DNA from: Bdellovibrionia bacterium
GTDB taxonomy: Bacteria; Bdellovibrionota; Bdellovibrionia; Bdellovibrionales; JAGQZY01
Length of the DNA: 64,000 bases
NCBI GenBank assembly: GCA_030424715.1
Contig: JAUHWH010000006.1
Coordinates: forward strand, 124,001-188,000
Reading direction: 5' to 3'
Below the pieces are notes generated by a model. The model was not told where the DNA came from, did no database searches, and saw only the letters and a program-made list of their open reading frames with translations. Position numbers and translations under genes: made by a program. Below are positions 1 to 64,000 of the stretch, one piece after another (within the stretch, counting starts at the first letter, position 1; every line of letters starts with the position of its first letter).

Positions 1-341
1 TCTTCCAGGATAGAAATCAAAATGTGCTCGGGAAAGACCATCGACTTACCGGAGTTCTGCACCTGGATCACCGCCCGCTGCAAAACTCGGTGCACGGCGA
101 TGGTGAATTCGGGCTTAATCTGGCTCTCTCCAATGAGCTTTGGCGCGTGTTGATCTATAAAGGCGGTGAGTTGACCTTGGATCTTTTGAAAGTCCACGTC
201 CAGCTCTTGGCATAGGTTGATAATCGGAGGGAGGGTCAGCAATGAATGGAGTAAGTGTTCAACACTCACGTATTCATTGGATTTTTGCTGGGCCATATGG
301 ATGGACTGGTTGAGTGCAACTTCCACTTCTTGGTTAAGCAT
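1..341 (-). CDS. clpA: ClpA, N-terminal part (cut by the window edge)
   Basis: ATP-dependent unfoldase subunit of the ClpAP protease; only the first 113 residues lie in the window. Translation of the minus strand begins MLNQEVEVALNQSIHMAQQK and continues with a segment (SVEHLLHSLL) and later VFPEHILISIL, the two typical helical repeats of the Clp N-domain that bind ClpS. A good ribosome site (AAGGAGAAC) directly precedes the ATG at 339-341. The gene lies about 100 bases downstream of clpS on the same strand, the usual clpS-clpA order, which supports ClpA over ClpB or ClpC. The ATPase domains are outside the window, so the assignment rests on the N-domain and context. Confidence 0.85.
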   Translation of the reverse strand, partial: MLNQEVEVALNQSIHMAQQKSNEYVSVEHLLHSLLTLPPIINLCQELDVDFQKIQGQLTAFIDQHAPKLIGESQIKPEFTIAVHRVLQRAVIQVQNSGKSMVFPEHILISILE

Positions 342-442
342 AGTTCTCCTTGTCTTTCACTGGACTCCCAAACTGAATGGAGAGTCTAAACTTAATGTGA
401 ACCCGATTTGCAGAAATGCAAGTTCGGAGAAGGATTCGCTCT

Positions 443-781
443 CTATTCTTTCTCCATTGTGCACTTCAGAGGGTATTTATTTTGCTTTGATAGATTATTG
501 GTCAAAAAAACTTTTGTTTCGGCCACTTCGAAACTAAAGACACCAGCGATGCCTTGTCCCTTTTTATGAACGTCCATCATGACCTGTTTTGCTGCCTCAG
601 GGCTTTTATTAAAAAACTTTTGCAACACATGGGTTACAAAATCCATAGGGGTGAAGTCATCATTCAGTAGTATGACCTTGTAAAAAGAGGGTTCCTGAAT
701 TTCGACTTTGTCGATGACGCCCGTATCTAGACTTTCATCGGGCTCATCTTCGTGATTTAAAACTATTCGGAAACGACTCAT
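443..781 (-). CDS. clpS: ATP-dependent Clp protease adaptor ClpS
   Basis: Adaptor that delivers N-degron proteins to ClpAP. The 112-residue product holds the ClpS core: YKVILLNDDFTPMDFVTHVL (the N-end-rule pocket region), then AAKQVMMDVHKKGQGIAGVF and EVAETKV. The frame is open up to an upstream ATG at 832, but the ATG at 779-781 gives the normal family length and has a purine-rich GAGGA directly before it. An AT-rich TATGCTATA lies just upstream and could be a -10 element, so the leader may be very short. It is followed on the same strand by clpA, as in many proteobacteria. Confidence 0.93.
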   Translation of the reverse strand: MSRFRIVLNHEDEPDESLDTGVIDKVEIQEPSFYKVILLNDDFTPMDFVTHVLQKFFNKSPEAAKQVMMDVHKKGQGIAGVFSFEVAETKVFLTNNLSKQNKYPLKCTMEKE

Positions 782-886
782 TCCTCTACTATAGCATAAA
801 TTTATGCTTTGGTGTTTTGCCTTGCGTTTCATTCCTGGACTTTTCGTGACCTAACAGTCCCTTAACGAAAATCTTCAAAATTAGAC

Positions 887-916
887 TTTACCCCCGACGC
901 ATACTCTCTATATAAT
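887..916 (+). promoter_or_regulatory. Putative sigma70-type promoter of the pilin gene
   Basis: A perfect TATAAT at 911-916 is preceded, 18 bases upstream, by TTTACC at 887-892 (four of six matches to TTGACA). It lies about 40 bases ahead of the pilin start codon, leaving room for a short leader with the GAACGAGG ribosome site. Identified by eye only. Confidence 0.5.
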
Positions 917-953
917 TAGAGCATATAAAGTAAACATCGAGAACGAGGTTCAT

Positions 954-1517
954 GTGAAGTTAAATAATAGAGGTTTTTCATTGATTGAGTTGATGGTGGT
1001 TGTGGCGATTATCGCAATCTTGTCGACAATCGCGATTCCTAGCTATCAAACCTTTCAGGCTAAGGCTCGACAAAAAGAGGGATTCGCTTTGATGAGTGCT
1101 TACTACTCAGCGGCCCATGCTTCCAGTGCGGAGTATGGTGGGTTCCCGGGTAATTTTGTTTTGACAGGCTTTTCTCCCTCAGGGACTTTGGGTTATCAGT
1201 TGGTGGCCGCCGATACAGGTGTGCAACCTCCTTATGCGGGAGCGATTCAAGATGATGCTGCCTGTGTGGATACCGACAATGCGACTGCCTGTAACTGTGG
1301 TGGTAACTGTGCCAACTTTAAGCAGTGGGTTGAGGCTGCTGATGGTGTGGTGGGCACTAGTCTGGGGCCGATCACTCCTGCCACGGCCGGTGCAGCTACG
1401 GCGACCACTTTTACGATCGCTGTTGCTGGAGTGATTGATCCTCGTTCGGCTCGACAGGACGAAGCGACCATGAACCAACTGAAAACTTTGACGATCATCA
1501 CAGACGGGACAAAATAA
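954..1517 (+). CDS. pilA: Type IV major-pilin-like protein (PilA-like)
   Basis: Prepilin of a type IV pilus. The N-terminus reads NNRGFSLIELMVVVAIIAIL: a short leader, the prepilin peptidase site after Gly, Glu at mature position 5, and the long hydrophobic helix used for assembly in the inner membrane. The 187-residue length and the C-terminal cysteines (around residues 104-119) suit a major pilin with a disulfide loop. The start is GTG at 954, since the ATG two bases earlier is followed at once by a stop; GAACGAGG lies at a proper distance. The gene is monocistronic, between its own promoter and a hairpin terminator. Proximity to dnaJ-dnaK is reminiscent of Bdellovibrio. The family is certain; the exact role as major pilin is inferred. 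Confidence 0.88.
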   Translation: MKLNNRGFSLIELMVVVAIIAILSTIAIPSYQTFQAKARQKEGFALMSAYYSAAHASSAEYGGFPGNFVLTGFSPSGTLGYQLVAADTGVQPPYAGAIQDDAACVDTDNATACNCGGNCANFKQWVEAADGVVGTSLGPITPATAGAATATTFTIAVAGVIDPRSARQDEATMNQLKTLTIITDGTK

Positions 1518-1552
1518 GTTCTATTTTAAACCCATTGCTTTAACATCAAAAG

Positions 1553-1582
1553 CCGCTACTCTATGGGAGTTGCGGTTTTTTT
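1553..1582 (+). terminator. Rho-independent terminator after the pilin gene
   Basis: Stem 1553-1561 pairs with 1567-1575 (one T/T mismatch) around a five-base loop and is followed by seven T residues at 1576-1582. The next gene's ATG begins at the very next base, 1583. Confidence 0.8.
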
Positions 1583-2299
1583 ATGAAAATATATCTAGCT
1601 ACATTATTCATCTTTCTTGGGCTTCAATGGAGCTTGTCGCAGTCGAAAGATTTGGCGAGCCAGAAAACCTTTCTTTCGCCCTCCAAAAACGTGTCTCTTT
1701 TTGCATTTGGCTATCAGGACGCTCTCGCCAGTTTGATGTGGGTCCGCTTGTTACAAGATTTTCACATCTGTGATCAAAATTCTGAGCGCACCCCTTATCC
1801 TGAGTGGGGGCAAATGTCTGATCGACTGACAGAGGTCATTGAGCGAGAGTTACCCAGGCCCACTTGTGAGAGGGGCTGGGTCTTTCAAATGCTGGATGTT
1901 ATCAGTGATTTACAGCCAAACTTTGAAGCGGCTTACCTAGATGGAGCCACCATGCTCAGTGTGATGGTCGATGACCGGGTGGGCGCTCAAGAGATCTTTC
2001 ATAAGGGGCTAAAGATCTATCCGGATGATTGGAACCTACTCTATCGCTCCGCTTATCACGAACTTTTTGAAATGCAAAATCCGGAAGAAGCCCAACGTCT
2101 TCTGATCCGAGCTGGACAGCGGGGGGCTCCGGCTTGGGTGTATTCTTTGGCCGCGAAGCTTTACACTCGCCAAGGGCAGGGTGCCTTTGCATTAAGCATC
2201 TTGGAGCAAGTGTTAGAGCGAGACCGAGGGGGCCAGTTCTCTGCCCGCATTGAGGCTCAGATCAAAAAAATTAGGGAAACCCTGAATCTTCCACAATAG
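1583..2299 (+). CDS. Exported TPR-like protein of unknown function
   Basis: 238 residues with a hydrophobic N-terminus (MKIYLATLFIFLGLQWSLSQ) that looks like a signal peptide or anchor, then a helical region. From about residue 110 the protein resembles tetratricopeptide repeats: alternating helices with small residues (FEAAYLDGATML, DDWNLLYRSAYHELF, AWVYSLAAKLYTRQG), so a scaffold or partner-binding role is likely. I do not recognise a named family. The ATG directly abuts the T-run of the pilin terminator, and the only GGGAG that could act as ribosome site lies inside the terminator stem, so expression probably depends on read-through. dnaJ follows after about 60 bases on the same strand. 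Confidence 0.7.
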   Translation: MKIYLATLFIFLGLQWSLSQSKDLASQKTFLSPSKNVSLFAFGYQDALASLMWVRLLQDFHICDQNSERTPYPEWGQMSDRLTEVIERELPRPTCERGWVFQMLDVISDLQPNFEAAYLDGATMLSVMVDDRVGAQEIFHKGLKIYPDDWNLLYRSAYHELFEMQNPEEAQRLLIRAGQRGAPAWVYSLAAKLYTRQGQGAFALSILEQVLERDRGGQFSARIEAQIKKIRETLNLPQ

Positions 2300-2356
2300 C
2301 GGCCTTGACGACAGGCTTAGGCGACTCATGTTGGTCATAATAATGAGGACCCTTGC

Positions 2357-3469
2357 ATGAGTAGCGACTATTATGAAGTTTTAGGTGTGGATCGATCAGC
2401 GAGTTCTGCAGAGATTAAGAAGGCTTACCGTAAATTGGCCATGCAGTTTCACCCTGATAAAAACCCTGGTGACAAACAAGCGGAAGACAAGTTCAAGCAG
2501 GCCGCTGAGGCCTATGGTGTGCTCGGTGACTCCGAAAAGAAGGCAAAATATGACCAATTTGGCCATGCTGCTTTTCAGGGCGGTGCTGGGTTTGGCGGGC
2601 AGGGTTTTGAAAATGTCGATGATATTTTCTCCAGCTTTGGTGATATTTTCAGCGATTTTTTTGGAATGGGCGGTATGGGTGGTGCCCAAGGCCGCGGGCG
2701 GCGATCTCGCTCGGGCCCCCGTCGTGGCGCGGATTTGCGCTACCGACTTGAAGTCGATTTAGGGGAGGTTATCACAGGGACGGACCGCAACCTAGAGTTC
2801 GATACCGAGGAAAGTTGCAACCGTTGCTCCGGGCAGGGCAGTGAGCCCGGCTCCGAGGCCAGCACTTGTGGAACTTGTGGTGGCCAAGGGCAAGTGGTGA
2901 ACTCTCAAGGTTTCTTCTCGGTTGCGACCACTTGCCCTTCTTGTCGAGGCGCGGGACAGGTCATTAAGAATCCTTGTAAGGAATGTCGCGGAAAAGGCCG
3001 TAAGCCGGTTACAAAAAAAATCACCGTGACGATCCCCAAAGGGGTTGATAACGGCACTCGGTTGCGCGTGGCGGGTGAAGGCGAGGGGGGCATGAGAAAT
3101 GGTCCTTCCGGTGACCTTTATGTCGAGATTCGAGTCCGTGGTCATAACCAGTATGATCGTCAAGGGCGTGATCTTTTAGGGCAAGTGAAAATTGCCTACA
3201 CTCAGATGCTCCTTGGTACCGAAGTCGAAGTGGAAACTTTCGATGGCAAAAAAATGTTAAAAATCCCTGAAGGCAGCCAGCCAGGCAGTATTCTGCGGAT
3301 GCGCGAGCTCGGTGTCCCCGATATTCGCTCAGGGTCACGTGGTGATCTGTGTTTGCGTCTCGAAGTGGTGTTTCCGAAAAAGTTGAAAAAGCAAGAGGAG
3401 AAGCTCCTGCGAGAGCTCGCCGAAGTGCGAGGCGAAAAGGTCAATGAAAAGAAGGGGATATTTAGTTAG
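2357..3469 (+). CDS. dnaJ: Chaperone protein DnaJ (Hsp40)
   Basis: Co-chaperone that stimulates the DnaK ATPase and delivers unfolded clients. All DnaJ domains are present in 370 residues: the J-domain with HPD (residues about 33-35, FHPDKNPG), a Gly/Phe-rich linker (GGAGFGGQGFENVDDIFSSF), a zinc-binding region with CxxCxGxG-type repeats (CNRCSGQGSEPGS, CGTCGGQGQV, CPSCRGAG, CKECRGKGRK), and the C-terminal substrate-binding part. The start at 2357 gives MSSDYYEVLGVDRSA, standard for the family. dnaK follows 87 bases downstream; this dnaJ-then-dnaK order is the reverse of the common one, and grpE and hrcA are not next to it. Confidence 0.98.
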   Translation: MSSDYYEVLGVDRSASSAEIKKAYRKLAMQFHPDKNPGDKQAEDKFKQAAEAYGVLGDSEKKAKYDQFGHAAFQGGAGFGGQGFENVDDIFSSFGDIFSDFFGMGGMGGAQGRGRRSRSGPRRGADLRYRLEVDLGEVITGTDRNLEFDTEESCNRCSGQGSEPGSEASTCGTCGGQGQVVNSQGFFSVATTCPSCRGAGQVIKNPCKECRGKGRKPVTKKITVTIPKGVDNGTRLRVAGEGEGGMRNGPSGDLYVEIRVRGHNQYDRQGRDLLGQVKIAYTQMLLGTEVEVETFDGKKMLKIPEGSQPGSILRMRELGVPDIRSGSRGDLCLRLEVVFPKKLKKQEEKLLRELAEVRGEKVNEKKGIFS

Positions 3470-3556
3470 CCTGCAAAATCTTGACAAATCAGTAAATGAA
3501 CACAGATTTAAACTATAGAAATAAATAGCCCTAAGAGCTTCATAAGGAGAGAAAAA

Positions 3557-5503
3557 ATGGGAAAAGTGATTGGAATCGATTTGGGAACCACAAATTCTTG
3601 TGTGGCAGTCATGGAAGGTGGCGACGCAAAAGTGATCGTCAACGAAGAGGGAAACCGAACAACCCCATCCATCATCGCGTTTAAAGACGGTGAAAAACTT
3701 GTGGGTCAGGTGGCAAAACGCCAGGCTGTGACAAATCCAGAAAATACAATTTATTCAGCAAAGCGCTTTATTGGTCGTCGTTTTGACGAAGTTCAAGAAG
3801 AAATCAAGCGTGTGCCCTACAAAGTGGTTAAAAAAGGCAATGACGACTGCGGATTCTCAGTGACAGACGGAGGCTCGGAAAAAATCATGTCTCCCGAAGA
3901 GATGGGAGCGGCTGTTCTTGCTAAGCTTAAAAAGGTAGCTGAAGACTATCTAGGTCAAGAAGTCACTGATGCTGTTGTCACTGTTCCGGCGTATTTTAAC
4001 GATGCTCAGAGACAGGCAACGAAAGACGCCGGTAAAATTGCAGGCTTGAATGTTCAGCGAATTATCAACGAGCCTACCGCGGCTGCTCTGGCTTATGGGT
4101 CTGATAAAAAAGCCGACGAAAAAATTGCTGTCTACGATTTGGGTGGGGGAACTTTCGATATTTCCGTACTAGAAGTCGGGGACAACGTTGTCGAGGTGAA
4201 AGCGACCAATGGTGACACCCATCTCGGTGGAGATAACTTTGATGAGTTGATTTTTGACTGGTTAGTTGATGAGTTTAAAAAAGACCAGGGGATGGATCTT
4301 CGCAATGATAAAATGGCGGTTCAGCGTTTAAAAGAGGCGGCTGAAAAAGCCAAAATTGAGCTCAGTGCCACCCAAGAGACAGAAATTAATATTCCATTTA
4401 TTACGGCTGATCAAAGTGGCCCGAAACATTTGAATGTAAAATTATCGAGAGCCAAGTTTGACCAGTTGACTGCGGATTTGGTGAAGCGCTCCCTCGAGCC
4501 TTGCGAAAAAGCCTTGAAAGACGCCGGTTGGTCTGTGGCTGATATCGACGAGGTGATTCTTGTTGGTGGTTCCACACGTATCCCGGCAATTCAAAAAGCA
4601 GTGACTGACTTTTTTGGCAAACAACCCAACCGCTCCGTGAACCCTGATGAAGTTGTGGCCCTTGGTGCTGCGATTCAAGGTGGGGTGCTCTCTGGCGATG
4701 TTAAGGATGTCTTGCTCTTGGATGTGACACCATTATCACTCGGTCTTGAGACTTTGGGTGGTGTGATGACTCGATTGATCGAACGCAACACGACGATTCC
4801 GTCAAAGAAATCGCAAGTCTTTTCGACTGCGGCTGACAACCAAAGCAGTGTTCAGGTTCATGTTCTTCAAGGTGAAAGAGACATGGCCACCGACAACAAA
4901 TCTTTAGGAACTTTCGAGTTGGTTGGTTTGCCACCAGCGCCCAGAGGCGTGCCGCAAATTGAGGTGACCTTTGATATTGATGCCAATGGTATTCTCAATG
5001 TTTCTGCAAAAGATCTTGGAACAGGTAAAGAGCAAGCGATTCAGATTAAAGCGAAGTCGGGTCTTAATGATGATGAAATCGAACGAATGGTGAAAGAGGC
5101 CGAGGCCAACGCTGATACCGACAAAGTGAAGCGTGAGCAAGTGACCTTAAGAAACGATTTGGACAATCTCATTTATCAAACAGAAAAACTGTTGAGCGAG
5201 AATGATGGCAAGTTTCAAGAAGCCTCTGTTACGACAGCTAAAGAAGCCGTAGATGAAGCCAAGAAAGTTTCTGTAAAAGGAACTGAGGCGACCAACGATG
5301 AGTTAAAGGGAGTTTCTGAGAAGTTGCAAAGTGCGGCCCAAGCCTTAAGTGCCGAGCTTTACACTCAGCAAACAGACGCCGCGGGTGGAGCCGAAGCTGG
5401 AGCGGGTGATGCCGCTGCTGGGGGCGCGACTCCTGGGGCGGGTGACGCCTCAAAAGCCGGAGGCGATGACACTATCGACGCCGACTTTAAAGATATTAAT
5501 TAA
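3557..5503 (+). CDS. dnaK: Chaperone protein DnaK (Hsp70)
   Basis: ATP-driven folding chaperone in the cytoplasm. The 648-residue product is full length: phosphate-binding loop [18 protein letters not shown] at the start, [17 protein letters not shown] and the [10 protein letters not shown] motif of the nucleotide-binding domain, linker [13 protein letters not shown], substrate-binding domain, and a Gly/Ala-rich tail ending [12 protein letters not shown] (the EEVD-like bacterial tail). GGAGAG lies seven bases before the ATG. A TTGACA at 3481-3486 in the gap after dnaJ could serve a separate promoter, but no convincing -10 partner is seen. A strong terminator follows. Confidence 0.99.
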
Positions 5504-5551
5504 TTCGAAAGATAGAGGTTGGCGTATTTCAAAACCAATCGCTTTCGCAAG

Positions 5552-5582
5552 AGCCAAGGAAATTTCTCCTTGGCTTTTTTTA
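5552..5582 (+). terminator. Rho-independent terminator after dnaK
   Basis: AGCCAAGGA pairs perfectly with TCCTTGGCT around a short loop, followed by a run of T residues. It ends the dnaJ-dnaK transcript ahead of a convergent gene. Confidence 0.93.
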
Positions 5583-5611
5583 TTTTGCGATCGCTATTAA
5601 AGAGGCTCGCT

Positions 5612-6217
5612 CTAAAAATCGTAAGAGGCTCCGAAACTTAAATAATCAAAGGCGTCATCGACTTCAAAACCGTACTCAATAAGAAACTGCATATCTTCCA
5701 GAGCAGGATAGTCCCATTTGTTTGGCTTCCACTCGAGGCCTGCGATGGCCTGCATACTAAAAAAGGTGTCACTAACGTTGTTAAGAAGACCCATCTCGAT
5801 ACCACCGTAGGGGGTGAAGTCACCATAATTGGTATCAAAGCTTTTACTGATCATGGGAGTGACATTGACTCCATAGGTTGAAAGATTGTTTAAATCAGCG
5901 AAGACCACACCCATGCGTCCGCCGATGGCGGGTTGGTCCACGGTGTCTGGAAAAGGAATCCACTTCCAGAAGGCTCCCAGATAGTAATCCACAGAGCCGA
6001 CGCCCCCTTCAAATTGAATTTCTGAGTCTTCTGTGAGGCCAGTGGCAAAGCGAGCATTGAGATTAAAGCCTTCGGGAGCATCCATCAGTACTTGCCCCTC
6101 CCCGAGAATACGGTGCTCGCCTTCGTCCTTGAGGTTGCCTGTGTCCATCAAACTAAAATAGGCCTGGCCAGGAGTGCTGAATAATGTCAGGCAAATCATT
6201 AGGGCGAGTCGTCTCAT
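5612..6217 (-). CDS. Outer-membrane beta-barrel-like protein, unknown role
   Basis: 201 residues. Signal peptide MRRLALMICLTLFSTPGQA then YFSLMDTGNL. The mature part has alternating hydrophobic and polar strands with many aromatic residues and ends in YDF, a C-terminal aromatic typical of outer-membrane barrel proteins. The ATG at 6217 was preferred over the longer frame because GAGGAG lies just upstream and the signal peptide begins there. It converges with dnaK across the terminator. No specific family is recognised; a small porin-like or structural barrel is likely. Confidence 0.7.
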   Translation of the reverse strand: MRRLALMICLTLFSTPGQAYFSLMDTGNLKDEGEHRILGEGQVLMDAPEGFNLNARFATGLTEDSEIQFEGGVGSVDYYLGAFWKWIPFPDTVDQPAIGGRMGVVFADLNNLSTYGVNVTPMISKSFDTNYGDFTPYGGIEMGLLNNVSDTFFSMQAIAGLEWKPNKWDYPALEDMQFLIEYGFEVDDAFDYLSFGASYDF

Positions 6218-6469
6218 GTGGTTCTCCTCTTTAACGGAAACTAGAGAATACCTATACCATGGTCTGCTTTCAAGGGGCGGCGTTTTAAGTTGTGACGCGT
6301 TGATGAGGGCCGCGGTGGCTCTAAGGCCAGGCCATTCGGTACAGAACACCGACCAATGGTCCTCCCAACCAATTCTTAATTTTGTTCTTCCGGTGATCTA
6401 TGAAAAAATAGAGTTATCTTCGACTGTTGTGTCAACTTGCTGCACCCTATTGCCGATAAGAAAAGAGAG

Positions 6470-7828
6470 ATGCTTAGAGTTTTCGTTTTTATCATTTATA
6501 TCGTCGCTATTCTACTGGTTCCACATAACGGATGGGCTGAGGAGAAGGACTGCTCTTGCCCCAAGGTCACCTGCGGTCCGTGTCAGAAAAAGGTCACGAT
6601 TGGCAAAGAGGTCAAGTTTTGTGACTGGGGTGATATTAATGTTTGTCGCAAAGTCGTGTGTGAAAACGTCAACTTTTATTTCGGTTGCCTTTCTAACTAC
6701 AACAAGGAACGAGCTCCAGAGGGGGAGGCCAAGGGCGACCTCGAGCTGGTCTACGACCTTGGTGAAAAAGACCAAGAGACTGTAAACGGAAAACGCGAGC
6801 CGGCGTCAAAAGTAGCTTTAAAAAAAGGAACAGGGGCGGTGGTTCTTCAAGCCCAAGGAAAGATTGAGGTGGGCAACGACTCTCGTGTATTGCCTGGTGA
6901 AAACTATTCTGAGGTGGTCATAGGAGAAGTGGCGGGCTTTGATTCTGGGCTACAGATCCTGCACCGTGGGCGCATCCATCCGGTTCAAAAAGGGCAAAAG
7001 CTCTATGTGGACGACGAGATAGTTAACAAGCAAAAGAAAAACAAGAATTTGGACATCACTTTTAAGAGTGGTCGAGTGAAGTTGAATTTGTTCGCAAAGA
7101 GCAAATTGGTCGTGCAAGATCCCAACTCGATTGCCGGGCGATTTCAGCCGTTTCTTTACTTGGTACATGGTGGTTTGACTTTTGATGTGACAATGAAGCA
7201 GGGGTCCTTCGATCTTCTCGCCGGTCAAATTTTAACAAGAGCGGCCAGTGGTAAACATCAGGTTGGATACGAGATGGGGCAACAGGGGTTGCAGGTGAAG
7301 GTTGAAAGCTTTGCTGAATCCATCGACGTGATTCGAGCCCAGGATCTCTCGGGTAAAATCATTCAAGTGAAGGCTGGTAACTTTGTCACATGGATGAGTG
7401 AAACCTCGAAGGCTCTGTTCTCGATGGACGAAAAACAAGCCCTCGCCAGTGAGGGGTTTATCACGCCCGTTTTCCAGATGCCCGAGGCGCGCCGCCAAAA
7501 GCTGGGTCTGGTGCCCACGAAAAAGACCTCCTTGTTTGCTGATTGGAGTTCGGAGCCGCCGTCCTTAGAAAGATCAGAGCGAGGACTGGCTTCTGTGTCT
7601 ACTGGCGACCTCTGTCAGTCTCCATCGGCTGGGTTTCAGCAGTGCGCATGGTCTTGCGAAGGAAATGGCAAGGGAGCCAAGGGCTGTATGGCTGAAAAAG
7701 AGTCTGTCCATTGCGTACGCAGGGTTTGTAATGCTGCGGGTCAATGGGGCAATCCCACTGCTTTTGCTACCTCCTATAAAGACTTGTGCCCCTCGGACGG
7801 TGTACGTGTCGGTGACTGCAGCCCCTAA
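6470..7828 (+). CDS. Exported FecR-domain protein with cysteine-rich ends
   Basis: 452 residues. A signal peptide (MLRVFVFIIYIVAILLVPHN up to GWAEE) is followed by a Cys-rich stretch (CSCPKVTCGPC, then CDWGDINVC and others), a central FecR-type beta-rich domain (around residues 190-300, with VQKGQKLYVDDEIV, ITFKSGRVKLNLFAKSKLV, YLVHGGLTFDV), and a second Cys-rich C-terminal region of about eight cysteines. FecR domains usually sense or bind ligands in the periplasm; no sigma factor or TonB receptor gene is adjacent, so a signalling role is not supported here. ATG at 6470 was chosen over 6437 for the AAGAGAG before it and the signal peptide; the difference is 11 residues. Confidence 0.75.
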   Translation: MLRVFVFIIYIVAILLVPHNGWAEEKDCSCPKVTCGPCQKKVTIGKEVKFCDWGDINVCRKVVCENVNFYFGCLSNYNKERAPEGEAKGDLELVYDLGEKDQETVNGKREPASKVALKKGTGAVVLQAQGKIEVGNDSRVLPGENYSEVVIGEVAGFDSGLQILHRGRIHPVQKGQKLYVDDEIVNKQKKNKNLDITFKSGRVKLNLFAKSKLVVQDPNSIAGRFQPFLYLVHGGLTFDVTMKQGSFDLLAGQILTRAASGKHQVGYEMGQQGLQVKVESFAESIDVIRAQDLSGKIIQVKAGNFVTWMSETSKALFSMDEKQALASEGFITPVFQMPEARRQKLGLVPTKKTSLFADWSSEPPSLERSERGLASVSTGDLCQSPSAGFQQCAWSCEGNGKGAKGCMAEKESVHCVRRVCNAAGQWGNPTAFATSYKDLCPSDGVRVGDCSP

Positions 7829-7887
7829 ATTTCACACAGTTTTTCTTGCCTCAATCCCAATTTATTGTCATAACTTTGTCTCTTTGT

Positions 7888-7964
7888 GGCGGTCGTAGCT
7901 CAGTTGGTAGAGCCCAGGATTGTGATTCCTGTTGTCGCGGGTTCAAGCCCCGTCGATCGCCCCA
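7888..7964 (+). tRNA. tRNA-His (anticodon GTG)
   Basis: A complete cloverleaf: acceptor 7889-7895 pairs with 7954-7960 (one G-T), D stem GCTC/GAGC, anticodon stem CAGGA/TCCTG with loop TTGTGAT (anticodon GTG), T arm with TTCAAGC loop. The extra G at 7888 faces the discriminator C at 7961, the hallmark of tRNA-His. CCA is encoded at 7962-7964. Confidence 0.97.
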
Positions 7965-8157
7965 TTTTCTCACTGCACGTGGTTGTTTACACTTCCCACA
8001 TTTCGAAATTGGATGATGTTGGTCGCTCCGCTCCGGGGGCGCCCGCCGTGACTTGAACCTGAGAATGACTACCCCTTTTGATCGACTCTCACACTTAGTT
8101 CAAGTTGAGATGAATGTTTACTGGACCATATTTTGGGTCCAAGTTTCAAAATGCGGT

Positions 8158-8186
8158 TTGCCTTTCAAATTTGGTCTTTCTACAAT
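8158..8186 (+). promoter_or_regulatory. Putative promoter giving a leaderless ABC transporter mRNA
   Basis: TTGCCT at 8158-8163 and TACAAT at 8181-8186 are separated by 17 bases. Transcription would begin about seven bases after the -10, at 8193, exactly on the ATG of the ABC ATPase. No ribosome site is visible before that ATG. Confidence 0.5.
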
Positions 8187-8192
8187 CAACCC

Positions 8193-9083
8193 ATGAATAC
8201 ATCCGAATTAGGTCAGAGCTTTCGCTTAGAGAATGTGTCGAAATGGTACGGCAACCAAGAGGCCCTTAGCGGTATCAATTGGAGCATTGAAAAAGGAAGT
8301 TTTGTCGCGCTGATGGGGCCTAATGGATCTGGCAAGTCGACACTGTTGCGTCTTCTCGCGCAGCACGAGCAGACTTCGCGTGGCGAGTTATTTTACGATG
8401 GTCACACCTTAAGTTCGTCCCTGAATCCTATCTTGAACGACGCTGTTTTTATATCTGAGGATTCTAAAATTCCTGATGGAATGTCCCTTTCCGACTGGTC
8501 CGAATTTTTTGCTGGTGATTATCCTAACTATGACACCGCGGTTTTTAAAAGCTTGGCAAAAGCATTAAATGTCAATTCGAGGCAAAATTTCTCGGAGTTG
8601 TCGCGAGGCCAAAAGATGAAAGCTTTTTTCTGTTTGATGGCCCCCAAGAAACCCCTTGTCTACCTCATCGATGAGATCACCGCGGTCTTGGATGTGGGTT
8701 CACGGTTTGAGATTGTTGAATTTTTAAAAACAGAAATTCAGAGAGGGTGCACAGTTGTCATGTCGACGAATATTGGTTCTGAAGTGCAAGAGGTTGCCTC
8801 AGATGTTTGTTTTTTAGAGGAAGGCTGTCTCAAGTTGTCATGTAAAAAACAACAAGCACAAGATTCTTTCAAAAAAATTATTGTTAAAAATCCCTCGTTT
8901 GTTGAAGGGCTCAAAAAGCAAAACGTCCGCCCAGTATCCATCAATTCAGATGGCTCAGTTAGCATGCTGTATCAATCGGATCAGAGTATTGAAATCACTG
9001 ACGTGCCTCATGACAAGCGACTTGTCACTATCGAGGATTTAGCCACCTACTTTTCTACTAATGTGGGGAGAGATGAAGTCTAG
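8193..9083 (+). CDS. ABC transporter ATP-binding protein
   Basis: Cytoplasmic ATPase of an ABC transporter, 296 residues. Walker A GPNGSGKST, signature LSRGQKMK (a degenerate LSGGQ), Walker B LVYLIDEI and a following STN in the switch position are all visible. The last 80 residues form a C-terminal extension of the type seen in export-type ATPases. The frame is open upstream to a TTG at 8133, but ATG 8193 gives the usual start just before RLENVSKWYG; it lacks a ribosome site and coincides with a predicted transcription start. The end overlaps the membrane-partner gene by 11 bases, so the two form an operon. Substrate unknown. Confidence 0.9.
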   Translation: MNTSELGQSFRLENVSKWYGNQEALSGINWSIEKGSFVALMGPNGSGKSTLLRLLAQHEQTSRGELFYDGHTLSSSLNPILNDAVFISEDSKIPDGMSLSDWSEFFAGDYPNYDTAVFKSLAKALNVNSRQNFSELSRGQKMKAFFCLMAPKKPLVYLIDEITAVLDVGSRFEIVEFLKTEIQRGCTVVMSTNIGSEVQEVASDVCFLEEGCLKLSCKKQQAQDSFKKIIVKNPSFVEGLKKQNVRPVSINSDGSVSMLYQSDQSIEITDVPHDKRLVTIEDLATYFSTNVGRDEV

Positions 9084-10251
9084 AATTACTTTTCAGATAC
9101 TAAAAATTCAAATCATGGCGACGGCGTGGATTATTTTGATAGGTGTTGTAGCAACATTGTTGCTGCTTCATTACCAAATTTATGGCGATCTCATTTTGCT
9201 TTTTATGTGGATATATACTTTGTTTATTTGTAAAACTTCAGTTTCCGTTCAGCATGGGATGTCGCAGTTTGTTTTCATAACCAGCGATTCTGTTTCGGGA
9301 TTTTTTAGAAATCTACTGACTCTTACCGTATTGCACCTATTGTTCTTTTCTTGTTTGTTCCTCTTGCCAATCCTTCTCGTTTTCCCTTCCGTGATCGGAA
9401 AAGTTTTTCAATCTCTTACGCCTGAAGAATCGATACTGATTTTGGCACAGGTCCTATTGGGCTCATTCACGGCAGATATGATGACTTTCAAAGGTCCTAT
9501 ATATTCTATTAAGAGCACAGGAGATTTTAATAACAAGTTTCTTAAAAATTTAGCTCTCCTTTGTGTTTGGGCCGTGACTTTCGTAGTGTATATTGCGGTT
9601 TCAAAACTGCTGGGTCACTTTTTACTAGTTGGTACGAGTCTGGTCATTTTATTTACTGTGAGCCCTCTCAGAGACATTTTGAAGCGCAATAAAAGGGCGT
9701 TTTTTAAGTCTTTTGCTATCTCTTGTGTGCTTTTTGTCGTTTTGGGAGTCTCGAGCTTTCTCAGGGGTGAAGAGGGTTTTTATTTCCGTTTGAACACGAA
9801 GGTTCTCAGTAGCAGTGAGCTAAAGGATTTGGAGAGTGTGGACGATCTGTTACAGTTTAAATATGAAGATAGCGAACTCCTCATTGTCACCGATCGTCTT
9901 GCCGATTTTTGTCCGCCGGATCAAAACCGAGACAACCCGATGATCATCGAATGTGCAAGTAAGAAAAACAAACGTTGGTCAACGGTTTCCACGGGCACTT
10001 CATCTCTTGGTGGTCAGAAAATTCTAGATTTTTTGAACTCCGATTCTGAATATAGTCAGCTTATGGGGTTGCTCCAAGCCAGGAGGCTCAGTGAGGACCT
10101 ACCTGGTCTGGTCGATAAGATTAAGGAAATATCAAAGACCGGACCCCTGAGCCTGCGCAAAGTCGCTCAATCGACACTGGAGCGCCAGTATGACCCAGCC
10201 GCGAAATGGGCCATTGTAGTGACAGGCCCTTACTTAGTTGTTGATGACTAG
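9073..10251 (+). CDS. ABC transporter membrane protein (permease partner)
   Basis: 392 residues. The first 235 residues hold about six hydrophobic helices (for example TAWIILIGVVATLLLLHYQI, LLFFSCLFLLPILLVFP, TSLVILFTVSP, SCVLFVVLGVSSFL); the last 150 residues are soluble and probably cytoplasmic or periplasmic. Coupled to the preceding ATPase gene: ATG 9073 lies inside the last codons of that gene with GGGGAG just upstream. Together they would make a two-component transporter of ABC-2 or multidrug type; the transported compound cannot be deduced. An ATG at 9061 in the same frame is possible but lacks a ribosome site. Confidence 0.78.
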   Translation: MKSRITFQILKIQIMATAWIILIGVVATLLLLHYQIYGDLILLFMWIYTLFICKTSVSVQHGMSQFVFITSDSVSGFFRNLLTLTVLHLLFFSCLFLLPILLVFPSVIGKVFQSLTPEESILILAQVLLGSFTADMMTFKGPIYSIKSTGDFNNKFLKNLALLCVWAVTFVVYIAVSKLLGHFLLVGTSLVILFTVSPLRDILKRNKRAFFKSFAISCVLFVVLGVSSFLRGEEGFYFRLNTKVLSSSELKDLESVDDLLQFKYEDSELLIVTDRLADFCPPDQNRDNPMIIECASKKNKRWSTVSTGTSSLGGQKILDFLNSDSEYSQLMGLLQARRLSEDLPGLVDKIKEISKTGPLSLRKVAQSTLERQYDPAAKWAIVVTGPYLVVDD

Positions 10252-10296
10252 AGAGGGTGGGGGAAACTGCCCCTAGCCCTTCATAGGCGCTTGTTC

Positions 10297-10391
10297 CTAT
10301 TGAAGAGAATAAACTTCTGGGAATTGGTCGGCGCACTCTTGGTCTGGCAAGAACGAGATCAGTTCTGCTTCACCAGAGATGACTTGTCCAC
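10297..10391 (-). pseudogene. Duplicated 3' end of the lipoprotein gene at 11590 (relic)
   Basis: The minus strand reads GQVISGEAELISFLPDQECA then DQFPEVYSLQ and a TAG stop. This matches the last 31 residues of the lipoprotein encoded at 11590-12696 (which ends DRYPQVYSIQ). The DNA aligns without gaps over 95 bases with 11590-11684, with 11 mismatches by my count. The frame is open back only to a TAA at 10438-10440, and there is no start codon in it. It lies just after the minor prepilin gene on the same strand, in a different frame from it. Either the rest of a second gene copy was lost, or a frameshift separated this tail from the prepilin. Confidence 0.75.
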
Positions 10392-10475
10392 GGGGGGGTA
10401 CCTTCTCTTTTCCATTCTCCAGCTCCGTTTCGGTCCTTTATAGCATAAGCTTTGGACCTTTTTAAGCGGGGCAGG

Positions 10476-11351
10476 TCAATCATGGTCAACAACGCTAGTA
10501 TACACGCGTCCGACCTGTTGCTTGCTAAGAGATCTTGGCGTTTGTCCGTCGCACTCAAAATTTTCTTCGTAAATATTATTATAAAATACTTCATGGTCAC
10601 CTAACATATAGGAGCCGGGGTTTTCTATGACGAAAACCATTTTCGTGTGTCCGGAAACTATGAGTTGAGTAAAGGGTTCGTAATTATCGGGATGTTCATA
10701 GTCTCTGACCGGAGGTTTTCCTCTAACACCGGTGGGAACCGAATTATCGGATACCATTCTGAAGTCGGCAATCTTTCGGTACCCTTGAACTGAACAAACA
10801 CTGTTTTCAAGATCGTCGACTGTCAGTCCTGAACCGCTCGCCGTAAATGAGCAATTACTGATCTCGGAGGCGTTGTTCGACGTTACCGACAGTTCTATTA
10901 CTGTGGGTTTTAGATGTCTTAGTCCACCACGCATGCCTTCTGTAGTGACTGCGAGCTCCATCAGTCCGGAACTGTCGGCGCCAATCAGGGCGCCTTTGCT
11001 CCGTAACTCAATGTCGGTTATCTTCACTAGGTTTGATGTGGAGTTCCGGTCATAGACCGTGAGGCCTGCCTGATCCTTGAGGTCATTGATTGAAGTGCTA
11101 TTAAGGATGGGGAGGCCCTGGAAATTGGCATTACAGGTTGCCTGGGATGAGAGAAGATGGCGGACTTGATTTGATAGCTCGAGGTTTGACATTCGATCTT
11201 CAAGGTAAGAGACCATTTCCTGCTGATGAATAATGCTCTTGGAAATAGCACCAATCACCACCACTCCGATACCTGCGGCCATCAAAACACTGACAAGTGA
11301 GAACCCTTTATTGTTATTCATAAAGTGTGGAAATAGACTTTTTGTAATCAT
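10476..11351 (-). CDS. Type IV minor-prepilin-like protein
   Basis: 291 residues. NNNKGFSLVSVLMAAGIGVV shows a prepilin peptidase site after KG and the hydrophobic assembly helix, but mature position 5 is Val instead of the usual Glu, as in some minor pilins and pseudopilins. The C-terminal region is a polar, beta-rich domain with five or so cysteines. ATG 11351 is preferred because AGAGG lies nine bases upstream; an internal ATG at 11321 is possible. It is probably a minor or specialised pilus subunit, or a pilin-like surface protein. The duplicated tail at 10297-10391 lies directly downstream. Confidence 0.75.
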   Translation of the reverse strand: MITKSLFPHFMNNNKGFSLVSVLMAAGIGVVVIGAISKSIIHQQEMVSYLEDRMSNLELSNQVRHLLSSQATCNANFQGLPILNSTSINDLKDQAGLTVYDRNSTSNLVKITDIELRSKGALIGADSSGLMELAVTTEGMRGGLRHLKPTVIELSVTSNNASEISNCSFTASGSGLTVDDLENSVCSVQGYRKIADFRMVSDNSVPTGVRGKPPVRDYEHPDNYEPFTQLIVSGHTKMVFVIENPGSYMLGDHEVFYNNIYEENFECDGQTPRSLSKQQVGRVYTSVVDHD

Positions 11352-11589
11352 TCAAGCTGCCTCTTCTAGTGTGTCCACATATCGAACTCTGTAAATCTAG
11401 TGTCGAACATTGGTCGAAATAGTCCAGATTTGTGAAGAATATTCTCACTTAAACACGAAGAATCAGGTGAAACGTATCATTGTGGAGCAACTCGAGGGAG
11501 TACAGAATCGGGAGCACTAGGATGCGAGTCGGCCGCAGAGAGGCGAGAGCCTCACTGGGTGAGTCGCCATTTTCTTAGAAAACGACTGA

Positions 11590-12696
11590 CTATTGAATCG
11601 AGTAAACTTGTGGGTAGCGGTCGGCGCATTCTTGGTCTGGTAAGAACGAGATCAGTTCAGCTTCACCAGAGATCACTTGTCCACCTCTAAATATTTTGTC
11701 TTGCTCTAAGCATTTACAATCGTTTGTTAGAATTACGCTTCTTTGGATAATTCTGCTATGAGCCAGGCGTCGGCCTTGACGATCATTCATAATGGTCTCG
11801 GTTTCAATTTGAGGAGCACAAATCTTAGCACCCACTGGTGAAGAGATCGCCGAGAACATACCGGCGGTTTCCTGGTGGGCTTGCCCGGAGTGGCCGATTT
11901 CATTGTGGATCACATCCAATGAGCGGTTGAAGCCGTGGCAGCTATTGATGTCAATCTCTTGCCATTTATGGAAGCTGAGATTGAAGCCAAACAAGAAGTT
12001 GATGTTTAAAAACTTTTTTCTTTTACAAACAAGGTTGCCCTGAGCATCTTGGAACAAGCGCTTTTCAAAGCCGCGCTCGCCACCAAGAAAGGCTGACTCT
12101 TTGGGAAGGCCGACAACTTTGTGGTCTTCGGATGCATAGCCAAAATCGTCAACATGAGGGGCCGAGTAAGGGTTGTTGCGACTCAAAAGTTGACCTTCTC
12201 CTCGGCACAAAGCTACCATATCAGCGCGGTAACTAGGGAACAGTCTTTTCATCAATCGAATGTTTTGATCACAGATATCCACACCCGTTTCAACAATATC
12301 TTCGTGGCATTCTGGTAGGTAGATATTTTGAGTTTGAGCTTCTTCACAGGTCATAGTGTCAACGACTTGGTCTCCGTTGTCGTCGTTGTCTCCGTTGTCT
12401 CCGTTGTTGTCGTTGTTGTCGTTGTTGTCGTTGTTGTCGTTGGCAATGTCAGCTGGTGAAGCCTGAGGAGCGTTGGCCTGTAGGTCATTGTCGATGCTGA
12501 TTTGATTGGTGGGGTCGGTCGGCGGGGTGGGGAGTTGGTCAAGGTCGCTTGCTAGAGGTCCCGAATTTAAGGACTCACTTTCTATTGAGCTGAGAGGGTT
12601 CGATTCTCGAGTTTCCGGGGCAAATTGATTGGTCGGCGAACAGGCCAGTGTTGTTGTTAGTAGTAAACTTGTTGCCAAAAGACTAATGATCTTCAT
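11590..12696 (-). CDS. Lipoprotein with Asp/Asn repeat tract, unknown function
   Basis: 368 residues. MKIISLLATSLLLTTTLAC is a lipoprotein signal peptide with lipobox LAC; the ATG at 12696 has GGGGGAT upstream and was chosen over the longer open frame. A Pro/Asn-rich linker holds repeated Asp-Asn-Asn units (about residues 86-108), then a globular part with about eight cysteines and a motif VIHNEIGHSGQAHQE that recalls a zinc-binding His cluster (HxxxxH), although it is not a clear HExxH peptidase site. The last 31 residues are duplicated at 10297-10391. The Asp/Asn tract is encoded by tandem 9-base units and could vary in length. The family is not recognised. Confidence 0.75.
   Translation of the reverse strand: MKIISLLATSLLLTTTLACSPTNQFAPETRESNPLSSIESESLNSGPLASDLDQLPTPPTDPTNQISIDNDLQANAPQASPADIANDNNDNNDNNDNNGDNGDNDDNGDQVVDTMTCEEAQTQNIYLPECHEDIVETGVDICDQNIRLMKRLFPSYRADMVALCRGEGQLLSRNNPYSAPHVDDFGYASEDHKVVGLPKESAFLGGERGFEKRLFQDAQGNLVCKRKKFLNINFLFGFNLSFHKWQEIDINSCHGFNRSLDVIHNEIGHSGQAHQETAGMFSAISSPVGAKICAPQIETETIMNDRQGRRLAHSRIIQRSVILTNDCKCLEQDKIFRGGQVISGEAELISFLPDQECADRYPQVYSIQ
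12371..12441 (+). repeat. Tandem repeat (9-base unit) inside the lipoprotein gene
   Basis: The plus strand contains GTTGTTGTC repeated about four times in a row, flanked by degenerate CCGTTGTCT/CGTTGTCGT units. On the coding strand this gives Asp-Asn-Asn repeats. Unit length is a multiple of three, so slippage would lengthen or shorten the protein linker without a frameshift. Confidence 0.85.
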
Positions 12697-12892
12697 GTTG
12701 ATCCCCCATAAAAATTCATAACTCTTTGTAAATGCAAGAGGAGGGCCAGCTGAAATAGCCTGTGTTGCGACAACGACTTTTATTGGTCGACAGCTGCCAA
12801 CACAATTGACAGATATTACTGTTCCAGCTTGAGGCATCTCACTTTGAGATAAATCGCGGAAGACTCTCTTTCCCTCACCTCAAGAGGGGTGT

Positions 12893-13708
12893 TCAGTGAC
12901 GGACTGAGGACTGTCGGTGAGGGCCCTCATCGACGCCTTCAGAAGAAGGGGCGCTGGGTGGCTTAACGGTCACGTCGAAAGACAAAAGACTACTGTTTTT
13001 ACAAGAGCTGTTCTCTGGCTTTGTATGTTCGTTGGATTGCACCAAAAAGTCTCGGTAAGAATGAAGAAGGACGGCCATTTGGGGCCACATCCGAAACAAC
13101 GCGGGGTCTGCTGTGTCGAAGTCTTCCGTGATGGAATCGGCTATGGTGGGATCGGGGTCAGCAAAGGCCACCCTTGCTCGTAAGGGGGCTGCTCCGGTGC
13201 TTAGATCGACAACTCGGATCTCTAACCCGGCAATGACCATAAGATCATCGTATTCAATGAACGGGGTTCGCAACACCGGTTTACGATGATAGGGCGGGAG
13301 CTCATACAAGGCATTTTCGATGGCCGCCATTGGAATTTTGATTTCAAAGTTTTTAAAGTCAAATGTCGCCGTTGGCATGGGTAGTCCCATGGTGGCTTTG
13401 ACTCTGGCGATCGTTGAGCTGGACTCAACGCCCTCGTTGGTTTCGAAGTCAGAAAACTTCCAGAGGCCTCCCTCCACCGCCGACACCTGATTGCGACGAA
13501 ATTCTTTGGTGTTCGGATGGAAGCTGTTGCGAAAAACCCTTAGACTGAGAGCATAAGGACCAGGCGAGATGTTGCGTAGGAACGAACTCACGCAGGCTCT
13601 TTGAACCCTTAGGTTTAAGAATCCGTTGGAGTCATGACCCGTTAGCGAGGTTGCAGCGAAGGCAGAACCGCTTGAGAGACAAAAAAATAGAGACAACAAG
13701 AAGCGCAA
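12893..13708 (-). CDS. Exported protein of unknown function
   Basis: 271 residues from a TTG start at 13708, which has AAAGGAT seven bases upstream and begins a clean signal peptide: MRFLLSLFFCLSSGSAFA followed by ATSL. A longer frame from 13807 would bury the signal peptide. The mature protein is mostly polar with short beta-type segments and no motif I recognise. It is the first of a group of exported proteins on the minus strand (12.9-17.7 kb), separated from the next gene upstream by 180 bases, so an operon is uncertain. Confidence 0.65.
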   Translation of the reverse strand: MRFLLSLFFCLSSGSAFAATSLTGHDSNGFLNLRVQRACVSSFLRNISPGPYALSLRVFRNSFHPNTKEFRRNQVSAVEGGLWKFSDFETNEGVESSSTIARVKATMGLPMPTATFDFKNFEIKIPMAAIENALYELPPYHRKPVLRTPFIEYDDLMVIAGLEIRVVDLSTGAAPLRARVAFADPDPTIADSITEDFDTADPALFRMWPQMAVLLHSYRDFLVQSNEHTKPENSSCKNSSLLSFDVTVKPPSAPSSEGVDEGPHRQSSVRH

Positions 13709-13887
13709 ATGAGATCCTTTGTGACAAAAATAGTCCGATGAAAATGGACAGAAGGGGTGTGCAGCCGTTGAGAGAAAGCAGTCCTTGCCCATCCCTACAT
13801 AGAGCACTTTCTATGCCAAATATTATATTTTTAAAAAGAAAGAAGTTTTTTGCCACCTAAGGGATGGTAGAAGGACAGGCTTCTCTC

Positions 13888-15066
13888 CTAAAAGAGGTTG
13901 CGACACATGATTGGCGAGAACTGATCCTTTGATGTCGAGATTGCCTCTGTCAAAATGTGGTAGGGGCTGCGATGTCGACTTTCCATCACTTTTTCATGTT
14001 CTCGTATGGTCAAATCAATGATGTCTGTGGCCTCGCTTACAGGAGCCCCAAGCAACAGTTGCCACTGCATGATTTCGAACATCAGGTTGTTAATATTTCT
14101 TAAGGTTGTCTTGGGCCCCGATTGAGTTGGTAGGCCGGTACTGATTTCGAACTGGATACCTTTGCGGTAGCGAATGGTGGGGTTCGAATAGTCCAATAAA
14201 TCTTGGGTGGACTGCGAGATGTTTCCCATCACCATTCGATCCATGCTGTTGACTAAGAACTGTTTGACACGTTTCGAGTCTTTGGGGTCAATTTTAGATG
14301 TTGCAAGCATCTTGAGTATCATTGATTTTTGCATCGACTCTTCAGCGGAATGGATAAGTTTAAACATTCGCTCGGCAAACAGTCGTGCCGAATCAGGTTT
14401 TTCTGTGAAGGGGCCTAAAAGACGATCCGCCATCTCTACGGCCTTGATTTCTTTCATTTTGATAACCTCGCCGCTGAGCCGAACTAATGCAAAGTTGATT
14501 TTTTCTACGAGGAATTCTTGAAAAGCCATTGACGCGCCGTCGATTCCGCCAAGCAAAAGACCAACTTGCATGGCGCGATAGACTTCAGCGGCTTCCGAGC
14601 GTGGAATCCCCATTTCGTTCACTAAAAAAAGTTGCACGGGATTATTAAACTTGGAGAAACTGCCATCAAGCAAACGATCGTAAGGCAGAGCGCTTTGCGA
14701 AGCCATATTGCTGGTTTTATTTAACAGCTTGACGTCAAGTTCATGGGCTCTGGTTAAGAACTGCACATAAAAGTCTGCTCGGACGGCTTCTGCATCATTA
14801 ATGATCGGGCGTTGAAAGCTGGCGGCCAGGTGCTGATCCACGGGAGCGCCTTTACCCAAGAGGGGACGCGGGCCAAGCAAAAAAGCCCTGGAGCCGACTT
14901 CGCCAATGACAGAAAACCGTGGGCCAAAGAGATCTGAAACTTGCCTGATGTCCTCGGGCTGTATCAAACTCAAATGGTTAGTTTGAGCCTTAGACATCGA
15001 TGCCAACGCCATGACAGTCAATACAATGAAAAGAGAAGTGGGCCATTTGAAGTGATGAGGGGTCAT
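13888..15066 (-). CDS. Exported helical protein of unknown function
   Basis: 392 residues with a signal peptide (SLFIVLTVMALASMSKA, then QTNHLS). The mature part is largely alpha-helical and rich in Leu, Lys and Glu (for example FAERMFKLIHSAEESMQKSM), without transmembrane segments, so a periplasmic or secreted protein is likely. No catalytic motif or named domain recognised. No clear ribosome site precedes the ATG at 15066. The 257 bases upstream hold no gene that I can support. Confidence 0.68.
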   Translation of the reverse strand: MTPHHFKWPTSLFIVLTVMALASMSKAQTNHLSLIQPEDIRQVSDLFGPRFSVIGEVGSRAFLLGPRPLLGKGAPVDQHLAASFQRPIINDAEAVRADFYVQFLTRAHELDVKLLNKTSNMASQSALPYDRLLDGSFSKFNNPVQLFLVNEMGIPRSEAAEVYRAMQVGLLLGGIDGASMAFQEFLVEKINFALVRLSGEVIKMKEIKAVEMADRLLGPFTEKPDSARLFAERMFKLIHSAEESMQKSMILKMLATSKIDPKDSKRVKQFLVNSMDRMVMGNISQSTQDLLDYSNPTIRYRKGIQFEISTGLPTQSGPKTTLRNINNLMFEIMQWQLLLGAPVSEATDIIDLTIREHEKVMESRHRSPYHILTEAISTSKDQFSPIMCRNLF

Positions 15067-15323
15067 GACGGCATATTACCCGATTCTTTTCGATACCGCA
15101 GATCAATGGCATGGGCACTGTAAATACAACAGAGATGTCAAAAAGCTGAGCAGTCTGCCAGAAAAATTCTCGTAATCTCAGCGACAGGTCCTCGGTTGTT
15201 ACGAATAGATAGAGGCCAATAATTGTTTTAAATGTAAGTCTGGAGCGATCAGAGCTGTCTTTGAGTCTCTTTTGAATCGGCGGGGGAGCGAGTGTCTTGG
15301 GCCTTCAATTGATAAAGTGAGTT

Positions 15324-16496
15324 TCAGTGATTCAAAATGACGTTGGTAGCAAAAATTGAAGCTTTGAAAACCTTATGGCACATTATCTTTGAAACATTTC
15401 GTGATTGTTTTTTAATCTTCAACGAGGGGTAAAAGAGGCTAAGGCTCGTCACAAGACGCATTCTCTCATTGTTTGCAAGCATTTGTAAAAGAGGCTTCAT
15501 CCTCTCCATTCGATACCTCTCGGTAGAAGTTTCTTTTTTAGTCTTGGTAAATGGAAAGATTCTGCGAAGTTTCGCTAGTGATAGATTTCGAATTTTGGAT
15601 TCAAAGGAGGGCAGTAGATGACGAAATAATCCGATTTCGGCGGCGAATTTCAATTCTTCGGCCAGATTACGGTCATCGAAGAAATAGCTGAAATGCCTTG
15701 CTGCACGATCTTTGTCGAATGCGATAGAACTTCTGGATAGATTTTTTGAAAGAATTTGATGGAGCTCTGTTGAAAACTCAGCATCGAGTTTTGCAAACCT
15801 TCTAATAATTCTCATCGTTGCGATAACCGGGGTTTCTGTTAGCTCAGAATACTTAACTATTCGCGGCTTTTTTTTTGTCCAAGACAGGTAGCCTCGATCG
15901 GGATCAATCACTTCAGTGATTTTTCTCATGTCACCTCGGTGTCTTCCCTTAGAAATTTGGTTTTGGATAGACCTAGCAACATCGATGAGGGACTCTCCAG
16001 GTTTCACTATAATTTTTACCCGTTCGATATCAAGCAGACCACTCTTGTCAAGGATGCCATCAAGGTCTGGAAAGATGGCGATATCGAGGAGAGTATTGAA
16101 TTTCAGGTGGGTATGGAAAAATCCCCAGCCATTACCCCACTGTTTGGGTACGATTTGCGATAGCTTCGATACCCTTGACGCCTCTAGTGCGTTACTAAGC
16201 TCTTGGGCGCGACGTTCGTTAATTTTCTTATCAACAAAAGAGATGTCGAAATCTTTTAATTGCAAGGGAGAGTCTTTCAAGAGGTGATCAAGAATGGCTA
16301 TGGCAGATCCGCCCGTGATATAAAAATTCTTCGATTTCGTGATGCCGAGCGCTTGTCTGACGTCATCCAGAGCTTGCGATAGCTGAATAAAATCTTGATT
16401 AAAATTGTTTCGTCCCAAAGAGTCGGTTGTCGACTCGGCGGCGGCACCAAATGAGAAGAGGATAACAAAAGTGATAAAGTTAACTATTTTTTTCAT
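15324..16496 (-). CDS. Exported poly(A)-polymerase/CCA-type nucleotidyltransferase-like protein
   Basis: 390 residues. It starts with a Sec signal peptide (MKKIVNFITFVILFSFGAAA, then ES). Residues 59-89 carry the polymerase-beta-type nucleotidyltransferase signature: Gly62-Gly63-Ser64, then Asp82-Phe-Asp84 (KDFDISF), with the third carboxylate probably Asp138 (LLDIAIF). The region around residues 225-300 (RIIRRFAKLDAEFS, EELKFAAEIGLFRHLLPSFE) resembles the tRNA-binding neck/body of poly(A) polymerases and CCA-adding enzymes. The family normally acts in the cytoplasm on RNA with ATP/CTP; an exported version is unexpected. It stands alone. All three carboxylates are present, so it may be active; substrate and site of action are inferred. 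Confidence 0.78.
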   Translation of the reverse strand: MKKIVNFITFVILFSFGAAAESTTDSLGRNNFNQDFIQLSQALDDVRQALGITKSKNFYITGGSAIAILDHLLKDSPLQLKDFDISFVDKKINERRAQELSNALEASRVSKLSQIVPKQWGNGWGFFHTHLKFNTLLDIAIFPDLDGILDKSGLLDIERVKIIVKPGESLIDVARSIQNQISKGRHRGDMRKITEVIDPDRGYLSWTKKKPRIVKYSELTETPVIATMRIIRRFAKLDAEFSTELHQILSKNLSRSSIAFDKDRAARHFSYFFDDRNLAEELKFAAEIGLFRHLLPSFESKIRNLSLAKLRRIFPFTKTKKETSTERYRMERMKPLLQMLANNERMRLVTSLSLFYPSLKIKKQSRNVSKIMCHKVFKASIFATNVILNH

Positions 16497-16608
16497 CTTC
16501 CCAATACTCTAGATCATAGCTGGTTCGATTGGAATCTGGGGTGTAAAAGCTTCAGTAACGAAAATGAGTTGAACAATTTAGAACCTGGTTGTTGATGAAA
16601 GCAACGGC

Positions 16609-17685
16609 TTAAGGCGTGCTGTAATAAGTCTTCTGACTGAGCTCGATGGTGCGGCGTTCACCTGAGGTCAGTAAATTGGGAAACACCAAGAACTCTCCGA
16701 ACATTCCATTCATGGCATTCGCCCCAGTTGAGCCCAGATTGATGCGAGAGACGGTAGAAGTGACGGGTGTTCCTGTTAAAAACGAGGTGCCGTTGGCGTA
16801 AATAGCGCGAGAGCTGGCCGAGGCCGAGCTGACAAAGGAGAAAACATTGGTTGATCCCACGCTCACCGGCATGGTGGTTTGAATCCGGTTGGGGGAGCCA
16901 CAACAGCCACCGATGTCCCAATAGATGCGCCCGTCGCCCCAGGCCATGTGGGTTGAAATTCTCCCCCCGGGGTCACTGTCTGTGGCGAGCATCCAAGCCC
17001 AGCTGTTTTTACGGCCCACCTCTTTGTGAACCATGTTTACCGTGAGTTCTCCGCTGGAGGGGAAGGGGGCGGTTGCAACGAGCATCTGGCCTGCGATACT
17101 ACCAATCCAGCGCAAGCCAGCTCTTGCGCCGTTGATGACATCGAGTGTGCCACTGTTGACGATGCGAGGTTGGTTGCCGTTGACGGTTTGGGAAACATTG
17201 TGACCGTTGCCGCTTTGGTCATACCACGTCTTTACAAAGGCGCTGTTGGCTCCAGCGAATGCTGTTAAAGCGATAATGTCTAGATCCCCACACCCCGTGC
17301 CTGAGGCATTAATGTCTAGCTCCGCATTGTCGCTTGAGCGACGAACACGGATCAGGGGCCCCGAGTAGGCGGAGCGAAGCCTTCGCACAGAATAGGCGGC
17401 CCCAGGGGTGGGCAAAGTGTCCAGAGGGTAGGTGCAGATAGAGCCACAGGCATTCAAGGTCACGGTGCCACCGGTGTTGGCAGTAACGTTGGCGCGAAAA
17501 GCGGCCCACTCTGCCGTGGTTTTTGTGGGAACAAGAATTTTGTTGGCCGAACCATTCGTCACGATCTGGCATGTTCCACACTCATCGATGGTCTGAGACA
17601 CCCCCGCCGGCACAGCATAGTAGTCCCCAACGCAGGCGAACACTGGTGAGAGGGTCAGTAGAAAGTGAATGAGGTGAATGAACAA
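16609..17685 (-). CDS. Exported arabinofuranosidase-B/LamG-like protein
   Basis: 358 residues from a TTG at 17685 (GGAGA upstream); it begins with a hydrophobic signal sequence ending SPVFAC. The middle carries a pattern known from alpha-L-arabinofuranosidase B-like catalytic domains and related concanavalin-type folds: YSVRRLRSAYSGPLIRVRRS, then WYDQSGNGHNVSQ and NQPRIV. Further on it resembles LamG-type carbohydrate- or ligand-binding sheets (GMFGEFLVFPNLLTSGERR). Several cysteines in the first 70 residues suggest disulfides. Likely surface or secreted glycan binding; hydrolase activity is not established. The frame stays open to 17760, giving an alternative longer start. Confidence 0.68.
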   Translation of the reverse strand: MFIHLIHFLLTLSPVFACVGDYYAVPAGVSQTIDECGTCQIVTNGSANKILVPTKTTAEWAAFRANVTANTGGTVTLNACGSICTYPLDTLPTPGAAYSVRRLRSAYSGPLIRVRRSSDNAELDINASGTGCGDLDIIALTAFAGANSAFVKTWYDQSGNGHNVSQTVNGNQPRIVNSGTLDVINGARAGLRWIGSIAGQMLVATAPFPSSGELTVNMVHKEVGRKNSWAWMLATDSDPGGRISTHMAWGDGRIYWDIGGCCGSPNRIQTTMPVSVGSTNVFSFVSSASASSRAIYANGTSFLTGTPVTSTVSRINLGSTGANAMNGMFGEFLVFPNLLTSGERRTIELSQKTYYSTP

Positions 17686-17886
17686 CTTTTGGTCTCCGGT
17701 CCTGTGGTCATCAAGGTGAATTTTGGGCGCGAGGTTGGTTTTTAAGTGAACCGCACGCACGCTAAAACTATTCTATCGCGAGAGGTGAAGGGTCGGCAAG
17801 GAGAGCATAAAGCCCTAAAGACACTAGACAATCATCTGGGAAACATCCAATATCGCAGCACACAAGTGTTCTTAAAGAACAGCAAT

Positions 17887-17902
17887 TGAGAATGAAAATT
17901 CA
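17887..17902 (+). promoter_or_regulatory. Possible Fur box upstream of the iron-acquisition pair
   Basis: TGAGAATGAAAATTCA contains two hexamers (GAGAAT, GAAAAT), each one base away from the GATAAT unit of the Fur box. It lies about 100 bases before the imelysin gene, ahead of a possible promoter (TTGTCT 17941-17946, TTTAAT 17965-17970). The 316 bases between 17686 and 18001 hold no other recognisable feature. Identified by eye only. Confidence 0.35.
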
Positions 17903-18001
17903 GTGATAACAAGGCCCTTGTTTTAAGCCAATTCGTTGCCTTGTCTCTTCGATGGCCGTACTTCTTTAATTGAAACGACAGTGAGTTGAATAGGGGGCTC
18001 T

Positions 18002-19171
18002 ATGAAGTTGGCAGGTTTACTGGCTATTCAAATTTTGATTTTGTTCACGGGCTGCGCGGCAGAACAAGGAGACAGTTCTCCACGGGTCGATAGCGACCTT
18101 ATGTTGGTAGAGAGTGTCGTTGAGGATTACACCCTCAACACGGTCAACAGTTTTGTAGACAATGTTGACCAGCTCAACCAACAATCACAGTCAATGTGTC
18201 AGAATGCTGACAACGAAGTGAGCCTCGAAGATTTACGAGCGGCATGGGAGAAGGCCATGTCTTCTTTCCATCGCTCTGAAGTCCTTGTGTATTCACTGAA
18301 AGAGCTCATGCTTGAAGAAGACGCTCCGCTCGGTTTTATCTACACCCCTCTTCCGTCTTTGCGAGCAGCCAATAGCATTCGCAAAGAAATTGCGCTTATT
18401 GATGAGCAAGAGGGAAGTGAAAAAAAATACTCACTGCTCCGACCTCGGAGCCAGTTGCTTGGTCTCAACGCCTTGGAAGCTCTATTTTTTGAAATTTTAA
18501 AGGAGCAAGACGTTGTCGCTCCAGGTTCTGGTGATTGTGTTTACCTTACCTTTGTGACTGAAGACTTAATGGAGCGTGCTCAAAACTATCGAGAGCAGTG
18601 GCTTGTCGAAGAACTGGCGGCCGTGCAATCGACCAATGGGCGCACCAAGGTTCAAGCGACGATCAGACAGCTCACAACCCACATTATTTCTTATGTGGAC
18701 ACTCGTTTGAAAAACAAGAAAATTGCGATTCCGGTGGGTCTTAAACAATATGACGACTTAGCCGAAGCCAAAAAGGCTCGGCGCAAAGAGACGGTGGAGC
18801 ACCCCTATTTTCCCAACAAAAAGATCGCCCTCTTAGAGCCTCTTTTAGTTCTGGACCGCCTGTTCAATGCGGGTGGAGAAAAACAGGGTGCCTCTTCATT
18901 TTTTGGCTTTCGATCGTACCTAGAGAATCAGCGCAAAAACAAAGCTTTGTTTCAGAATGCAGACATTCTTGCTTTGCTGGCGATGGTCAAAGAACTGCCC
19001 GATGGGCCGGCCTACGAGGAGCTCTTCTCCAGTAGCGCTGATGCCGAGGTGGCACAACCGGTACTCGATATTTTTTCTAGAACTCAAAACTTTACGGAAT
19101 GGCTGAAGGTGGATTTTTTAGTGGAAATGCAGGCCAACCTTCCAAAAGCCGTACAAGGCGATAACGATTAA
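18002..19171 (+). CDS. Imelysin-like lipoprotein
   Basis: 389 residues. Signal peptide MKLAGLLAIQILILFTGC with lipobox FTGC. Central motif GLNALEALFF (residues about 158-167) fits the imelysin GxHxxE-type signature (usually GLHALE or GFHAIE), here with Asn in the His position; helical segments rich in Leu and Glu around it match the family's helical bundle. Imelysins are iron-regulated envelope proteins linked to iron handling. The next gene, a periplasmic iron-binding-type protein, starts 30 bases downstream and a possible Fur box lies upstream, which supports the assignment. Family membership is likely; metal binding by the Asn variant is uncertain. Confidence 0.7.
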   Translation: MKLAGLLAIQILILFTGCAAEQGDSSPRVDSDLMLVESVVEDYTLNTVNSFVDNVDQLNQQSQSMCQNADNEVSLEDLRAAWEKAMSSFHRSEVLVYSLKELMLEEDAPLGFIYTPLPSLRAANSIRKEIALIDEQEGSEKKYSLLRPRSQLLGLNALEALFFEILKEQDVVAPGSGDCVYLTFVTEDLMERAQNYREQWLVEELAAVQSTNGRTKVQATIRQLTTHIISYVDTRLKNKKIAIPVGLKQYDDLAEAKKARRKETVEHPYFPNKKIALLEPLLVLDRLFNAGGEKQGASSFFGFRSYLENQRKNKALFQNADILALLAMVKELPDGPAYEELFSSSADAEVAQPVLDIFSRTQNFTEWLKVDFLVEMQANLPKAVQGDND

Positions 19172-19201
19172 TTAACCTCAAAAGAAATTAAAGGAGAACC
19201 C

Positions 19202-20188
19202 ATGAAAATTTTCACACTCGTTGCTGTATTATTCGGTTTTAATCTGGCGCAAGCGCAACTCAGTCTTTACACAGACAGACCTGTTGAAACCATGCAGGTG
19301 ATCGCTGATGCTTATCAGAAAAAAACCGGAGTGACTGTAGACATCACCAGTTTCAGCTACACGGATCTCAAAAAGACCTTGGTGAATGAAGGCGCTGGTA
19401 GCCCTGCCGACATGGTGATTGTCAAAGATTTGGTTTATTTGACTGACCTAACAGACTCTCAGCTCCTGCAACCCTTAAACTCCCCCTTTGTAAAACAAAG
19501 CGTCGATCCTTCGATGCAGTCGCAGTACTGGACGGCGATCACTTTTAGAGCCAGAACTCTTGTTTATGACAAGGCTTACGATGTCAGTGGAATTAACAGC
19601 TATGCCGACCTCGCCGATCCGAACTACAGAGGTCAGCTTTGCCTCAGAACTTCTGTCTCGTCTTACAACGAGATCTTGGTGGCTTCTATGATTAACAGCT
19701 ATGGTGTCGATGAGACCTACGATATTCTTGACGGCTGGTTGAACAACCTTGCGGATTTTACCAAAATTCACACGAGCGATACGACAATCATTAAGGATAT
19801 TGCGCGACGAGACGGCACATGCACCCTCGGTATTACGAACTCTTACTACTTGGGCGCTCAGTTGCTTGAAAATCCAAACCTGCCCGTTGGCATCAAGTAT
19901 CTAAATCTTAAAGATGGTGGGGTTAGCACGAATGGAATTGGTGGGGCTATTGCGGCGAGTAGCAAAAATGCTGATTTAGCAAAAGACTTTATCGAGTTCA
20001 CCTTGTCGAAAGAGATGCAGGAGTATTTCTCAACATCCAATCAAGACTTTCCAGCGAACACCAATGTTTCGTTTCCACAAAACATTCAGGCATGGGAAGG
20101 ATTCGTTGTGAACCCTATTCATTGGGAGACTTTGTCTTCTGAAATCTCAACTGCGAGAGACCTGTTCGACGAACTCGACTATCAGTAG
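19202..20188 (+). CDS. Periplasmic iron(III)-binding-type protein (FbpA/FutA-like)
   Basis: 328 residues, solute-binding protein of the bacterial iron ABC-transporter class. Signal peptide MKIFTLVAVLFGFNLAQAQ, then LSLYTDRPVETMQVIADAYQ and GVTVDITSF, the usual two-domain start. The pair NSYYLG (residues about 220) is the tyrosine motif that binds iron in FbpA/FutA. GAASS and FIEFTLSKEMQEYF close the fold. ATP-binding and permease genes are not adjacent, so transport would need parts encoded elsewhere. AAGGAG lies just before the ATG and the gene follows the imelysin-like gene, so they are probably co-transcribed. Confidence 0.88.
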   Translation: MKIFTLVAVLFGFNLAQAQLSLYTDRPVETMQVIADAYQKKTGVTVDITSFSYTDLKKTLVNEGAGSPADMVIVKDLVYLTDLTDSQLLQPLNSPFVKQSVDPSMQSQYWTAITFRARTLVYDKAYDVSGINSYADLADPNYRGQLCLRTSVSSYNEILVASMINSYGVDETYDILDGWLNNLADFTKIHTSDTTIIKDIARRDGTCTLGITNSYYLGAQLLENPNLPVGIKYLNLKDGGVSTNGIGGAIAASSKNADLAKDFIEFTLSKEMQEYFSTSNQDFPANTNVSFPQNIQAWEGFVVNPIHWETLSSEISTARDLFDELDYQ

Positions 20189-20417
20189 AGTTCAAAATAG
20201 AATGCACCGCTCCTCTCTTCTGCAAGGACGGGAGGGGGGAAGGGTGTTAATCCAGTAATTCATTATTCGCTACATGTTGTGCTTGCCCGAGGGGCGAAAT
20301 AATACTTTCGAGTGTCTTTTTTTTGAGTCCCCCCGCTGAGACTTCTGTGTTGCTCCTCTAATGTTTTGAGGTTTTATTTGACGTTTTAGAGGCCGTCACC
20401 AGGGAGACTTCTGGTTA

Positions 20418-20999
20418 TTAGGGAATTTTAACCAGAAAGCCAAAGCTAAGGCCCATTTGGCTGGTAGAGATCGTCGAAGACACACCGTAGGTGACAAAAC
20501 CATCAAACACCAAGCTGAGGTTTTTTGAGTAGGTGTAGTATGAGCCGCCATGGAGTGTGGTTCCTACCAGAGACGCCAGCACCACATCACTGTTTGCGGT
20601 GTTTTGGTTTTGCACCAAGCTCATTTGAATTCGACTCATGGTCAGTTCGAAGCCAATATAGGGGCTCCACTTGTAAGTTTGACCGATGGTGACGTTGGTT
20701 CCGACCTGCTCGGTTTTCGATTGATAGGGACGAAAATGATAGGCTCCACCCACTCCCAAGCCGAGCACATCACCGGTGATGGTGGTGGAAAAAGAGGTGA
20801 AGAGGCGCCAATTTTGCCCATAGTTAATTGAAAAATCAGCCGCCACCAAGCCTGAGCCCTGGGATTTGGTTTTGTAGATAGAACCACTGGCAGTGGTCGA
20901 AACGCCACCAATACGAAAGGTCATGGAACTGTCTGACCAAGCCATCGGCGTGGCAAAGAGAATCACAGAGGCGACAAGGTAGAGAATGCCCGCTTTCAC
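20418..20999 (-). CDS. Small outer-membrane barrel-like protein, last gene of the motor operon
   Basis: 193 residues. Signal peptide MKAGILYLVASVILFATPMA then WSDSSMT. The mature part consists of alternating strands with glycine-rich turns and ends in GLSFGFLVKIP, consistent with an eight-stranded-type barrel. The GTG start at 20997-20999 shares one base with the TAG stop of the upstream FliF-FliG-like gene (TAGTG), so the two are translationally coupled. This gives the operon a component that would sit in the outer membrane. No named family is recognised; the terminal strand lacks the usual final Phe. Confidence 0.7.
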   Translation of the reverse strand: MKAGILYLVASVILFATPMAWSDSSMTFRIGGVSTTASGSIYKTKSQGSGLVAADFSINYGQNWRLFTSFSTTITGDVLGLGVGGAYHFRPYQSKTEQVGTNVTIGQTYKWSPYIGFELTMSRIQMSLVQNQNTANSDVVLASLVGTTLHGGSYYTYSKNLSLVFDGFVTYGVSSTISTSQMGLSFGFLVKIP

Positions 21000-22756
21000 T
21001 ATGAAACCAGTTTGAAAGGTGCGATTGGTTGACGATTCAAATCAGAAAGCAGAATGAGTTTTTGTCCCACCAGGCGTTCGAAGAGTTGTAGCAATTCATT
21101 GCGAGCCTCTAGGACATCTGCTTTTTGGGGCGGATTGGGTCGCTGTCTTTCGTAAACAAAGATGTCTCGTGACGCTTTCGGAAGCATGTGGGTGACTTTT
21201 TCTTGAAAGTCTTTTGGACAGTCGGTCAGGGCGGAGGCCAAACGATCGGCCGGGAATTCACTGACTAGCAGCAAGAGAGATTTTGGTGATAGTTGATAGA
21301 GGTCATTAAAAAAGTAGACCTGAGATTGCACGATGTTGAATGTATCAGGGTCCGCATCTCTAATCGCATTAAAGACAGTCTCTTTGTGTAGAGGGTCTGT
21401 GATTGATTTGAGCGCAGACAAAACTGTTTTGGCCCTGTCATTTCGAGTGAAGATAAAGTTGTTGATCTCGGTGTAACGGGCGTAGAGTCTTTCAAAGGTT
21501 GCCGTTCGCAGACTCTCGGGCATCATATTCACTTTGCAGATCGCATTAAAATAGAGAGTTTGGTCATCCGGCGACAACTCTTTTACAAGATCTTGAATTC
21601 TGTGGGTTGGAATGACAAAACTGACGAGAGCCAAGGTTTCTGGGGGCTCGTCTGCCAAAATTTCGTGGAGCATGTCGTTCTCTAAAGTCTTAAGAAAGCT
21701 AGTATTGACTTCACTGGTTCTTGGTTCTGTTTTTTCCTGAGCAACCAATTTCAAGAGATCTTGCTTGGCTTTGATCAGGATGTGGAGATTTTCGTTATCT
21801 TCGAGGTCAAACCCTACGGCAATGTTATCGGATATTAGGTCTAGGTCCGAGGGTACCATTTTGGCCATTATCTTGTTGGTCGTTTTCATTTCGAAAATGG
21901 CTAGCACGGTTCCGGCATTGTACTGACCCGCACTGCCTTCTTGAATCCACGCGGTGAGTAGTGCGGCAAAGCGAGCCGGGTGAGTGTCCGCTTCTCCTTT
22001 TAGCTCAGTCATCAAGTCAAAAACAGCGTCTTTGCTGCCGAAGATCGAGCGAGCTGATTTGGATGTTTTACTTCCGTCGTTGCTATTTTCATCGTCCTCT
22101 TCTTTCGAACGAAGGGGAGCCGTTGGTGGTGAAGGTTGACTGGCCACCTGTGAAGCCGCCTTGGCTGCCGTTTTCGCTGAAAAGAGGGCGAATGTCCCAT
22201 GCAGAACAATGAGGCCTGCCAAGGCGCAGATCAAACCAATAAAAAGAGACAGGAGCTCCTTTTTGTATTTCATGAATGTATCCATAAATGTCTTTTCAGG
22301 TTTTTCAGGCGGCGCAATTTTGTTGAGAGGTCCCACCTTTAGAGAAAAGAGATCACCCTCTGCTTGTTTGATGCGAGCGATTTGAGGCAAGACCTTTTTG
22401 AAAAAAGAGACCCGCTTTTTATCTACGTTTTTACTAATTACGACACTGACTTTGATCTCGGGTCGTTTGATGCGGTTGTGGGTTTGGTTGTCGATATCGA
22501 AAGAATAGGTTCTGAAGTCGGCATAGTCCTGAGACAACCCTGGGATACCCGGAAAGTCGAGGCGAGATTTCTCGGCAGGGATGAGTGTGCTCTGGTCGTC
22601 TTTTGGAATTTCAGTGACGAAGACCATAAAGTCATCATCGTTCAAATAGGTTTGAAGAAAGTTTTTGACCCGCACTTCTGTTTCGTCAAGTGGGCCGGAC
22701 CAACTCAGAGCGGGGGTTAAAGTGATTAGAAAGAGGGCGATCAGAAAATTTCTCAG
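20999..22756 (-). CDS. FliF-FliG-like fusion rotor protein
   Basis: 585 residues from a CTG start at 22756, which overlaps the MotB-like stop by four bases (CTGA) with GGGAGG upstream. This start adds a Sec signal peptide (RNFLIALFLITLTPALSW). Residues 20-165 resemble the C-terminal part of the MS-ring protein FliF: FPGIPGLSQDY, IKVSVVISKNVDKKRVSFF and EGDLFSLKVGPLNK. A membrane helix (about 168-193) leads to a charged linker and a cytoplasmic FliG-like domain: EILADEPPETLALVSFVI matches the FliG EHPQ region, and VFNAIRDADPDTFNIV, LLLLVSEFPADRLASAL and EARNELLQLFERLVGQ match the middle and C-terminal FliG motifs. FliF's N-terminal ring domains are absent. A GTG at 22675 is an alternative but would remove the signal peptide. 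Confidence 0.82.
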   Translation of the reverse strand: MRNFLIALFLITLTPALSWSGPLDETEVRVKNFLQTYLNDDDFMVFVTEIPKDDQSTLIPAEKSRLDFPGIPGLSQDYADFRTYSFDIDNQTHNRIKRPEIKVSVVISKNVDKKRVSFFKKVLPQIARIKQAEGDLFSLKVGPLNKIAPPEKPEKTFMDTFMKYKKELLSLFIGLICALAGLIVLHGTFALFSAKTAAKAASQVASQPSPPTAPLRSKEEDDENSNDGSKTSKSARSIFGSKDAVFDLMTELKGEADTHPARFAALLTAWIQEGSAGQYNAGTVLAIFEMKTTNKIMAKMVPSDLDLISDNIAVGFDLEDNENLHILIKAKQDLLKLVAQEKTEPRTSEVNTSFLKTLENDMLHEILADEPPETLALVSFVIPTHRIQDLVKELSPDDQTLYFNAICKVNMMPESLRTATFERLYARYTEINNFIFTRNDRAKTVLSALKSITDPLHKETVFNAIRDADPDTFNIVQSQVYFFNDLYQLSPKSLLLLVSEFPADRLASALTDCPKDFQEKVTHMLPKASRDIFVYERQRPNPPQKADVLEARNELLQLFERLVGQKLILLSDLNRQPIAPFKLVS

Positions 22757-23400
22757 GGCACCCTCCCTTTACCAATTTGAATGACAACGCGACGGTTTTC
22801 ATCAAGTTTCTTTGAAATGGGTTGCGTGTCAGAGTAGCCAATGGCTCGCATTCTTTTTGTAGGGATCTTTTGAGTGGCTAGGTACCTAACGACGCTTCCG
22901 GCACGAGCGGCTGAGAGCTCCCAGTTTGAAGGGTAACGCGACCCACTGACGACGGGGCGACTGTCGGCATGTCCAGAAACATCAATCCTGTAATGATTGG
23001 GGATTTTCTTTAGTAGAGTCGCTATTTGTTGTAAGCTTTGTTCCGCTTCGGTTGTTAACTGACTTGAGAGGGTTTCAAAAAACAATCCACCTTGAAAAAT
23101 AAGACTGACACCCTCATGATTGGCTTCGATGGCAATGTTGTTTGCTAAATCTAGGTTTTCAATGGATTGGGAGATGGTGTTCGCGAAGTCGGGCATGTTC
23201 GGAGCGATCACCTCTTGACCAATCATTTTGGCAAAGGAGTGTTTTATTTTCGAGTATTTCTCCTGATCTTGTTGGGCAAAGACGAACAAAAGAATAAAGA
23301 AGGCCAGTAGATTCGTCACCAGATCAGCATAAGAATAAAGCCAGACTTCATTCTCTTTCTTTAGTAATAATGAAACTTTATTCTGTCCGAACTTACGCAA
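22753..23400 (-). CDS. MotB-like stator protein
   Basis: 215 residues from a TTG at 23400, which has GAGGGGA eight bases upstream and overlaps the MotA-like stop by eight bases; a longer frame to 23448 would overlap by 56. Residues 20-40 (SYADLVTNLLAFFILLFVF) are the membrane helix, with Asp26 in the place of the proton/ion-binding Asp32 of MotB. After a plug and linker, the C-terminal OmpA-like domain binds peptidoglycan: IDVSGHADSRPV, NWELSAARAGSVVRYLAT, IGYSDTQPI, NRRVVIQI. In flagella MotB forms the A5B2 stator with MotA. The gene sits in the middle of the five-gene motor operon. Confidence 0.9.
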   Translation of the reverse strand: MRKFGQNKVSLLLKKENEVWLYSYADLVTNLLAFFILLFVFAQQDQEKYSKIKHSFAKMIGQEVIAPNMPDFANTISQSIENLDLANNIAIEANHEGVSLIFQGGLFFETLSSQLTTEAEQSLQQIATLLKKIPNHYRIDVSGHADSRPVVSGSRYPSNWELSAARAGSVVRYLATQKIPTKRMRAIGYSDTQPISKKLDENRRVVIQIGKGRVP

Positions 23401-24235
23401 CTTTCTGATCCCCTCCTGAGAAGGCTCGATTCTCGTTGTTAGAGACAAGTTGCTCTAAAACGGCTTGTTCCCTTTTATTGAGGTAAGATTTAAGAGTCTC
23501 TCGAATCTGAACGGGGTGACGGTTCTCGTGAACCATACTTAGACCTTCATTAATAATCTGCCCGCGTAGGATGGATTCATGGGCCATATGGCCGAGATAT
23601 TCCGCCCAGGGGTAGAAAATCATATTCGCCAGCGTTACTCCGTAGAGTGTTGAACACAGCGCAATCGCCATCGCGGGTCCGACACCATCCATATTGCTTG
23701 CATCTTTGCCAATTTCATTGAGCAGAAGAATCATTCCTAAGAGTGTTCCCACAAGACCGAAGGCCGGGGCTAATTTCGAGAGTGTGATTAAGAATCCGGC
23801 CTCTTTGCTCAGGTCGGTTTCGTGATTCTCAATGCGTAGCTCCGTGCAGCGACGAATGTCTTCGGGATTCAAGCCAATGCTCATCATCTCAATGGAGTCT
23901 TGTAATATTTCATCGTTATATTGGGTGTCTTCGATAATGTAGCCAGCGTATTTTTTTTGTGAAAAGTCGATAAACTCGGCAATGGTATCAATAGCCCGGA
24001 CACGCTTTCCGTAAATAGATAGAGTGAGGCGTTTTACCAAGGCGACAGTCACTGAAAAGGGCTGCATGATCAACGTGCAGGTAAATATGGCACCAAAAAC
24101 AATAATAAGACCGATTAGGTTAAGAAAAGCCATAGGGTGAGAGGTGGAGAGCGCCACGGTTGTCGACACAACCACAATAGCTCCGATAAAGCCTAAGATC
24201 ATGGTGATGTTAAAGTGTTTCTTCGTCTTCTTCAT
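23393..24235 (-). CDS. MotA-like stator protein
   Basis: 280 residues with four membrane helices (residues about 12-30, 36-58, 149-174 and 183-209). The last two contain the conserved prolines (LAPAFGLVGTLLGMI near Pro157, GPAMAIALCSTLYGV near Pro187) of flagellar MotA, and the cytoplasmic loop has DSIEMMSIGLNPEDIRRCTE, matching the MotA loop that touches FliG. This is nearer to MotA than to ExbB or TolQ, which have three helices. Starts six bases after the upstream lipoprotein gene and overlaps the MotB-like gene; part of the motor operon. Confidence 0.9.
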   Translation of the reverse strand: MKKTKKHFNITMILGFIGAIVVVSTTVALSTSHPMAFLNLIGLIIVFGAIFTCTLIMQPFSVTVALVKRLTLSIYGKRVRAIDTIAEFIDFSQKKYAGYIIEDTQYNDEILQDSIEMMSIGLNPEDIRRCTELRIENHETDLSKEAGFLITLSKLAPAFGLVGTLLGMILLLNEIGKDASNMDGVGPAMAIALCSTLYGVTLANMIFYPWAEYLGHMAHESILRGQIINEGLSMVHENRHPVQIRETLKSYLNKREQAVLEQLVSNNENRAFSGGDQKVA

Positions 24236-24241
24236 AAGGCT

Positions 24242-24826
24242 CTACTCAAGGTTGATGTTTTTATCAGCTAAAAATTTTGTCAGTTCATGGTTCTTTGGGT
24301 CTAAGGTTAATGCCTTTTTCCAAGACTCAATGGCCGATTGCATTTCGTTCATCAAATAATAGGAAGTACCCTTCATAATATGGGCCTGTGTCACCCATGG
24401 TTTTTCTTCGAGGATTCTATCGAGCTCGAGAATGGCGGTTTTATATTGCTTTTGATAAATCAATTTTTGGGTTCGAAAAAGTTGGCCGACCAAGCCGTTG
24501 ATGGTTGAGCTGGCATCGCTCAGGCCATTCGGGTTGACCTCCATATTGACGTTCACCGTGGTTAGTATCTCGTCAGTCGGCGCAATAGGAACCGAGGTGG
24601 GGAGGTAACCTTGTTTTTCAAATACCACTAAAAAAGCTTTTTTAGAATCCAAAGAAGACTTTGAGTACTCTAAGGGTGAAGAGCCCAAAAGAAACTTTTT
24701 GTTTGTTTGTGGATCGCGAAAATAGATCGAGGCTCCATCGGGATTTGATGAAAAGACATAGCGTCCCGTCGAGCAACCCGAAACAAAAAATAAAATTACG
24801 GCGATAAAAATTACTGAGCACTTCAT
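24242..24826 (-). CDS. PEGA/TPR lipoprotein, first gene of the motor operon
   Basis: 194 residues. MKCSVIFIAVILFFVSGC is a lipoprotein signal with lipobox VSGC. Then a PEGA-type surface domain (YVFSSNPDGASIYFRD, VVFEKQGYLPTSVPI) and, from about residue 120, two or three tetratricopeptide helices (AILELDRILEEKPWVTQAHI, GTSYYLMNEMQSAIESW, KALTLDPKNHEL). PEGA domains are common in envelope motor or cell-wall-linked proteins. GAGAG lies before the ATG. It is followed after six bases by the MotA-like gene, so it most likely works as an outer-membrane or cell-wall-facing partner of the motor. Confidence 0.82.
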   Translation of the reverse strand: MKCSVIFIAVILFFVSGCSTGRYVFSSNPDGASIYFRDPQTNKKFLLGSSPLEYSKSSLDSKKAFLVVFEKQGYLPTSVPIAPTDEILTTVNVNMEVNPNGLSDASSTINGLVGQLFRTQKLIYQKQYKTAILELDRILEEKPWVTQAHIMKGTSYYLMNEMQSAIESWKKALTLDPKNHELTKFLADKNINLE

Positions 24827-24951
24827 AACTCTCTATCGACATATCTATTGAAAACTATGAGGCTTTCATAGGTGTCCATTTTGCTATTGGTAAAATGGCG
24901 ACCTAGGACTTAAGCCCTTTGTCGCAGCCAGGCGAGGTTTTAAGTGAACGA

Positions 24952-27900
24952 CTAGTTGGAGATATTGTCAATAATGCTAAATCCCGAAGAGTTACCGGCT
25001 GAACTATTGGTAAGAATTTCGGGAAGCAAGTCATTGGTCAAGTCGTGTACTGATATCTGAATATTCCAGTTGGAGCCGGGAGTTGGTGATGAATAACTGA
25101 GACCAGTAGGTGTGAAGTTTCCACTACCGTTGCCCAGTAAAATTTGGGTTCCCGAGTAGTTTTTGGTCATAAGGATATCAAGGTCACCATCCCGATTCAT
25201 ATCCGCAATATCCGAAGAGGGGAGGTTAAATGCGGTGGCATAACGGGCCACTCCTCCGTTGGTCGTCACTGCGGAGATAGAGCCAGCGGCGCCTCCTGTG
25301 ACGATGCTCACGTTCCCATTATTTGACGATGACAACACGTAGTCGTAAACGTTATCACCACTTAATTCTCCGTAACTCAAGCTGGTGACGGTTCCACCAA
25401 TTGAAGTTGAAGCTGTTGAAGGGGCATTAAAGGTCAAGTCTCCATTGCCCCTAAAAATCTGCAGTTGGGCGTTGTTTGTGGCCGTAATTATGTCATCGTG
25501 GCCATCTTGATCGACGTCGAGACTCAAAAGATCTTGGACATAGCTGCTGACGGCACTAATAATAGTAGGGGATGCCGTTATAAAGGATCCATCGCCTCGG
25601 CCCCGAAAAATATAAACTTGGCTTCCTATTCCCGCGTTGCAACCTACGGCGAAAGCGAGATCTCTATTTCCATCGCCATTATAGTCACCCGAGGCGACAC
25701 CGAACGAGCCCGATGTTCCGGTGCAGCCACTGGTGTTGGTTGTAAAACTAATTAAGCTCGAGAAAGTCCCATCGCCATTACCAAGAGTCACAGATCCGGT
25801 TCCGGTTCCACCACTGTTAAAATTGGCACTCACATAGTCTAAATTGCCATCACCATTGAAGTCATCCAGAAGGTGCGGGTGGCTCGCTGGCCAGTAGGCT
25901 CCGATGTCACCGGTAGGTATGGTTGCAGCGTTCAGGTTGTACGCGCCAGTGGAGGAGCCAAAAAGAATACTGGAGGCTCCACCAATTTTGTTTATGATAT
26001 CGCGGTAGCCGTCCTTATTGATGTCGGCCACCAAAGGTTTACCATATGCTGGCACAGGGTCAGCCGGCAAATTGATGTAATATGCGGGGCCGGACTTGTA
26101 GGCCACTGAGGTGTGGGTGTTTCTTAAGACCTCAAGACGAGACCAACTGACCCACCAGCCGGCACCCGCGGCCAGTGCCGGGCGTGTGTCGCCTGTGATA
26201 AGGTTTCCGAATGCGATTCCCCTTGGGTAGTACCCTACAGAGAGCTGTCGGTTGGCAGTAAAGCCTCCGGTCCCATTGTTTAAAAACACGCCAATGTTGT
26301 TGTAGTGCCCACCGGCCATGGTCATACCGATGTCGATGTCGCCATCTCCATCTACGTCAGCAGCATCTAGAAAGTGAGGCGATCCTTGAAATCCGGCCGA
26401 GGATGTGGAGTATGCGGAGACTCCTGAAAAATTACCGGCGCCATCGCCAGTCATGACAACAAAAGTGCGCTCATTGTAGTTGGCGGCAACGACATCGAGG
26501 TTGCCATCACCGGTGACGTCCGCAAGGACACCATCGAAGGGGCGACCAAGGCAATCCGTAGAAGATTGCAGTGAAAAGGTTCCGTTACCCGCGCCAAGAA
26601 AAACATCGACTCTTCGGCTGTCATAGCGAATCGAGGCAAGGTCCGTATTGCCATCACCATTGATATCACCGACATCGAGTCCATAGGTGTCAGCAGATGC
26701 CAATGTGGCTGCAACGTGATAATTGGTAATGGCCAGGCCAGTATTGCTACACGCCTGAGCGCCGTTGCCATTGTAGGCGACGGTTGTTCCGCCGGATCCA
26801 CAGTTGATAAGGATTTGCACGTATTCGGCGCCATATGCCGACACCGCGATGTCGGGCAGAGCGTCTCCATTGAAATTGCCCAGCTGAATGTCTCTGACGG
26901 TACCACCCACAGCAATCACCTGGGTTGAGACGGCACCCGTCCAATTGTTATCACCTTTAAAAATCGTCAGGTTGGCGTTGTCTAAATTGGCACTGATAAT
27001 GTCTTTCATACCATCATTGTCGATGTCACCAATGGCGATTCCGTAAGGCGTAAAGCCGCCGGTACTGTGGACGTACGGTAAGAAATTTCCTGTGCCGTCA
27101 CCGATAAAGACGATCACCGCCAGAGAGCGTTCTCCAGCATAGACAATGTCATTGATTCCGTCATTGTTCATATCGGCTATTTTGACTTCGTAAGGATAAG
27201 GGGCTCCCGACCCGACTGAAGAAGTCACAAAGGCACTATTGATCGGCGCTTGCATGCGAGTGTTGGTCATCCCCGCAGATACCACGGTCAAAGTTTTGGT
27301 CTTAACGTCCGAAAAACCACGAGCATCCGTCACGGTGAGGCTGACCGGGTAGGTACCGGCGGTGCCGGCTCCAGCGGTGCCACTTATGTAGCCGGAAGAG
27401 GTATTGATGCTCAATCCCACAGGCAGTCCCGTTGCAGCATAAGTCAACGGACGCACGCCACCACGCACTTTGACATGATCGAGGTAGTTTTTTGACTGAC
27501 CCGCCACTCGAAAAACATCTTCAGTATCTAAGACAATTTTGGGTGGGATACTCACGGCGATGGTCAAGGCTTGTGTGTCGGACTGTCCGAGACTGTCTTG
27601 CACCCGGACGGTAAAGGCGTTGGGCGAGTTGAGCACATTGGCCCCTGCTGTTGGAGTGCCAGTGATGGTGCCATTAGTGTTAAGGGTCAAACCCGTCGGC
27701 AGGTTTCCCGACGCGAGTGAATAAGTGTATGGCGTCACCCCACTGGTCGAATTGATAGATTGAGTGTATGGAATGCCCACACCAGCGCCACCTAAAGAGG
27801 TGGTGGTGATATCGGGGGCCTGATTCACATTGAAGGTGAAAGGCTTCGATACTGTGAGGCCGACATTGTCTCGTACAGTGATTGTCACAGAGGAGCTTGA

Positions 27901-28473
27901 GGTGATGGAAGAAATACCGCTAATAATGCCGGTTGTGGATCCAATGAAAAAACCCGTGGGGAGGCCGGATGCCGAATAGGTGTACGGCGGCGTTCCGCCT
28001 GTCACAGCGATTCCTTGGGCGTAGCTGACATTCACCAGGGCGGTTACTAAAGAGGTGGTCGTAATAATCAGAGCGTCACTGATGGGAATTTGATAGGCCT
28101 GCTCCACTTGAGTGCCGTCGGCATCTGTTACCAGAGCCGTAAAGTTGTATGACCCCGTGGCTGACGGAGAAACGACACCATCGATAACGCCCGTGTCTTG
28201 GTTAAGACTCAGGCCCGGAGGAAGTCCGCCAGACTTAATGGAAAACGAATAGGGTTGCTTTCCGCCATCGGCCACAATTTGTGCAGAGTATGAGAGGCCT
28301 TTGATTCCCGGGGTTAGAGTTAAGGTTTCAATGTTGAGAGACTCAAAAACGCGATTCTCAGCCAATTCATCCACTTTGGTGCAACCCACAGCCAATGTGA
28401 CAGTTAACACAAGGTGTAATAAAAATTTGAGTTTTCTATTTATCACGTTCAATCTCACTTTTGCAAAAGGCAT
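24952..28473 (-). CDS. Giant lipoprotein with Ig-like domains and FG-GAP/VCBS repeats
   Basis: 1173 residues from the ATG at 28473 (AAGG seven bases upstream; the open frame continues to 28590). Lipobox TLAVGC follows a basic N-terminus. Residues about 55-410 hold four Ig/cadherin-like 'putative Ig' repeats, each with PPYTYSASGLPTG-type stretches. The rest holds about 13 FG-GAP/VCBS units with Asp/Asn/Gly calcium-type loops (DMNNDGINDI, DINGDGNTDL, DVDGDGDIDI and others), as in beta-propellers of integrin alpha chains. Such proteins are surface adhesins or binding scaffolds. It lies 125 bases upstream of the motor operon on the same strand and is divergent from the next gene, so a shared promoter region (28474-28604) is likely. 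Confidence 0.85.
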   Translation of the reverse strand: MPFAKVRLNVINRKLKFLLHLVLTVTLAVGCTKVDELAENRVFESLNIETLTLTPGIKGLSYSAQIVADGGKQPYSFSIKSGGLPPGLSLNQDTGVIDGVVSPSATGSYNFTALVTDADGTQVEQAYQIPISDALIITTTSLVTALVNVSYAQGIAVTGGTPPYTYSASGLPTGFFIGSTTGIISGISSITSSSSVTITVRDNVGLTVSKPFTFNVNQAPDITTTSLGGAGVGIPYTQSINSTSGVTPYTYSLASGNLPTGLTLNTNGTITGTPTAGANVLNSPNAFTVRVQDSLGQSDTQALTIAVSIPPKIVLDTEDVFRVAGQSKNYLDHVKVRGGVRPLTYAATGLPVGLSINTSSGYISGTAGAGTAGTYPVSLTVTDARGFSDVKTKTLTVVSAGMTNTRMQAPINSAFVTSSVGSGAPYPYEVKIADMNNDGINDIVYAGERSLAVIVFIGDGTGNFLPYVHSTGGFTPYGIAIGDIDNDGMKDIISANLDNANLTIFKGDNNWTGAVSTQVIAVGGTVRDIQLGNFNGDALPDIAVSAYGAEYVQILINCGSGGTTVAYNGNGAQACSNTGLAITNYHVAATLASADTYGLDVGDINGDGNTDLASIRYDSRRVDVFLGAGNGTFSLQSSTDCLGRPFDGVLADVTGDGNLDVVAANYNERTFVVMTGDGAGNFSGVSAYSTSSAGFQGSPHFLDAADVDGDGDIDIGMTMAGGHYNNIGVFLNNGTGGFTANRQLSVGYYPRGIAFGNLITGDTRPALAAGAGWWVSWSRLEVLRNTHTSVAYKSGPAYYINLPADPVPAYGKPLVADINKDGYRDIINKIGGASSILFGSSTGAYNLNAATIPTGDIGAYWPASHPHLLDDFNGDGNLDYVSANFNSGGTGTGSVTLGNGDGTFSSLISFTTNTSGCTGTSGSFGVASGDYNGDGNRDLAFAVGCNAGIGSQVYIFRGRGDGSFITASPTIISAVSSYVQDLLSLDVDQDGHDDIITATNNAQLQIFRGNGDLTFNAPSTASTSIGGTVTSLSYGELSGDNVYDYVLSSSNNGNVSIVTGGAAGSISAVTTNGGVARYATAFNLPSSDIADMNRDGDLDILMTKNYSGTQILLGNGSGNFTPTGLSYSSPTPGSNWNIQISVHDLTNDLLPEILTNSSAGNSSGFSIIDNISN

Positions 28474-28604
28474 CAAAGACCTTATAAGAGGTTTCGGATG
28501 ATTCTTTAGCGATATTAAGGGATATAGTGAGAAATCTCTGTTTAAGACGAAATGATTTTGATACAGTTTTTTTGTAAAAATAAAAACCAAAAGAGTGTCT
28601 TATT

Positions 28605-30095
28605 TTGATACGGTTCGCCCTACTTTTTCTAGTCTTTGTTACATGGAGCCTTCCAGCTCGCAGCGATTTGCCGTCTTATTATCAAGTCGGGTTTTCTAAT
28701 ACCGGGTTTGATTTTTCCCACGCCATAATCGGTCGCTATCAGGATCATTCTATTTTTGTTATTCAAGGTGATGGGTCGAGTGTTGAAATCCCCATGGTGC
28801 TTTTTAAGGAAGCTCCATCCTCTGTGTCGAAAGCTATTGGCAAAAAGAAGGCCGTTAAAAAAAGAGCAGGCTCTTTAGAGGTCAAATATGTCATAGGTAA
28901 ATATGACTTACAGTCTTGTACGAAGACCCCCGAGTTTCGATCCTTTATACGCCAGATTCTTTTGTTAAAAGACAATCTTGGGGCTTTCGAGGTCAACGCC
29001 TCTGGACCACAGAACGGGGACTGTGCCCGACAAGTGGCGCAGGCCTTACGCAAACAAGGCATTCAGTCAGAGGTTGTGGTCGGGCGCTTACCAAAAGGGG
29101 GCGTTGTCGTGCGCGCTTTTTTAGGATCCGAAAAAGAAGAAGTTACAGTCGCCAAAGAAAGCCCGGATGAAACGCCGTTGGCTGATGTCTTTTGGGTCGA
29201 GGATGAAAAGGGGCGTCGAACCTCCGTGGCCAGTGATAAGAGCGGATTTTTTGCACTCAGCCTAAAAAAGGTGAAGGTAAAGCCCTACAATCTTTTTGTT
29301 CGAACGAAAAATAAAGTGTTTAAATCGAAAAATGCTGTGATTCCCTCGCGTATCAGTCTTGAAACGCGTAAGTACGATGTTTTCGGTGACTCTTATTTTT
29401 CATTCAAATCCTCTTACTTTGATTCTATTGAGCAAATTTCGCCGCCTAAAGAGTTTCTGCAAGAAATCGCAGATCAAAACAAAAAAGATCGACTGCGCAT
29501 GTTGGATTTCTATGTAGCCAGCGGAAGCTACAGTGGTACGGGGATCAGTGGCAGCACGGCATTGCTGAAACCTTTGGGAGTGGCGGCTTTTTTTGACCTG
29601 ACCGACCAGCTGTACGGCGAAATGGACTTGGTGCTTCCGTTGAATCTGTCGGGAGGAGCCCCCAACTTCTCATTGTTTGAAAGCACTCTGAACTATCGCC
29701 TTTTCGGGAACCACATCGACCAGCAAAACTTTGAGTTGTCGGCCGGGGTCGGGGGTGTGTACTACGGTGCCTCAAAAAGTGAGTCGGGAGATGTGTCGTC
29801 CATTCTTTTTCTTGGAAACTACTTAAGCGTGGTGGGACGAATCAATGCAAGACTACCTTTGTCGGATAGTGTCCTTCTCAACGCCTATGTCGGAGTCTCG
29901 CCTGCGGTTGCTGCTGGGGCAGGAGAAGCCTCTCTCTCTCCGATGCACGGGGCCGACTTGAGTTATTGTGTCACTGAGAGCTCATGCCTAAAGTTGTTTT
30001 ATTATTCGAACAGTTTTCAACTTCGTTTTCGGACGTTGAGCGATTTGTCGTCCGAGATCATCCGCTATGGCGCGGGTTATCGCTGGCGCTTCTAG
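28605..30095 (+). CDS. Exported protein with C-terminal barrel-like region
   Basis: 496 residues from a TTG start (GAGTG upstream). Signal peptide MIRFALLFLVFVTWSLPARS, then DLPSYYQV. The first half is soluble: a region with Cys pairs and a short beta-sandwich (about residues 190-245, VASDKSGFFALSLKKVKVK). The second half alternates hydrophobic and polar strands (LSGGAPNFSLFESTLNYRLF, NFELSAGVGGVYYG, GRINARLPLSDSVLLNAYVG) and ends WRF, as expected of an outer-membrane barrel. No named family. Divergent from the FG-GAP lipoprotein gene; the two may be co-regulated. Confidence 0.68.
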   Translation: MIRFALLFLVFVTWSLPARSDLPSYYQVGFSNTGFDFSHAIIGRYQDHSIFVIQGDGSSVEIPMVLFKEAPSSVSKAIGKKKAVKKRAGSLEVKYVIGKYDLQSCTKTPEFRSFIRQILLLKDNLGAFEVNASGPQNGDCARQVAQALRKQGIQSEVVVGRLPKGGVVVRAFLGSEKEEVTVAKESPDETPLADVFWVEDEKGRRTSVASDKSGFFALSLKKVKVKPYNLFVRTKNKVFKSKNAVIPSRISLETRKYDVFGDSYFSFKSSYFDSIEQISPPKEFLQEIADQNKKDRLRMLDFYVASGSYSGTGISGSTALLKPLGVAAFFDLTDQLYGEMDLVLPLNLSGGAPNFSLFESTLNYRLFGNHIDQQNFELSAGVGGVYYGASKSESGDVSSILFLGNYLSVVGRINARLPLSDSVLLNAYVGVSPAVAAGAGEASLSPMHGADLSYCVTESSCLKLFYYSNSFQLRFRTLSDLSSEIIRYGAGYRWRF

Positions 30096-30144
30096 ACCAT
30101 CGTCGCCATTGATCTATTGAAGCAAACAACCGATCCGTCTAGGT

Positions 30145-30768
30145 ATGCAAAGGTCATGGATAGCTCTATTAGGAGCTCTATTTTTTATTTTTACCACGGT
30201 CATGAGTTACCGCTTAATCGACAATGTGTCACTTTCCGCCGCTGAAATCAGCAGCAGAGAAGAACCCATCCATGATTATAATAAAAAACTCGTTGAACAA
30301 GCCGTTGCTAAGGGCTATTTGGAGCCAACGGAGTCCATTGAAATCGAAATGTTTTCGCTTCTTGATATGGTTTTGTCTTACAATGAAAGCCTGGGCTCAG
30401 CAAAAGTGAAGATGAAGTCTCTAGGTAAAAAGCGGTCCCAGCTCACACTAAGTCTCAAAAAATTGTTTGATCAAGACCTTAATTTTAAAAAGTCAGAAGC
30501 AAATGAGATCAGCTCTTTGGTCAGTGCCGTTGCCGCCGGTTATCAGATTGATAAGGTGGTCTTTCAAGAGTCTATTTCAAACCAGCAAACAGCCGAGGAC
30601 CTAAAACAAGCCATTGCGGCTCGTCGCTATATATACAAGAACTTTAAAAAAATGGGTGAAGAGATACAGTTCCTAACCAAGATCTCCAATCGCTCGGAAA
30701 AGTCTAGTCCATCAAATTCAATCGATCTCTTTGTCGATGTCTCTTTAAAAAAACCGAGTGACTTTTAA
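30145..30768 (+). CDS. Small exported or membrane-anchored protein, unknown
   Basis: 207 residues. A hydrophobic N-terminus (SWIALLGALFFIFTTVMSY) acts as signal or anchor; the rest is polar and predicted helical (DYNKKLVEQAVAKGYLEPTE, LKKLFDQDLNFKKSEANEI). It starts 49 bases after the barrel-like gene on the same strand, so it probably belongs to its transcript. No family or motif recognised. Confidence 0.6.
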   Translation: MQRSWIALLGALFFIFTTVMSYRLIDNVSLSAAEISSREEPIHDYNKKLVEQAVAKGYLEPTESIEIEMFSLLDMVLSYNESLGSAKVKMKSLGKKRSQLTLSLKKLFDQDLNFKKSEANEISSLVSAVAAGYQIDKVVFQESISNQQTAEDLKQAIAARRYIYKNFKKMGEEIQFLTKISNRSEKSSPSNSIDLFVDVSLKKPSDF

Positions 30769-30878
30769 TACCTAAAAATTAAAAACTCTTTATCAAAAGA
30801 GAAGCATCTTCACCCCGGATCATGGAAAGGGTCGGCGGTCTCTCATCGGGTGAGTGTCAGTTAGCGAGAAGCCGCGCA

Positions 30879-33392
30879 CTAGAAGTGCTCCTTAGTAAAA
30901 TTGTAGGTGCTGAAAACAATTTGCCGTATCGTGTTTAGGAACGTCTGTTTGTCTGTAATACCCATTTGATCAGCCTGTTTGGGGAGTTCAAATTCGAGGC
31001 CGGTTGAAGCCATGGAGTGATGGTCCCAGCGTTGCCAAAATAAACAGTCATGGTCTGCCACAGACGAAAAATCGTACGTGGTGATCTGCGATTCTCGAAA
31101 GCCACCGCTCATGGTCATAATATCTTTATTGGCAGATCCAGAAACCGCTGCTGGAGCGCTGTTGTCTTTCTCTGAAAAAATCGCACCGGTGATGTCATTG
31201 CAGGTGTCACTGTCGGCTCTCATGACTCCGTCGACAGAGAGAGATTTTAAGTGAAAGGTGGCTCCTAGCAGAGGGTGACTCTGTTGGTGTCGCCTTTGGT
31301 CTTCACTAATTGCGGCGACCACATGGTCGGGCCTGTGGTAGGCTTTGGTTGGTATACCCAGACTTGCCAGCTCCGGCACAAAAAGGTTGTTTGGTACTTG
31401 TACCCCCATTTCCGGTTGATAGCGTAGCACGCCCGATGCGTCGAAGAGGTAGCTTCCGGATTCGTCTTTGGGGTAGCCGAGAAGGGACTCAACGAGAACA
31501 TAGATGTCCACCTTGTTTTGTTCCTTCGCAAACTTTAAAGCATCAATGATTTGGGGGTCATACAAAAACTGGTCATCAATTAAAATCTGGTGTTTCGCTC
31601 CCAAAATCAGTTGGATGTTCTGTTCAATAGCGGACATTTCGGTGCCGTAGATATTATTCTGTGCCATGGCAATAACGGAATCCCCAATGGGTTCGTAGTC
31701 GATGAGAACAGCTCCCGTGGTTCGATTGAGAACATCAATAGGTGTAAGCAACTTCTTTATAGACGCGATCGTCGGGGCGTCATCTCCAAATTTTCGAGAG
31801 ATATGATTTTTCACCATCTCACCACCGAGCAATGGGTCAGTGTCGAGGACAAAGGCCTCATAGACGTCATAGTAGAATGAATCAAGGATGATGGCTGTGG
31901 CGGGGCCCTGCACTTCGGCGACTTGGTCGCGATTCACTCCTCCCGAGGAGTCCGTCCAGTTTTTTGATCCCACAAAGGCTCGCCCACCCGTGGGCTGTTT
32001 GCCATCCACAATTAAAACCTTGGAGTGATCGGACTTTGCTAGAAGATGAAAACCGTCGCTCTCCAGCAGAGTTTTCACGTTGTTGTTGGCACTCAAATCT
32101 TCAACCACATTTTTGGTGATCAAAAGATCAGCAAACTCAGGAAGAGCTGTTCTTTTTAGATTGATCTGAGTTGGAGTGATGTAAAAGTTTTTGTTAGAAA
32201 ACTTCTCTGCAAAGGCACGCATGTAGCGATAGACCATGTCGAGTTGGTGGCCGTACTGAAACTTGTTTTCGTTATCTGTGATGACGATGACGGTAAAATC
32301 GGGATCTTCAATGACTTTCTTGAAAAGCTCCTTTGCCAGGTTCATGCCGATGGATCCACCCATCCAAAAAATATCCACAAAGACGGACTCTTCGGCTTCC
32401 CTTATGGCCTGTAACATCGTGGCGTATGTGCCAAGGATGTCGCCTCCAATGGGGCCGAGCACGGAGTCTGAGAAGTGACTCATATTTTTACTTTCATGGG
32501 TGTTACGAAATCCTTCAGCAGTCGTAAAGAGTTCTGTTAGAGCGGCTTCGGGAGTGTCCATTAAAAGCTTAAAGTCCTCAATGGTGAGATCTTTGTACTT
32601 TTTCTCGAGCCCTGGGGCTTGCGCGCTCAGCATGAGATGCAGCTGATCGCCGAGGTCGAGAATGGCTCGAGGTTTGTCGGGCAATAGATTGTGAAGGGTC
32701 ACCTTGTTACCGCCGACGAAGCCAGAAAAAGAGACTGGAAAGGGCGCTCCGTGGTATTTATGCTCCATAAAAAGAGTTTGCAGTTTTTCATTCAGTTGAT
32801 TCACTAGCGGGTCAGGATTGACACAGTCTTTGAAGGCTTGCACGACGGCAAAAGATCTTTTGATGTCAAAACTACGAGTCGTCACCCCTGACCGCTGTAG
32901 GGAGAGGGCAAAGCACTGTTCAATACCCTTAATTTGCTTGCGAGCCAGAGCATAAGGCCAATGCTTTTTCGACAAATCAGCAATAGCATTGGGGTTCCAA
33001 GCTTGGGCTTGTGGATCGAGAATGGTGTTGTCGATCAACGTATGGGCGCTGATGAGGTAAAGCCCCAGTGTTTGGGCCGCCTGCTGCCGTTGGCCGGTGA
33101 GGGCATAGTAATAAAGGAGCTGCCGATAGCTCTTGCCCAAAATTTTTGACTGCATGATAGTATTGGTGGCTTGGTAATATCGAGTGTTGCTCTTATCTTT
33201 CGTGAAGAGTCGGTACCAGGAGGTCAGAGACTCAAAGTTGTTGATGTCGGTCAGGCGTTCATAGATAGACCGATAGCTGCGGTGAAGGTCTTCTTGTCGT
33301 AAAAGAATGTCATTATAATGATGTTGGGTCGAACTCGCAGCATCGGCACTAAAGTGAACAACAGTTAGTAGGGTGAGAAAGAGTTTTTTCAT
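30879..33392 (-). CDS. Secreted phospholipase-D-like protein with two HKD motifs
   Basis: 837 residues. Signal peptide MKKLFLTLLTVVHFSADA then ASSTQHH. Two HxKxxxxD motifs are intact: His456-Lys458-Asp463 (DHSKVLIVDG, followed by FVGSKNW) and His714-Lys716-Asp721 (FHLKSLSVDG, followed by SGSANKD). The PLD superfamily cleaves or transfers phosphodiesters, for example in phospholipids or nucleic acids; cardiolipin-synthase-type enzymes have two motifs in one chain, as here. The 300-residue N-terminal part is helical and not recognised. The start overlaps the upstream gene by four bases (ATGA). Likely periplasmic or secreted; the substrate is not deducible. Confidence 0.85.
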   Translation of the reverse strand: MKKLFLTLLTVVHFSADAASSTQHHYNDILLRQEDLHRSYRSIYERLTDINNFESLTSWYRLFTKDKSNTRYYQATNTIMQSKILGKSYRQLLYYYALTGQRQQAAQTLGLYLISAHTLIDNTILDPQAQAWNPNAIADLSKKHWPYALARKQIKGIEQCFALSLQRSGVTTRSFDIKRSFAVVQAFKDCVNPDPLVNQLNEKLQTLFMEHKYHGAPFPVSFSGFVGGNKVTLHNLLPDKPRAILDLGDQLHLMLSAQAPGLEKKYKDLTIEDFKLLMDTPEAALTELFTTAEGFRNTHESKNMSHFSDSVLGPIGGDILGTYATMLQAIREAEESVFVDIFWMGGSIGMNLAKELFKKVIEDPDFTVIVITDNENKFQYGHQLDMVYRYMRAFAEKFSNKNFYITPTQINLKRTALPEFADLLITKNVVEDLSANNNVKTLLESDGFHLLAKSDHSKVLIVDGKQPTGGRAFVGSKNWTDSSGGVNRDQVAEVQGPATAIILDSFYYDVYEAFVLDTDPLLGGEMVKNHISRKFGDDAPTIASIKKLLTPIDVLNRTTGAVLIDYEPIGDSVIAMAQNNIYGTEMSAIEQNIQLILGAKHQILIDDQFLYDPQIIDALKFAKEQNKVDIYVLVESLLGYPKDESGSYLFDASGVLRYQPEMGVQVPNNLFVPELASLGIPTKAYHRPDHVVAAISEDQRRHQQSHPLLGATFHLKSLSVDGVMRADSDTCNDITGAIFSEKDNSAPAAVSGSANKDIMTMSGGFRESQITTYDFSSVADHDCLFWQRWDHHSMASTGLEFELPKQADQMGITDKQTFLNTIRQIVFSTYNFTKEHF

Positions 33393-34753
33393 GGTGTGCC
33401 CCCAACTTCGGTTCCTAGGGCTTGGTTAAGAAGAGTCAAAAATTGCTTTTGCACCTCGGGCTTGAGCAGGGTGTAAACCAGCCCTTGGGTTTCGAGACTT
33501 GTTTTAATATTTTCAACTTGTTTTTGATAGGGCTCCAATTGTTTATTGGCAGCTGCAACAAATTGGTCATTCACTGCCTGTTGTTCAATTGTGGGCAATC
33601 GCAATACCGACCACGATAGAAACTCAGGCTTTCGCTCAAACTCGGTAAGAACTCGGATATCAGAAATTTTAAGTGTGGCGAGATCCAGCGAAACCTCATG
33701 GATGTTCATTTTAATATTGTACTCACGGGCCAACCACCAATCGAGGGCGCCGATCCCTAGGGGTGCTAGGATTTCACCCCACAGGTGAGGCGTGTTGTAG
33801 CGGGCCATGTACGAGTTAATCGTGATGCCATCGATTTCAAGGAGAGGGTTCTCGAAAGGTGATCGTGTGAGGTCCCAGTTTTCACCTTTTACAAGTCCCA
33901 AGCTACCAAATTTAATATTGAGGGTGAGGGGCTGACTGGCGCTTTGCTGATAAGAGGCCGTGATGATCACTCCCGGATGGCTGGAGTACTGCTGCGACAG
34001 CCATTTGAGTTTTGGGCGCCGGGGCATGCGAATTTTTTTGAAATGAGCTTCCTTTTCTTTCTGGTCGAAGTCGAATTCGGTATCCGTGGGGAGACCTCCG
34101 AGGAGCTGGACATTGATCGTGCTTTCAGGTCCTGCGAAATTAATTTGTACTAACAAGCCTACAAAGAAAGGCTCGTTGCGATTCAGTTGGACGTAGTTGT
34201 TTTCGTAGGAAAACTGTATGGCCTGCAGCACTCGTTCGTTGATGAGTTCAGAATAACTCTGTTCGGGGCGAAAACCCCATTGGGAGTTATCCACCACCGG
34301 AGCCTTCTGGAGAGAATAAAAACGCTTAAAGGGCAAGACGGCGTCTTGGGTTTTAGCCGTAGGCACCTTCGGAAGAATGAAGGCGAGAAATTGCGATTCT
34401 TTATCAACGTGCTGAAAAGACTCTTCGGTTTGAGCGGCTATAAGTTCGGTGAGTATATCTTGAAAGGGAAAGGCTTGGGCCAACTCGAGCAGGTTGTAGC
34501 CATTTTGAAAGCTCTCGCCACTGAGTAGGGCACTCAGTCGGTCGGCAATCAACTGTGATGCTAGGTTTTTGTTCTGTTGAACCCGAGACTTTAACTTGGT
34601 CTCTTCAATATCTTTCAGAGACATACTGAGGTTGAGGCCTTCTGGTAGGGCTTCGACGACCATGAGTTCGTACTCGGAAATGGGGTATGAGCCATAGACA
34701 GAGGAAAACCAGAAGGTGACGAAAAGGAAGGGAAATATCATGTGATAGCGCAT
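33389..34753 (-). CDS. Exported partner protein of the PLD-like enzyme, unknown family
   Basis: 454 residues. The N-terminus RYHMIFPFLFVTFWFSSVYG is a signal peptide. The remainder is soluble, mixed helix and strand, with long Leu/Gln-rich segments (QLIADRLSALLSGESFQNGY) and a hydrophobic stretch near residue 330 (HLWGEILAPLGIGALDWWLA). I recognise no domain. Its TGA stop overlaps the PLD start (ATGA), so the two are translated together, which suggests an accessory or inhibitor role. An ATG at 34741 in the same frame is an alternative start. Confidence 0.65.
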   Translation of the reverse strand: MRYHMIFPFLFVTFWFSSVYGSYPISEYELMVVEALPEGLNLSMSLKDIEETKLKSRVQQNKNLASQLIADRLSALLSGESFQNGYNLLELAQAFPFQDILTELIAAQTEESFQHVDKESQFLAFILPKVPTAKTQDAVLPFKRFYSLQKAPVVDNSQWGFRPEQSYSELINERVLQAIQFSYENNYVQLNRNEPFFVGLLVQINFAGPESTINVQLLGGLPTDTEFDFDQKEKEAHFKKIRMPRRPKLKWLSQQYSSHPGVIITASYQQSASQPLTLNIKFGSLGLVKGENWDLTRSPFENPLLEIDGITINSYMARYNTPHLWGEILAPLGIGALDWWLAREYNIKMNIHEVSLDLATLKISDIRVLTEFERKPEFLSWSVLRLPTIEQQAVNDQFVAAANKQLEPYQKQVENIKTSLETQGLVYTLLKPEVQKQFLTLLNQALGTEVGGTP

Positions 34754-34883
34754 GCCTTAAAGTCTTCGAAATCACGACTGTTAGCGAGTGATTCTTTCGA
34801 TCACTGATAATTTACAAAAGCAGATCCGAAGCATTTACAGGGTCAGCTGTTGCTGTTTTTACCACATGAAAGTAAGGTGGGTT

Positions 34884-35852
34884 GTGGATGAATTTGAGCT
34901 CATAGAAACTTATGTCAAAAGCCAAGACGGGCCACCCTTGATTATGGGGCACGGCGATGATTGCAGCGTCGTGCAGGGTGATCATGGTCTTTTGCGCATC
35001 GAGACGACCGATTGTCTCATTGAGGACGTGCATTTTCGAAGACAAACCATGGGGTTCTCAGACCTTGGGTTCAAAAGTTTGGCGGTCAACCTCAGTGATA
35101 TCGCGGCTATGGGGGGTATTCCTCGTTGGGCTCACCTGACACTGGGGATTCCCAGCGGGGTGTCAAAATCAGACGTTGGTGCTTTTTTCCAGGGGTTCTA
35201 CGAGTTGGCTGAAGCGCACGGGGTTCGGCTGATCGGTGGAGATCTAAGTGCCAGCCCCCATTCACTGATGGTGAATATTCACCTTAGTGGGGACATATCG
35301 CCGAAGCATATTAAATACAGAAAAAACTTGGCGCTGCCAGGGGCACTTTGCGTGACCGGGCCGTTGGGAGACTCGGCAGCGGGGCTCCATATTTTAGAGT
35401 CCAATGATGATGATCTTTCTAGCGACCCGTTGGTGGGGCGCCACAAACGCCCTCCTGTTGAGTTAGCAAAAGCCCAGTGGCTGGCCTCGCGCCCGGAGGT
35501 ACTGGGTATGATGGACGTGTCTGATGGTTTGGTCAGCGACCTTCATCGCATCGAAAAGGCCTACTTGACGATCAATGTCGAGGACGTGCCAATGTCGAAA
35601 GAGCTATTGGAGTTTTCCCAAAAGCACTCCCTAGATCCGTTACCGTGGATTCTTGGGGGGGGCGAGGACTATCGCCTGTTGTTCAATGTTCAGACGGCTG
35701 CCCTCGAAAATCTGAAGAAAGACTATTTTGCTAAGTTCTCTGAAGACTTTTTTTTTATCGGTGAGAGTCAGTCCGGAGAACCCAAAGTCGAATTTTTGCA
35801 AAACGGTTCACCCTTAGAAACCCCACTCAGCGGCTACCGACACTTTGAATAG
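34884..35852 (+). CDS. thiL: Thiamine-monophosphate kinase ThiL
   Basis: 322 residues, the ATP-dependent phosphorylation of thiamine monophosphate to thiamine diphosphate. Hallmarks: GHGDDCSVVQ, ETTDCLIEDVHFRR, FKSLAVNLSDIAAMGG, IGGDLSASP, MMDVSDGLVSDLHRI and LGGGEDYRLLF, covering the nucleotide and substrate sites of the PurM/ThiL fold. The GTG at 34884 has AAGGTGGG upstream and gives MDEFELIETYV, the normal ThiL beginning; the frame is open to 34788 but that would add an odd 32-residue leader. It is divergent from the PLD-partner gene. No other thiamine gene nearby. Confidence 0.95.
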   Translation: MDEFELIETYVKSQDGPPLIMGHGDDCSVVQGDHGLLRIETTDCLIEDVHFRRQTMGFSDLGFKSLAVNLSDIAAMGGIPRWAHLTLGIPSGVSKSDVGAFFQGFYELAEAHGVRLIGGDLSASPHSLMVNIHLSGDISPKHIKYRKNLALPGALCVTGPLGDSAAGLHILESNDDDLSSDPLVGRHKRPPVELAKAQWLASRPEVLGMMDVSDGLVSDLHRIEKAYLTINVEDVPMSKELLEFSQKHSLDPLPWILGGGEDYRLLFNVQTAALENLKKDYFAKFSEDFFFIGESQSGEPKVEFLQNGSPLETPLSGYRHFE

Positions 35853-35891
35853 GTCGGGATGGCCTTTACGGCTCTAAAGGAACTTAGTTCG

Positions 35892-35933
35892 TGTCGTGCT
35901 GAAGTACCTTTTTCCACGAGATAACGCTCAAGT
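35892..35933 (+). repeat. Intergenic repeat, copy A (left of the HNH gene)
   Basis: TGTCGTGCTGA then AGTACCTTTTTCCACGAGAT and AACGCTCAAGT. Matches copy B at 37189-37239 at most positions apart from a nine-base insertion (GCAAAGCGA) in copy B. Both copies have the same orientation and lie on either side of the HNH gene. Confidence 0.6.
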
Positions 35934-36017
35934 GAGAACGGCATGACAGGTGTAAGTCTGGGGCTTTTTATTAGAGGTCAAAGCCTGAATCTTTCTGTTA
36001 TTCAAAAAAAAGTCCGT

Positions 36018-36785
36018 TCATCCTTTCCACTGGTTATGACTGGCACATAGTATTTGAAGGTTCTCAGGCCTTTGGTCTCCTCCCGCTCGGATTGGCACAA
36101 TATGGTCCACTTGTAAGAAATGGTTTGAGGCACAACCTGGATACTGACATCTATAGGCTGATTTTTTTAACACAGAGTTTCTCAAGCGTTTGGAGATGAC
36201 TCTTGGGTTCTTTGATTTTGTTGGTTTAAAGTTCGTGTCATCAAAAGCACTCAGCTCTTTTTCTATGAAGTTTTCAAATAGACTTTCAATAGTGTGCTTG
36301 TGTGACTTCAGAGCTTTTAGTCTTTCCAATTTCTTATTTTGTTCGTGACTTAGTTCAAGCCTTAGATAAACTTTGTCTTGGTATTCTGTCTTCTGAATCT
36401 TAATGGCGTTTAAAGGTTCAGCAAACATTTGTTTAACCTCTCGGGTGGACTTATTCTCAATTCTCTTAAGTGTTTGACGCTTTTCCTTGGTGGACTTACT
36501 TCGAATGTGTTTATAGACAGTGGTCACGGCCGAGAGGCTCAACCGGCCCTGGTCGATTTGTTCTTTAATTTCAGGAACTTCACGAGCCAAGCGCACACAG
36601 GCCTGGCGCTGATAGGCGGTGGCCTCTGAATATTGAAGCCCGCGCACTAGGTAATCAAAGAGAGACGAGTGGCCCAGCGCAAGATAGCCTCGACAGTCCT
36701 CCATCAATTGCAATTTATCTAAAATTTCAGAAGTGATTCGTTTTTCCTTTTTCCTCAATTCAAGGAGTTCTTGATGAATTTGCAT
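36018..36785 (-). CDS. HNH endonuclease-family protein
   Basis: 255 residues. The C-terminus is a complete HNH module: CQYPGCASNHFLQVDHIVPI, then GGDQRPENLQILCASHNQWK, with two Cys-x-x-Cys-like zinc positions, the DH catalytic pair and the final His-Asn. The N-terminal 160 residues are helical and charged (like the DUF222-type region of many HNH proteins), rich in Lys and Glu. Local sequence is clearly more AT-rich than the neighbours and flanked by related repeats, which suggests acquisition by transfer. Neither an intron nor a phage gene is visible, and target and role are unknown. Confidence 0.85.
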   Translation of the reverse strand: MQIHQELLELRKKEKRITSEILDKLQLMEDCRGYLALGHSSLFDYLVRGLQYSEATAYQRQACVRLAREVPEIKEQIDQGRLSLSAVTTVYKHIRSKSTKEKRQTLKRIENKSTREVKQMFAEPLNAIKIQKTEYQDKVYLRLELSHEQNKKLERLKALKSHKHTIESLFENFIEKELSAFDDTNFKPTKSKNPRVISKRLRNSVLKKSAYRCQYPGCASNHFLQVDHIVPIRAGGDQRPENLQILCASHNQWKG

Positions 36786-37321
36786 AAAACCTCTTTTGCT
36801 AACGACACCATATCATGGGTTTTAATTTATAGATTTCGCCTTCGTGTTTGAATCCTGGGAGGTCTTTTTAGTTTTGATGAGGTCGATGGTAAAGCAAAAG
36901 TGAGTTCTCTTTAGCTTGCAACCTTGCTGTCTTGAGGGGCTGTAATGATTGGTTGCAAACAACAAACAAAAATCATTTTCTTACTTAAAATATCGGTCAA
37001 ATGGAAAATAAAAAATAATCAAAAATGCTGCAATGCTTAGTGGGCGTCTAGAATCAAGAGGCTCTTCATCTCTTCAAGAGCTAGAGAGGGCAACTCCGGC
37101 GATTGTGATAGCTTGGACTTCATTGGTTTTCGAAAACGTTGGGAGCACCCTAGCTACATAAGATCGTTTAGGAATGGGTCATCTACCTTGTCGTGCTGAG
37201 CAAAGCGAAGTACCTATTTCCACGAAAAAACGTGCAAGTAGCTAATGCGAAAAAATGGCCATACCCACGTTCTAGCCAGACCTATAATTTATAATTGATG
37301 AGTGTTATTTCAAAAAAAATA
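36786..37321. other. Gene-free AT-rich stretch of about 540 bases
   Basis: No convincing reading frame, RNA or terminator. It is AT-rich, with runs such as AAAATAAAAAATAATC around 37001-37016. Its right part contains repeat copy B (37189-37239). Together with the HNH gene it forms a compositionally distinct segment. Confidence 0.55.
37189..37239 (+). repeat. Intergenic repeat, copy B (right of the HNH gene)
   Basis: TGTCGTGCTGA, then GCAAAGCGA, AGTACCTATTTCCACGAAAA and AACGTGCAAGT. Same orientation as copy A at 35892-35933, with the nine-base insertion and a few substitutions. The GAGCAAAGCGAAG core recalls the widespread intergenic GAGCGAAGCGAAG family. Confidence 0.6.
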
Positions 37322-37693
37322 CTAGTACGATTGCTTCTCAGGGATGACTCCACGAACTCCGCCCTTGGGAGAGTCACAATCTCCTTTGCGACGAGGGATC
37401 AAGTGTATGTGACAGTGAAAAATTGTTTGCCCAGCATCTTTTCCACAATTCATGCCAATGTTGAAACCAGTGATCGAAGGATCGTCTTGTAAAGACATGT
37501 CTTTTAAATCATTAATCATTTCGAAGGCTGCTTCTCTCTCTTTTTCATTCAGCGCAAAGAAATCAACTTTATGAGCCTTAGGAATAATTAGTAAATGCCC
37601 TGCTGTAACTGGGAATTGATCTCGAACAGAAAAAACATGATCATTCTTAGATATGAAGTTAAGCTTATGAGGCTCACAAAATAGACAATTCAT
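37322..37693 (-). CDS. HIT-family hydrolase
   Basis: 123 residues. Histidine-triad HCHIHLIPR near residue 90 is the nucleotide-phosphate-binding and catalytic motif; earlier MNCLFCEP and HLLIIPKAH are typical of the Hint/HIT group. Family members hydrolyse nucleoside phosphoramidates or adenylates in the cytoplasm. ATG 37693 is preferred to a TTG at 37711 because it begins the usual MxCxFC start. The gene ends near repeat copy B and stands alone. Confidence 0.93.
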   Translation of the reverse strand: MNCLFCEPHKLNFISKNDHVFSVRDQFPVTAGHLLIIPKAHKVDFFALNEKEREAAFEMINDLKDMSLQDDPSITGFNIGMNCGKDAGQTIFHCHIHLIPRRKGDCDSPKGGVRGVIPEKQSY

Positions 37694-38119
37694 AATCTCG
37701 ATTCTATTCAATAATACTCTATGGGTCTAGCTGATAAAGAAGCGATCGAAGTTCCACACTATAGTGAAAATTGCATGCCGGTAAAATCATGCTATCTCTG
37801 GTAAAGGATCCTTCGGCTTCGCCTCAGGAGGACAAACTGTGTTGGTCATACTACTTTAAAAATCTAGCTACTGAGCTGGACTGCTTTTGTTCCATTCTCT
37901 TGGGGTCAGCCCCAAAGCTTTTTGGGGAATTATGGCGACAGTTTCTTTTAAACAACATGATACAACGAATGAGCTTGTCACTTCGTTAATTCTGAGAGGC
38001 TTTCTCAGCCTGTGAGTTATGTTTAGCTGCGATATCTCTGTCCCTCAAAAAAGAGGGCTCAATCTTTTCCATGGCGGACATTTGAAAAAAAGGTACTAAG
38101 TCTTGCTGTCACCCCAGAT
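37694..38119. other. Gene-free interval of about 430 bases with a GAAGCGAAG-type repeat
   Basis: The interval contains GGATCCTTCGGCTTCGCCTC at 37806-37825, the reverse-strand form of the GAGGCGAAGCCGAAGGATCC motif, similar to a common dispersed intergenic element. A 72-residue frame at 37771-37989 has no ribosome site and no homology I recognise, so it is not called. No RNA gene or terminator is evident. Confidence 0.5.
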
Positions 38120-39559
38120 TCAGCGTCGCCAGCGGTTGAGGCGTTCGCCCCATTTTAGTGTGGTCTCTGACACTTGGTTTTTCTTCCAGTTGCCCGCGGC
38201 AGATTTGTTGATTTCGGCGAGGGTGGGGTAGATGTGAATGGTTCCTAGAATTTTGTTCATTCCAAAGCCATGCTTCATGGCAGCTACGAACTCAGCAATC
38301 AGATCGCCAGCGTGAACACCGGCAATGGTGACTCCTAAAATTTTGTCTTTCCCTGGTACGGTTAACACTTTAACCACACCATAGGCGTCTTCGTCGGCGA
38401 TGGCGCGGTCTGAGTCATCGATATCATAAGTCGTGACATCGTAAGGCACGCCTTTTTCTTTGGCTTCTTGTTCGTTCAGGCCCACCCGAGCCACCTCGGG
38501 GTCGGTGTAAGTCGCCCAAGGGATCACTCGATAATCGGCCTTAAAGCCCCAAAAGGGTTTGATCATAGCATTGACCGCACAAAACCAAGCCTGGTGTGAT
38601 GCTGTGTGGGTGAACTGATAGGGACCAGCCACGTCACCACAAGCGTAGATGTTTCTAAATTTGGTAGTCCTTAAATAGTCGTCGACCTTTATTGTGCCGT
38701 TGTCATTGAGCTCAACCCCAAGCTCTTCAAGGCCGAAGCCCGTGGTGTTGGGTTTGCGACCAATGGCCACCAGCAGAGTGTCGCAAGAAACCTCGATAGT
38801 TTTGTCATTGTGTTCGCAAATGACCACTTTTTGCTGGCCCTCCTTTTTAACTTCCACCACATCGTGATTTGTTAAAAGGGTGACGCCTTCTTTTTTGAAC
38901 TTTTCCTCTACCATGGCGGAGATTTCAGTGTCCTCCCTCTGTAGGATCCGCTCAGCACGCTCGATTTGAGTGACTTTAACGCCCAGGCGAGCAAAGGCTT
39001 GGGTGAGCTCTGAGCCAATGGGACCTCCACCAAGAACCACCAGATGTTCGGGTTTGTCTCGGAGATCCCATAAATTTTCCGAGGTGTAATACTCCACATC
39101 TTCAATTCCAGAGATCGGGGGCACAAAAGGACGCGCACCGGTGGCAATCGTAATATTTTTTGTGGTTAACACCTGACCGTTCACTTCAACTTCATGGGGC
39201 GAGCGGATCATGGCCTGACCTTGAAAGCAGTCGACGCCGAGATTGGTATACCTCTCAACCGAGTCGTGGGGTTCGATTTTCTTTATCACTCGTTGAATGC
39301 GTTCCATAACATCAGAAAAATCGAACTCAACATCCACAGACTTAAACCCCAAGCTTTTGGCTCGGTTCGCGTCTTTCATAAACTTGGCGGAGCGGATCAG
39401 TGCCTTGCTCGGTACGCAACCGGTATTTAAACAGTCGCCACCCATTTTATGTTTTTCGATAAGGGCAACCTTTGCTCGGGTGGCCGCGCAAATGTAAGAG
39501 GTGACGAGGCCAGCCGAGCCAGCGCCAATAGCGACCATATTGTATTGATACTTAGGCAT
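38120..39559 (-). CDS. Pyridine nucleotide-disulfide oxidoreductase (mercuric reductase-like)
   Basis: 479 residues, FAD- and NAD(P)H-dependent oxidoreductase. FAD site VAIGAGSAGLVTSY, redox-active disulfide GGDCLNTGCVPSKAL, NAD(P)H site VVLGGGPIGSELTQAFARLG, IYACGDVAGPYQFTH for the flavin tail, and C-terminal dimer domain with HIYPTLAEI. It lacks the metal-binding N-terminal domain and C-terminal CC pair of true mercuric reductases, so the physiological substrate is unknown. ATG 39559 has AAGGA upstream and overlaps the preceding membrane-protein gene by eight bases. These two genes commonly occur together. Confidence 0.92.
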   Translation of the reverse strand: MPKYQYNMVAIGAGSAGLVTSYICAATRAKVALIEKHKMGGDCLNTGCVPSKALIRSAKFMKDANRAKSLGFKSVDVEFDFSDVMERIQRVIKKIEPHDSVERYTNLGVDCFQGQAMIRSPHEVEVNGQVLTTKNITIATGARPFVPPISGIEDVEYYTSENLWDLRDKPEHLVVLGGGPIGSELTQAFARLGVKVTQIERAERILQREDTEISAMVEEKFKKEGVTLLTNHDVVEVKKEGQQKVVICEHNDKTIEVSCDTLLVAIGRKPNTTGFGLEELGVELNDNGTIKVDDYLRTTKFRNIYACGDVAGPYQFTHTASHQAWFCAVNAMIKPFWGFKADYRVIPWATYTDPEVARVGLNEQEAKEKGVPYDVTTYDIDDSDRAIADEDAYGVVKVLTVPGKDKILGVTIAGVHAGDLIAEFVAAMKHGFGMNKILGTIHIYPTLAEINKSAAGNWKKNQVSETTLKWGERLNRWRR

Positions 39560-40244
39560 TGGGCAGTTTTCCTTTTTTAAAGTGAGCAACGATCTTTTTT
39601 GTAACAATCGGGAATAACCCAAGGGCCGCAAACGACGCAAGGAGGGACGGTGAGATCAATCCTTTTGGCGATTCGATTTGGGAGAGCTGTGTGCCAGCGT
39701 TGACGTAAACCGCCGTACCGGCGAGCATGCCCACTTGCGACACCCAATAAAAGGTGAAGGCTTTCATTCTTGTCAGTCCCATGACAAGGTTGACCACAAA
39801 AAATGGAAAAGCCGGGATCAAGCGCAACGTGAAGAGGTAAAGGGCCCCTTCTTTTTCAAAGCCTTTATTAATCTTAACCAAATGCTTGGCGAAGTTTTTT
39901 TGCACCCATTCTTGAAGCAAAAAACGGGCTCCGAGAAAAGCCAGGGTGGCACCCAGTGAACTCGCAAAAGAAACGATCAGAGTGCCAGCAAAGACACCAA
40001 ATAAGGCACCACCCAGAAGAGTCAACAATGCCGCTCCTGGCAGAGACAAGGCGGCCATGACCACATAGATAAGCATATAGGCAACAATTGTTGTGACGGG
40101 ATTGTTTCTATAATATTGAGAAAATAAGTCTTGCTGGTCCTTAATGTAACTCAAGGTTAGGTATTGCTTGAGGTCCAAGGCAAAAAATAGAGCCACAAGG
40201 ATTAGGACGCCGACAGTCAGTGCAATTTTCCCTCTATTTTTCAT
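39552..40244 (-). CDS. TVP38/TMEM64-family membrane protein
   Basis: 230 residues, polytopic inner-membrane protein of the DedA/VTT superfamily. Hydrophobic helices begin at IALTVGVLILVALFFALDL; the family signature is seen in LPGAALLTLLGGALFGVFAG and later TLRLIPAFPFFVVNLVMGLT. VTT proteins are thought to move lipids or act in envelope homeostasis. ATG 40244 has GGA nearby and gives a normal start; the longer frame to 40286 is less likely. It precedes and overlaps the oxidoreductase gene. Confidence 0.9.
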   Translation of the reverse strand: MKNRGKIALTVGVLILVALFFALDLKQYLTLSYIKDQQDLFSQYYRNNPVTTIVAYMLIYVVMAALSLPGAALLTLLGGALFGVFAGTLIVSFASSLGATLAFLGARFLLQEWVQKNFAKHLVKINKGFEKEGALYLFTLRLIPAFPFFVVNLVMGLTRMKAFTFYWVSQVGMLAGTAVYVNAGTQLSQIESPKGLISPSLLASFAALGLFPIVTKKIVAHFKKGKLPNA

Positions 40245-40340
40245 TTTCACATCCAGAATTTTGCTGGCAGGTTTTGTTTTCCACAAAGTGCCCTATGTCT
40301 TTGGAGTTAATTCGTGATTGAGCCACCATTTGTGACATAT

Positions 40341-41261
40341 TTAAAGCTTAAACATGACCTCTCGTAAAATACGTAACAATTCGGGATCATAACGATCTTT
40401 GAGCTTCGTTGTCATAAATTCGATGGCGTCTTTCGGCGTCATGGGCTGGTTGTAAGAACGCTGGGTCGTCATGGCATCGTAGGTGTCGGTAATCGCAATG
40501 ATTCGTGCCATGGGGTGGATTTCATTACCGGGCAACTCTTGGGGGTAGCCGTTGCCCAAAAAGCTTTCGTGGTGTTCAAAGCAACAGGCTTTGATCGCCT
40601 CGCTCACATCGTACTCGCTGAGAATCTGCAGCCCAAATTCTGGGTGCTTTTTCATTTGGGCCCACTCTACATCATCGAGCGCGCCTTTTTTGCAAATGAT
40701 ATCAACGTCGACCCATTTCTTGCCGATATCGTGAAAGAGCGCCCCACGCCCGAGTTCTTCGAGCTCTTCGGTGGAATAACCCGCCAAGCGTCCGATACCC
40801 AAAGCGTAGACCCCGACGTCGAGAGAATGGTTGTAGGTGTAAAAGTCATGGGTTGATAAGCTGATCAAGTGATCCATGCCTTCGGGCTCTTGCTCCATAA
40901 ATTTCACGAATTCATGGATCAACTTTTTAGAGTCTTCAAGGGCCTTGCCGACATCAGGATTTTCGTAAATCTCTTCAACCAGAGAGAGCGAACTTTCGCG
41001 GAGAATTTCGGCTTTTGTGACGGCCTCAACCGACTGGTCTTCCAGTTGGCCGTGGATAAAGTCTTTAAAGGCCTGGCGTTGTGAACTGGGTACAAAAACA
41101 CGGTCTGTTGAGCTCAATTTGGCAATTTTTGCGGCACTGAGGGCGCTACCTGCCCGCAAATAGTGCACATGGCGATTCTGGATTTTAACGAATAGGTCAA
41201 AGGGCAGGGAAATATCTGCTCTTAGGCAACCGACTCGAACGTTGAAGTACTCAGGATTCAT
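40341..41261 (-). CDS. HD-GYP domain protein, probable c-di-GMP phosphodiesterase
   Basis: 306 residues. The N-terminal 80-90 residues are a DUF3391-like/PilZ-type region; the C-terminal half is an HD-GYP domain: HSLDVGVYALGIG, the HD pair in LFHDIGK, CFEHHESFLGNGYPQELPG and DTYDAMTTQRSY. The HHExxDGxGYP motif has Leu in the Asp position (HHESFLGNGYP), so activity may be changed. HD-GYP enzymes break down cyclic di-GMP. The gene is alone on the minus strand, divergent from recG. Regulatory input from the N-terminal part is inferred. Confidence 0.88.
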   Translation of the reverse strand: MNPEYFNVRVGCLRADISLPFDLFVKIQNRHVHYLRAGSALSAAKIAKLSSTDRVFVPSSQRQAFKDFIHGQLEDQSVEAVTKAEILRESSLSLVEEIYENPDVGKALEDSKKLIHEFVKFMEQEPEGMDHLISLSTHDFYTYNHSLDVGVYALGIGRLAGYSTEELEELGRGALFHDIGKKWVDVDIICKKGALDDVEWAQMKKHPEFGLQILSEYDVSEAIKACCFEHHESFLGNGYPQELPGNEIHPMARIIAITDTYDAMTTQRSYNQPMTPKDAIEFMTTKLKDRYDPELLRILREVMFKL

Positions 41262-41374
41262 TGCTAAATTTTGCCACGATTGGCCATAGATTCAAGGGGA
41301 ACTTTTAATGAGAGCATTTTTGACTTACAGAGTCCTTTTTTCTACTATGACCCTCAGTCCAGAAATGGGGGACA

Positions 41375-43462
41375 ATGAGTCTTTATTTTGATACTCCAAT
41401 CCAGTACCTCAAAGGCGTGGGGCCCAAGCTGGGCCAGATTCTCCGTAAAAAGGGTATCCAAACCCTCGAAGACCTCTTTCAAAATTACCCGCGCTCTTAT
41501 GAAGACCGGCGGGCGGCTCGAAACATAGCCTCCTTACAGCCTGACGAAATCGTGAGCATCAAAGCTGAGATCATCAACGTTAGCTCGTTCAACCTGGGGC
41601 GTTCCCGTAAAAAAATGTTCGATGTCACGGTTCGTGATGGCTCGGGTTTGATCCACTGTAAGTTTTTTCGGGTTCCCTACAAGGGCTACTTTGAGCGTTT
41701 TCAGCCGCAGCAACAGGTGCGCGTGATTGGCAAAGTCACCCATTATCGCGGACGCATTGAGTTTCACCATCCCGACATTCAAGAGATAAAAAGCTCGGAT
41801 GAAGAAAGCCAAGACGAACTGATTCCGATCTACTCTGAAACTGATGGTCTCACCACAACCCGTTGGCGAAAAATTGTGTCGAAAGCAATGGAGTCTTTGA
41901 ACAACGACGAAATTTTGGGCATCGATGAGAAGTTACCCGCTTGGATGCTCGACCGCTATCAATTGCCGGATCTCAAAAAAACATTGGTATCCATTCATCA
42001 ACCTCCGAAAGGTTCTGGAGAAGAGTATCTCAACTATCGATCGCCTTTTCATCAGAGAGTTATTTTTGAAGAGTTCTTTTGGCTTGAAATGTTGCTGGCC
42101 GCTAAAAAGCAGGGCGTGCAAAAAGACAAAGCACCTGTTTTTTTAAAGAAGTCGCGGTTCGCTGAGCAGCTGCAAAAATCGTTGCCCTTTGAGCTAACCG
42201 GAGCGCAAAAGCGTGCCCTTGTCGAAATCAATGCCGACTTGACGAAGTCCTACCCCATGCATCGCCTGGTGCAAGGTGATGTGGGTAGCGGAAAAACTCT
42301 TGTGGCCATTTTATCGGCCCTTTTAGCCATTGAAAATGGTTACCAAGTGGCCTTGATGGTTCCCACCGAGATTTTAGCGCAGCAGCATTATGTGGGGGCG
42401 AAAAAACTATTGGAGCCTTTTGGATTTAGGGTTGGTTTTATTAGTGGGCATCTGAAGACCAAAGAGAAGCGTGAGGTGAACGAGCGCATTGCGAGCGGTG
42501 AGGTCCACTTGGTGGTTGGGACTCACGCATTGATCCAGAACACCGTTAATTTTAATAAGCTGGGGTTGGTAATTGTTGACGAACAGCACCGTTTTGGGGT
42601 GGAGCAACGGAAAAAGTTAAAGAAAAAAGGCGAGAGTCCGCACTTCTTACTTATGACGGCCACGCCGATCCCGCGCAGTTTGGCTATGACGGTATATGGT
42701 GATTTAGATGTCTCCATTATCGATGAAATGCCGAAAGGGCGGATCCCGATATTGACTCGCATGACCTATCAAAGCAAGAGAGACAAAGTTGTCGGTTTCG
42801 TGCGCGACCAATTGGCAAAGGGCCGTCAGGCTTACGTGGTGTATCCTTTAGTCGAAGAAAGTGAAAAGATCGATTTGAAAAACGCCACCGATGAGTTCGA
42901 AAAATTAAAACAAGAGCTCCCTGATTTCAGAATCGCTTTGATGCACGGTAAAATGAAGTCTGACGAAAAAGATCAAGTGATGAATCAGTTTCGGAACCAT
43001 GAATACGATGTGTTGGTTTCAACCACGGTGATTGAAGTGGGTGTTGATGTACCCAATGCCAACATCATTTGGATAGAGCATGCCGAGCGTTTCGGATTGT
43101 CTCAGTTGCATCAGCTGCGGGGGCGTGTGGGGCGTGGGGAGCACAAGAGTTATTGTATTCTATCTCTCGGGCACGCCGTTTCTGAGGATTCACGCGCTCG
43201 CATCAAGCTGATGGAAGATACGGCCGATGGCTTTAAGATTGCTGAGGCCGACCTTGAACTTCGTGGTCCCGGAGAATTTTTGGGATCGCGACAATCGGGG
43301 CTTCCCGGTTTTAAGATGGCCAACTTGGTGCGCGACCTACCCATTCTAAAGCAAGCCCGTGAGGCAGCGTTCGAGGTCATGCGAAAAGACCCCAATCTTT
43401 CCAACTACGAACATAAAGCTTTAAAAGAAGAGCTGCTCCATAATAAAGACATGATTGGTTAA
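41375..43462 (+). CDS. recG: ATP-dependent DNA helicase RecG
   Basis: 695 residues, branched-DNA helicase of recombination and fork rescue. The start is MSLYFDTPIQYLKGVGPKLG, the wedge domain with its helix-hairpin and OB fold follows (HCKFFRVPYKGYFERFQ), then helicase motifs: GDVGSGKTLVAI (Walker A), DEQHRFGVEQR (Walker B-like), MTATPIPRSLAMT, TTVIEVGVDVPNAN and QLHQLRGRVGRGEHKSY. The TRG region at the end is also present (EFLGSRQSGLPGFKMANL). Normal length (about 690). The gene is monocistronic as far as can be seen. Confidence 0.98.
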   Translation: MSLYFDTPIQYLKGVGPKLGQILRKKGIQTLEDLFQNYPRSYEDRRAARNIASLQPDEIVSIKAEIINVSSFNLGRSRKKMFDVTVRDGSGLIHCKFFRVPYKGYFERFQPQQQVRVIGKVTHYRGRIEFHHPDIQEIKSSDEESQDELIPIYSETDGLTTTRWRKIVSKAMESLNNDEILGIDEKLPAWMLDRYQLPDLKKTLVSIHQPPKGSGEEYLNYRSPFHQRVIFEEFFWLEMLLAAKKQGVQKDKAPVFLKKSRFAEQLQKSLPFELTGAQKRALVEINADLTKSYPMHRLVQGDVGSGKTLVAILSALLAIENGYQVALMVPTEILAQQHYVGAKKLLEPFGFRVGFISGHLKTKEKREVNERIASGEVHLVVGTHALIQNTVNFNKLGLVIVDEQHRFGVEQRKKLKKKGESPHFLLMTATPIPRSLAMTVYGDLDVSIIDEMPKGRIPILTRMTYQSKRDKVVGFVRDQLAKGRQAYVVYPLVEESEKIDLKNATDEFEKLKQELPDFRIALMHGKMKSDEKDQVMNQFRNHEYDVLVSTTVIEVGVDVPNANIIWIEHAERFGLSQLHQLRGRVGRGEHKSYCILSLGHAVSEDSRARIKLMEDTADGFKIAEADLELRGPGEFLGSRQSGLPGFKMANLVRDLPILKQAREAAFEVMRKDPNLSNYEHKALKEELLHNKDMIG

Positions 43463-43570
43463 GAAGCGAGGCTTTGGTCTTGCTTGTGAATCATAATATT
43501 TCGGAGCCTTTAGAAACGCCTTTTGATACATAGAATTATTATCGAGACTTCTTGTGAGTCATAAGTCCCT

Positions 43571-43624
43571 ATGATGAAATGTTTAAACATTTTGTTCATT
43601 TGTTTGTTGTTCATAGGATGTTGA
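43571..43624 (+). CDS. Possible 17-residue mini-ORF ending at a lipobox cysteine
   Basis: MMKCLNILFICLLFIGC then TGA. The frame reads like a complete lipoprotein signal peptide (Lys, hydrophobic core, lipobox FIGC) whose lipidation Cys is the final residue. No clear ribosome site precedes it. It lies in the 193-base gap before the subtilisin-like protease gene and could be a relic of a lost lipoprotein gene, a leader, or chance. Confidence 0.3.
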   Translation: MMKCLNILFICLLFIGC

Positions 43625-43655
43625 ATACAGGGCAGATGATCTTCAAGGAGGATTT

Positions 43656-45746
43656 ATGTTTCTATCAAGGACGATAAAAACCGCCACGCTTATGGTTGGT
43701 TTTTATTCACTAAGCGCTCAAGCCGGGCAGAACCTACACTTTAAACAAGGAACGGTGGACACCACTTCTCGCACATCTCTCTCTCGTTTTGCGACGGACT
43801 CTGCAACGAACTACCACGTGGTGCAGTTTCATCAAGTGATCACTGAGCAAGACAAGACCATGTTGCAGCAGTTGGGAGCCGAAGTGATTCGTTATATTCC
43901 CGACGACGCCTATATAGTAAAGGCCAGCGCGGTCACCATGGACCAACTACAGACCCAAAGAGGAGTGCAAGCGGTCTTACCCTATGCGCCTACTTTTAAG
44001 GTCTCACCTCAATTTGGCGTGATCGATCACATGAACCAGGCGGTTTTAGAGAAAATTTCCATTCGCACCTTCAGTGACAGCGCCACCCAGCAGTTGAAAG
44101 AGCAAGTACAGAAATTGGGAACTCTAAAATACGCTGCCGGTAAAGGTATTGGCTTGGTAGCACCATTGAGTGCTGTTGAAGCCATCAGCCAGATGGATGG
44201 TGTTGAATGGATCGAGCCTTATCCGGAGTTGAAATTCCAAAACTTTGAAATCGCGTCAGACTTTATAGATGCGGCTTCAAGAAAAACGGTCAATGACTTA
44301 GATGGATACGAATCGGGAACTAAGGTGATGAACTTTGAAGCGGCTTGGAACCGTGGTTACACCGGTCGTGGCCAGTTGGTGGGTTTTGCAGACACGGGTC
44401 TTGATTCTGGAAATGCAGCGAGCATTCACCCAGATTTTCAGGGACAAGTGGCCAAGGGCTACGCCTACGGCTTGTTGTCTGTGAGCTGGAACGACCCTAT
44501 GGGGCATGGAACCCATGTTGCCGGCTCCATTGCCGGAAACGGTCAAGCCTCAGGGGGCACTCTTCAAGGGGGCGCTTACGAAGCTCAACTGATCGCTGGA
44601 GGTATGTGGTCGCAGTTGTTAAACAATATGATTCCACCACAAGACATTACCAAGATGTTCGCCGATGCTTTGGCTGATGGAGCGCGTATTCACACCAACT
44701 CTTGGGGATCGCCACAAAATCTTGGCGCCTATGACAACTTCGCTGTCACAGTGGATGAGTTCATGTGGAACAATCCTGAAATGCTCCTTATGTTTGCCGC
44801 AGGGAACTCTGGCCAAGATGAGAACAACGACGGTCGCGTCGATGAAGACTCTATAGGTACTCCGGCCACCGCCAAAAACGTACTGTCTGTGGGAGCCTCG
44901 GAAAACTTGGTGTCTGACGGTGGTATTCAGCGTCCTTTGGGGCAGTTGAAAAAGCAAAATGGTGATCCGTTGTTTTCGGCCGAGCCCATTGCCAGTGACA
45001 CTCTTTCCAATAATATCGATGGTATTGCGGCCTTCAGTTCTCGAGGACCTACTGATGATAAAAGAATGAAGCCCGATGTTGTGGCTCCTGGAGCAAATAT
45101 TTTAAGTGTGCGCTCGCAAGTGGACGGTGCCAGTGAATTGTGGGGCGCCTTGAACCAAGATTACTCTTGGTCGGGTGGAACCTCTATGAGTACTCCGTTG
45201 GTTGCTGGTGGTGCTGCCGTGGTGAGGCAATATTTGGTGGAATTGGGATTCACCAATCCTTCGGCCGCCCTTGTTAAAGGAATGCTTATGCATACGGCGA
45301 CGGATCTTTACCCGGGTCAGTTTGGCGCTAGTGGCAAAGCCACGGGCCAAGAGATGCTAGCCACTCGCCCCAATCCCCATCAAGGGTTTGGTCGGGTGAA
45401 TATGGATCCGGCGACCAACTTTGATGGCGCACTGATGGACGGTGCCGTGGGCGCCGGCGGCTTTGGTAGCATGCAAGTGGGCAATTGGAGTGGAGCCAAG
45501 GTCACATTGATCTATACGGATGCTCCAGGTGCCGCGAGTGCGAGCCGCGCCCTCGTTAACAATTTAGACCTTGAGGTTTATGAAGATGGCCAACTGATCG
45601 CCAGTGGAACATCCACCATAAATAATCATGAGTACCTTGAAGTGGAAGGTGTAACTGGACAACTTGAGTTTCGAGTGGTGGGTGTGAACACGCCGACAAC
45701 GAAAAACGGCGGTGTTCCATTTGCCCTAATTGCCAGCCCACTTTAA
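43656..45746 (+). CDS. Exported subtilisin-like serine protease (S8 family)
   Basis: 696 residues. Signal peptide before QAGQNLHFKQ; a prodomain-like region to about residue 190; then the S8 catalytic triad: Asp246 (LVGFADTGLD), His284 (GHGTHVAGSIAG), Ser510 (SGGTSMSTPLVAGG) with the oxyanion Asn384 (FAAGNSGQ). The C-terminal 120 residues are a beta-rich P-domain-like or jelly-roll module, common in secreted subtilases. AAGGAGG lies just before the ATG. A strong terminator follows. Probably secreted or surface-acting; no substrate can be inferred. Confidence 0.94.
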   Translation: MFLSRTIKTATLMVGFYSLSAQAGQNLHFKQGTVDTTSRTSLSRFATDSATNYHVVQFHQVITEQDKTMLQQLGAEVIRYIPDDAYIVKASAVTMDQLQTQRGVQAVLPYAPTFKVSPQFGVIDHMNQAVLEKISIRTFSDSATQQLKEQVQKLGTLKYAAGKGIGLVAPLSAVEAISQMDGVEWIEPYPELKFQNFEIASDFIDAASRKTVNDLDGYESGTKVMNFEAAWNRGYTGRGQLVGFADTGLDSGNAASIHPDFQGQVAKGYAYGLLSVSWNDPMGHGTHVAGSIAGNGQASGGTLQGGAYEAQLIAGGMWSQLLNNMIPPQDITKMFADALADGARIHTNSWGSPQNLGAYDNFAVTVDEFMWNNPEMLLMFAAGNSGQDENNDGRVDEDSIGTPATAKNVLSVGASENLVSDGGIQRPLGQLKKQNGDPLFSAEPIASDTLSNNIDGIAAFSSRGPTDDKRMKPDVVAPGANILSVRSQVDGASELWGALNQDYSWSGGTSMSTPLVAGGAAVVRQYLVELGFTNPSAALVKGMLMHTATDLYPGQFGASGKATGQEMLATRPNPHQGFGRVNMDPATNFDGALMDGAVGAGGFGSMQVGNWSGAKVTLIYTDAPGAASASRALVNNLDLEVYEDGQLIASGTSTINNHEYLEVEGVTGQLEFRVVGVNTPTTKNGGVPFALIASPL

Positions 45747-45773
45747 GACCCATTTTTCTCCTATCTTTGTTGA

Positions 45774-45803
45774 CCTCGGCTGTTTGCAGTCGGGGTTTTT
45801 TTT
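45774..45803 (+). terminator. Rho-independent terminator after the protease gene
   Basis: CCTCGGCTG pairs with CAGTCGGGG (two G-T pairs) around TTTG, followed by eight T residues. Confidence 0.88.
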
Positions 45804-46067
45804 ATGGGTTGTCGTTGCGACCCATGGAGAAAGTTCAGGCTTGTTAAAAAGTTAGACGGAGGATTGGATCAATGGATCAAAAGCTATGCCTACGGTAAGT
45901 GACCGTCAAATGGCTTCTGCCTATAGTAGAGGCATGACTTTGACTATACTCTCTACATACCTGAAATAATTACAGAAAACTATTTTGCGACGAAACAATA
46001 ATCGTCACTTTGTCTATTGCCCTAGTGTGTCATAAATGATATAAAAGCGATCGTAAACGGAGGACCA
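45804..46067. other. Gene-free leader region before the CarD-type gene
   Basis: Contains possible promoter elements for the downstream gene (TTGTCT at 46010-46015 with TAAATG at 46033-46038, 17 bases apart), and a short inverted repeat GACGA/TCGTC around 45990-46006. No reading frame supported. Confidence 0.4.
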
Positions 46068-46583
46068 ATGGGTGAAGTAAAAGATGATGTTTTTAAGGTT
46101 GGAGATAATGCTGTGTATCCCGGCCATGGAGTGGGTGAAGTCGTCGCCGTTGAGCAAAAAGAAATGATGGGTTGTACCCAAGTTTTTTACTCAATTAAAA
46201 TTCTTGAAACCGGCATGAAAATCATGGTTCCAAAAGCCAACGCTAAAAATGTGGGTCTCCGTCCAATTATATCGAAAGATGAAGCCTCAAAGGTTTTGGG
46301 CATCTTGCAAGAGACCGACGTAAAAATTGATAACCAGACCTGGAACCGTCGATACCGCGAATACATGGAGAAAATCAAGACGGGCTCTGTATATGAGATT
46401 GCTGAGGTGTTGAGAGACCTATTTTTGTTAAAAGTGGATAAAGAGTTAAGCTTCGGTGAGCGTAAAATGCTAGACACCGCTCGCACGCTCCTTATCACTG
46501 AGCTTTCTTTAGCCACCACTAAAAAAGAGCTAGAGACTGAAGAAGTCAAAGCGATCTTTGGAGTTGAGAAAAAAGAAGCTTAA
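46068..46583 (+). CDS. CarD/CdnL-family transcription regulator
   Basis: 171 residues. N-terminal Tudor-like RNA-polymerase-interaction domain (VFKVGDNAVYPGHGVGEVVA, YSIKILETGMKIMVP) followed by the helical C-terminal domain (WNRRYREYMEKIKTGSVYEI, LRDLFLLKVDKELSFGERK) that contacts promoter DNA. In related bacteria CarD/CdnL stabilises open complexes at rRNA and other promoters. GGAGG precedes the ATG and a clear terminator follows, so this is a monocistronic unit. Confidence 0.95.
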   Translation: MGEVKDDVFKVGDNAVYPGHGVGEVVAVEQKEMMGCTQVFYSIKILETGMKIMVPKANAKNVGLRPIISKDEASKVLGILQETDVKIDNQTWNRRYREYMEKIKTGSVYEIAEVLRDLFLLKVDKELSFGERKMLDTARTLLITELSLATTKKELETEEVKAIFGVEKKEA

Positions 46584-46612
46584 ACTGCTCTTCAATCAAT
46601 GACTATGGAAAA

Positions 46613-46636
46613 AGCCGACACCCGTCGGCTTTTTTT
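46613..46636 (+). terminator. Rho-independent terminator after the CarD-type gene
   Basis: AGCCGAC (46613-46619) pairs with GTCGGCT (46624-46630), followed by six T residues. Confidence 0.92.
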
Positions 46637-46900
46637 CGATAGGCTGATGGTTAGCACCTTTTCTATGTCTGGAGTGGTGATTGATTAAGTTGATGTTTCA
46701 GACACTGTCGCCCAGGCTCCTCGGGATCGACAAATTCACAAGTACAACTCTCACCTTAACGCGGCTTCTCATCGATTTTATGCCACTGTTATAAAACGGG
46801 AGCTGCGTAAGCAAGGCTTTTTGAAGTAAGGACTTGAGTTCTCGGCCCCCCGGATGGTAGCTTTTTCGGTTATATTAAAAGCACCACAAGAGGAGACCCT
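46637..46900. other. Gene-free region before gltX
   Basis: About 260 bases with no supported reading frame. GAGGAGA just before 46901 is the gltX ribosome site; no strong promoter is seen. Confidence 0.45.
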
Positions 46901-48361
46901 ATGGCCCGCCCAATTCGAGTTCGATTTGCCCCCAGCCCCACCGGCTACTTGCATGTGGGTGGCGCTCGCACCGCTCTCTACAATTACTTGTTTGCGAAAA
47001 ACCAAGGTGGAACTTTTATTCTGCGAATTGAAGACACGGACCTTGAGCGCAGCACCGATGAGTCATTACGCATGCAGTTGGATGACTTAAAATGGCTTGG
47101 CTTAGACTGGGACGAAGGCGTTGATTCGACGACCTTAGAATCAAAAGGAGACTACGGTCCTTACCGGCAAAGTCAGCGCTTGGATCTTTATCGAAAACAC
47201 TGTGATCAATTGCTCGAAAAAGGCTTTGCCTATTACGATTTTCGAACCGACGAAGAGCTAGAGCAAATCAAGCAAGCCTCAGGTGAAAAGTTCACTCGTA
47301 TCCCACGGCCCGAGACTATTTTAGACCTCACTGAGGCGAGAGAGAAAGTGGCCTCTGGTGCATCGGCCGCCGTTCGCTTTAAGGTGGATGGCGGGGGAGA
47401 GCACGTTATCAACGATCTAGTACGGGGTGAGGTTCGTTTGCCCGAAGACATGGTGGGTGACTTTATTATCATGCGCTCCAATGGAATGCCGGTTTATAAC
47501 TTTTGTTGCGCGATCGATGATGCCTTGATGGAGATATCCCATGTTTTTCGTGCAGAGGAGCACTTAAGTAACACTCTTCGCCAGAAAATGATTTACGACG
47601 CCCTTGGGTTTGAAGCGCCTGAGTTTGGTCATATGTCGTTGATCTTGGGGCAAGACAAACAAAAGCTAAGCAAGCGTCATGGGGCCACAAGTTGTCACCA
47701 GTATCATGAAATGGGTTATTTGCCGGAGGCTCTTTTGAACTTTGTGGCTCTTCTGGGATGGTCGGCCGGCGGCGATGAGGAGGTTTTTAGTCGAGACCAG
47801 TTGATCGATAAGTTTGATGTGAAACGTCTTCATACAGCGGGGGCTGTTTTCGATGAAGAAAAATTCAAGTGGATGAACGCCACCCATTTAAGAGCCTTGC
47901 CCCATCAAAAACTATGGGAGCTTCTGGGCCCCTTGTTTGAAAAAGAAAATATCAGTCTGCCCGAGAGTGAAGACTTTATTGATAAGTCCCTCACGATTTT
48001 TAAGACCAAGATGGAGACTCTGTTGGATGCCATTGAGCTGTTTCGCCCTGTGGATGAAAAGTATTTTGAAATCTCAGACGAAGCGACTGAAGTTTTAGAG
48101 TGGGAAACCACCAAAGCGGTGTTCGAAGCATGGCGAGCACAAATCAAAGGCCAGTCCGGCATGTATTTGACCGCCGATGAATTTGGCGAGATGCAGAATC
48201 AGGTTAAAGATGCCGTTGGTGTGAAAGGCAAACATTTGTTTATGCCAATTCGTGTGGCCATTATTGGCAAGCCCCATGGAGCGGATCTTAAAATGTTAGT
48301 TCCCTTGGTGGAGCGCGAGTCGCTGCTTCGCCGCGTGGATAAGGCCTTGGCGGCCCTCTAA
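46901..48361 (+). CDS. gltX: Glutamyl-tRNA synthetase
   Basis: 486 residues, class I synthetase charging tRNA-Glu. HIGH-type motif [20 protein letters not shown], catalytic insert with [19 protein letters not shown], and [10 protein letters not shown] (KMSKS loop). The C-terminal anticodon-binding part is complete in length. AGAGGAG lies before the ATG. It is the first gene of a gltX-uvrB-uvrC group; the next start is 19 bases past its stop. Confidence 0.98.
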
Positions 48362-48380
48362 TTTTTACAGTGAGGCTTTG

Positions 48381-50402
48381 GTGAAAAAGTTATTTAAAAT
48401 AGAAAGTGAGTTTCAGCCGGCGGGTGATCAGCCCCAGGCCATCGCAAAGATGGTTGAAAACTTTCGAAATGGAGAAAAACAGCAGACGCTGTTGGGCGTG
48501 ACGGGGAGTGGAAAGACCTTTTCCATGGCTCACGTGATTGCTGAACTCAACCAGCCCGCCTTGATCTTGGCTCCGAACAAGACTCTCGCAGCCCAGTTGT
48601 TTGTGGAGTTTAAAGACCTGTTCCCAAACAACGCGGTTGAGTACTTCGTCAGTTATTATGACTACTATCAGCCGGAGGCCTATATACCGGCGACAAACAC
48701 CTATATCGAAAAAGACTCTGCTGTGAACGAACAGATCGATCGCATGCGCCACTCGGCCACCCATTCACTGCTCGATCGGCGAGATGTGATCATTGTTAGT
48801 AGTGTTTCGTGTATCTACGGCCTAGGGAGCCCTGAGGCCTACGAGGGGATGCTGGTTCAGGTCGTTAGTAACACAGAGATGAAGCGTGATCACCTTTTGA
48901 GAGAGCTTGTGCGGATTCAGTACACCCGTGGGGATCACGATTTTCATCGCGGCACCTTTCGGGTGCGGGGTGACGTGGTCGATGTGTTCCCCCCCTATGA
49001 AGACTCAAAGGTGATTCGTATTGAGTTCTTCGGTGACTTTGTGGAGAAAATCTGTTGGTTTGACCCTTTAACCGGTGAGGTTTTCGAAGAGCTTGATCAG
49101 ATCGCTATTTACCCTGGCAGTCATCATGTGAACACGGAAGAGCGCCAGAAAGCCGCTATCAAGACCATTCAGGCGGAGCTGCAACAACGCTTGGCCTTTT
49201 TAAAAGAATCTATGAAGTATGACGAGGCCAAGCGTCTCGAGCAACGCACCTACTATGATATCGAGATGATCGAAGAGCTGGGCTTCTGCCAGGGCATTGA
49301 GAACTACTCGCGCCACTTCACTGGACGAGCCGATGGCGAAGCGCCTCCGACTTTGCTCGAGTATTTTCCGGATGATTTTGTGACCTTTATTGATGAATCC
49401 CATGTGACTGTACCTCAGATTGGTGGAATGTACCGAGGCGACCGGGCCCGCAAGATGACTCTTGTGGAACATGGGTTTCGCTTGCCATCAGCGCTCGACA
49501 ATCGACCTCTCAATTTTCAAGAATTTGAAAAACTCACAGATAAGGTTCTTTATGTATCCGCCACACCGGGGAACTACGAGAAAGAAGTTTGTCGTGGCGA
49601 ATTCGTAGAGCAGATCATTCGACCCACAGGGTTGGTGGACCCGATTATTGAAGTGAGACCAGCCACTTCCCAGGTTGACGATCTTTTAGATGAAATCCGC
49701 ATACGAGTGAAAAAGAAAGAGCGGGTGCTTGTCACCACTCTGACCAAAAAGAGTTCTGAAGATCTGACCAATTACTTTAGTAGTATTGGTGTAAAAGTAA
49801 AATACCTACACAGTGATATTAAGACCGTGGAGCGTAGCGAGATTATTAGGGATCTACGCCTGGGCCTGTTCGATGTTTTAATTGGAATTAACCTTCTGCG
49901 CGAGGGCTTGGACATTCCAGAGGTCAGTTTGGTGGCCATTACAGACGCCGACAAAGAGGGGTTTTTGCGATCCGAGCGTTCACTGATACAAACCATCGGG
50001 CGGGCGGCCCGAAACTCCGACGGCCGAGTTATTTTGTACGCGGATCGTGTGACCGATTCCATGAGAAAGGCCATGGATGAGACCGCTCGCCGGCGACAAA
50101 TTCAGATTGAATACAATAAAGAGCACGGCATCACTCCACAAACCATTAAAAAACGGATTTCTGAGGGGCTGGTTGAAATCTACGAATCGCATTCAACTCG
50201 CAAGGGTGTGAAACAAGATCGGGACAGTCTTTTGCAGGAGCCCAAGGCCATGGATAAAGAATTGGCTGACCTTCGTAGTAAAATGAAAAAAGCGTCTGAG
50301 AATCTAGAGTTTGAAGAAGCGGCCCGGTTTCGTGATAAAATTAAACGCTTGGAGCTGTTGCAGTTGACCCTTCTTGATGGCAGCGTGGGCTCGGGAGCCT
50401 GA
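48381..50402 (+). CDS. uvrB: Excinuclease ABC subunit B
   Basis: 673 residues, damage-verification helicase-like subunit of nucleotide excision repair. Walker [20 protein letters not shown], beta-hairpin [28 protein letters not shown], helicase motif [52 protein letters not shown] and the C-terminal UvrC-binding UVR motif ([20 protein letters not shown]). GTG 48381 has GAGG five bases upstream; a TTG one codon earlier is possible. Its stop overlaps the uvrC start by one base (TGATG). Confidence 0.98.
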
Positions 50403-52270
50403 TGTCTAAATCGGCCGAGCGCATTGAGCGTATCAAATCAAAAGTTGTGGACTTTCCACAGACCCCGGGCGTCTACCTGATGAAAAATGCCAACGATAAG
50501 ATTATCTACGTTGGAAAAGCTAAGAGACTTCGCAATCGCGTGCGCAGCTATTTCAATCCGAACCTAGATCATAGTAAAACTCAACTGTTGGTTCGGAACA
50601 TCGAAAGCATTGACTATATACTGACAGAAACCGAGGCAGAAGCCTTTCTTCTCGAAGCCTCTCTTATTAAGAAGCATCGCCCTCGCTACAACATTCGTCT
50701 CAAGGATGACAAAGCTTACCCCTACATTCGGTTAAGCCTTTCTGACGCGTTCCCCAGATTTTACTTGGCTCGCAAGGTGTTGAATGATGGCTCAAAGTAT
50801 TTTGGCCCCTATACCAGCGGGTATGTGGTGCGCCACACAATGCGCTTTCTGAATCAGTCGTTTCAGATCCGCGACTGTGCTGATCATTTTATGAAGTCTC
50901 GCAAGCGCCCTTGCATGACCCATCAAATTGGCGCTTGCACTGCTCCCTGCGTGGATCTGGTTGACGAAAAGTCTTACGGGAATCAAGTCAAAAAAGCCAA
51001 AAGGTTTCTAGAAAAAGAAGCCACCACCGTTGTAAAAAAACTAAAGAAGCAGATGTTCGAATTGGCAGAAGAAGAGAAGTTTGAACTGGCGGCGCGTTTT
51101 CGAGACAGTATCGCGGCTATCGAACGAGTGCTCGAGCGACAAGCGGTCATCAATGCCCAGGCCACAAACAACCAAGATGTTATCGGTTTTTTTGGCGACG
51201 AAAGGGGAGTCCTTATAGAAACTCTCCACATTCGTCAGGGGCGCGTGATCGGCCAGCGCAACCAGTTTTTCAGTCAGGTGGACCCCACGTCTGACAAAGA
51301 CGATGCTAGGGAATGGTTGACCTCTTTTATCAACCAATACTACCAAGACAATATCGTACCCGACGAAATCTATCTGCCGATTGATCTGGGCCGAGATATT
51401 ATTAAGCTGCTCGAAGAGGTCTTTGCCCACCGCGGGCATCCGGAGATCAACATCATGTTTCCGACCCACCAGCAGGGACAAAAATTAATTGAAATGGCTA
51501 ATAAAAATGCCAAGAGCCATTTTGACAATCAGGTATCGAAGTCTCGCAAGAAGCAAGAGGGGTTGCAGCTCATCGCCAAAAAGTTGCATCTCAAGGAGCC
51601 ACCCAACCGTATTGAGTGTTACGATATTTCGCATTTCCAAGGTGAAGAGAGCGTCGGATCACAGGTGGTTGCCGAAAACGGATCTCTCGCCAAAGAGCAT
51701 TATCGTCGCTACAAAATTAAGAGTAAAACGGGCGGCGATGACTATGCCGCCATGGCCGAGGTGTTGGGCCGACGTTTGGATCACGAAGAGTGGGATGAGC
51801 CTGACCTTATTATTATTGATGGCGGTAAAGGACAATTAAACGTCGCGGTGCAAGTGCTTAAGGATAAAGGGAAGAGCTACATTCCTGTGGCCGGTCTCGC
51901 GAAAGAACGAACCAAGCGAAACTTTAAGGGAGAGCAGGTGGAAAAGTCCATGGAGCGATTTTACCTGCCCGGTCGACAGAACCCGGTCACTTTTGCGGAA
52001 GGGTCCGAGGCCTTCAAGCTTTTGGTCGGCTTAAGAGACGAAGCTCACCGCTTCGCCATTAGTTTTCATCGAAAGTTGCGAGATGATAAGTCCTTTTCGA
52101 GTCAGCTGGACAAAATCAAGGGGCTTGGACCGACGATAACAAAGAGACTGCTCACCACATTTGATTCCGTAAAGTCCATAAAGCAGGCCAGTGTCGGTGA
52201 GCTTTGCGAAGTGCAAGGAGTGACCGAGTCCTTGGCTCAAACCATTCTCGACAAGCTCAACGCCGAATAA
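50402..52270 (+). CDS. uvrC: Excinuclease ABC subunit C
   Basis: 622 residues, the dual-incision nuclease of nucleotide excision repair. GIY-YIG domain at the start (GVYLMKNANDKIIYVGKAKR), UVR motif (KFELAARFRDSIAAIERVLE) that binds UvrB, the RNase H-like C-terminal nuclease (IECYDISHFQGEESVGS, DLIIIDGGKGQLNVA) and a helix-hairpin-helix end (IKGLGPTITKRLLTTFDSVK). Full length for the family. The start overlaps the uvrB stop. Confidence 0.98.
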   Translation: MSKSAERIERIKSKVVDFPQTPGVYLMKNANDKIIYVGKAKRLRNRVRSYFNPNLDHSKTQLLVRNIESIDYILTETEAEAFLLEASLIKKHRPRYNIRLKDDKAYPYIRLSLSDAFPRFYLARKVLNDGSKYFGPYTSGYVVRHTMRFLNQSFQIRDCADHFMKSRKRPCMTHQIGACTAPCVDLVDEKSYGNQVKKAKRFLEKEATTVVKKLKKQMFELAEEEKFELAARFRDSIAAIERVLERQAVINAQATNNQDVIGFFGDERGVLIETLHIRQGRVIGQRNQFFSQVDPTSDKDDAREWLTSFINQYYQDNIVPDEIYLPIDLGRDIIKLLEEVFAHRGHPEINIMFPTHQQGQKLIEMANKNAKSHFDNQVSKSRKKQEGLQLIAKKLHLKEPPNRIECYDISHFQGEESVGSQVVAENGSLAKEHYRRYKIKSKTGGDDYAAMAEVLGRRLDHEEWDEPDLIIIDGGKGQLNVAVQVLKDKGKSYIPVAGLAKERTKRNFKGEQVEKSMERFYLPGRQNPVTFAEGSEAFKLLVGLRDEAHRFAISFHRKLRDDKSFSSQLDKIKGLGPTITKRLLTTFDSVKSIKQASVGELCEVQGVTESLAQTILDKLNAE

Positions 52271-52539
52271 GTCTGTGAGTATCGACTGAATTCACTCTTG
52301 TATTTAGAAAGCCATTTTTTAAGTTTTCAAAGTTGTGGTTTTCCAAACTCAATTGGGAAAGTACTGTAGAAAGAATAATAAAAAGAAAAAAGATTTTGGA
52401 TTTAATCTCTTTAGTTTCGATGATTCTCGTAACTCTTTAGAAGAGAGACTTTATCCAGACCAACGTCTGAAATTCGAGGGGGCGAGAGTCTTGCTGGACG
52501 GCCTATGGTAAAAAGAGGCATCGGTCCAAGGAGGGACTC

Positions 52540-53259
52540 ATCAAGACTCACTGGTTTGCGAGCCTTTTTAGTTTGATGTTTGTCAGTGCGGCTGCGGGTG
52601 CACAGACGGAGTATCTTCCCAGGGGTCATTGTCCCCAGATTATTGACTACACTTACTATAGCATTTGCTACGATCCTCAACACAGACAAGCATCCTGGGT
52701 GAAGCACGAGCTGAATAATGAATCCATTAGCGGTAAGCAAAAACGCACCAACAACTATCGATTCGACCCCAACCTTGTTGATCCTGTTTACAGCTCTGAC
52801 TATCGAGGGTCGGGTTATGACAGGGGCCATTTGTTGCCCGCCGCTGATATGAAACTTAACTACAAAGCAATGAACGACACGTTTTATATGACCAATATGT
52901 CGCCCCAGGTGCCAAACTTTAATCGACGTATCTGGGCTTCCATTGAGATGCACTTACGTAATCTGGTTCGTGTCCATGGCAGGGCCCATGTCGTCACGGC
53001 TGGTGTGTTGAACTCGAGTCTACCAACGATAGCATCGGGGGTGAGTGTTCCACGCTGGTATTTTAAGGTCGCTTATTTTCCAGAGTCTCAGATCACGAAA
53101 GCTTTTCTGATTGAAAATAAAACTCATGCAAATAGTGCCCACCCATCAGATTTTTTGGTTACTGTCGACGAGGTGGAATCCTTGTCAGGCTTTGATTTCT
53201 ACTCGGAGCTGCCTGATACTCTTGAGGTTGCCCTAGAATCTCAAGTATTCCGCAATTAG
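52540..53259 (+). CDS. Secreted DNA/RNA non-specific endonuclease
   Basis: 239 residues counted from an apparent ATC start at 52540, which follows AAGGAGG with a five-base spacer. From this start the protein begins IKTHWFASLFSLMFVSAAAGA, a complete signal peptide; the first ATG (52576) or TTG (52573) in the frame would cut it in half. No ATG, GTG or TTG occurs at the right place upstream. The catalytic DRGH motif (SGYDRGHLLPAADM) followed by MTNMSPQVPNFNRRIWASIE identifies the NUC1/Serratia-type beta-beta-alpha nuclease, which cleaves DNA and RNA. Its export suggests digestion of nucleic acids outside the cytoplasm. Confidence 0.88.
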   Translation: MKTHWFASLFSLMFVSAAAGAQTEYLPRGHCPQIIDYTYYSICYDPQHRQASWVKHELNNESISGKQKRTNNYRFDPNLVDPVYSSDYRGSGYDRGHLLPAADMKLNYKAMNDTFYMTNMSPQVPNFNRRIWASIEMHLRNLVRVHGRAHVVTAGVLNSSLPTIASGVSVPRWYFKVAYFPESQITKAFLIENKTHANSAHPSDFLVTVDEVESLSGFDFYSELPDTLEVALESQVFRN

Positions 53260-53381
53260 CGCATAGCGACAGGGCGCCATTCTTGAACCTTGGGGTGCTT
53301 TTAGTCAAAATGGAGAAACAATAGATTGGCTCCTCAATTCGTGGGGCTTTGCTTCGTGAAAATGCACCAAGGGGACTATCA

Positions 53382-54635
53382 ATGAAAATCGCAGCCCATC
53401 TTTTTATTCTTCCACTCATGCTTACTTTTGTCGCTTTTGCGGAGGCTCGAGTGCAATGGAGTGAGCCCGAAGTGGTGCCTGAAAAGTTAGCCCGACCAAA
53501 TCGGCGAGTGATTCATTTTTCAGGTAAAGCCGAGGCTGGCACCATGGTTCGAATTAAAAAAAATCAAGTGAAACTTTATCTCGATGACGGCAAGTCGCGA
53601 TGGGCGAAAATACCTCAAAAACACCGAGTGCAGTTTCCCATCACTGTCGATTCATTGGGCGCTTTTGGGTTTGATCTGTATTTGCCGACCGTGGCGGTTG
53701 AAATTCCTATTCAAGTCAAAAAAGGTAAAGGTTGGAAGACATCGAGCTTGAACTTTCGTGTTCCAAGCAAGGGGAAGGCCAACAACTTCAAAGCCGTCGA
53801 AGAGAGCTTTCGGGCCGCCGATGAAGAGATCTCAAAGATCGATCGTGATGAAAACTATTACTCGAGAAAAAATGATTATGGGCAAATTATCCAAGACCGT
53901 GATGGCCGCAAAGGCTACGACGATTCTAAAATTGAGGCTTGGGGTGGTTTGGGTCTGTCTTATTTTTCAATGAGCAATGACATCACCGGCCCAGGGTACG
54001 CCTACAATGCTTCTGGAAGTACACTTTCGGTGCCGATTTTTCGCTTTGGCTTGGATTGGCGTTATTCATCTAAAATATTAGTGCGGGGCGCGGTTCGAAG
54101 CACTTCGGGGTCCACCACTGACTTAGCTTCTCCTCCTGGTGCCGGGACTGTCGTCGGTGACGATTTCAACTGGCTTGAAGCGCAGGTGGGGGCTGTTTGG
54201 TTTTCTGACTTCTTGAGATTAACGAAGCAAAAGCTTGGCTTTGATTTCGGGATTCAGTTGCAGCAATTACCCTACTTGCGCGAACGGGCGGGATTTCAAG
54301 ATGTATTGTATTTTGATAACAACGTTTACAACGCTCATTTTGGACTGGCTTACATGTTGGATTCGAATCCAGTTTGGAATTACGAGCTCTACGGTCGTTT
54401 TTTAATCCCCTTGTCTTCGGGGGATGATTTTAGCATTGATTCGAGTCTTCCTCTTCATGTGGAGCTTGGTGGAGGGATCAAGCGGCCTGTGACTCAAGGA
54501 CTCTCTTTTGGAGTCTACGGACAACTCCATTATGTCTCTATGGACACAAGTTACTCTAATGTCGGCTCTCCAAGAGTTTCCCCCCTCAACTTGATGCTCT
54601 TTACTGTGGATGCTCGACTCATCGCTAACTTCTAG
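53382..54635 (+). CDS. Outer-membrane barrel-like protein with N-terminal soluble domain
   Basis: 417 residues. Signal peptide MKIAAHLFILPLMLTFVAFA then EARVQWSEP; ATG 53382 has AAGGGG upstream. Residues 25-130 look like a beta-sandwich domain, a charged linker (RAADEEISKIDRDENYYSRK) follows, and the last 250 residues alternate barrel strands (SSKILVRGAVRSTSG, FGLAYMLDSNPVWNYELYG) and end in LIANF with a terminal Phe, typical of outer-membrane proteins. No named family recognised. Confidence 0.72.
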   Translation: MKIAAHLFILPLMLTFVAFAEARVQWSEPEVVPEKLARPNRRVIHFSGKAEAGTMVRIKKNQVKLYLDDGKSRWAKIPQKHRVQFPITVDSLGAFGFDLYLPTVAVEIPIQVKKGKGWKTSSLNFRVPSKGKANNFKAVEESFRAADEEISKIDRDENYYSRKNDYGQIIQDRDGRKGYDDSKIEAWGGLGLSYFSMSNDITGPGYAYNASGSTLSVPIFRFGLDWRYSSKILVRGAVRSTSGSTTDLASPPGAGTVVGDDFNWLEAQVGAVWFSDFLRLTKQKLGFDFGIQLQQLPYLRERAGFQDVLYFDNNVYNAHFGLAYMLDSNPVWNYELYGRFLIPLSSGDDFSIDSSLPLHVELGGGIKRPVTQGLSFGVYGQLHYVSMDTSYSNVGSPRVSPLNLMLFTVDARLIANF

Positions 54636-54874
54636 GTTTCATCATAAAGTTACGACCTCTGCTGTCGCAGAGGTTGCTACCTGGCTGTTCAAGAGTTCGG
54701 CATAAAGCTAACCTTTTGACAGGTTTCTCTTTCTCACAACCACCTGTATTTACTCTGAAAAAAAAGATTTTATCATCGACTCAGATTGAGAATCTCTTTT
54801 TGTAGACTTTGGTCGACGTGTTAACTTTTAAGTGCAAGTTCGGATTATATTCATCATCTTTGCACGGGGGAACA

Positions 54875-55693
54875 ATGCAAAAAAAAATCTTTACCATCTT
54901 TGTGACGGCCTTAATGTCCGTTGGGTTTATCAATTGCAGTCCATCACAGGACTCCGGTTATGGCGGAAATGGCGATTTCGAGTTACAAGCTTCTGGCGAT
55001 TGCGGAACTGGCGACTGTGAAATGTCAAAAAGCTCAGTGGCCAGCCGTAGTTTTCAACAAGAGCTCGTTGAAAAAGAGTTGACTGATTTTTACCAGCTTT
55101 ACTTACAGAGAGAGCCTGATGCGGCCGGATTGGATTTTTGGAGCACTCATATTTTGAATAAGAACATTACCGGTACTCAGGCGAAAGACTATCTTAAAAA
55201 GTCACCTGAGGCCCAATCTCTTGGGGAGCCTCCAGAGTATCAGCCCAATTACGACCTAGACAATTTAAGACTTTTCACCTGCTCAGCGCAAAGCAGTGGC
55301 ATCGGTAGAACGTTGTCCTCTCGCGAAGGCTATGTGACTCGATTTCGTGTGAACTCGGGACTTCAGCGTCCGAATCGAGGACGCTATAAAGAGGGCTCGT
55401 CATTTTATTGCCAAAAACAAAGAATTTTTTGTTGGGCCAATCAGGTCAGAACGCGAGTTGTTAATATCAAGCCGATGCTGTCGAGGTACTCGTCGTGTAA
55501 TGAAGCGACTTTCGCCGGGCAACCGGAAACTGACTACGACTATATACAGGCGCTTGGTGAAGACCTTTCAGACATCTATCAACGTTGTCAGGGCCGCGAA
55601 CCCACTTCGGGAGAGATCGATCGACATATTTCCCATGTTGTCGAAAACAAGGGATCTGTCTCAGATGTCGCAGCCACTATCTGCCGCTGGTAG
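54875..55693 (+). CDS. Lipoprotein with DUF4214-like domain
   Basis: 272 residues from ATG 54875 (GGGGGAA upstream). Signal MQKKIFTIFVTALMSVGFINC has a lipobox-type end with Cys. A DUF4214-like motif follows (LYLQREPDAAGLDFWSTHIL, then NITGTQAKDYLKKSPEA), a domain often found in surface or S-layer-type proteins. Several cysteines in the second half (CSAQSSG, CQKQRIFC, CNEATF, CQGREP, CRW) suggest disulfides. A second, partial match near the end (LSDIYQRCQGREPTSGEIDR) may be another unit. Role unknown. Confidence 0.75.
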   Translation: MQKKIFTIFVTALMSVGFINCSPSQDSGYGGNGDFELQASGDCGTGDCEMSKSSVASRSFQQELVEKELTDFYQLYLQREPDAAGLDFWSTHILNKNITGTQAKDYLKKSPEAQSLGEPPEYQPNYDLDNLRLFTCSAQSSGIGRTLSSREGYVTRFRVNSGLQRPNRGRYKEGSSFYCQKQRIFCWANQVRTRVVNIKPMLSRYSSCNEATFAGQPETDYDYIQALGEDLSDIYQRCQGREPTSGEIDRHISHVVENKGSVSDVAATICRW

Positions 55694-56134
55694 TTGGAGA
55701 GATTTATAAGTCATCCTCTTTGTCCTCAGGTCAGCATCGGCCTGGGGCGAATGGATACTTCATTAAGTCATAAGGTTCCTTTTTCTTTCATGTGAGATCT
55801 CTTGATGACCGCACTTCGTAAACCTCTCAGAGGTTAAGACTATGATTTGAGCAAACGCCTTGCTCTCACGCCAATCCTCTTGTCTCCGGACTTTCGAAGG
55901 GGGGCACGAGTCCTCTTGTTTTACAATCTCTTATCGAGTCAGCAGTCATTGCTGCCCTGTCTTGCGAGGATTTGTATGCGCAGTCGCCACTCAAGATGGG
56001 GCAAAAGACTCTGGTACGTTTTTTGATACCTTTAAGGGGGATGAGCGAGTTCGCTTGCTTTTCGGGACTTTTTGTCTCGTTAAACGATTTATTTTTGCAA
56101 GAGTGGCCCAAGGCCGCAAAAGGAAGGATAGTTT
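55694..56134. other. Gene-free interval of about 440 bases
   Basis: No supported gene. Overlapping 80-90-residue frames on both strands (about 55860-56210) have no recognised homology or ribosome site. No tRNA, terminator with T-run, or riboswitch class was recognised. Confidence 0.5.
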
Positions 56135-56623
56135 ATGATTCATTATGTATCTGGCGACATTCTATTAACGAAAGCGGACGCCTTGGCTCATGGTGTCGCC
56201 CCCGGAGATGACTTTAAGCAAGGACTTGCTCTCAGCCTTCGCGAAAACTGGCCGGCGCTTTACAAAGATTTTCGGCACTTTTGCAGGCTAGAGAATCCCT
56301 CCGAAGGCGAATTGTGGACCTGGCGTGGCACACACGGCCCAGCCATTGTTAACCTTTTGACCCAGGCGGCCCCAGCCTCCGTTAACAGCCATCCGGGCAA
56401 GGCCACAACATCCAATATTAATCATTGCCTGAAGAGCTTGCTCAAAGAGCTTAAGAAAAAAGACTTTCAGAGTTTGGCTCTCACGAAACTTGCCACTGGT
56501 GTCGGAGGATTGGACTGGGGTGAGGTGAAGCCTTTGCTAGAAGGTGCTCTAGGGGAGCTGCCGATGCCTGTCTATATTTACGAGACCTATCAAAAGGGTG
56601 TTGAGGCTAGCGAGCCGAAATAA
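56135..56623 (+). CDS. Macro-domain protein
   Basis: 162 residues, about the size of one macro domain. It starts MIHYVSGDILLTKADALAHG, the usual beginning of the fold, with GVAPGDDFKQGLAL in place of the Asn loop, GPAIVNLLTQ in the middle and LTKLATGVGGLDWGEVKPLL near the end, the glycine-rich ligand loop. Macro domains bind or hydrolyse ADP-ribose and its protein or nucleic-acid conjugates in the cytoplasm. The gene stands alone, with no toxin gene beside it. Start at 56135 has AAGGAAGG nearby. Confidence 0.82.
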   Translation: MIHYVSGDILLTKADALAHGVAPGDDFKQGLALSLRENWPALYKDFRHFCRLENPSEGELWTWRGTHGPAIVNLLTQAAPASVNSHPGKATTSNINHCLKSLLKELKKKDFQSLALTKLATGVGGLDWGEVKPLLEGALGELPMPVYIYETYQKGVEASEPK

Positions 56624-56741
56624 ACAAGATTCTTCTGCAGGGGGGCTCGACACGGGTTGGGTACCCTTGTTGCGAGGAATGCGCTATGGTCTTTGCAAAA
56701 TTTAGGCTCTGAAAAACCGTAAGTTTTGAAGAGCCTTTGCA

Positions 56742-57719
56742 ATGGATTTATTTAAAGGACGTTTTGGCTTGGAACTCGACAATTCAACAGAATTATTAAA
56801 AAAACTAAAAGATGTGGCCTCTGGAAACTTGGGTGATGTGGCTAGTCGATACAACGTGCCTCCTGAGGTTCTAGAGAGGGCACGCAACACCCCCTTAAGT
56901 CAGATGGTGAATGAGCGCTATCCCTATCAAACGAAAATGCGGCGCAAGATCTACATTGAAAGAAAAAAGATCCTACAGATTGAGCTGGTGAAGCTGCAGC
57001 GTTGGGTTCGAGAGACCGGGCAGAAGGTTGTGCTGGTTTTTGAAGGCCGAGACGCGGCCGGAAAGGGCGGGACAATCAAGCGTTTCACTGAGCACCTCAA
57101 TCCGAGGCGCGCCCGTGTGGTGGCGTTGCAAAAGCCCAGTCCTCAAGAATTGGGCGAGTGGTATTTCCAGCGATACATTCGACATCTTCCCACGGATGGT
57201 GAGATCGTTTTTTTTGATAGATCTTGGTACAACAGAGCCGGTGTCGAGAAGGTCATGGGCTTTTGCTCCCCGGAGCAGTATCAACTGTTTGTTCAACACG
57301 TTCCTATTTTCGAGGAAATGCTTGTCAACAGTGGCATAAAACTCATCAAGTTTTGGTTTTCGGTCAGTCGCGAAGAGCAGATCCGGAGATTTATAGCCAG
57401 AACCCATGACCCACTCAAGCAATGGAAGCTGAGTCCTATGGACGTGGCCTCCCTTGGTTTATGGAAAGACTACACCGAGGCGAAAGAATCCATGTTTTAT
57501 TACAGTGACAAAGACAATAGCCCATGGATCGTGGTGCGGTCGGATGATAAAAAGAGAGCCCGTTTGAACGCTATGAAATATGTCTTAGGGCAGTTCGAGT
57601 ACACAGATAAAAGCCATGCAGCCATTATTCCCCTGGACCATCAAATCTTGGGTCGCGCCAAAGATATTTATGAGCCCGATGAACTGATTCAGCGCGATCT
57701 TTTTAAAGAGAGTTTGTAA
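56742..57719 (+). CDS. ppk2: Polyphosphate kinase 2 (PPK2 family)
   Basis: 325 residues. Walker A-like VVLVFEGRDAAGKGGTIKRF, the basic EHLNPRRARVVALQKP lid, WYFQRYIRHLPTDGEIVFFD with RSWYNRAGVE (Walker B region) and RFIARTHDPLKQWKLSPMD are the PPK2 signatures. PPK2 enzymes use polyphosphate to phosphorylate nucleoside mono- or diphosphates. It has the single-domain length of class I PPK2. The gene precedes a CBS protein and the NAD(P)HX repair gene on the same strand with short gaps, so an operon is possible. Confidence 0.94.
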   Translation: MDLFKGRFGLELDNSTELLKKLKDVASGNLGDVASRYNVPPEVLERARNTPLSQMVNERYPYQTKMRRKIYIERKKILQIELVKLQRWVRETGQKVVLVFEGRDAAGKGGTIKRFTEHLNPRRARVVALQKPSPQELGEWYFQRYIRHLPTDGEIVFFDRSWYNRAGVEKVMGFCSPEQYQLFVQHVPIFEEMLVNSGIKLIKFWFSVSREEQIRRFIARTHDPLKQWKLSPMDVASLGLWKDYTEAKESMFYYSDKDNSPWIVVRSDDKKRARLNAMKYVLGQFEYTDKSHAAIIPLDHQILGRAKDIYEPDELIQRDLFKESL

Positions 57720-57743
57720 AATTTTAAAATAAGAGGAGAGATT

Positions 57744-58136
57744 ATGTCCGTACCCGTTAAGAACTTTATGACATCAATGCCCCATTCCATCGGTCAGGAT
57801 TTACCAATATCAAAGGCTAAAGCAATGATGGCTGAGTTTTCTTGTCATCATTTGCCAGTCCTCAATGGAGGTCATCTTGTGGGCGTTTTGAGTGATCGTG
57901 ATCTTCGTCAGGTTGAAAAGGTATTGCAATCCCGCGATGTCAAAGTCGAAGAGATCATGACGGATGAGCCTGTCATCGTGCAGCCCGATGAGGACGTCTT
58001 TCAGGTCGCCATGTTGATGCATCAAAAAAAGATTGGGAGCGTCATCGTCTCTGCCACCCCGTCATCCAAATGGGGAATATTTACCGCGACAGATGCATTG
58101 GCGTATTTCTCGAAGAGCCCATCAACGACGCTCTAG
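57744..58136 (+). CDS. CBS-domain protein
   Basis: 130 residues consisting of two CBS motifs: VKNFMTSMPHSIGQDLPISK, HHLPVLNGGHLVGVLSDRDL; then VEEIMTDEPVIVQPDEDVFQ, KIGSVIVSATPSSKWGIFTA. Such pairs bind adenosine-type ligands and act as energy or redox sensors. GAGGAGA precedes the ATG. The gene follows ppk2 by 24 bases, and the NAD(P)HX gene follows by 23 bases, so it is probably co-expressed. Confidence 0.92.
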   Translation: MSVPVKNFMTSMPHSIGQDLPISKAKAMMAEFSCHHLPVLNGGHLVGVLSDRDLRQVEKVLQSRDVKVEEIMTDEPVIVQPDEDVFQVAMLMHQKKIGSVIVSATPSSKWGIFTATDALAYFSKSPSTTL

Positions 58137-58159
58137 GTTCAGCGCATAAGGGGGCATAG

Positions 58160-59578
58160 ATGGAGCTATTGAGCAGTGAAGAGGTTCGAAGTCTCGACAA
58201 GCAGGTGTTAGGCTCGGGAGTTGCCCTGGACGATCTTATCAATGCTGTTGGCAAGGCATTGTTCCAGAGCCTTGAGAGACTCATCGAGCCAAAGCAGAAG
58301 ATCCTTGGTCTATTGGGGCCCGGGCACAATGGTGATGATGCTGCGGTGGTTTGTCGGCTTCTTGCTGAGAATAACTTTGGGGTTGATCTCTTCGAAGCCG
58401 GCGAAACCAAACGCTCGGCCACTGAGTGGCCACCGGGCATTGTCGTCGTAGATTCTTTGGATGGTCGAAACTTCCATGAGTACGACTGGGTGATTGATGG
58501 TCTCTATGGCACCGGTCTCTGTCGCCCTCTGCCGAGTGAGCTTGTCGAGTGGCTTGATAAAATTAACGGCGCTTCGTGTGGGCGAGTTGCCATTGATATA
58601 CCGACGGGAGTTCAGTGTGATTCCGGAGATATTTATCCCGGAGCATTTATGGCCGATGTCACATTGACGGTCGCCGCCCCCAAGCGAGGCCTATATCTGC
58701 TGCCAGGCCGTGGCTTTTGTGGTGATATCCAAGTGGTTGATGTGCCTTCTCTCCAAAATTTCATTAAACGTGAAAACATTGCGACCCAGGCATTGCCGAG
58801 TTATGACTTTTCTGTGTTGTCGCCAACCATGACCGATAGCAAATACAGCCGGGGTAAGGTCGCTGTTGTTTTAAGTGAGGACTTTCCTGGTGCGGGTCTG
58901 ATGGTGGCCTTGGCTGCGCAAGGGGCTGGTGCCGGATACGTGAAAGTGCATTGTCCTCAATCTTTGTTAAAAGAGTGTCAAATTCGTTACCCCCATCTGG
59001 TCTTTTCGCCCTATGACAGCCGATCCAGTTTGCTGGGCCTGCTTGAAAATGAAAAGGCGCAGAGCCTTGTTTTGGGTTCGGGGTGGCACCAAGAGTCCAT
59101 TGATTTTTCGTTTCCGTTGAACGAAGACACGCACTACATTTTTGATGGTGGCTGCCTACAAGACGAATTTCTTTTGTCGGAGGAACTGCGTGACCGGTCG
59201 AATTTTGTGATCACACCCCATTGGGGTGAATTAAAACGTCTGAGTTTTCTTGATGGAGAAAACAAGTGGGAGAAAACCCAGAGTTTTATTAGTCAAAGTG
59301 CAGGACTGGTTGTTGCCAAAGGGTACGACACGCTCATCGCTCAGCAAAAGCATACCACTTTGCTGGCAACTTGGAACTCACCCACGTTAGCGACGGCAGG
59401 CAGTGGCGACATTCTTTGTGGGATCATTGCAGCCTTTTCTGCCCGCGACAGGGATGCGAGATTGGCCAGTGCTATGGCGGTAGATGTTCACAGGAAGTTG
59501 GCCCAGAACCACCCAGTGACAATTTCGCCGACAACGATGATAGCGCGCTTAGCGGAAGTTCTGAATGGTTTGGAATAG
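58160..59578 (+). CDS. nnr: Bifunctional NAD(P)HX epimerase/dehydratase
   Basis: 472 residues, two fused repair enzymes. The N-terminal YjeF-type epimerase domain (SSEEVRSLDKQVLGSG, LLGPGHNGDDAAVVCRLLAE, VIDGLYGTGLCRPLPSE, VAIDIPTGVQCDSGDI) and the C-terminal ribokinase-like dehydratase (YSRGKVAVVLSEDFPGAG, FVITPHWGELKRLSFLDG, VVAKGYDTLIAQ, TLATAGSGDILCGIIAAFSA) are both complete. They restore hydrated NADH and NADPH. The gene is the last of the ppk2-CBS-nnr group. Confidence 0.96.
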   Translation: MELLSSEEVRSLDKQVLGSGVALDDLINAVGKALFQSLERLIEPKQKILGLLGPGHNGDDAAVVCRLLAENNFGVDLFEAGETKRSATEWPPGIVVVDSLDGRNFHEYDWVIDGLYGTGLCRPLPSELVEWLDKINGASCGRVAIDIPTGVQCDSGDIYPGAFMADVTLTVAAPKRGLYLLPGRGFCGDIQVVDVPSLQNFIKRENIATQALPSYDFSVLSPTMTDSKYSRGKVAVVLSEDFPGAGLMVALAAQGAGAGYVKVHCPQSLLKECQIRYPHLVFSPYDSRSSLLGLLENEKAQSLVLGSGWHQESIDFSFPLNEDTHYIFDGGCLQDEFLLSEELRDRSNFVITPHWGELKRLSFLDGENKWEKTQSFISQSAGLVVAKGYDTLIAQQKHTTLLATWNSPTLATAGSGDILCGIIAAFSARDRDARLASAMAVDVHRKLAQNHPVTISPTTMIARLAEVLNGLE

Positions 59579-59708
59579 GGTGAAAAACTTAAGACCTCCC
59601 AGCGCTGATAATAGTGAGAGACTCTTCGGTAGATGCAGTGGTATCAAAGGTGGTAAGCTCTGGACCCAACGGGGGCCACGAAAGCGGCAAGAGAAAAGGG
59701 GTTAAATA

Positions 59709-60128
59709 GTGTTGAGCATTAATAGTGAATTTTTGTATGCCCTGGTCGGAGGCTTGCTTATCGGTCTGGCTGTGACGATTATGTTGCTTGCCAAGGGCCG
59801 AGTCACAGGGATTAGCGGCATCACCTATAATTTTATGCTGTTTCGCAAGGGCGACCGAGGCTGGAGAGGCGCGTTTCTTTTCGGTCTTGTCATCGGCGGT
59901 GTTTGCTTGAGCATTTTTTATCCAACAAGCCTCGCCAACACTCTTGATTACAGTCTGTCTCGCGTGGCGTTGGCTGGCTTTCTGGTAGGGTATGGCACCT
60001 TGCTTGGCAATGGCTGCACCAGTGGTCACGGGGTTTGCGGAATCAGTCGTTTTTCGTTGCGTTCGATTTCGGCGACCCTCACTTTTATAGCGATCGGTGT
60101 TTTGGTTGTATTTCTGGTGGGGAGTTGA
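59709..60128 (+). CDS. YeeE/YedE-family (sulfur transport) membrane protein, first half
   Basis: 139 residues, a polytopic membrane protein. GTG 59709 is preceded by AAGGGG. The helices contain LLIGLAVTIMLLAKGRVTGI and the family signature GYGTLLGNGCTSGHGVCGI, a Cys/Gly-rich motif that binds thiosulfate or related sulfur compounds in YeeE. The split into two short proteins matches the DUF395/DUF6691 two-gene form seen in many proteobacteria. It overlaps the next gene by one base (TGATG). Confidence 0.93.
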   Translation: MLSINSEFLYALVGGLLIGLAVTIMLLAKGRVTGISGITYNFMLFRKGDRGWRGAFLFGLVIGGVCLSIFYPTSLANTLDYSLSRVALAGFLVGYGTLLGNGCTSGHGVCGISRFSLRSISATLTFIAIGVLVVFLVGS

Positions 60129-60559
60129 TGGTGAAAAATTGGGTTCCGTTTGTTGTGGGTGTGCTGTTTGCCTTGGGGCTTGGGGTGTCGGGAATGACCC
60201 AGCCTCAAAAGGTGGTGGGGTTTCTCGATTTGTTTCGAGAGTGGGACCCTTCATTAGCTTTTGTGATGATTGGCGCGATCGGCTTTCATGCTTTGTTTTT
60301 TCCAATGATCACCAAGCGAAGCTCTCCCATTTTGGCAGATCAGTTTCACTTACCCAATAATTCGGATCTCGACGTGCGCTTGATCTTGGGAGCTATGCTG
60401 TTTGGAGCGGGTTGGGGTTTGGGCGGGTATTGCCCAGGACCGGGCATTGTCAGCTTAGCGTCTGGTAACAAAGAAAGTATTGTATTTGTTGGAGCCATGG
60501 TTGCCGGCATGCTGGTGTTTCATTTCACCAAACCGTTAATTAATAAAGTAGTACGATAA
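60128..60559 (+). CDS. YeeE/YedE-family membrane protein, second half (DUF6691-like)
   Basis: 143 residues. Several helices; MVKNWVPFVVGVLFALGLGV starts it, and LFGAGWGLGGYCPGPGIVSL carries the second Cys/Gly motif of the sulfur-transport fold. ATG at 60128 shares one base with the previous stop. Together the two subunits would form a pseudo-symmetric transporter for a small sulfur compound in the inner membrane. Confidence 0.92.
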   Translation: MVKNWVPFVVGVLFALGLGVSGMTQPQKVVGFLDLFREWDPSLAFVMIGAIGFHALFFPMITKRSSPILADQFHLPNNSDLDVRLILGAMLFGAGWGLGGYCPGPGIVSLASGNKESIVFVGAMVAGMLVFHFTKPLINKVVR

Positions 60560-60620
60560 TACATTGAGGGTAAGTGCCCTCGCTCATTAGTAAACGAACG
60601 TAAGAACCGGGAGGTCGATT

Positions 60621-60821
60621 TTGAAAAATGTGGGGCAAATTGATAAACTATTGCGAATTTTTGTTGGTGTTGGGATTCTTGGTGCTGGTTATTTTTATGG
60701 GAGTTATTGGGGCCTTGTCGGCGTCTTGCCAATTGGAACGGCGCTGGTTGGAGTTTGCCCGGCATACTCTTTGTTTGGTTTTAAAACCTGTAAAAAGGAG
60801 ATCAACGAACTGGGGGACTGA
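60621..60821 (+). CDS. DUF2892 small membrane protein
   Basis: 66 residues from a TTG start (GGGAGG upstream): KNVGQIDKLLRIFVGVGILG, then a second helix with GLVGVLPIGTALVGVCPAYS, the DUF2892 signature (a conserved Gly-Val-Cys-Pro before Tyr). DUF2892 is often fused to or next to rhodanese domains, suiting a sulfur-related operon. Its stop overlaps the next gene (TGATG). Confidence 0.9.
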   Translation: MKNVGQIDKLLRIFVGVGILGAGYFYGSYWGLVGVLPIGTALVGVCPAYSLFGFKTCKKEINELGD

Positions 60822-61258
60822 TGGTGAAGTTATACCTTTTACCTTTGATACTATTATTAGGCTGTACGGTGAATTCAATCTCTCCCAGTGGCGGAGGCTT
60901 GGATATCGATGTTGATATCTCGAAAGAGAGCTTTCGTCATGGGTGGGCTTATTTTTCGAAACCTTTCACCACCAAGGTGGAGTCTCGCGACCAGGACTCA
61001 ATACAGAGAGGGCGGCAGCTCTATCTTCATCACTGCCAGAAGTGTCATGGTGAAAAGGGTCGCGGAGACGGTTCCTTAGCCAAAGCTTTAAAAATAGCTC
61101 CGGCCGACCTTACGAAGCTTCCCTCAGGCTTAAGTGATACCTACATCTTAGTGCAAATCAAACAGGGCAAGGGAAATATGCCGATGTGGAGAGACTTTTT
61201 GACCGAAAAGCAATCGAGAGATTTGACCCATTTTATAATAGACCTACACGAGAAATAA
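60821..61258 (+). CDS. Lipoprotein cytochrome c
   Basis: 145 residues. Signal MVKLYLLPLILLLGC with lipobox LLGC anchors it to the envelope. A single heme motif CQKCH (residues about 74-78), preceded by GRQLYLHHC and followed by GRGDGSLAKAL, and an axial Met in GNMPMWRDFLTEKQ identify a class I monoheme cytochrome c. The gene is the last of the operon: two YeeE/YedE halves, DUF2892, then this. A role in sulfur-compound oxidation is inferred from the neighbours only. Confidence 0.92.
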   Translation: MVKLYLLPLILLLGCTVNSISPSGGGLDIDVDISKESFRHGWAYFSKPFTTKVESRDQDSIQRGRQLYLHHCQKCHGEKGRGDGSLAKALKIAPADLTKLPSGLSDTYILVQIKQGKGNMPMWRDFLTEKQSRDLTHFIIDLHEK

Positions 61259-61331
61259 TAAAGTCCTCGCGTCACATTATAAAGACGGTGGTTTGTTAGA
61301 TCTGTCGGTCGATGGGTGCTTGGGTGCAGAC

Positions 61332-61916
61332 TCAAGAGTCAATCATATCGAGAATACAATGAATCGCCGCCGTCACTTTTTTTAAAAAGGACTGGTCATT
61401 CGGGATGAAATGAAAGTTGGGGTGTTGGGACCAAATGGCTTTTAAGTCAGCGTCGAGTTTCGCCGCTTCTTCGATAGTTTCGTTTCTGTAGGGGTTGCCA
61501 TCTTCGATGACGGACTGTTTTCTGACCGCTGCTGATTCAAAAAAAATCACAGCATCGTAGCGCTGCAGCTCTTTTTCAATAGATGTGCCTACGGTTTTCA
61601 TGAAGTCATCGATCGTATGCGGCCAGTAAATCGTACTATCGAGGGTGCCCCGGTCGCAAAGCAGCGTTCGGTTGGGAAACCTTTTGGCTTGCACCATCTC
61701 CAGGTTTTTTTGTATGTGATAAATGGTTTCTTGAGTCGCTTTTTTGGATTCGACGTCATTCGACCTTGGAAAGCCGCCGGCAAAGATCATGGTCGCTGCT
61801 TCTGGTACAACAATGATTTTTTCTCCGATTTCTCTTCGCACAAGATCGGCGGCGGTGGTTTTACCGGCGCCGGGACCACCTGTTAATGCGATTCTATGGA
61901 TCTTATTTTTACTCAT
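61332..61916 (-). CDS. P-loop ATPase/kinase of the AAA_28-like family
   Basis: 194 residues. Walker A RIALTGGPGAGKTTAADLVR; later VVPEAATMIFAGGFPR, TLLCDRGTLDSTIYWP (Walker B-like, with Asp-Arg-Gly) and ESAAVRKQSVIEDGNPYRNE, as in small NadR-like nucleotide or nucleoside kinases. The substrate is unknown. ATG 61916 is the most likely start, with GGGATG context; the frame extends to 62015 without a better site. It stands alone. Confidence 0.85.
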   Translation of the reverse strand: MSKNKIHRIALTGGPGAGKTTAADLVRREIGEKIIVVPEAATMIFAGGFPRSNDVESKKATQETIYHIQKNLEMVQAKRFPNRTLLCDRGTLDSTIYWPHTIDDFMKTVGTSIEKELQRYDAVIFFESAAVRKQSVIEDGNPYRNETIEEAAKLDADLKAIWSQHPNFHFIPNDQSFLKKVTAAIHCILDMIDS

Positions 61917-62044
61917 CCCTGATTCATACCTCTGTCGCCAGAGGGAAGCTAGCCGGAGCATAGCATTTTTGAGGATGGGACGAATCGCCTGCAGCACCCG
62001 ATGCTTCCTGGTCAAAAGGGGGGGGCGGTGATGCGGCAGGGAGA

Positions 62045-62458
62045 TCAGTTCAGTAGAGTCTTCTCATTGAAAAAAGCTTGAGTGCAAGGGTCGATACTGG
62101 ACTCCCGTAAAGGCCATTGATCAATTCCTGTGAAGCGAATTGTATTGCCGTTCTCTTGTAGAGAGGCTGAATTCATCTCCAATCCCACTTTCCATTTGTA
62201 GGATTGGCCGTCATTTATTTTCGCGATCAGCTCGGCAGGGTCGCCCACGTAGCAGGTGTTATCGAAGCCCCACACGACGTCCGCTGTGCAGGAGTTGATT
62301 TTTTTTGTGGCATCCACTTGCATGATGCCATCTTCATATTTCGAATCACAAAAGATAGTGGCTTCAGTGATGTTCCCGAAATCGCCTCGAGTGAGGTCTT
62401 CATTAGTCGCAAGCGCTAGTGTCGGTAAGGTGAACAAGAGAATAAGAAGGTGTTTCAT
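62045..62458 (-). CDS. Small exported protein of unknown function
   Basis: 137 residues. Signal peptide MKHLLILLFTLPTLALA then TNEDLTRG. The mature part is polar and beta-rich with four cysteines (CDSKYE, CTADVVW, CYVGDP, CTQAFF), suggesting two disulfides in the periplasm. GGGAG lies before the ATG. No family recognised. Confidence 0.72.
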   Translation of the reverse strand: MKHLLILLFTLPTLALATNEDLTRGDFGNITEATIFCDSKYEDGIMQVDATKKINSCTADVVWGFDNTCYVGDPAELIAKINDGQSYKWKVGLEMNSASLQENGNTIRFTGIDQWPLRESSIDPCTQAFFNEKTLLN

Positions 62459-62665
62459 TTGTGGCTCCCTGTGTTTGTTACTCTGAGCTAAAAAATAGCA
62501 TAGTGCTCTCGAGCGCTATAAATATTTTGAGATGTGTGTAAGGATTACTCATATAGGGGAGTGGCAGGGTTACAAAGGGGGTAGGGCTGACGCTGCTACC
62601 CAGGGGTGAGTGACCAGTTAACGTCTATGGAGCATGTGGATTCTAAGTTAGGGCTGCAAGACCGG

Positions 62666-62866
62666 TTAGTGAATTATAAACTCTTTTTCTTTGAGCAGAA
62701 TATTACAACAAGGGCATTGGGCCTTCTCTTTTAGGAGCAGAGTGCTGTCATCGTGGTTGTGTTCAAAGACAAGCTCCGTGCCACAGAGGCAACAGGTGCT
62801 CTCTATTTCTAGATAGTCTTCTTGTTGAGGGGTGAGCTTCACTGGTGCTGTTTTTTCTGCGTCCAT
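62666..62866 (-). CDS. Small zinc-ribbon-like protein
   Basis: 66 residues with two Cys-x-x-Cys pairs: CCLCG and CPCC, spaced as a zinc ribbon, and a His-rich stretch EHNHDD in between. AAGGAG precedes the ATG. Probably a small zinc-binding cytoplasmic protein; the partner is unknown. Confidence 0.72.
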   Translation of the reverse strand: MDAEKTAPVKLTPQQEDYLEIESTCCLCGTELVFEHNHDDSTLLLKEKAQCPCCNILLKEKEFIIH

Positions 62867-63068
62867 CCCAAAAACTCCTTAGTTCCATAGGATCAAGTTG
62901 TGGTTACCTTTTCTTTTTCGGTGTTTCAGGATGAGACTTGAGGCTTTCTGGCCCATCAGAGCAGATATGGCCCTGTTGACGGGGAAAGATTTTCTCCCTC
63001 GGGCTGCCGCAGTCGGCAAAATGGGGCTCCACCTGGCCTTTTCTCTAGCCATCGATTAGAACTAGGCC

Positions 63069-63479
63069 ATGGATTTTTGGTCGCAATATATTACAGAATC
63101 ACTGCAATCTCCCTGGTTTATCAAAACGGAGAGCGAGGCTTCGCAGCCGGTGCTGCAGAAACGCATTTTTGTGGTTAGTGACGAGCTACCCGACGAGGCT
63201 TTTACAATGCTTGGGCGTATGATCGCGGCCTTAAAATATGGACCAGAAGAAGTGACGGTGTTGAGTGATGGCCCCGACGACGTGGAGACCCTAGAAGCTT
63301 TGGACGAGAGTCGATGGATTCTGTTTTTTGGCGAAGAGTTCCCCGGGCGATTTGGCGAGACCTTGCATTGGGCCGGGCACCAGGTGATTCAAACCCATGG
63401 CTTGCAGAGCCTTCTGAGGAATCCCGACCTTAAAAAGCAGACATGGCAACACCTTAAAAACTTTGCGAGCTTAAAATGA
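63069..63479 (+). CDS. Hypothetical protein with uracil-DNA-glycosylase-like C-terminal motif
   Basis: 136 residues, not confidently assigned. The C-terminal segment THGLQSLLRNPDLKKQTWQH recalls the motif of family 4/5 uracil-DNA glycosylases (usually HPSxLLRxPxxKxxxWxDL), while the N-terminal half (WFIKTESEASQPVLQKRIFV) lacks the usual iron-sulfur cysteines and active-site motif. It is shorter than such enzymes, so a binding-only relative or a different small protein is more likely. It overlaps the next gene by four bases (ATGA), so both are co-translated. Confidence 0.6.
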   Translation: MDFWSQYITESLQSPWFIKTESEASQPVLQKRIFVVSDELPDEAFTMLGRMIAALKYGPEEVTVLSDGPDDVETLEALDESRWILFFGEEFPGRFGETLHWAGHQVIQTHGLQSLLRNPDLKKQTWQHLKNFASLK

Positions 63480-64000
63480 AAGCGCTCACTTTTTTAATGA
63501 CCCTGTTGTTGTGGAGTGGGGTGGTTTGGGCGGACTGCACTTTGTCTATTGAGGTGCGCGATGCCATTGGCCCCGCCACCTTCGATTATATGCAGCAGGC
63601 TGCGGCCGCTGCTGAAGAGAGAAGCTGTCAGTCCATTCTGATGCGAATCAACACGCCCGGTGGTAATTTACAGTCCACCCGCAAAATTGTTGAGATGATC
63701 ATGAACTCACCCATTCCGTATCTTTGTCTTATCCATCCCTCGGGTGGGCATGCCGGTAGTGCTGGCGCGATTATCATGCAAGCCTGCCATGTCAACGGAG
63801 CCATGGAGGCCACCAATATCGGTGCGGCCAGTCCAGTCACCGGTTCGGGGCAAGACATGCCCGAGGATTTAAGAAAAAAAGTATTTGAGGACACTCGCAG
63901 TTGGGTTGAGGGCTTGGCCAAATACCGAAAGCGCAGTGAGAAGTTTGCTGTCGCTATCGTTGTCGAAGCCAAGGCCTTGGCTGCTAAAGATGCAATGGAT
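63476..64000 (+). CDS. NfeD/ClpP-class membrane serine protease, N-terminal part
   Basis: Only 175 residues are in the window; the gene continues beyond the right edge. Signal peptide MKALTFLMTLLLWSGVVWAD, then IEVRDAIGPATFDYM. GGNLQSTRKIVEMIMNSPIP, GGHAGSAGAIIMQAC (nucleophile Ser in GSAGA) and MEATNIGAASPV match the NfeD-type protease domain, a Ser-Lys protease related to ClpP and SppA that cleaves membrane-protein termini. Starts at ATG 63476 with a four-base overlap with the previous gene. Confidence 0.9.
   Translation, partial: MKALTFLMTLLLWSGVVWADCTLSIEVRDAIGPATFDYMQQAAAAAEERSCQSILMRINTPGGNLQSTRKIVEMIMNSPIPYLCLIHPSGGHAGSAGAIIMQACHVNGAMEATNIGAASPVTGSGQDMPEDLRKKVFEDTRSWVEGLAKYRKRSEKFAVAIVVEAKALAAKDAMD

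Follow-up and report, generated by a model that had tools for sequence, protein, structure and literature searches.

A conserved Bdellovibrionota operon with a flagellar-type stator and a FliF-FliG fusion, and its possible role as a non-flagellar envelope machine

Positions 20418-24826 of the window (the whole 64 kb stretch of DNA analysed here) hold five minus-strand genes that overlap or nearly touch, in the order TPR/PEGA lipoprotein, MotA, MotB, FliF-FliG fusion and outer-membrane protein. The first (24242..24826) encodes a TPR lipoprotein with the lipobox VSGC (Pfam TPR_1, 1.1e-7) and a weak PEGA-like domain (E=0.13, and 0.004 in the paralogue). A 6-base gap separates it from the gene for a MotA-like stator subunit (23393..24235; Pfam MotA_ExbB, E=8.6e-24; best NCBIfam match PomA, 1.5e-31), whose stop lies inside the start region of the gene for a MotB-like stator subunit (22753..23400; Pfam MotB_plug, 1.9e-14; OmpA, 2.7e-19). 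The latter likely starts with the TTG at 23400, with AGGAGG in front. The fusion (20999..22756), proposed to be a one-piece rotor, begins with a CTG overlapping the MotB stop (CTGA, 22756), there being no ATG, GTG or TTG ahead of its signal peptide, and its own stop is overlapped by the GTG start, at 20999, of the gene for a small outer-membrane protein of beta-barrel type (20418..20999). This last protein has no significant Pfam match and was assigned by homology to the outer-membrane proteins of other modules; its paralogue matches OMP_b-brl at 1.3e-5. Gene positions, overlaps and Pfam matches thus uphold the five-gene envelope motor operon claimed in the preliminary description, which overlooked both a second copy of the operon in the same genome and a gene that belongs with it, on the same strand and 125 bases upstream. 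This gene (24952..28590) encodes a giant lipoprotein with the lipobox LAVGC, four He_PIG Ig-like domains (2.6e-39) and FG-GAP beta-propeller repeats (FG-GAP_3, 1.8e-61).

The second copy has an identical gene order, which is also found in a distant family (L129). Homologues of the fusion occur across the phylum, among predatory-bacterium relatives, in 29 of 369 genomes, plus a divergent subfamily. Most of them are accompanied by MotA, MotB, lipoprotein and outer-membrane protein, with MotA and MotB together at about 31 of 37 loci and a homologue of the TPR lipoprotein adjoining nearly every relative. The second copy and the homologues across the phylum show that the gene set is a conserved module. 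Chance open reading frames were rejected, since the genes are conserved across the phylum, as was contamination or an assembly artefact, given the second copy and the complete genomes with the same module. The giant lipoprotein beside copy 1 is the only FG-GAP protein found in the whole genome, and the one beside copy 2 is the only NHL protein; RCC1 propellers adjoin the L129 module, giant lipoproteins lie within or beside the gene run in G133 and other genomes, and the Bdellovibrio version of the module has a VWA protein. We count the giant lipoproteins as a sixth part of the module and propose that the motor uses the one at this locus as an adhesin or surface client; the TPR lipoprotein is likewise proposed to be an outer-membrane or periplasmic coupling part.

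Profile alignments show that the fusion of FliF and FliG parts is real. The protein consists of a signal peptide, an RBM3-like periplasmic domain (approximately 22322..22690), a single transmembrane helix equivalent to FliF TM2 (approximately 22193..22267), the FliF C-terminal tail with its FliG-binding motif THPARFAALLTAWIQEGS (21932..21985), which aligns with NDPRVVALVIRQWINNDH of E. coli FliF, and a FliG-like region with N, M and C domains (approximately 21053..21931), all on the minus strand. With hhalign, a 22-member fusion profile matched canonical FliG over 277 columns (Prob 98.7, E=1.9e-16) and FliF over RBM3, TM2 and the C-tail (Prob 92, E=6.4e-7). In the numbering of the homologue L048, the second half of FliF RBM3, TM2 and the FliG-binding tail correspond to fusion residues 103-271 and FliG residues 7-314 to fusion residues 272-555, and the two homologies meet at one junction. 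Pfam recognises FliG_C in the window fusion (E=1.8e-13); the FliF half has no Pfam match and was detected by profile-profile comparison. With only about 20% identity within the family, a single-sequence genome scan with the fusion recovered no relative, and alignment-based searches were needed. The full FliF MS-ring protein (TM1, RBM1-3, TM2) was not met, as the fusion is devoid of TM1, RBM1 and RBM2 and its signal peptide occupies the place of TM1. Structure models, built from two-row alignments, were poor (pLDDT 42 and 53) and carry no weight in our conclusions; in them the RBM3-like domain has an alpha-beta-(insert)-beta-alpha-beta order, and Foldseek ranked EscJ and FliF first for the RBM3 model without reaching significance (E>0.1). 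In the FliG part, alignment indicates that the R281 position is kept as R/K and the D289 position as an acid in most group A fusion members. The torque helix of the window fusion deviates from this pattern, and little of the FliG sequence signature is left in the L051-type subfamily. The FliM-binding EHPQR motif of FliG is absent: the window fusion reads DEPPE at this place, and its relatives have ESAKN or something similar.

The locus is not flagellar. This genome encodes its flagellar FliG, FliF and FlhA on contig C17 and the window lies on contig C18, while in the complete genome G133 the flagellar cluster is more than 0.29 Mb away from the module. By reading, no flagellar genes were recognised among the larger open reading frames of the window, and neither there nor at the loci of relatives were genes for export apparatus, rod, hook, filament or FliM/FliN recognised. 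FlhA is found in 33 of 34 module genomes, indicating that a flagellum is also present, and on this ground the replacement of a lost flagellum was rejected; most genomes of the phylum have canonical FliG but no module. The published 'MotAB2' (Bd3021/Bd3020) is, from its position, probably the stator of the Bdellovibrio copy, and three B. bacteriovorus MotAB pairs, including MotAB2, reportedly contribute to one flagellum (Morehouse 2011, by title, cited in PMC11323537). The module could accordingly be seen as an accessory of the flagellum, with an extra MotAB stator set and with fusion, lipoprotein and outer-membrane protein forming an added periplasmic/outer-membrane ring around the flagellar motor. 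The reported role of the pair at the module position, the occurrence of FlhA and the flagellar type of the module MotA speak in favor of this explanation. However, we consider it unlikely, since most canonical-FliG genomes of the phylum are without the module, the locus is distant from flagellar genes, and the module has its own FliF-FliG and is accompanied by giant surface lipoproteins. Moreover, two-hybrid tests showed no interaction of FliL-Bd1076 with MotA2/MotB2, and the other motA genes did not make up for a lost motA3 (PMC11323537).

MotAB stators turn FliG, which is seated on the FliF ring, and homologues of both the flagellar MotA/MotB stator and the FliG rotor are present here (Pfam/NCBIfam, hhalign, MotA tree). 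In the tree, which included ExbB/TolQ-like relatives from this genome and from G133, the module MotA groups with flagellar MotA and is separated from Tol/Exb-like proteins by a 100/100 split. The module MotB has the proton/ion-site Asp in SYAD, present in 32 of 32 module MotB sequences, and an OmpA-type peptidoglycan-binding domain. One might imagine instead an ion-powered energiser or secretion machine of the outer membrane, following Ton/Tol or type IX logic, that exports, flips or assembles the giant lipoproteins and does not move the cell. The close linkage with giant lipoproteins, which vary in sequence but share a beta-propeller theme, would fit this, as would the TPR lipoprotein and beta-barrel protein, which look like an assembly or translocation complex, and the VWA protein of the Bdellovibrio version. 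Nevertheless, it is improbable, as MotA falls outside the ExbB/TolQ type, such a machine would not need a FliG rotor, and an unsystematic look at the loci revealed neither a large export pore nor an arm like that of TonB/TolA. A Zorya-like defence or other signalling device, in which the MotAB-like channel would act as an envelope sensor, finds support in the resemblance of MotB to ZorB models (E=1.6e-17). This is very unlikely, since the ZorB models are themselves MotB-like, a scan of ten proteins gave no convincing match to ZorC, ZorD, a nuclease or a helicase, and the conserved partners are envelope proteins.

Several claims of the preliminary description can be judged from these data. A FliG/FliF relationship of the 20999-22756 protein held, with profile matches to both, and so did the absence of an ordinary flagellar cluster nearby, the cluster being on another contig; the opposite of either would have refuted that description, and neither was found. 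Its contrast with Zorya held for the genes, there being no ZorC/D-like neighbour, though MotB resembles the ZorB models, and its contrast with ExbBD/TolQR held by the position of MotA on the flagellar side of the split. The minimal ion-driven machine that it inferred, with a stator, a one-piece rotor and outer-membrane parts, is supported, but rotation itself remains an inference.

The module shares with the flagellar motor core homologous stator and rotor parts, the order from FliF C-tail to FliG, the ion-site Asp and a peptidoglycan-binding MotB. It differs in its truncated FliF, joined to FliG as one protein, and in having outer-membrane and giant lipoprotein partners in place of FliM/FliN, export gate, rod, hook and filament. 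A natural fusion with shortened FliF in a non-flagellar setting is also known from Chlamydiaceae (Bergeron 2016, PMC4768692); that protein keeps RBM2 and both transmembrane segments, has no RBM3-like domain and only the FliG middle domain, and is injectisome-linked. The module, in contrast, has RBM3, FliG N-M-C and a dedicated MotAB, and the RBM2/FliG-middle-domain architecture was not met. The Myxococcus Agl-Glt gliding/sporulation motor is similar in that it sits in the inner membrane, is ion-driven and connects through the periplasm with TPR lipoproteins and outer-membrane proteins. However, that motor has no FliG or FliF rotor, and its stator belongs to the ExbB/TolQ-like class (PMC12505986), unlike the flagellar-class MotA of the module. 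No AglRQS-type motor was recognised, in that the module MotA is separated from the ExbB/TolQ-like relatives, among which any Agl-type proteins would be expected (the tree had no named AglRQS reference), and no Glt proteins were recognised at the locus, with only a weak TPR match to GltE (E=0.09). Zorya (ZorAB) is likewise a MotAB-like inner-membrane complex outside the flagellum, but the module combines a FliG rotor with outer-membrane partners and is without ZorC/ZorD or effector; the Zorya set was absent from the ten proteins scanned, only MotB matching ZorB models and no ZorC/D/E being found. In Bacteroidota T9SS/gliding (GldLM-GldKN-SprB) an ion-driven motor also works a periplasmic/outer-membrane ring and giant surface adhesins. 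There, the ring and adhesin families differ, and GldLM is not homologous to MotAB according to a review (PMC13104615). Injectisomes, or non-flagellar type III secretion systems, also derive from part of the flagellum, keeping the exporter and dropping the motor, of which the module, keeping the motor and dropping the exporter, is the mirror image. In the literature searched we found no description of a FliG rotor that has a dedicated stator and is not part of a flagellum.

On balance we lean towards a dedicated non-flagellar, ion-driven rotary envelope machine derived from the flagellar motor core, in which rotation and output are inferred. By sequence, MotA and MotB make up a flagellar-type stator with ion-site Asp and peptidoglycan anchor, and the fusion, joining the ring-building RBM3 domain, TM2 and FliG-binding tail of FliF directly to a complete FliG, amounts to a one-piece rotor subunit without a switch-complex partner at the locus. 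Oligomerisation of RBM3 is predicted to yield an inner-membrane ring, which the stator may turn via FliG_C, probably in a single direction given that the FliM-binding motif is not kept. The TPR lipoprotein, the small outer-membrane protein and the giant beta-propeller lipoprotein accompany the motor, and the ring would move or work the outer-membrane lipoprotein/protein complex and the surface beta-propeller lipoproteins. The output may be gliding-like motion, attachment to surfaces or contact with prey. In B. bacteriovorus, however, gliding is assumed to be driven by other Agl/Glt clusters (PMC3169522, PMC12546842), which counts against this explanation. It must be taken into account that no experiment shows rotation, ring or phenotype, ring assembly and ion-driven rotation being inferred, and that the reported flagellar role of MotAB2, the flagellum of nearly all module genomes, the poor models with their non-significant Foldseek matches, the diverged torque helix and the faded FliG signature of the L051-type subfamily also count against it.

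A bolder reading, which we regard as possible but less likely than not, is that bacteria of this phylum exapted the flagellar rotor and stator, without exporter, as a separate rotary machine to move giant beta-propeller lipoproteins on the surface, powering surface movement, attachment or prey handling, and that the MotAB2 'flagellar stator' of Bdellovibrio is part of this machine. Injectisomes indicate that the flagellar exporter is viable without the motor; the module would be the reverse case, which bears on the evolutionary assembly of the flagellum, and it would offer a compact system for torque transfer without a switch. If true, Bdellovibrio 'MotAB2' knock-outs would need reinterpretation.

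The locus combines a flagellar-type stator, a FliF-FliG rotor subunit and conserved envelope partners, as shown by sequence. The preliminary description had placed five genes at 20418-24826 of the window, which held; they are on the minus strand and have start/stop overlaps, as is typical for a single operon. By Pfam and NCBIfam, two of the products are MotA and MotB, the latter with an OmpA domain of the peptidoglycan-binding type, and FliG_C is recognized in the fusion, as are TPRs in the lipoprotein. Two further labels of the preliminary description, PEGA and barrel, are weak for the window copies and better supported for the paralogue, copy 2. The fusion most probably starts with a CTG at 22756, overlapping the MotB stop, and thus has a signal peptide. 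Beside the operon, at 18002-20188 (plus strand), lie genes for an imelysin-like protein and then an extracellular solute-binding protein; they resemble a metal-uptake pair and are probably unrelated to the operon.

Once relatives were included, both halves of the fusion could be resolved well. A profile of 22 fusion homologues matched FliF (E. coli FliF plus same-phylum FliF) with Prob 92.1 and E=6.4e-7, covering the second half of RBM3, TM2 and the C-terminal FliG-binding tail. A separate match of this profile to the first half of RBM3 was not significant (E=0.24), and FliF TM1, RBM1 and RBM2 are absent from the fusion. Against canonical FliG the same profile gave Prob 98.7 and E=1.9e-16, spanning FliG 7-314. 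Since the FliF match stops at residue 271 (numbering of homologue L048) and the FliG match begins at 272, the join sits at the normal FliF end and FliG beginning. Within group A of the fusions, K/R at the R281 position and D at D289 are conserved in most members, unlike D288; the window fusion retains an acid at 289, and its basic residues are shifted. The fusion has not retained EHPQR, the FliM-binding motif.

Copy 2, elsewhere in the window genome (L051 8492-13146), has the identical order of lipoprotein, MotA, MotB, fusion and OMP. When 369 genomes of the phylum were searched by alignment, full-length fusion relatives appeared in several families. A model of the N-terminal part, among whose listed matches there was no canonical FliF or FliG, identified 29 genomes, spread over 10 genera; 27 of them were strong matches and two weak. 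About 31 of 37 independent loci have MotA and MotB together with the fusion, and in two further loci the pair lies just past the first stretch. In another family, locus L129 repeats the five-gene order despite a very divergent fusion (Prob 94.7 against group A, hhalign). In some genomes the module is extended by a HEAT-labelled protein, a second OMP, an RBM3-only paralogue, a VWA protein or a SpoIIE/HAMP protein. A second RBM3-like protein, lacking FliG, is encoded directly upstream of the fusion in genus g140 and G319 (L130 17350-18522; L093 7717-8745; L082 10854-12359), with a HEAT-labelled gene between the two in G319; this protein could be a second ring component. At L113 (7480-9729), MotA and MotB adjoin a fusion variant of 749 aa whose periplasmic part is enlarged and apparently duplicated.

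The module's locus is not a flagellar one. Flagellar FliG, FliF and FlhA of the window genome are on another contig, C17, and the module occupies 2.913-2.920 Mb of G133, a complete genome in which FlhA is at 3.236 Mb and FliG at 3.314 Mb. FlhA is present in 33 of the 34 module genomes, so these bacteria have the module on top of a flagellum. The full-length fusion model matched 319 of 369 genomes, mostly in the FliG part only, like canonical FliG, so that most genomes carrying a flagellar-type FliG are without the module. A stand-alone, soluble 153-aa FliG_C-like protein (Pfam E=2.4e-5) is encoded on contig C8 of the window genome (L050 9364-9825), adjoining genes for apparent GHKL ATPase-like and STAS-like proteins; similar frames of 146-179 aa occur in G341, G355, G269 and G048.

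G133 has three flagellar-side MotA, at 0.129, 2.919 and 3.172 Mb, which correspond by position to motA1, motA2 (bd3021) and motA3 (bd3254) of Bdellovibrio bacteriovorus; because of this match, its module stator is likely MotAB2. An earlier paper (Morehouse 2011, cited in PMC11323537) had reported the three MotAB pairs to be flagellar stators. In PMC11323537, FliL-Bd1076 is reported not to interact with MotA2/MotB2, and motA3 loss not to be compensated. As HD100 gliding is usually attributed to Agl/Glt-type clusters, gliding is merely one possible output of the module, which is too patchily distributed within g7, the genus of G133, to be the universal motor of gliding or predation.

Our literature search for FliG or FliF outside flagella turned up nothing beyond the Chlamydia FliF-FliG fusion and related studies of type III secretion and sporulation; a description in subscription papers or preprints remains possible. 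Every known kind tested failed a defining feature, and we therefore consider the module new as a system, its individual parts each having known relatives. We infer that the fusion would assemble into a ring, that this ring would rotate, that force would pass to the outer membrane and that the module would act at the cell surface. By judgement, not calculation, MotAB is probably the stator that acts on the fusion, its rotor, and a machine distinct from the flagellum, with its output at the surface, is modestly favored; that it moves beta-propeller lipoproteins in particular along the surface is somewhat less likely than not.

Giant lipoproteins were found repeatedly within or next to the module, as at 24952-28590 (minus strand) adjoining copy 1. 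The sole FG-GAP_3 protein found in the window genome is encoded immediately upstream of copy 1, and the sole NHL protein found there immediately downstream of copy 2; two RCC1-repeat proteins adjoin the L129 module, and in G133 MotA is preceded by three long ORFs in a row on its strand, one of which has FN3 and FG-GAP repeats. A beta-propeller fold theme is conserved though the family changes. As FG-GAP proteins are also located elsewhere in some other genomes, it is in the window genome that the association is strongest. In the HD100-like genome G133 (L133 1917-3326 and 4539-16053; L104 7173-8924), genes for a VWA protein and for giant lipoproteins precede MotA on its strand, and a gene for a SpoIIE/HAMP phosphatase-like protein runs convergently to the fusion. 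Elsewhere in the window, 30879-33392 encodes a secreted protein of 837 aa with a PLD-like domain (Pfam PLDc_2, 9.7e-10); the gene just upstream of it, 33389-34753 in the same orientation, encodes a 454-aa predicted-exported protein without a Pfam family.
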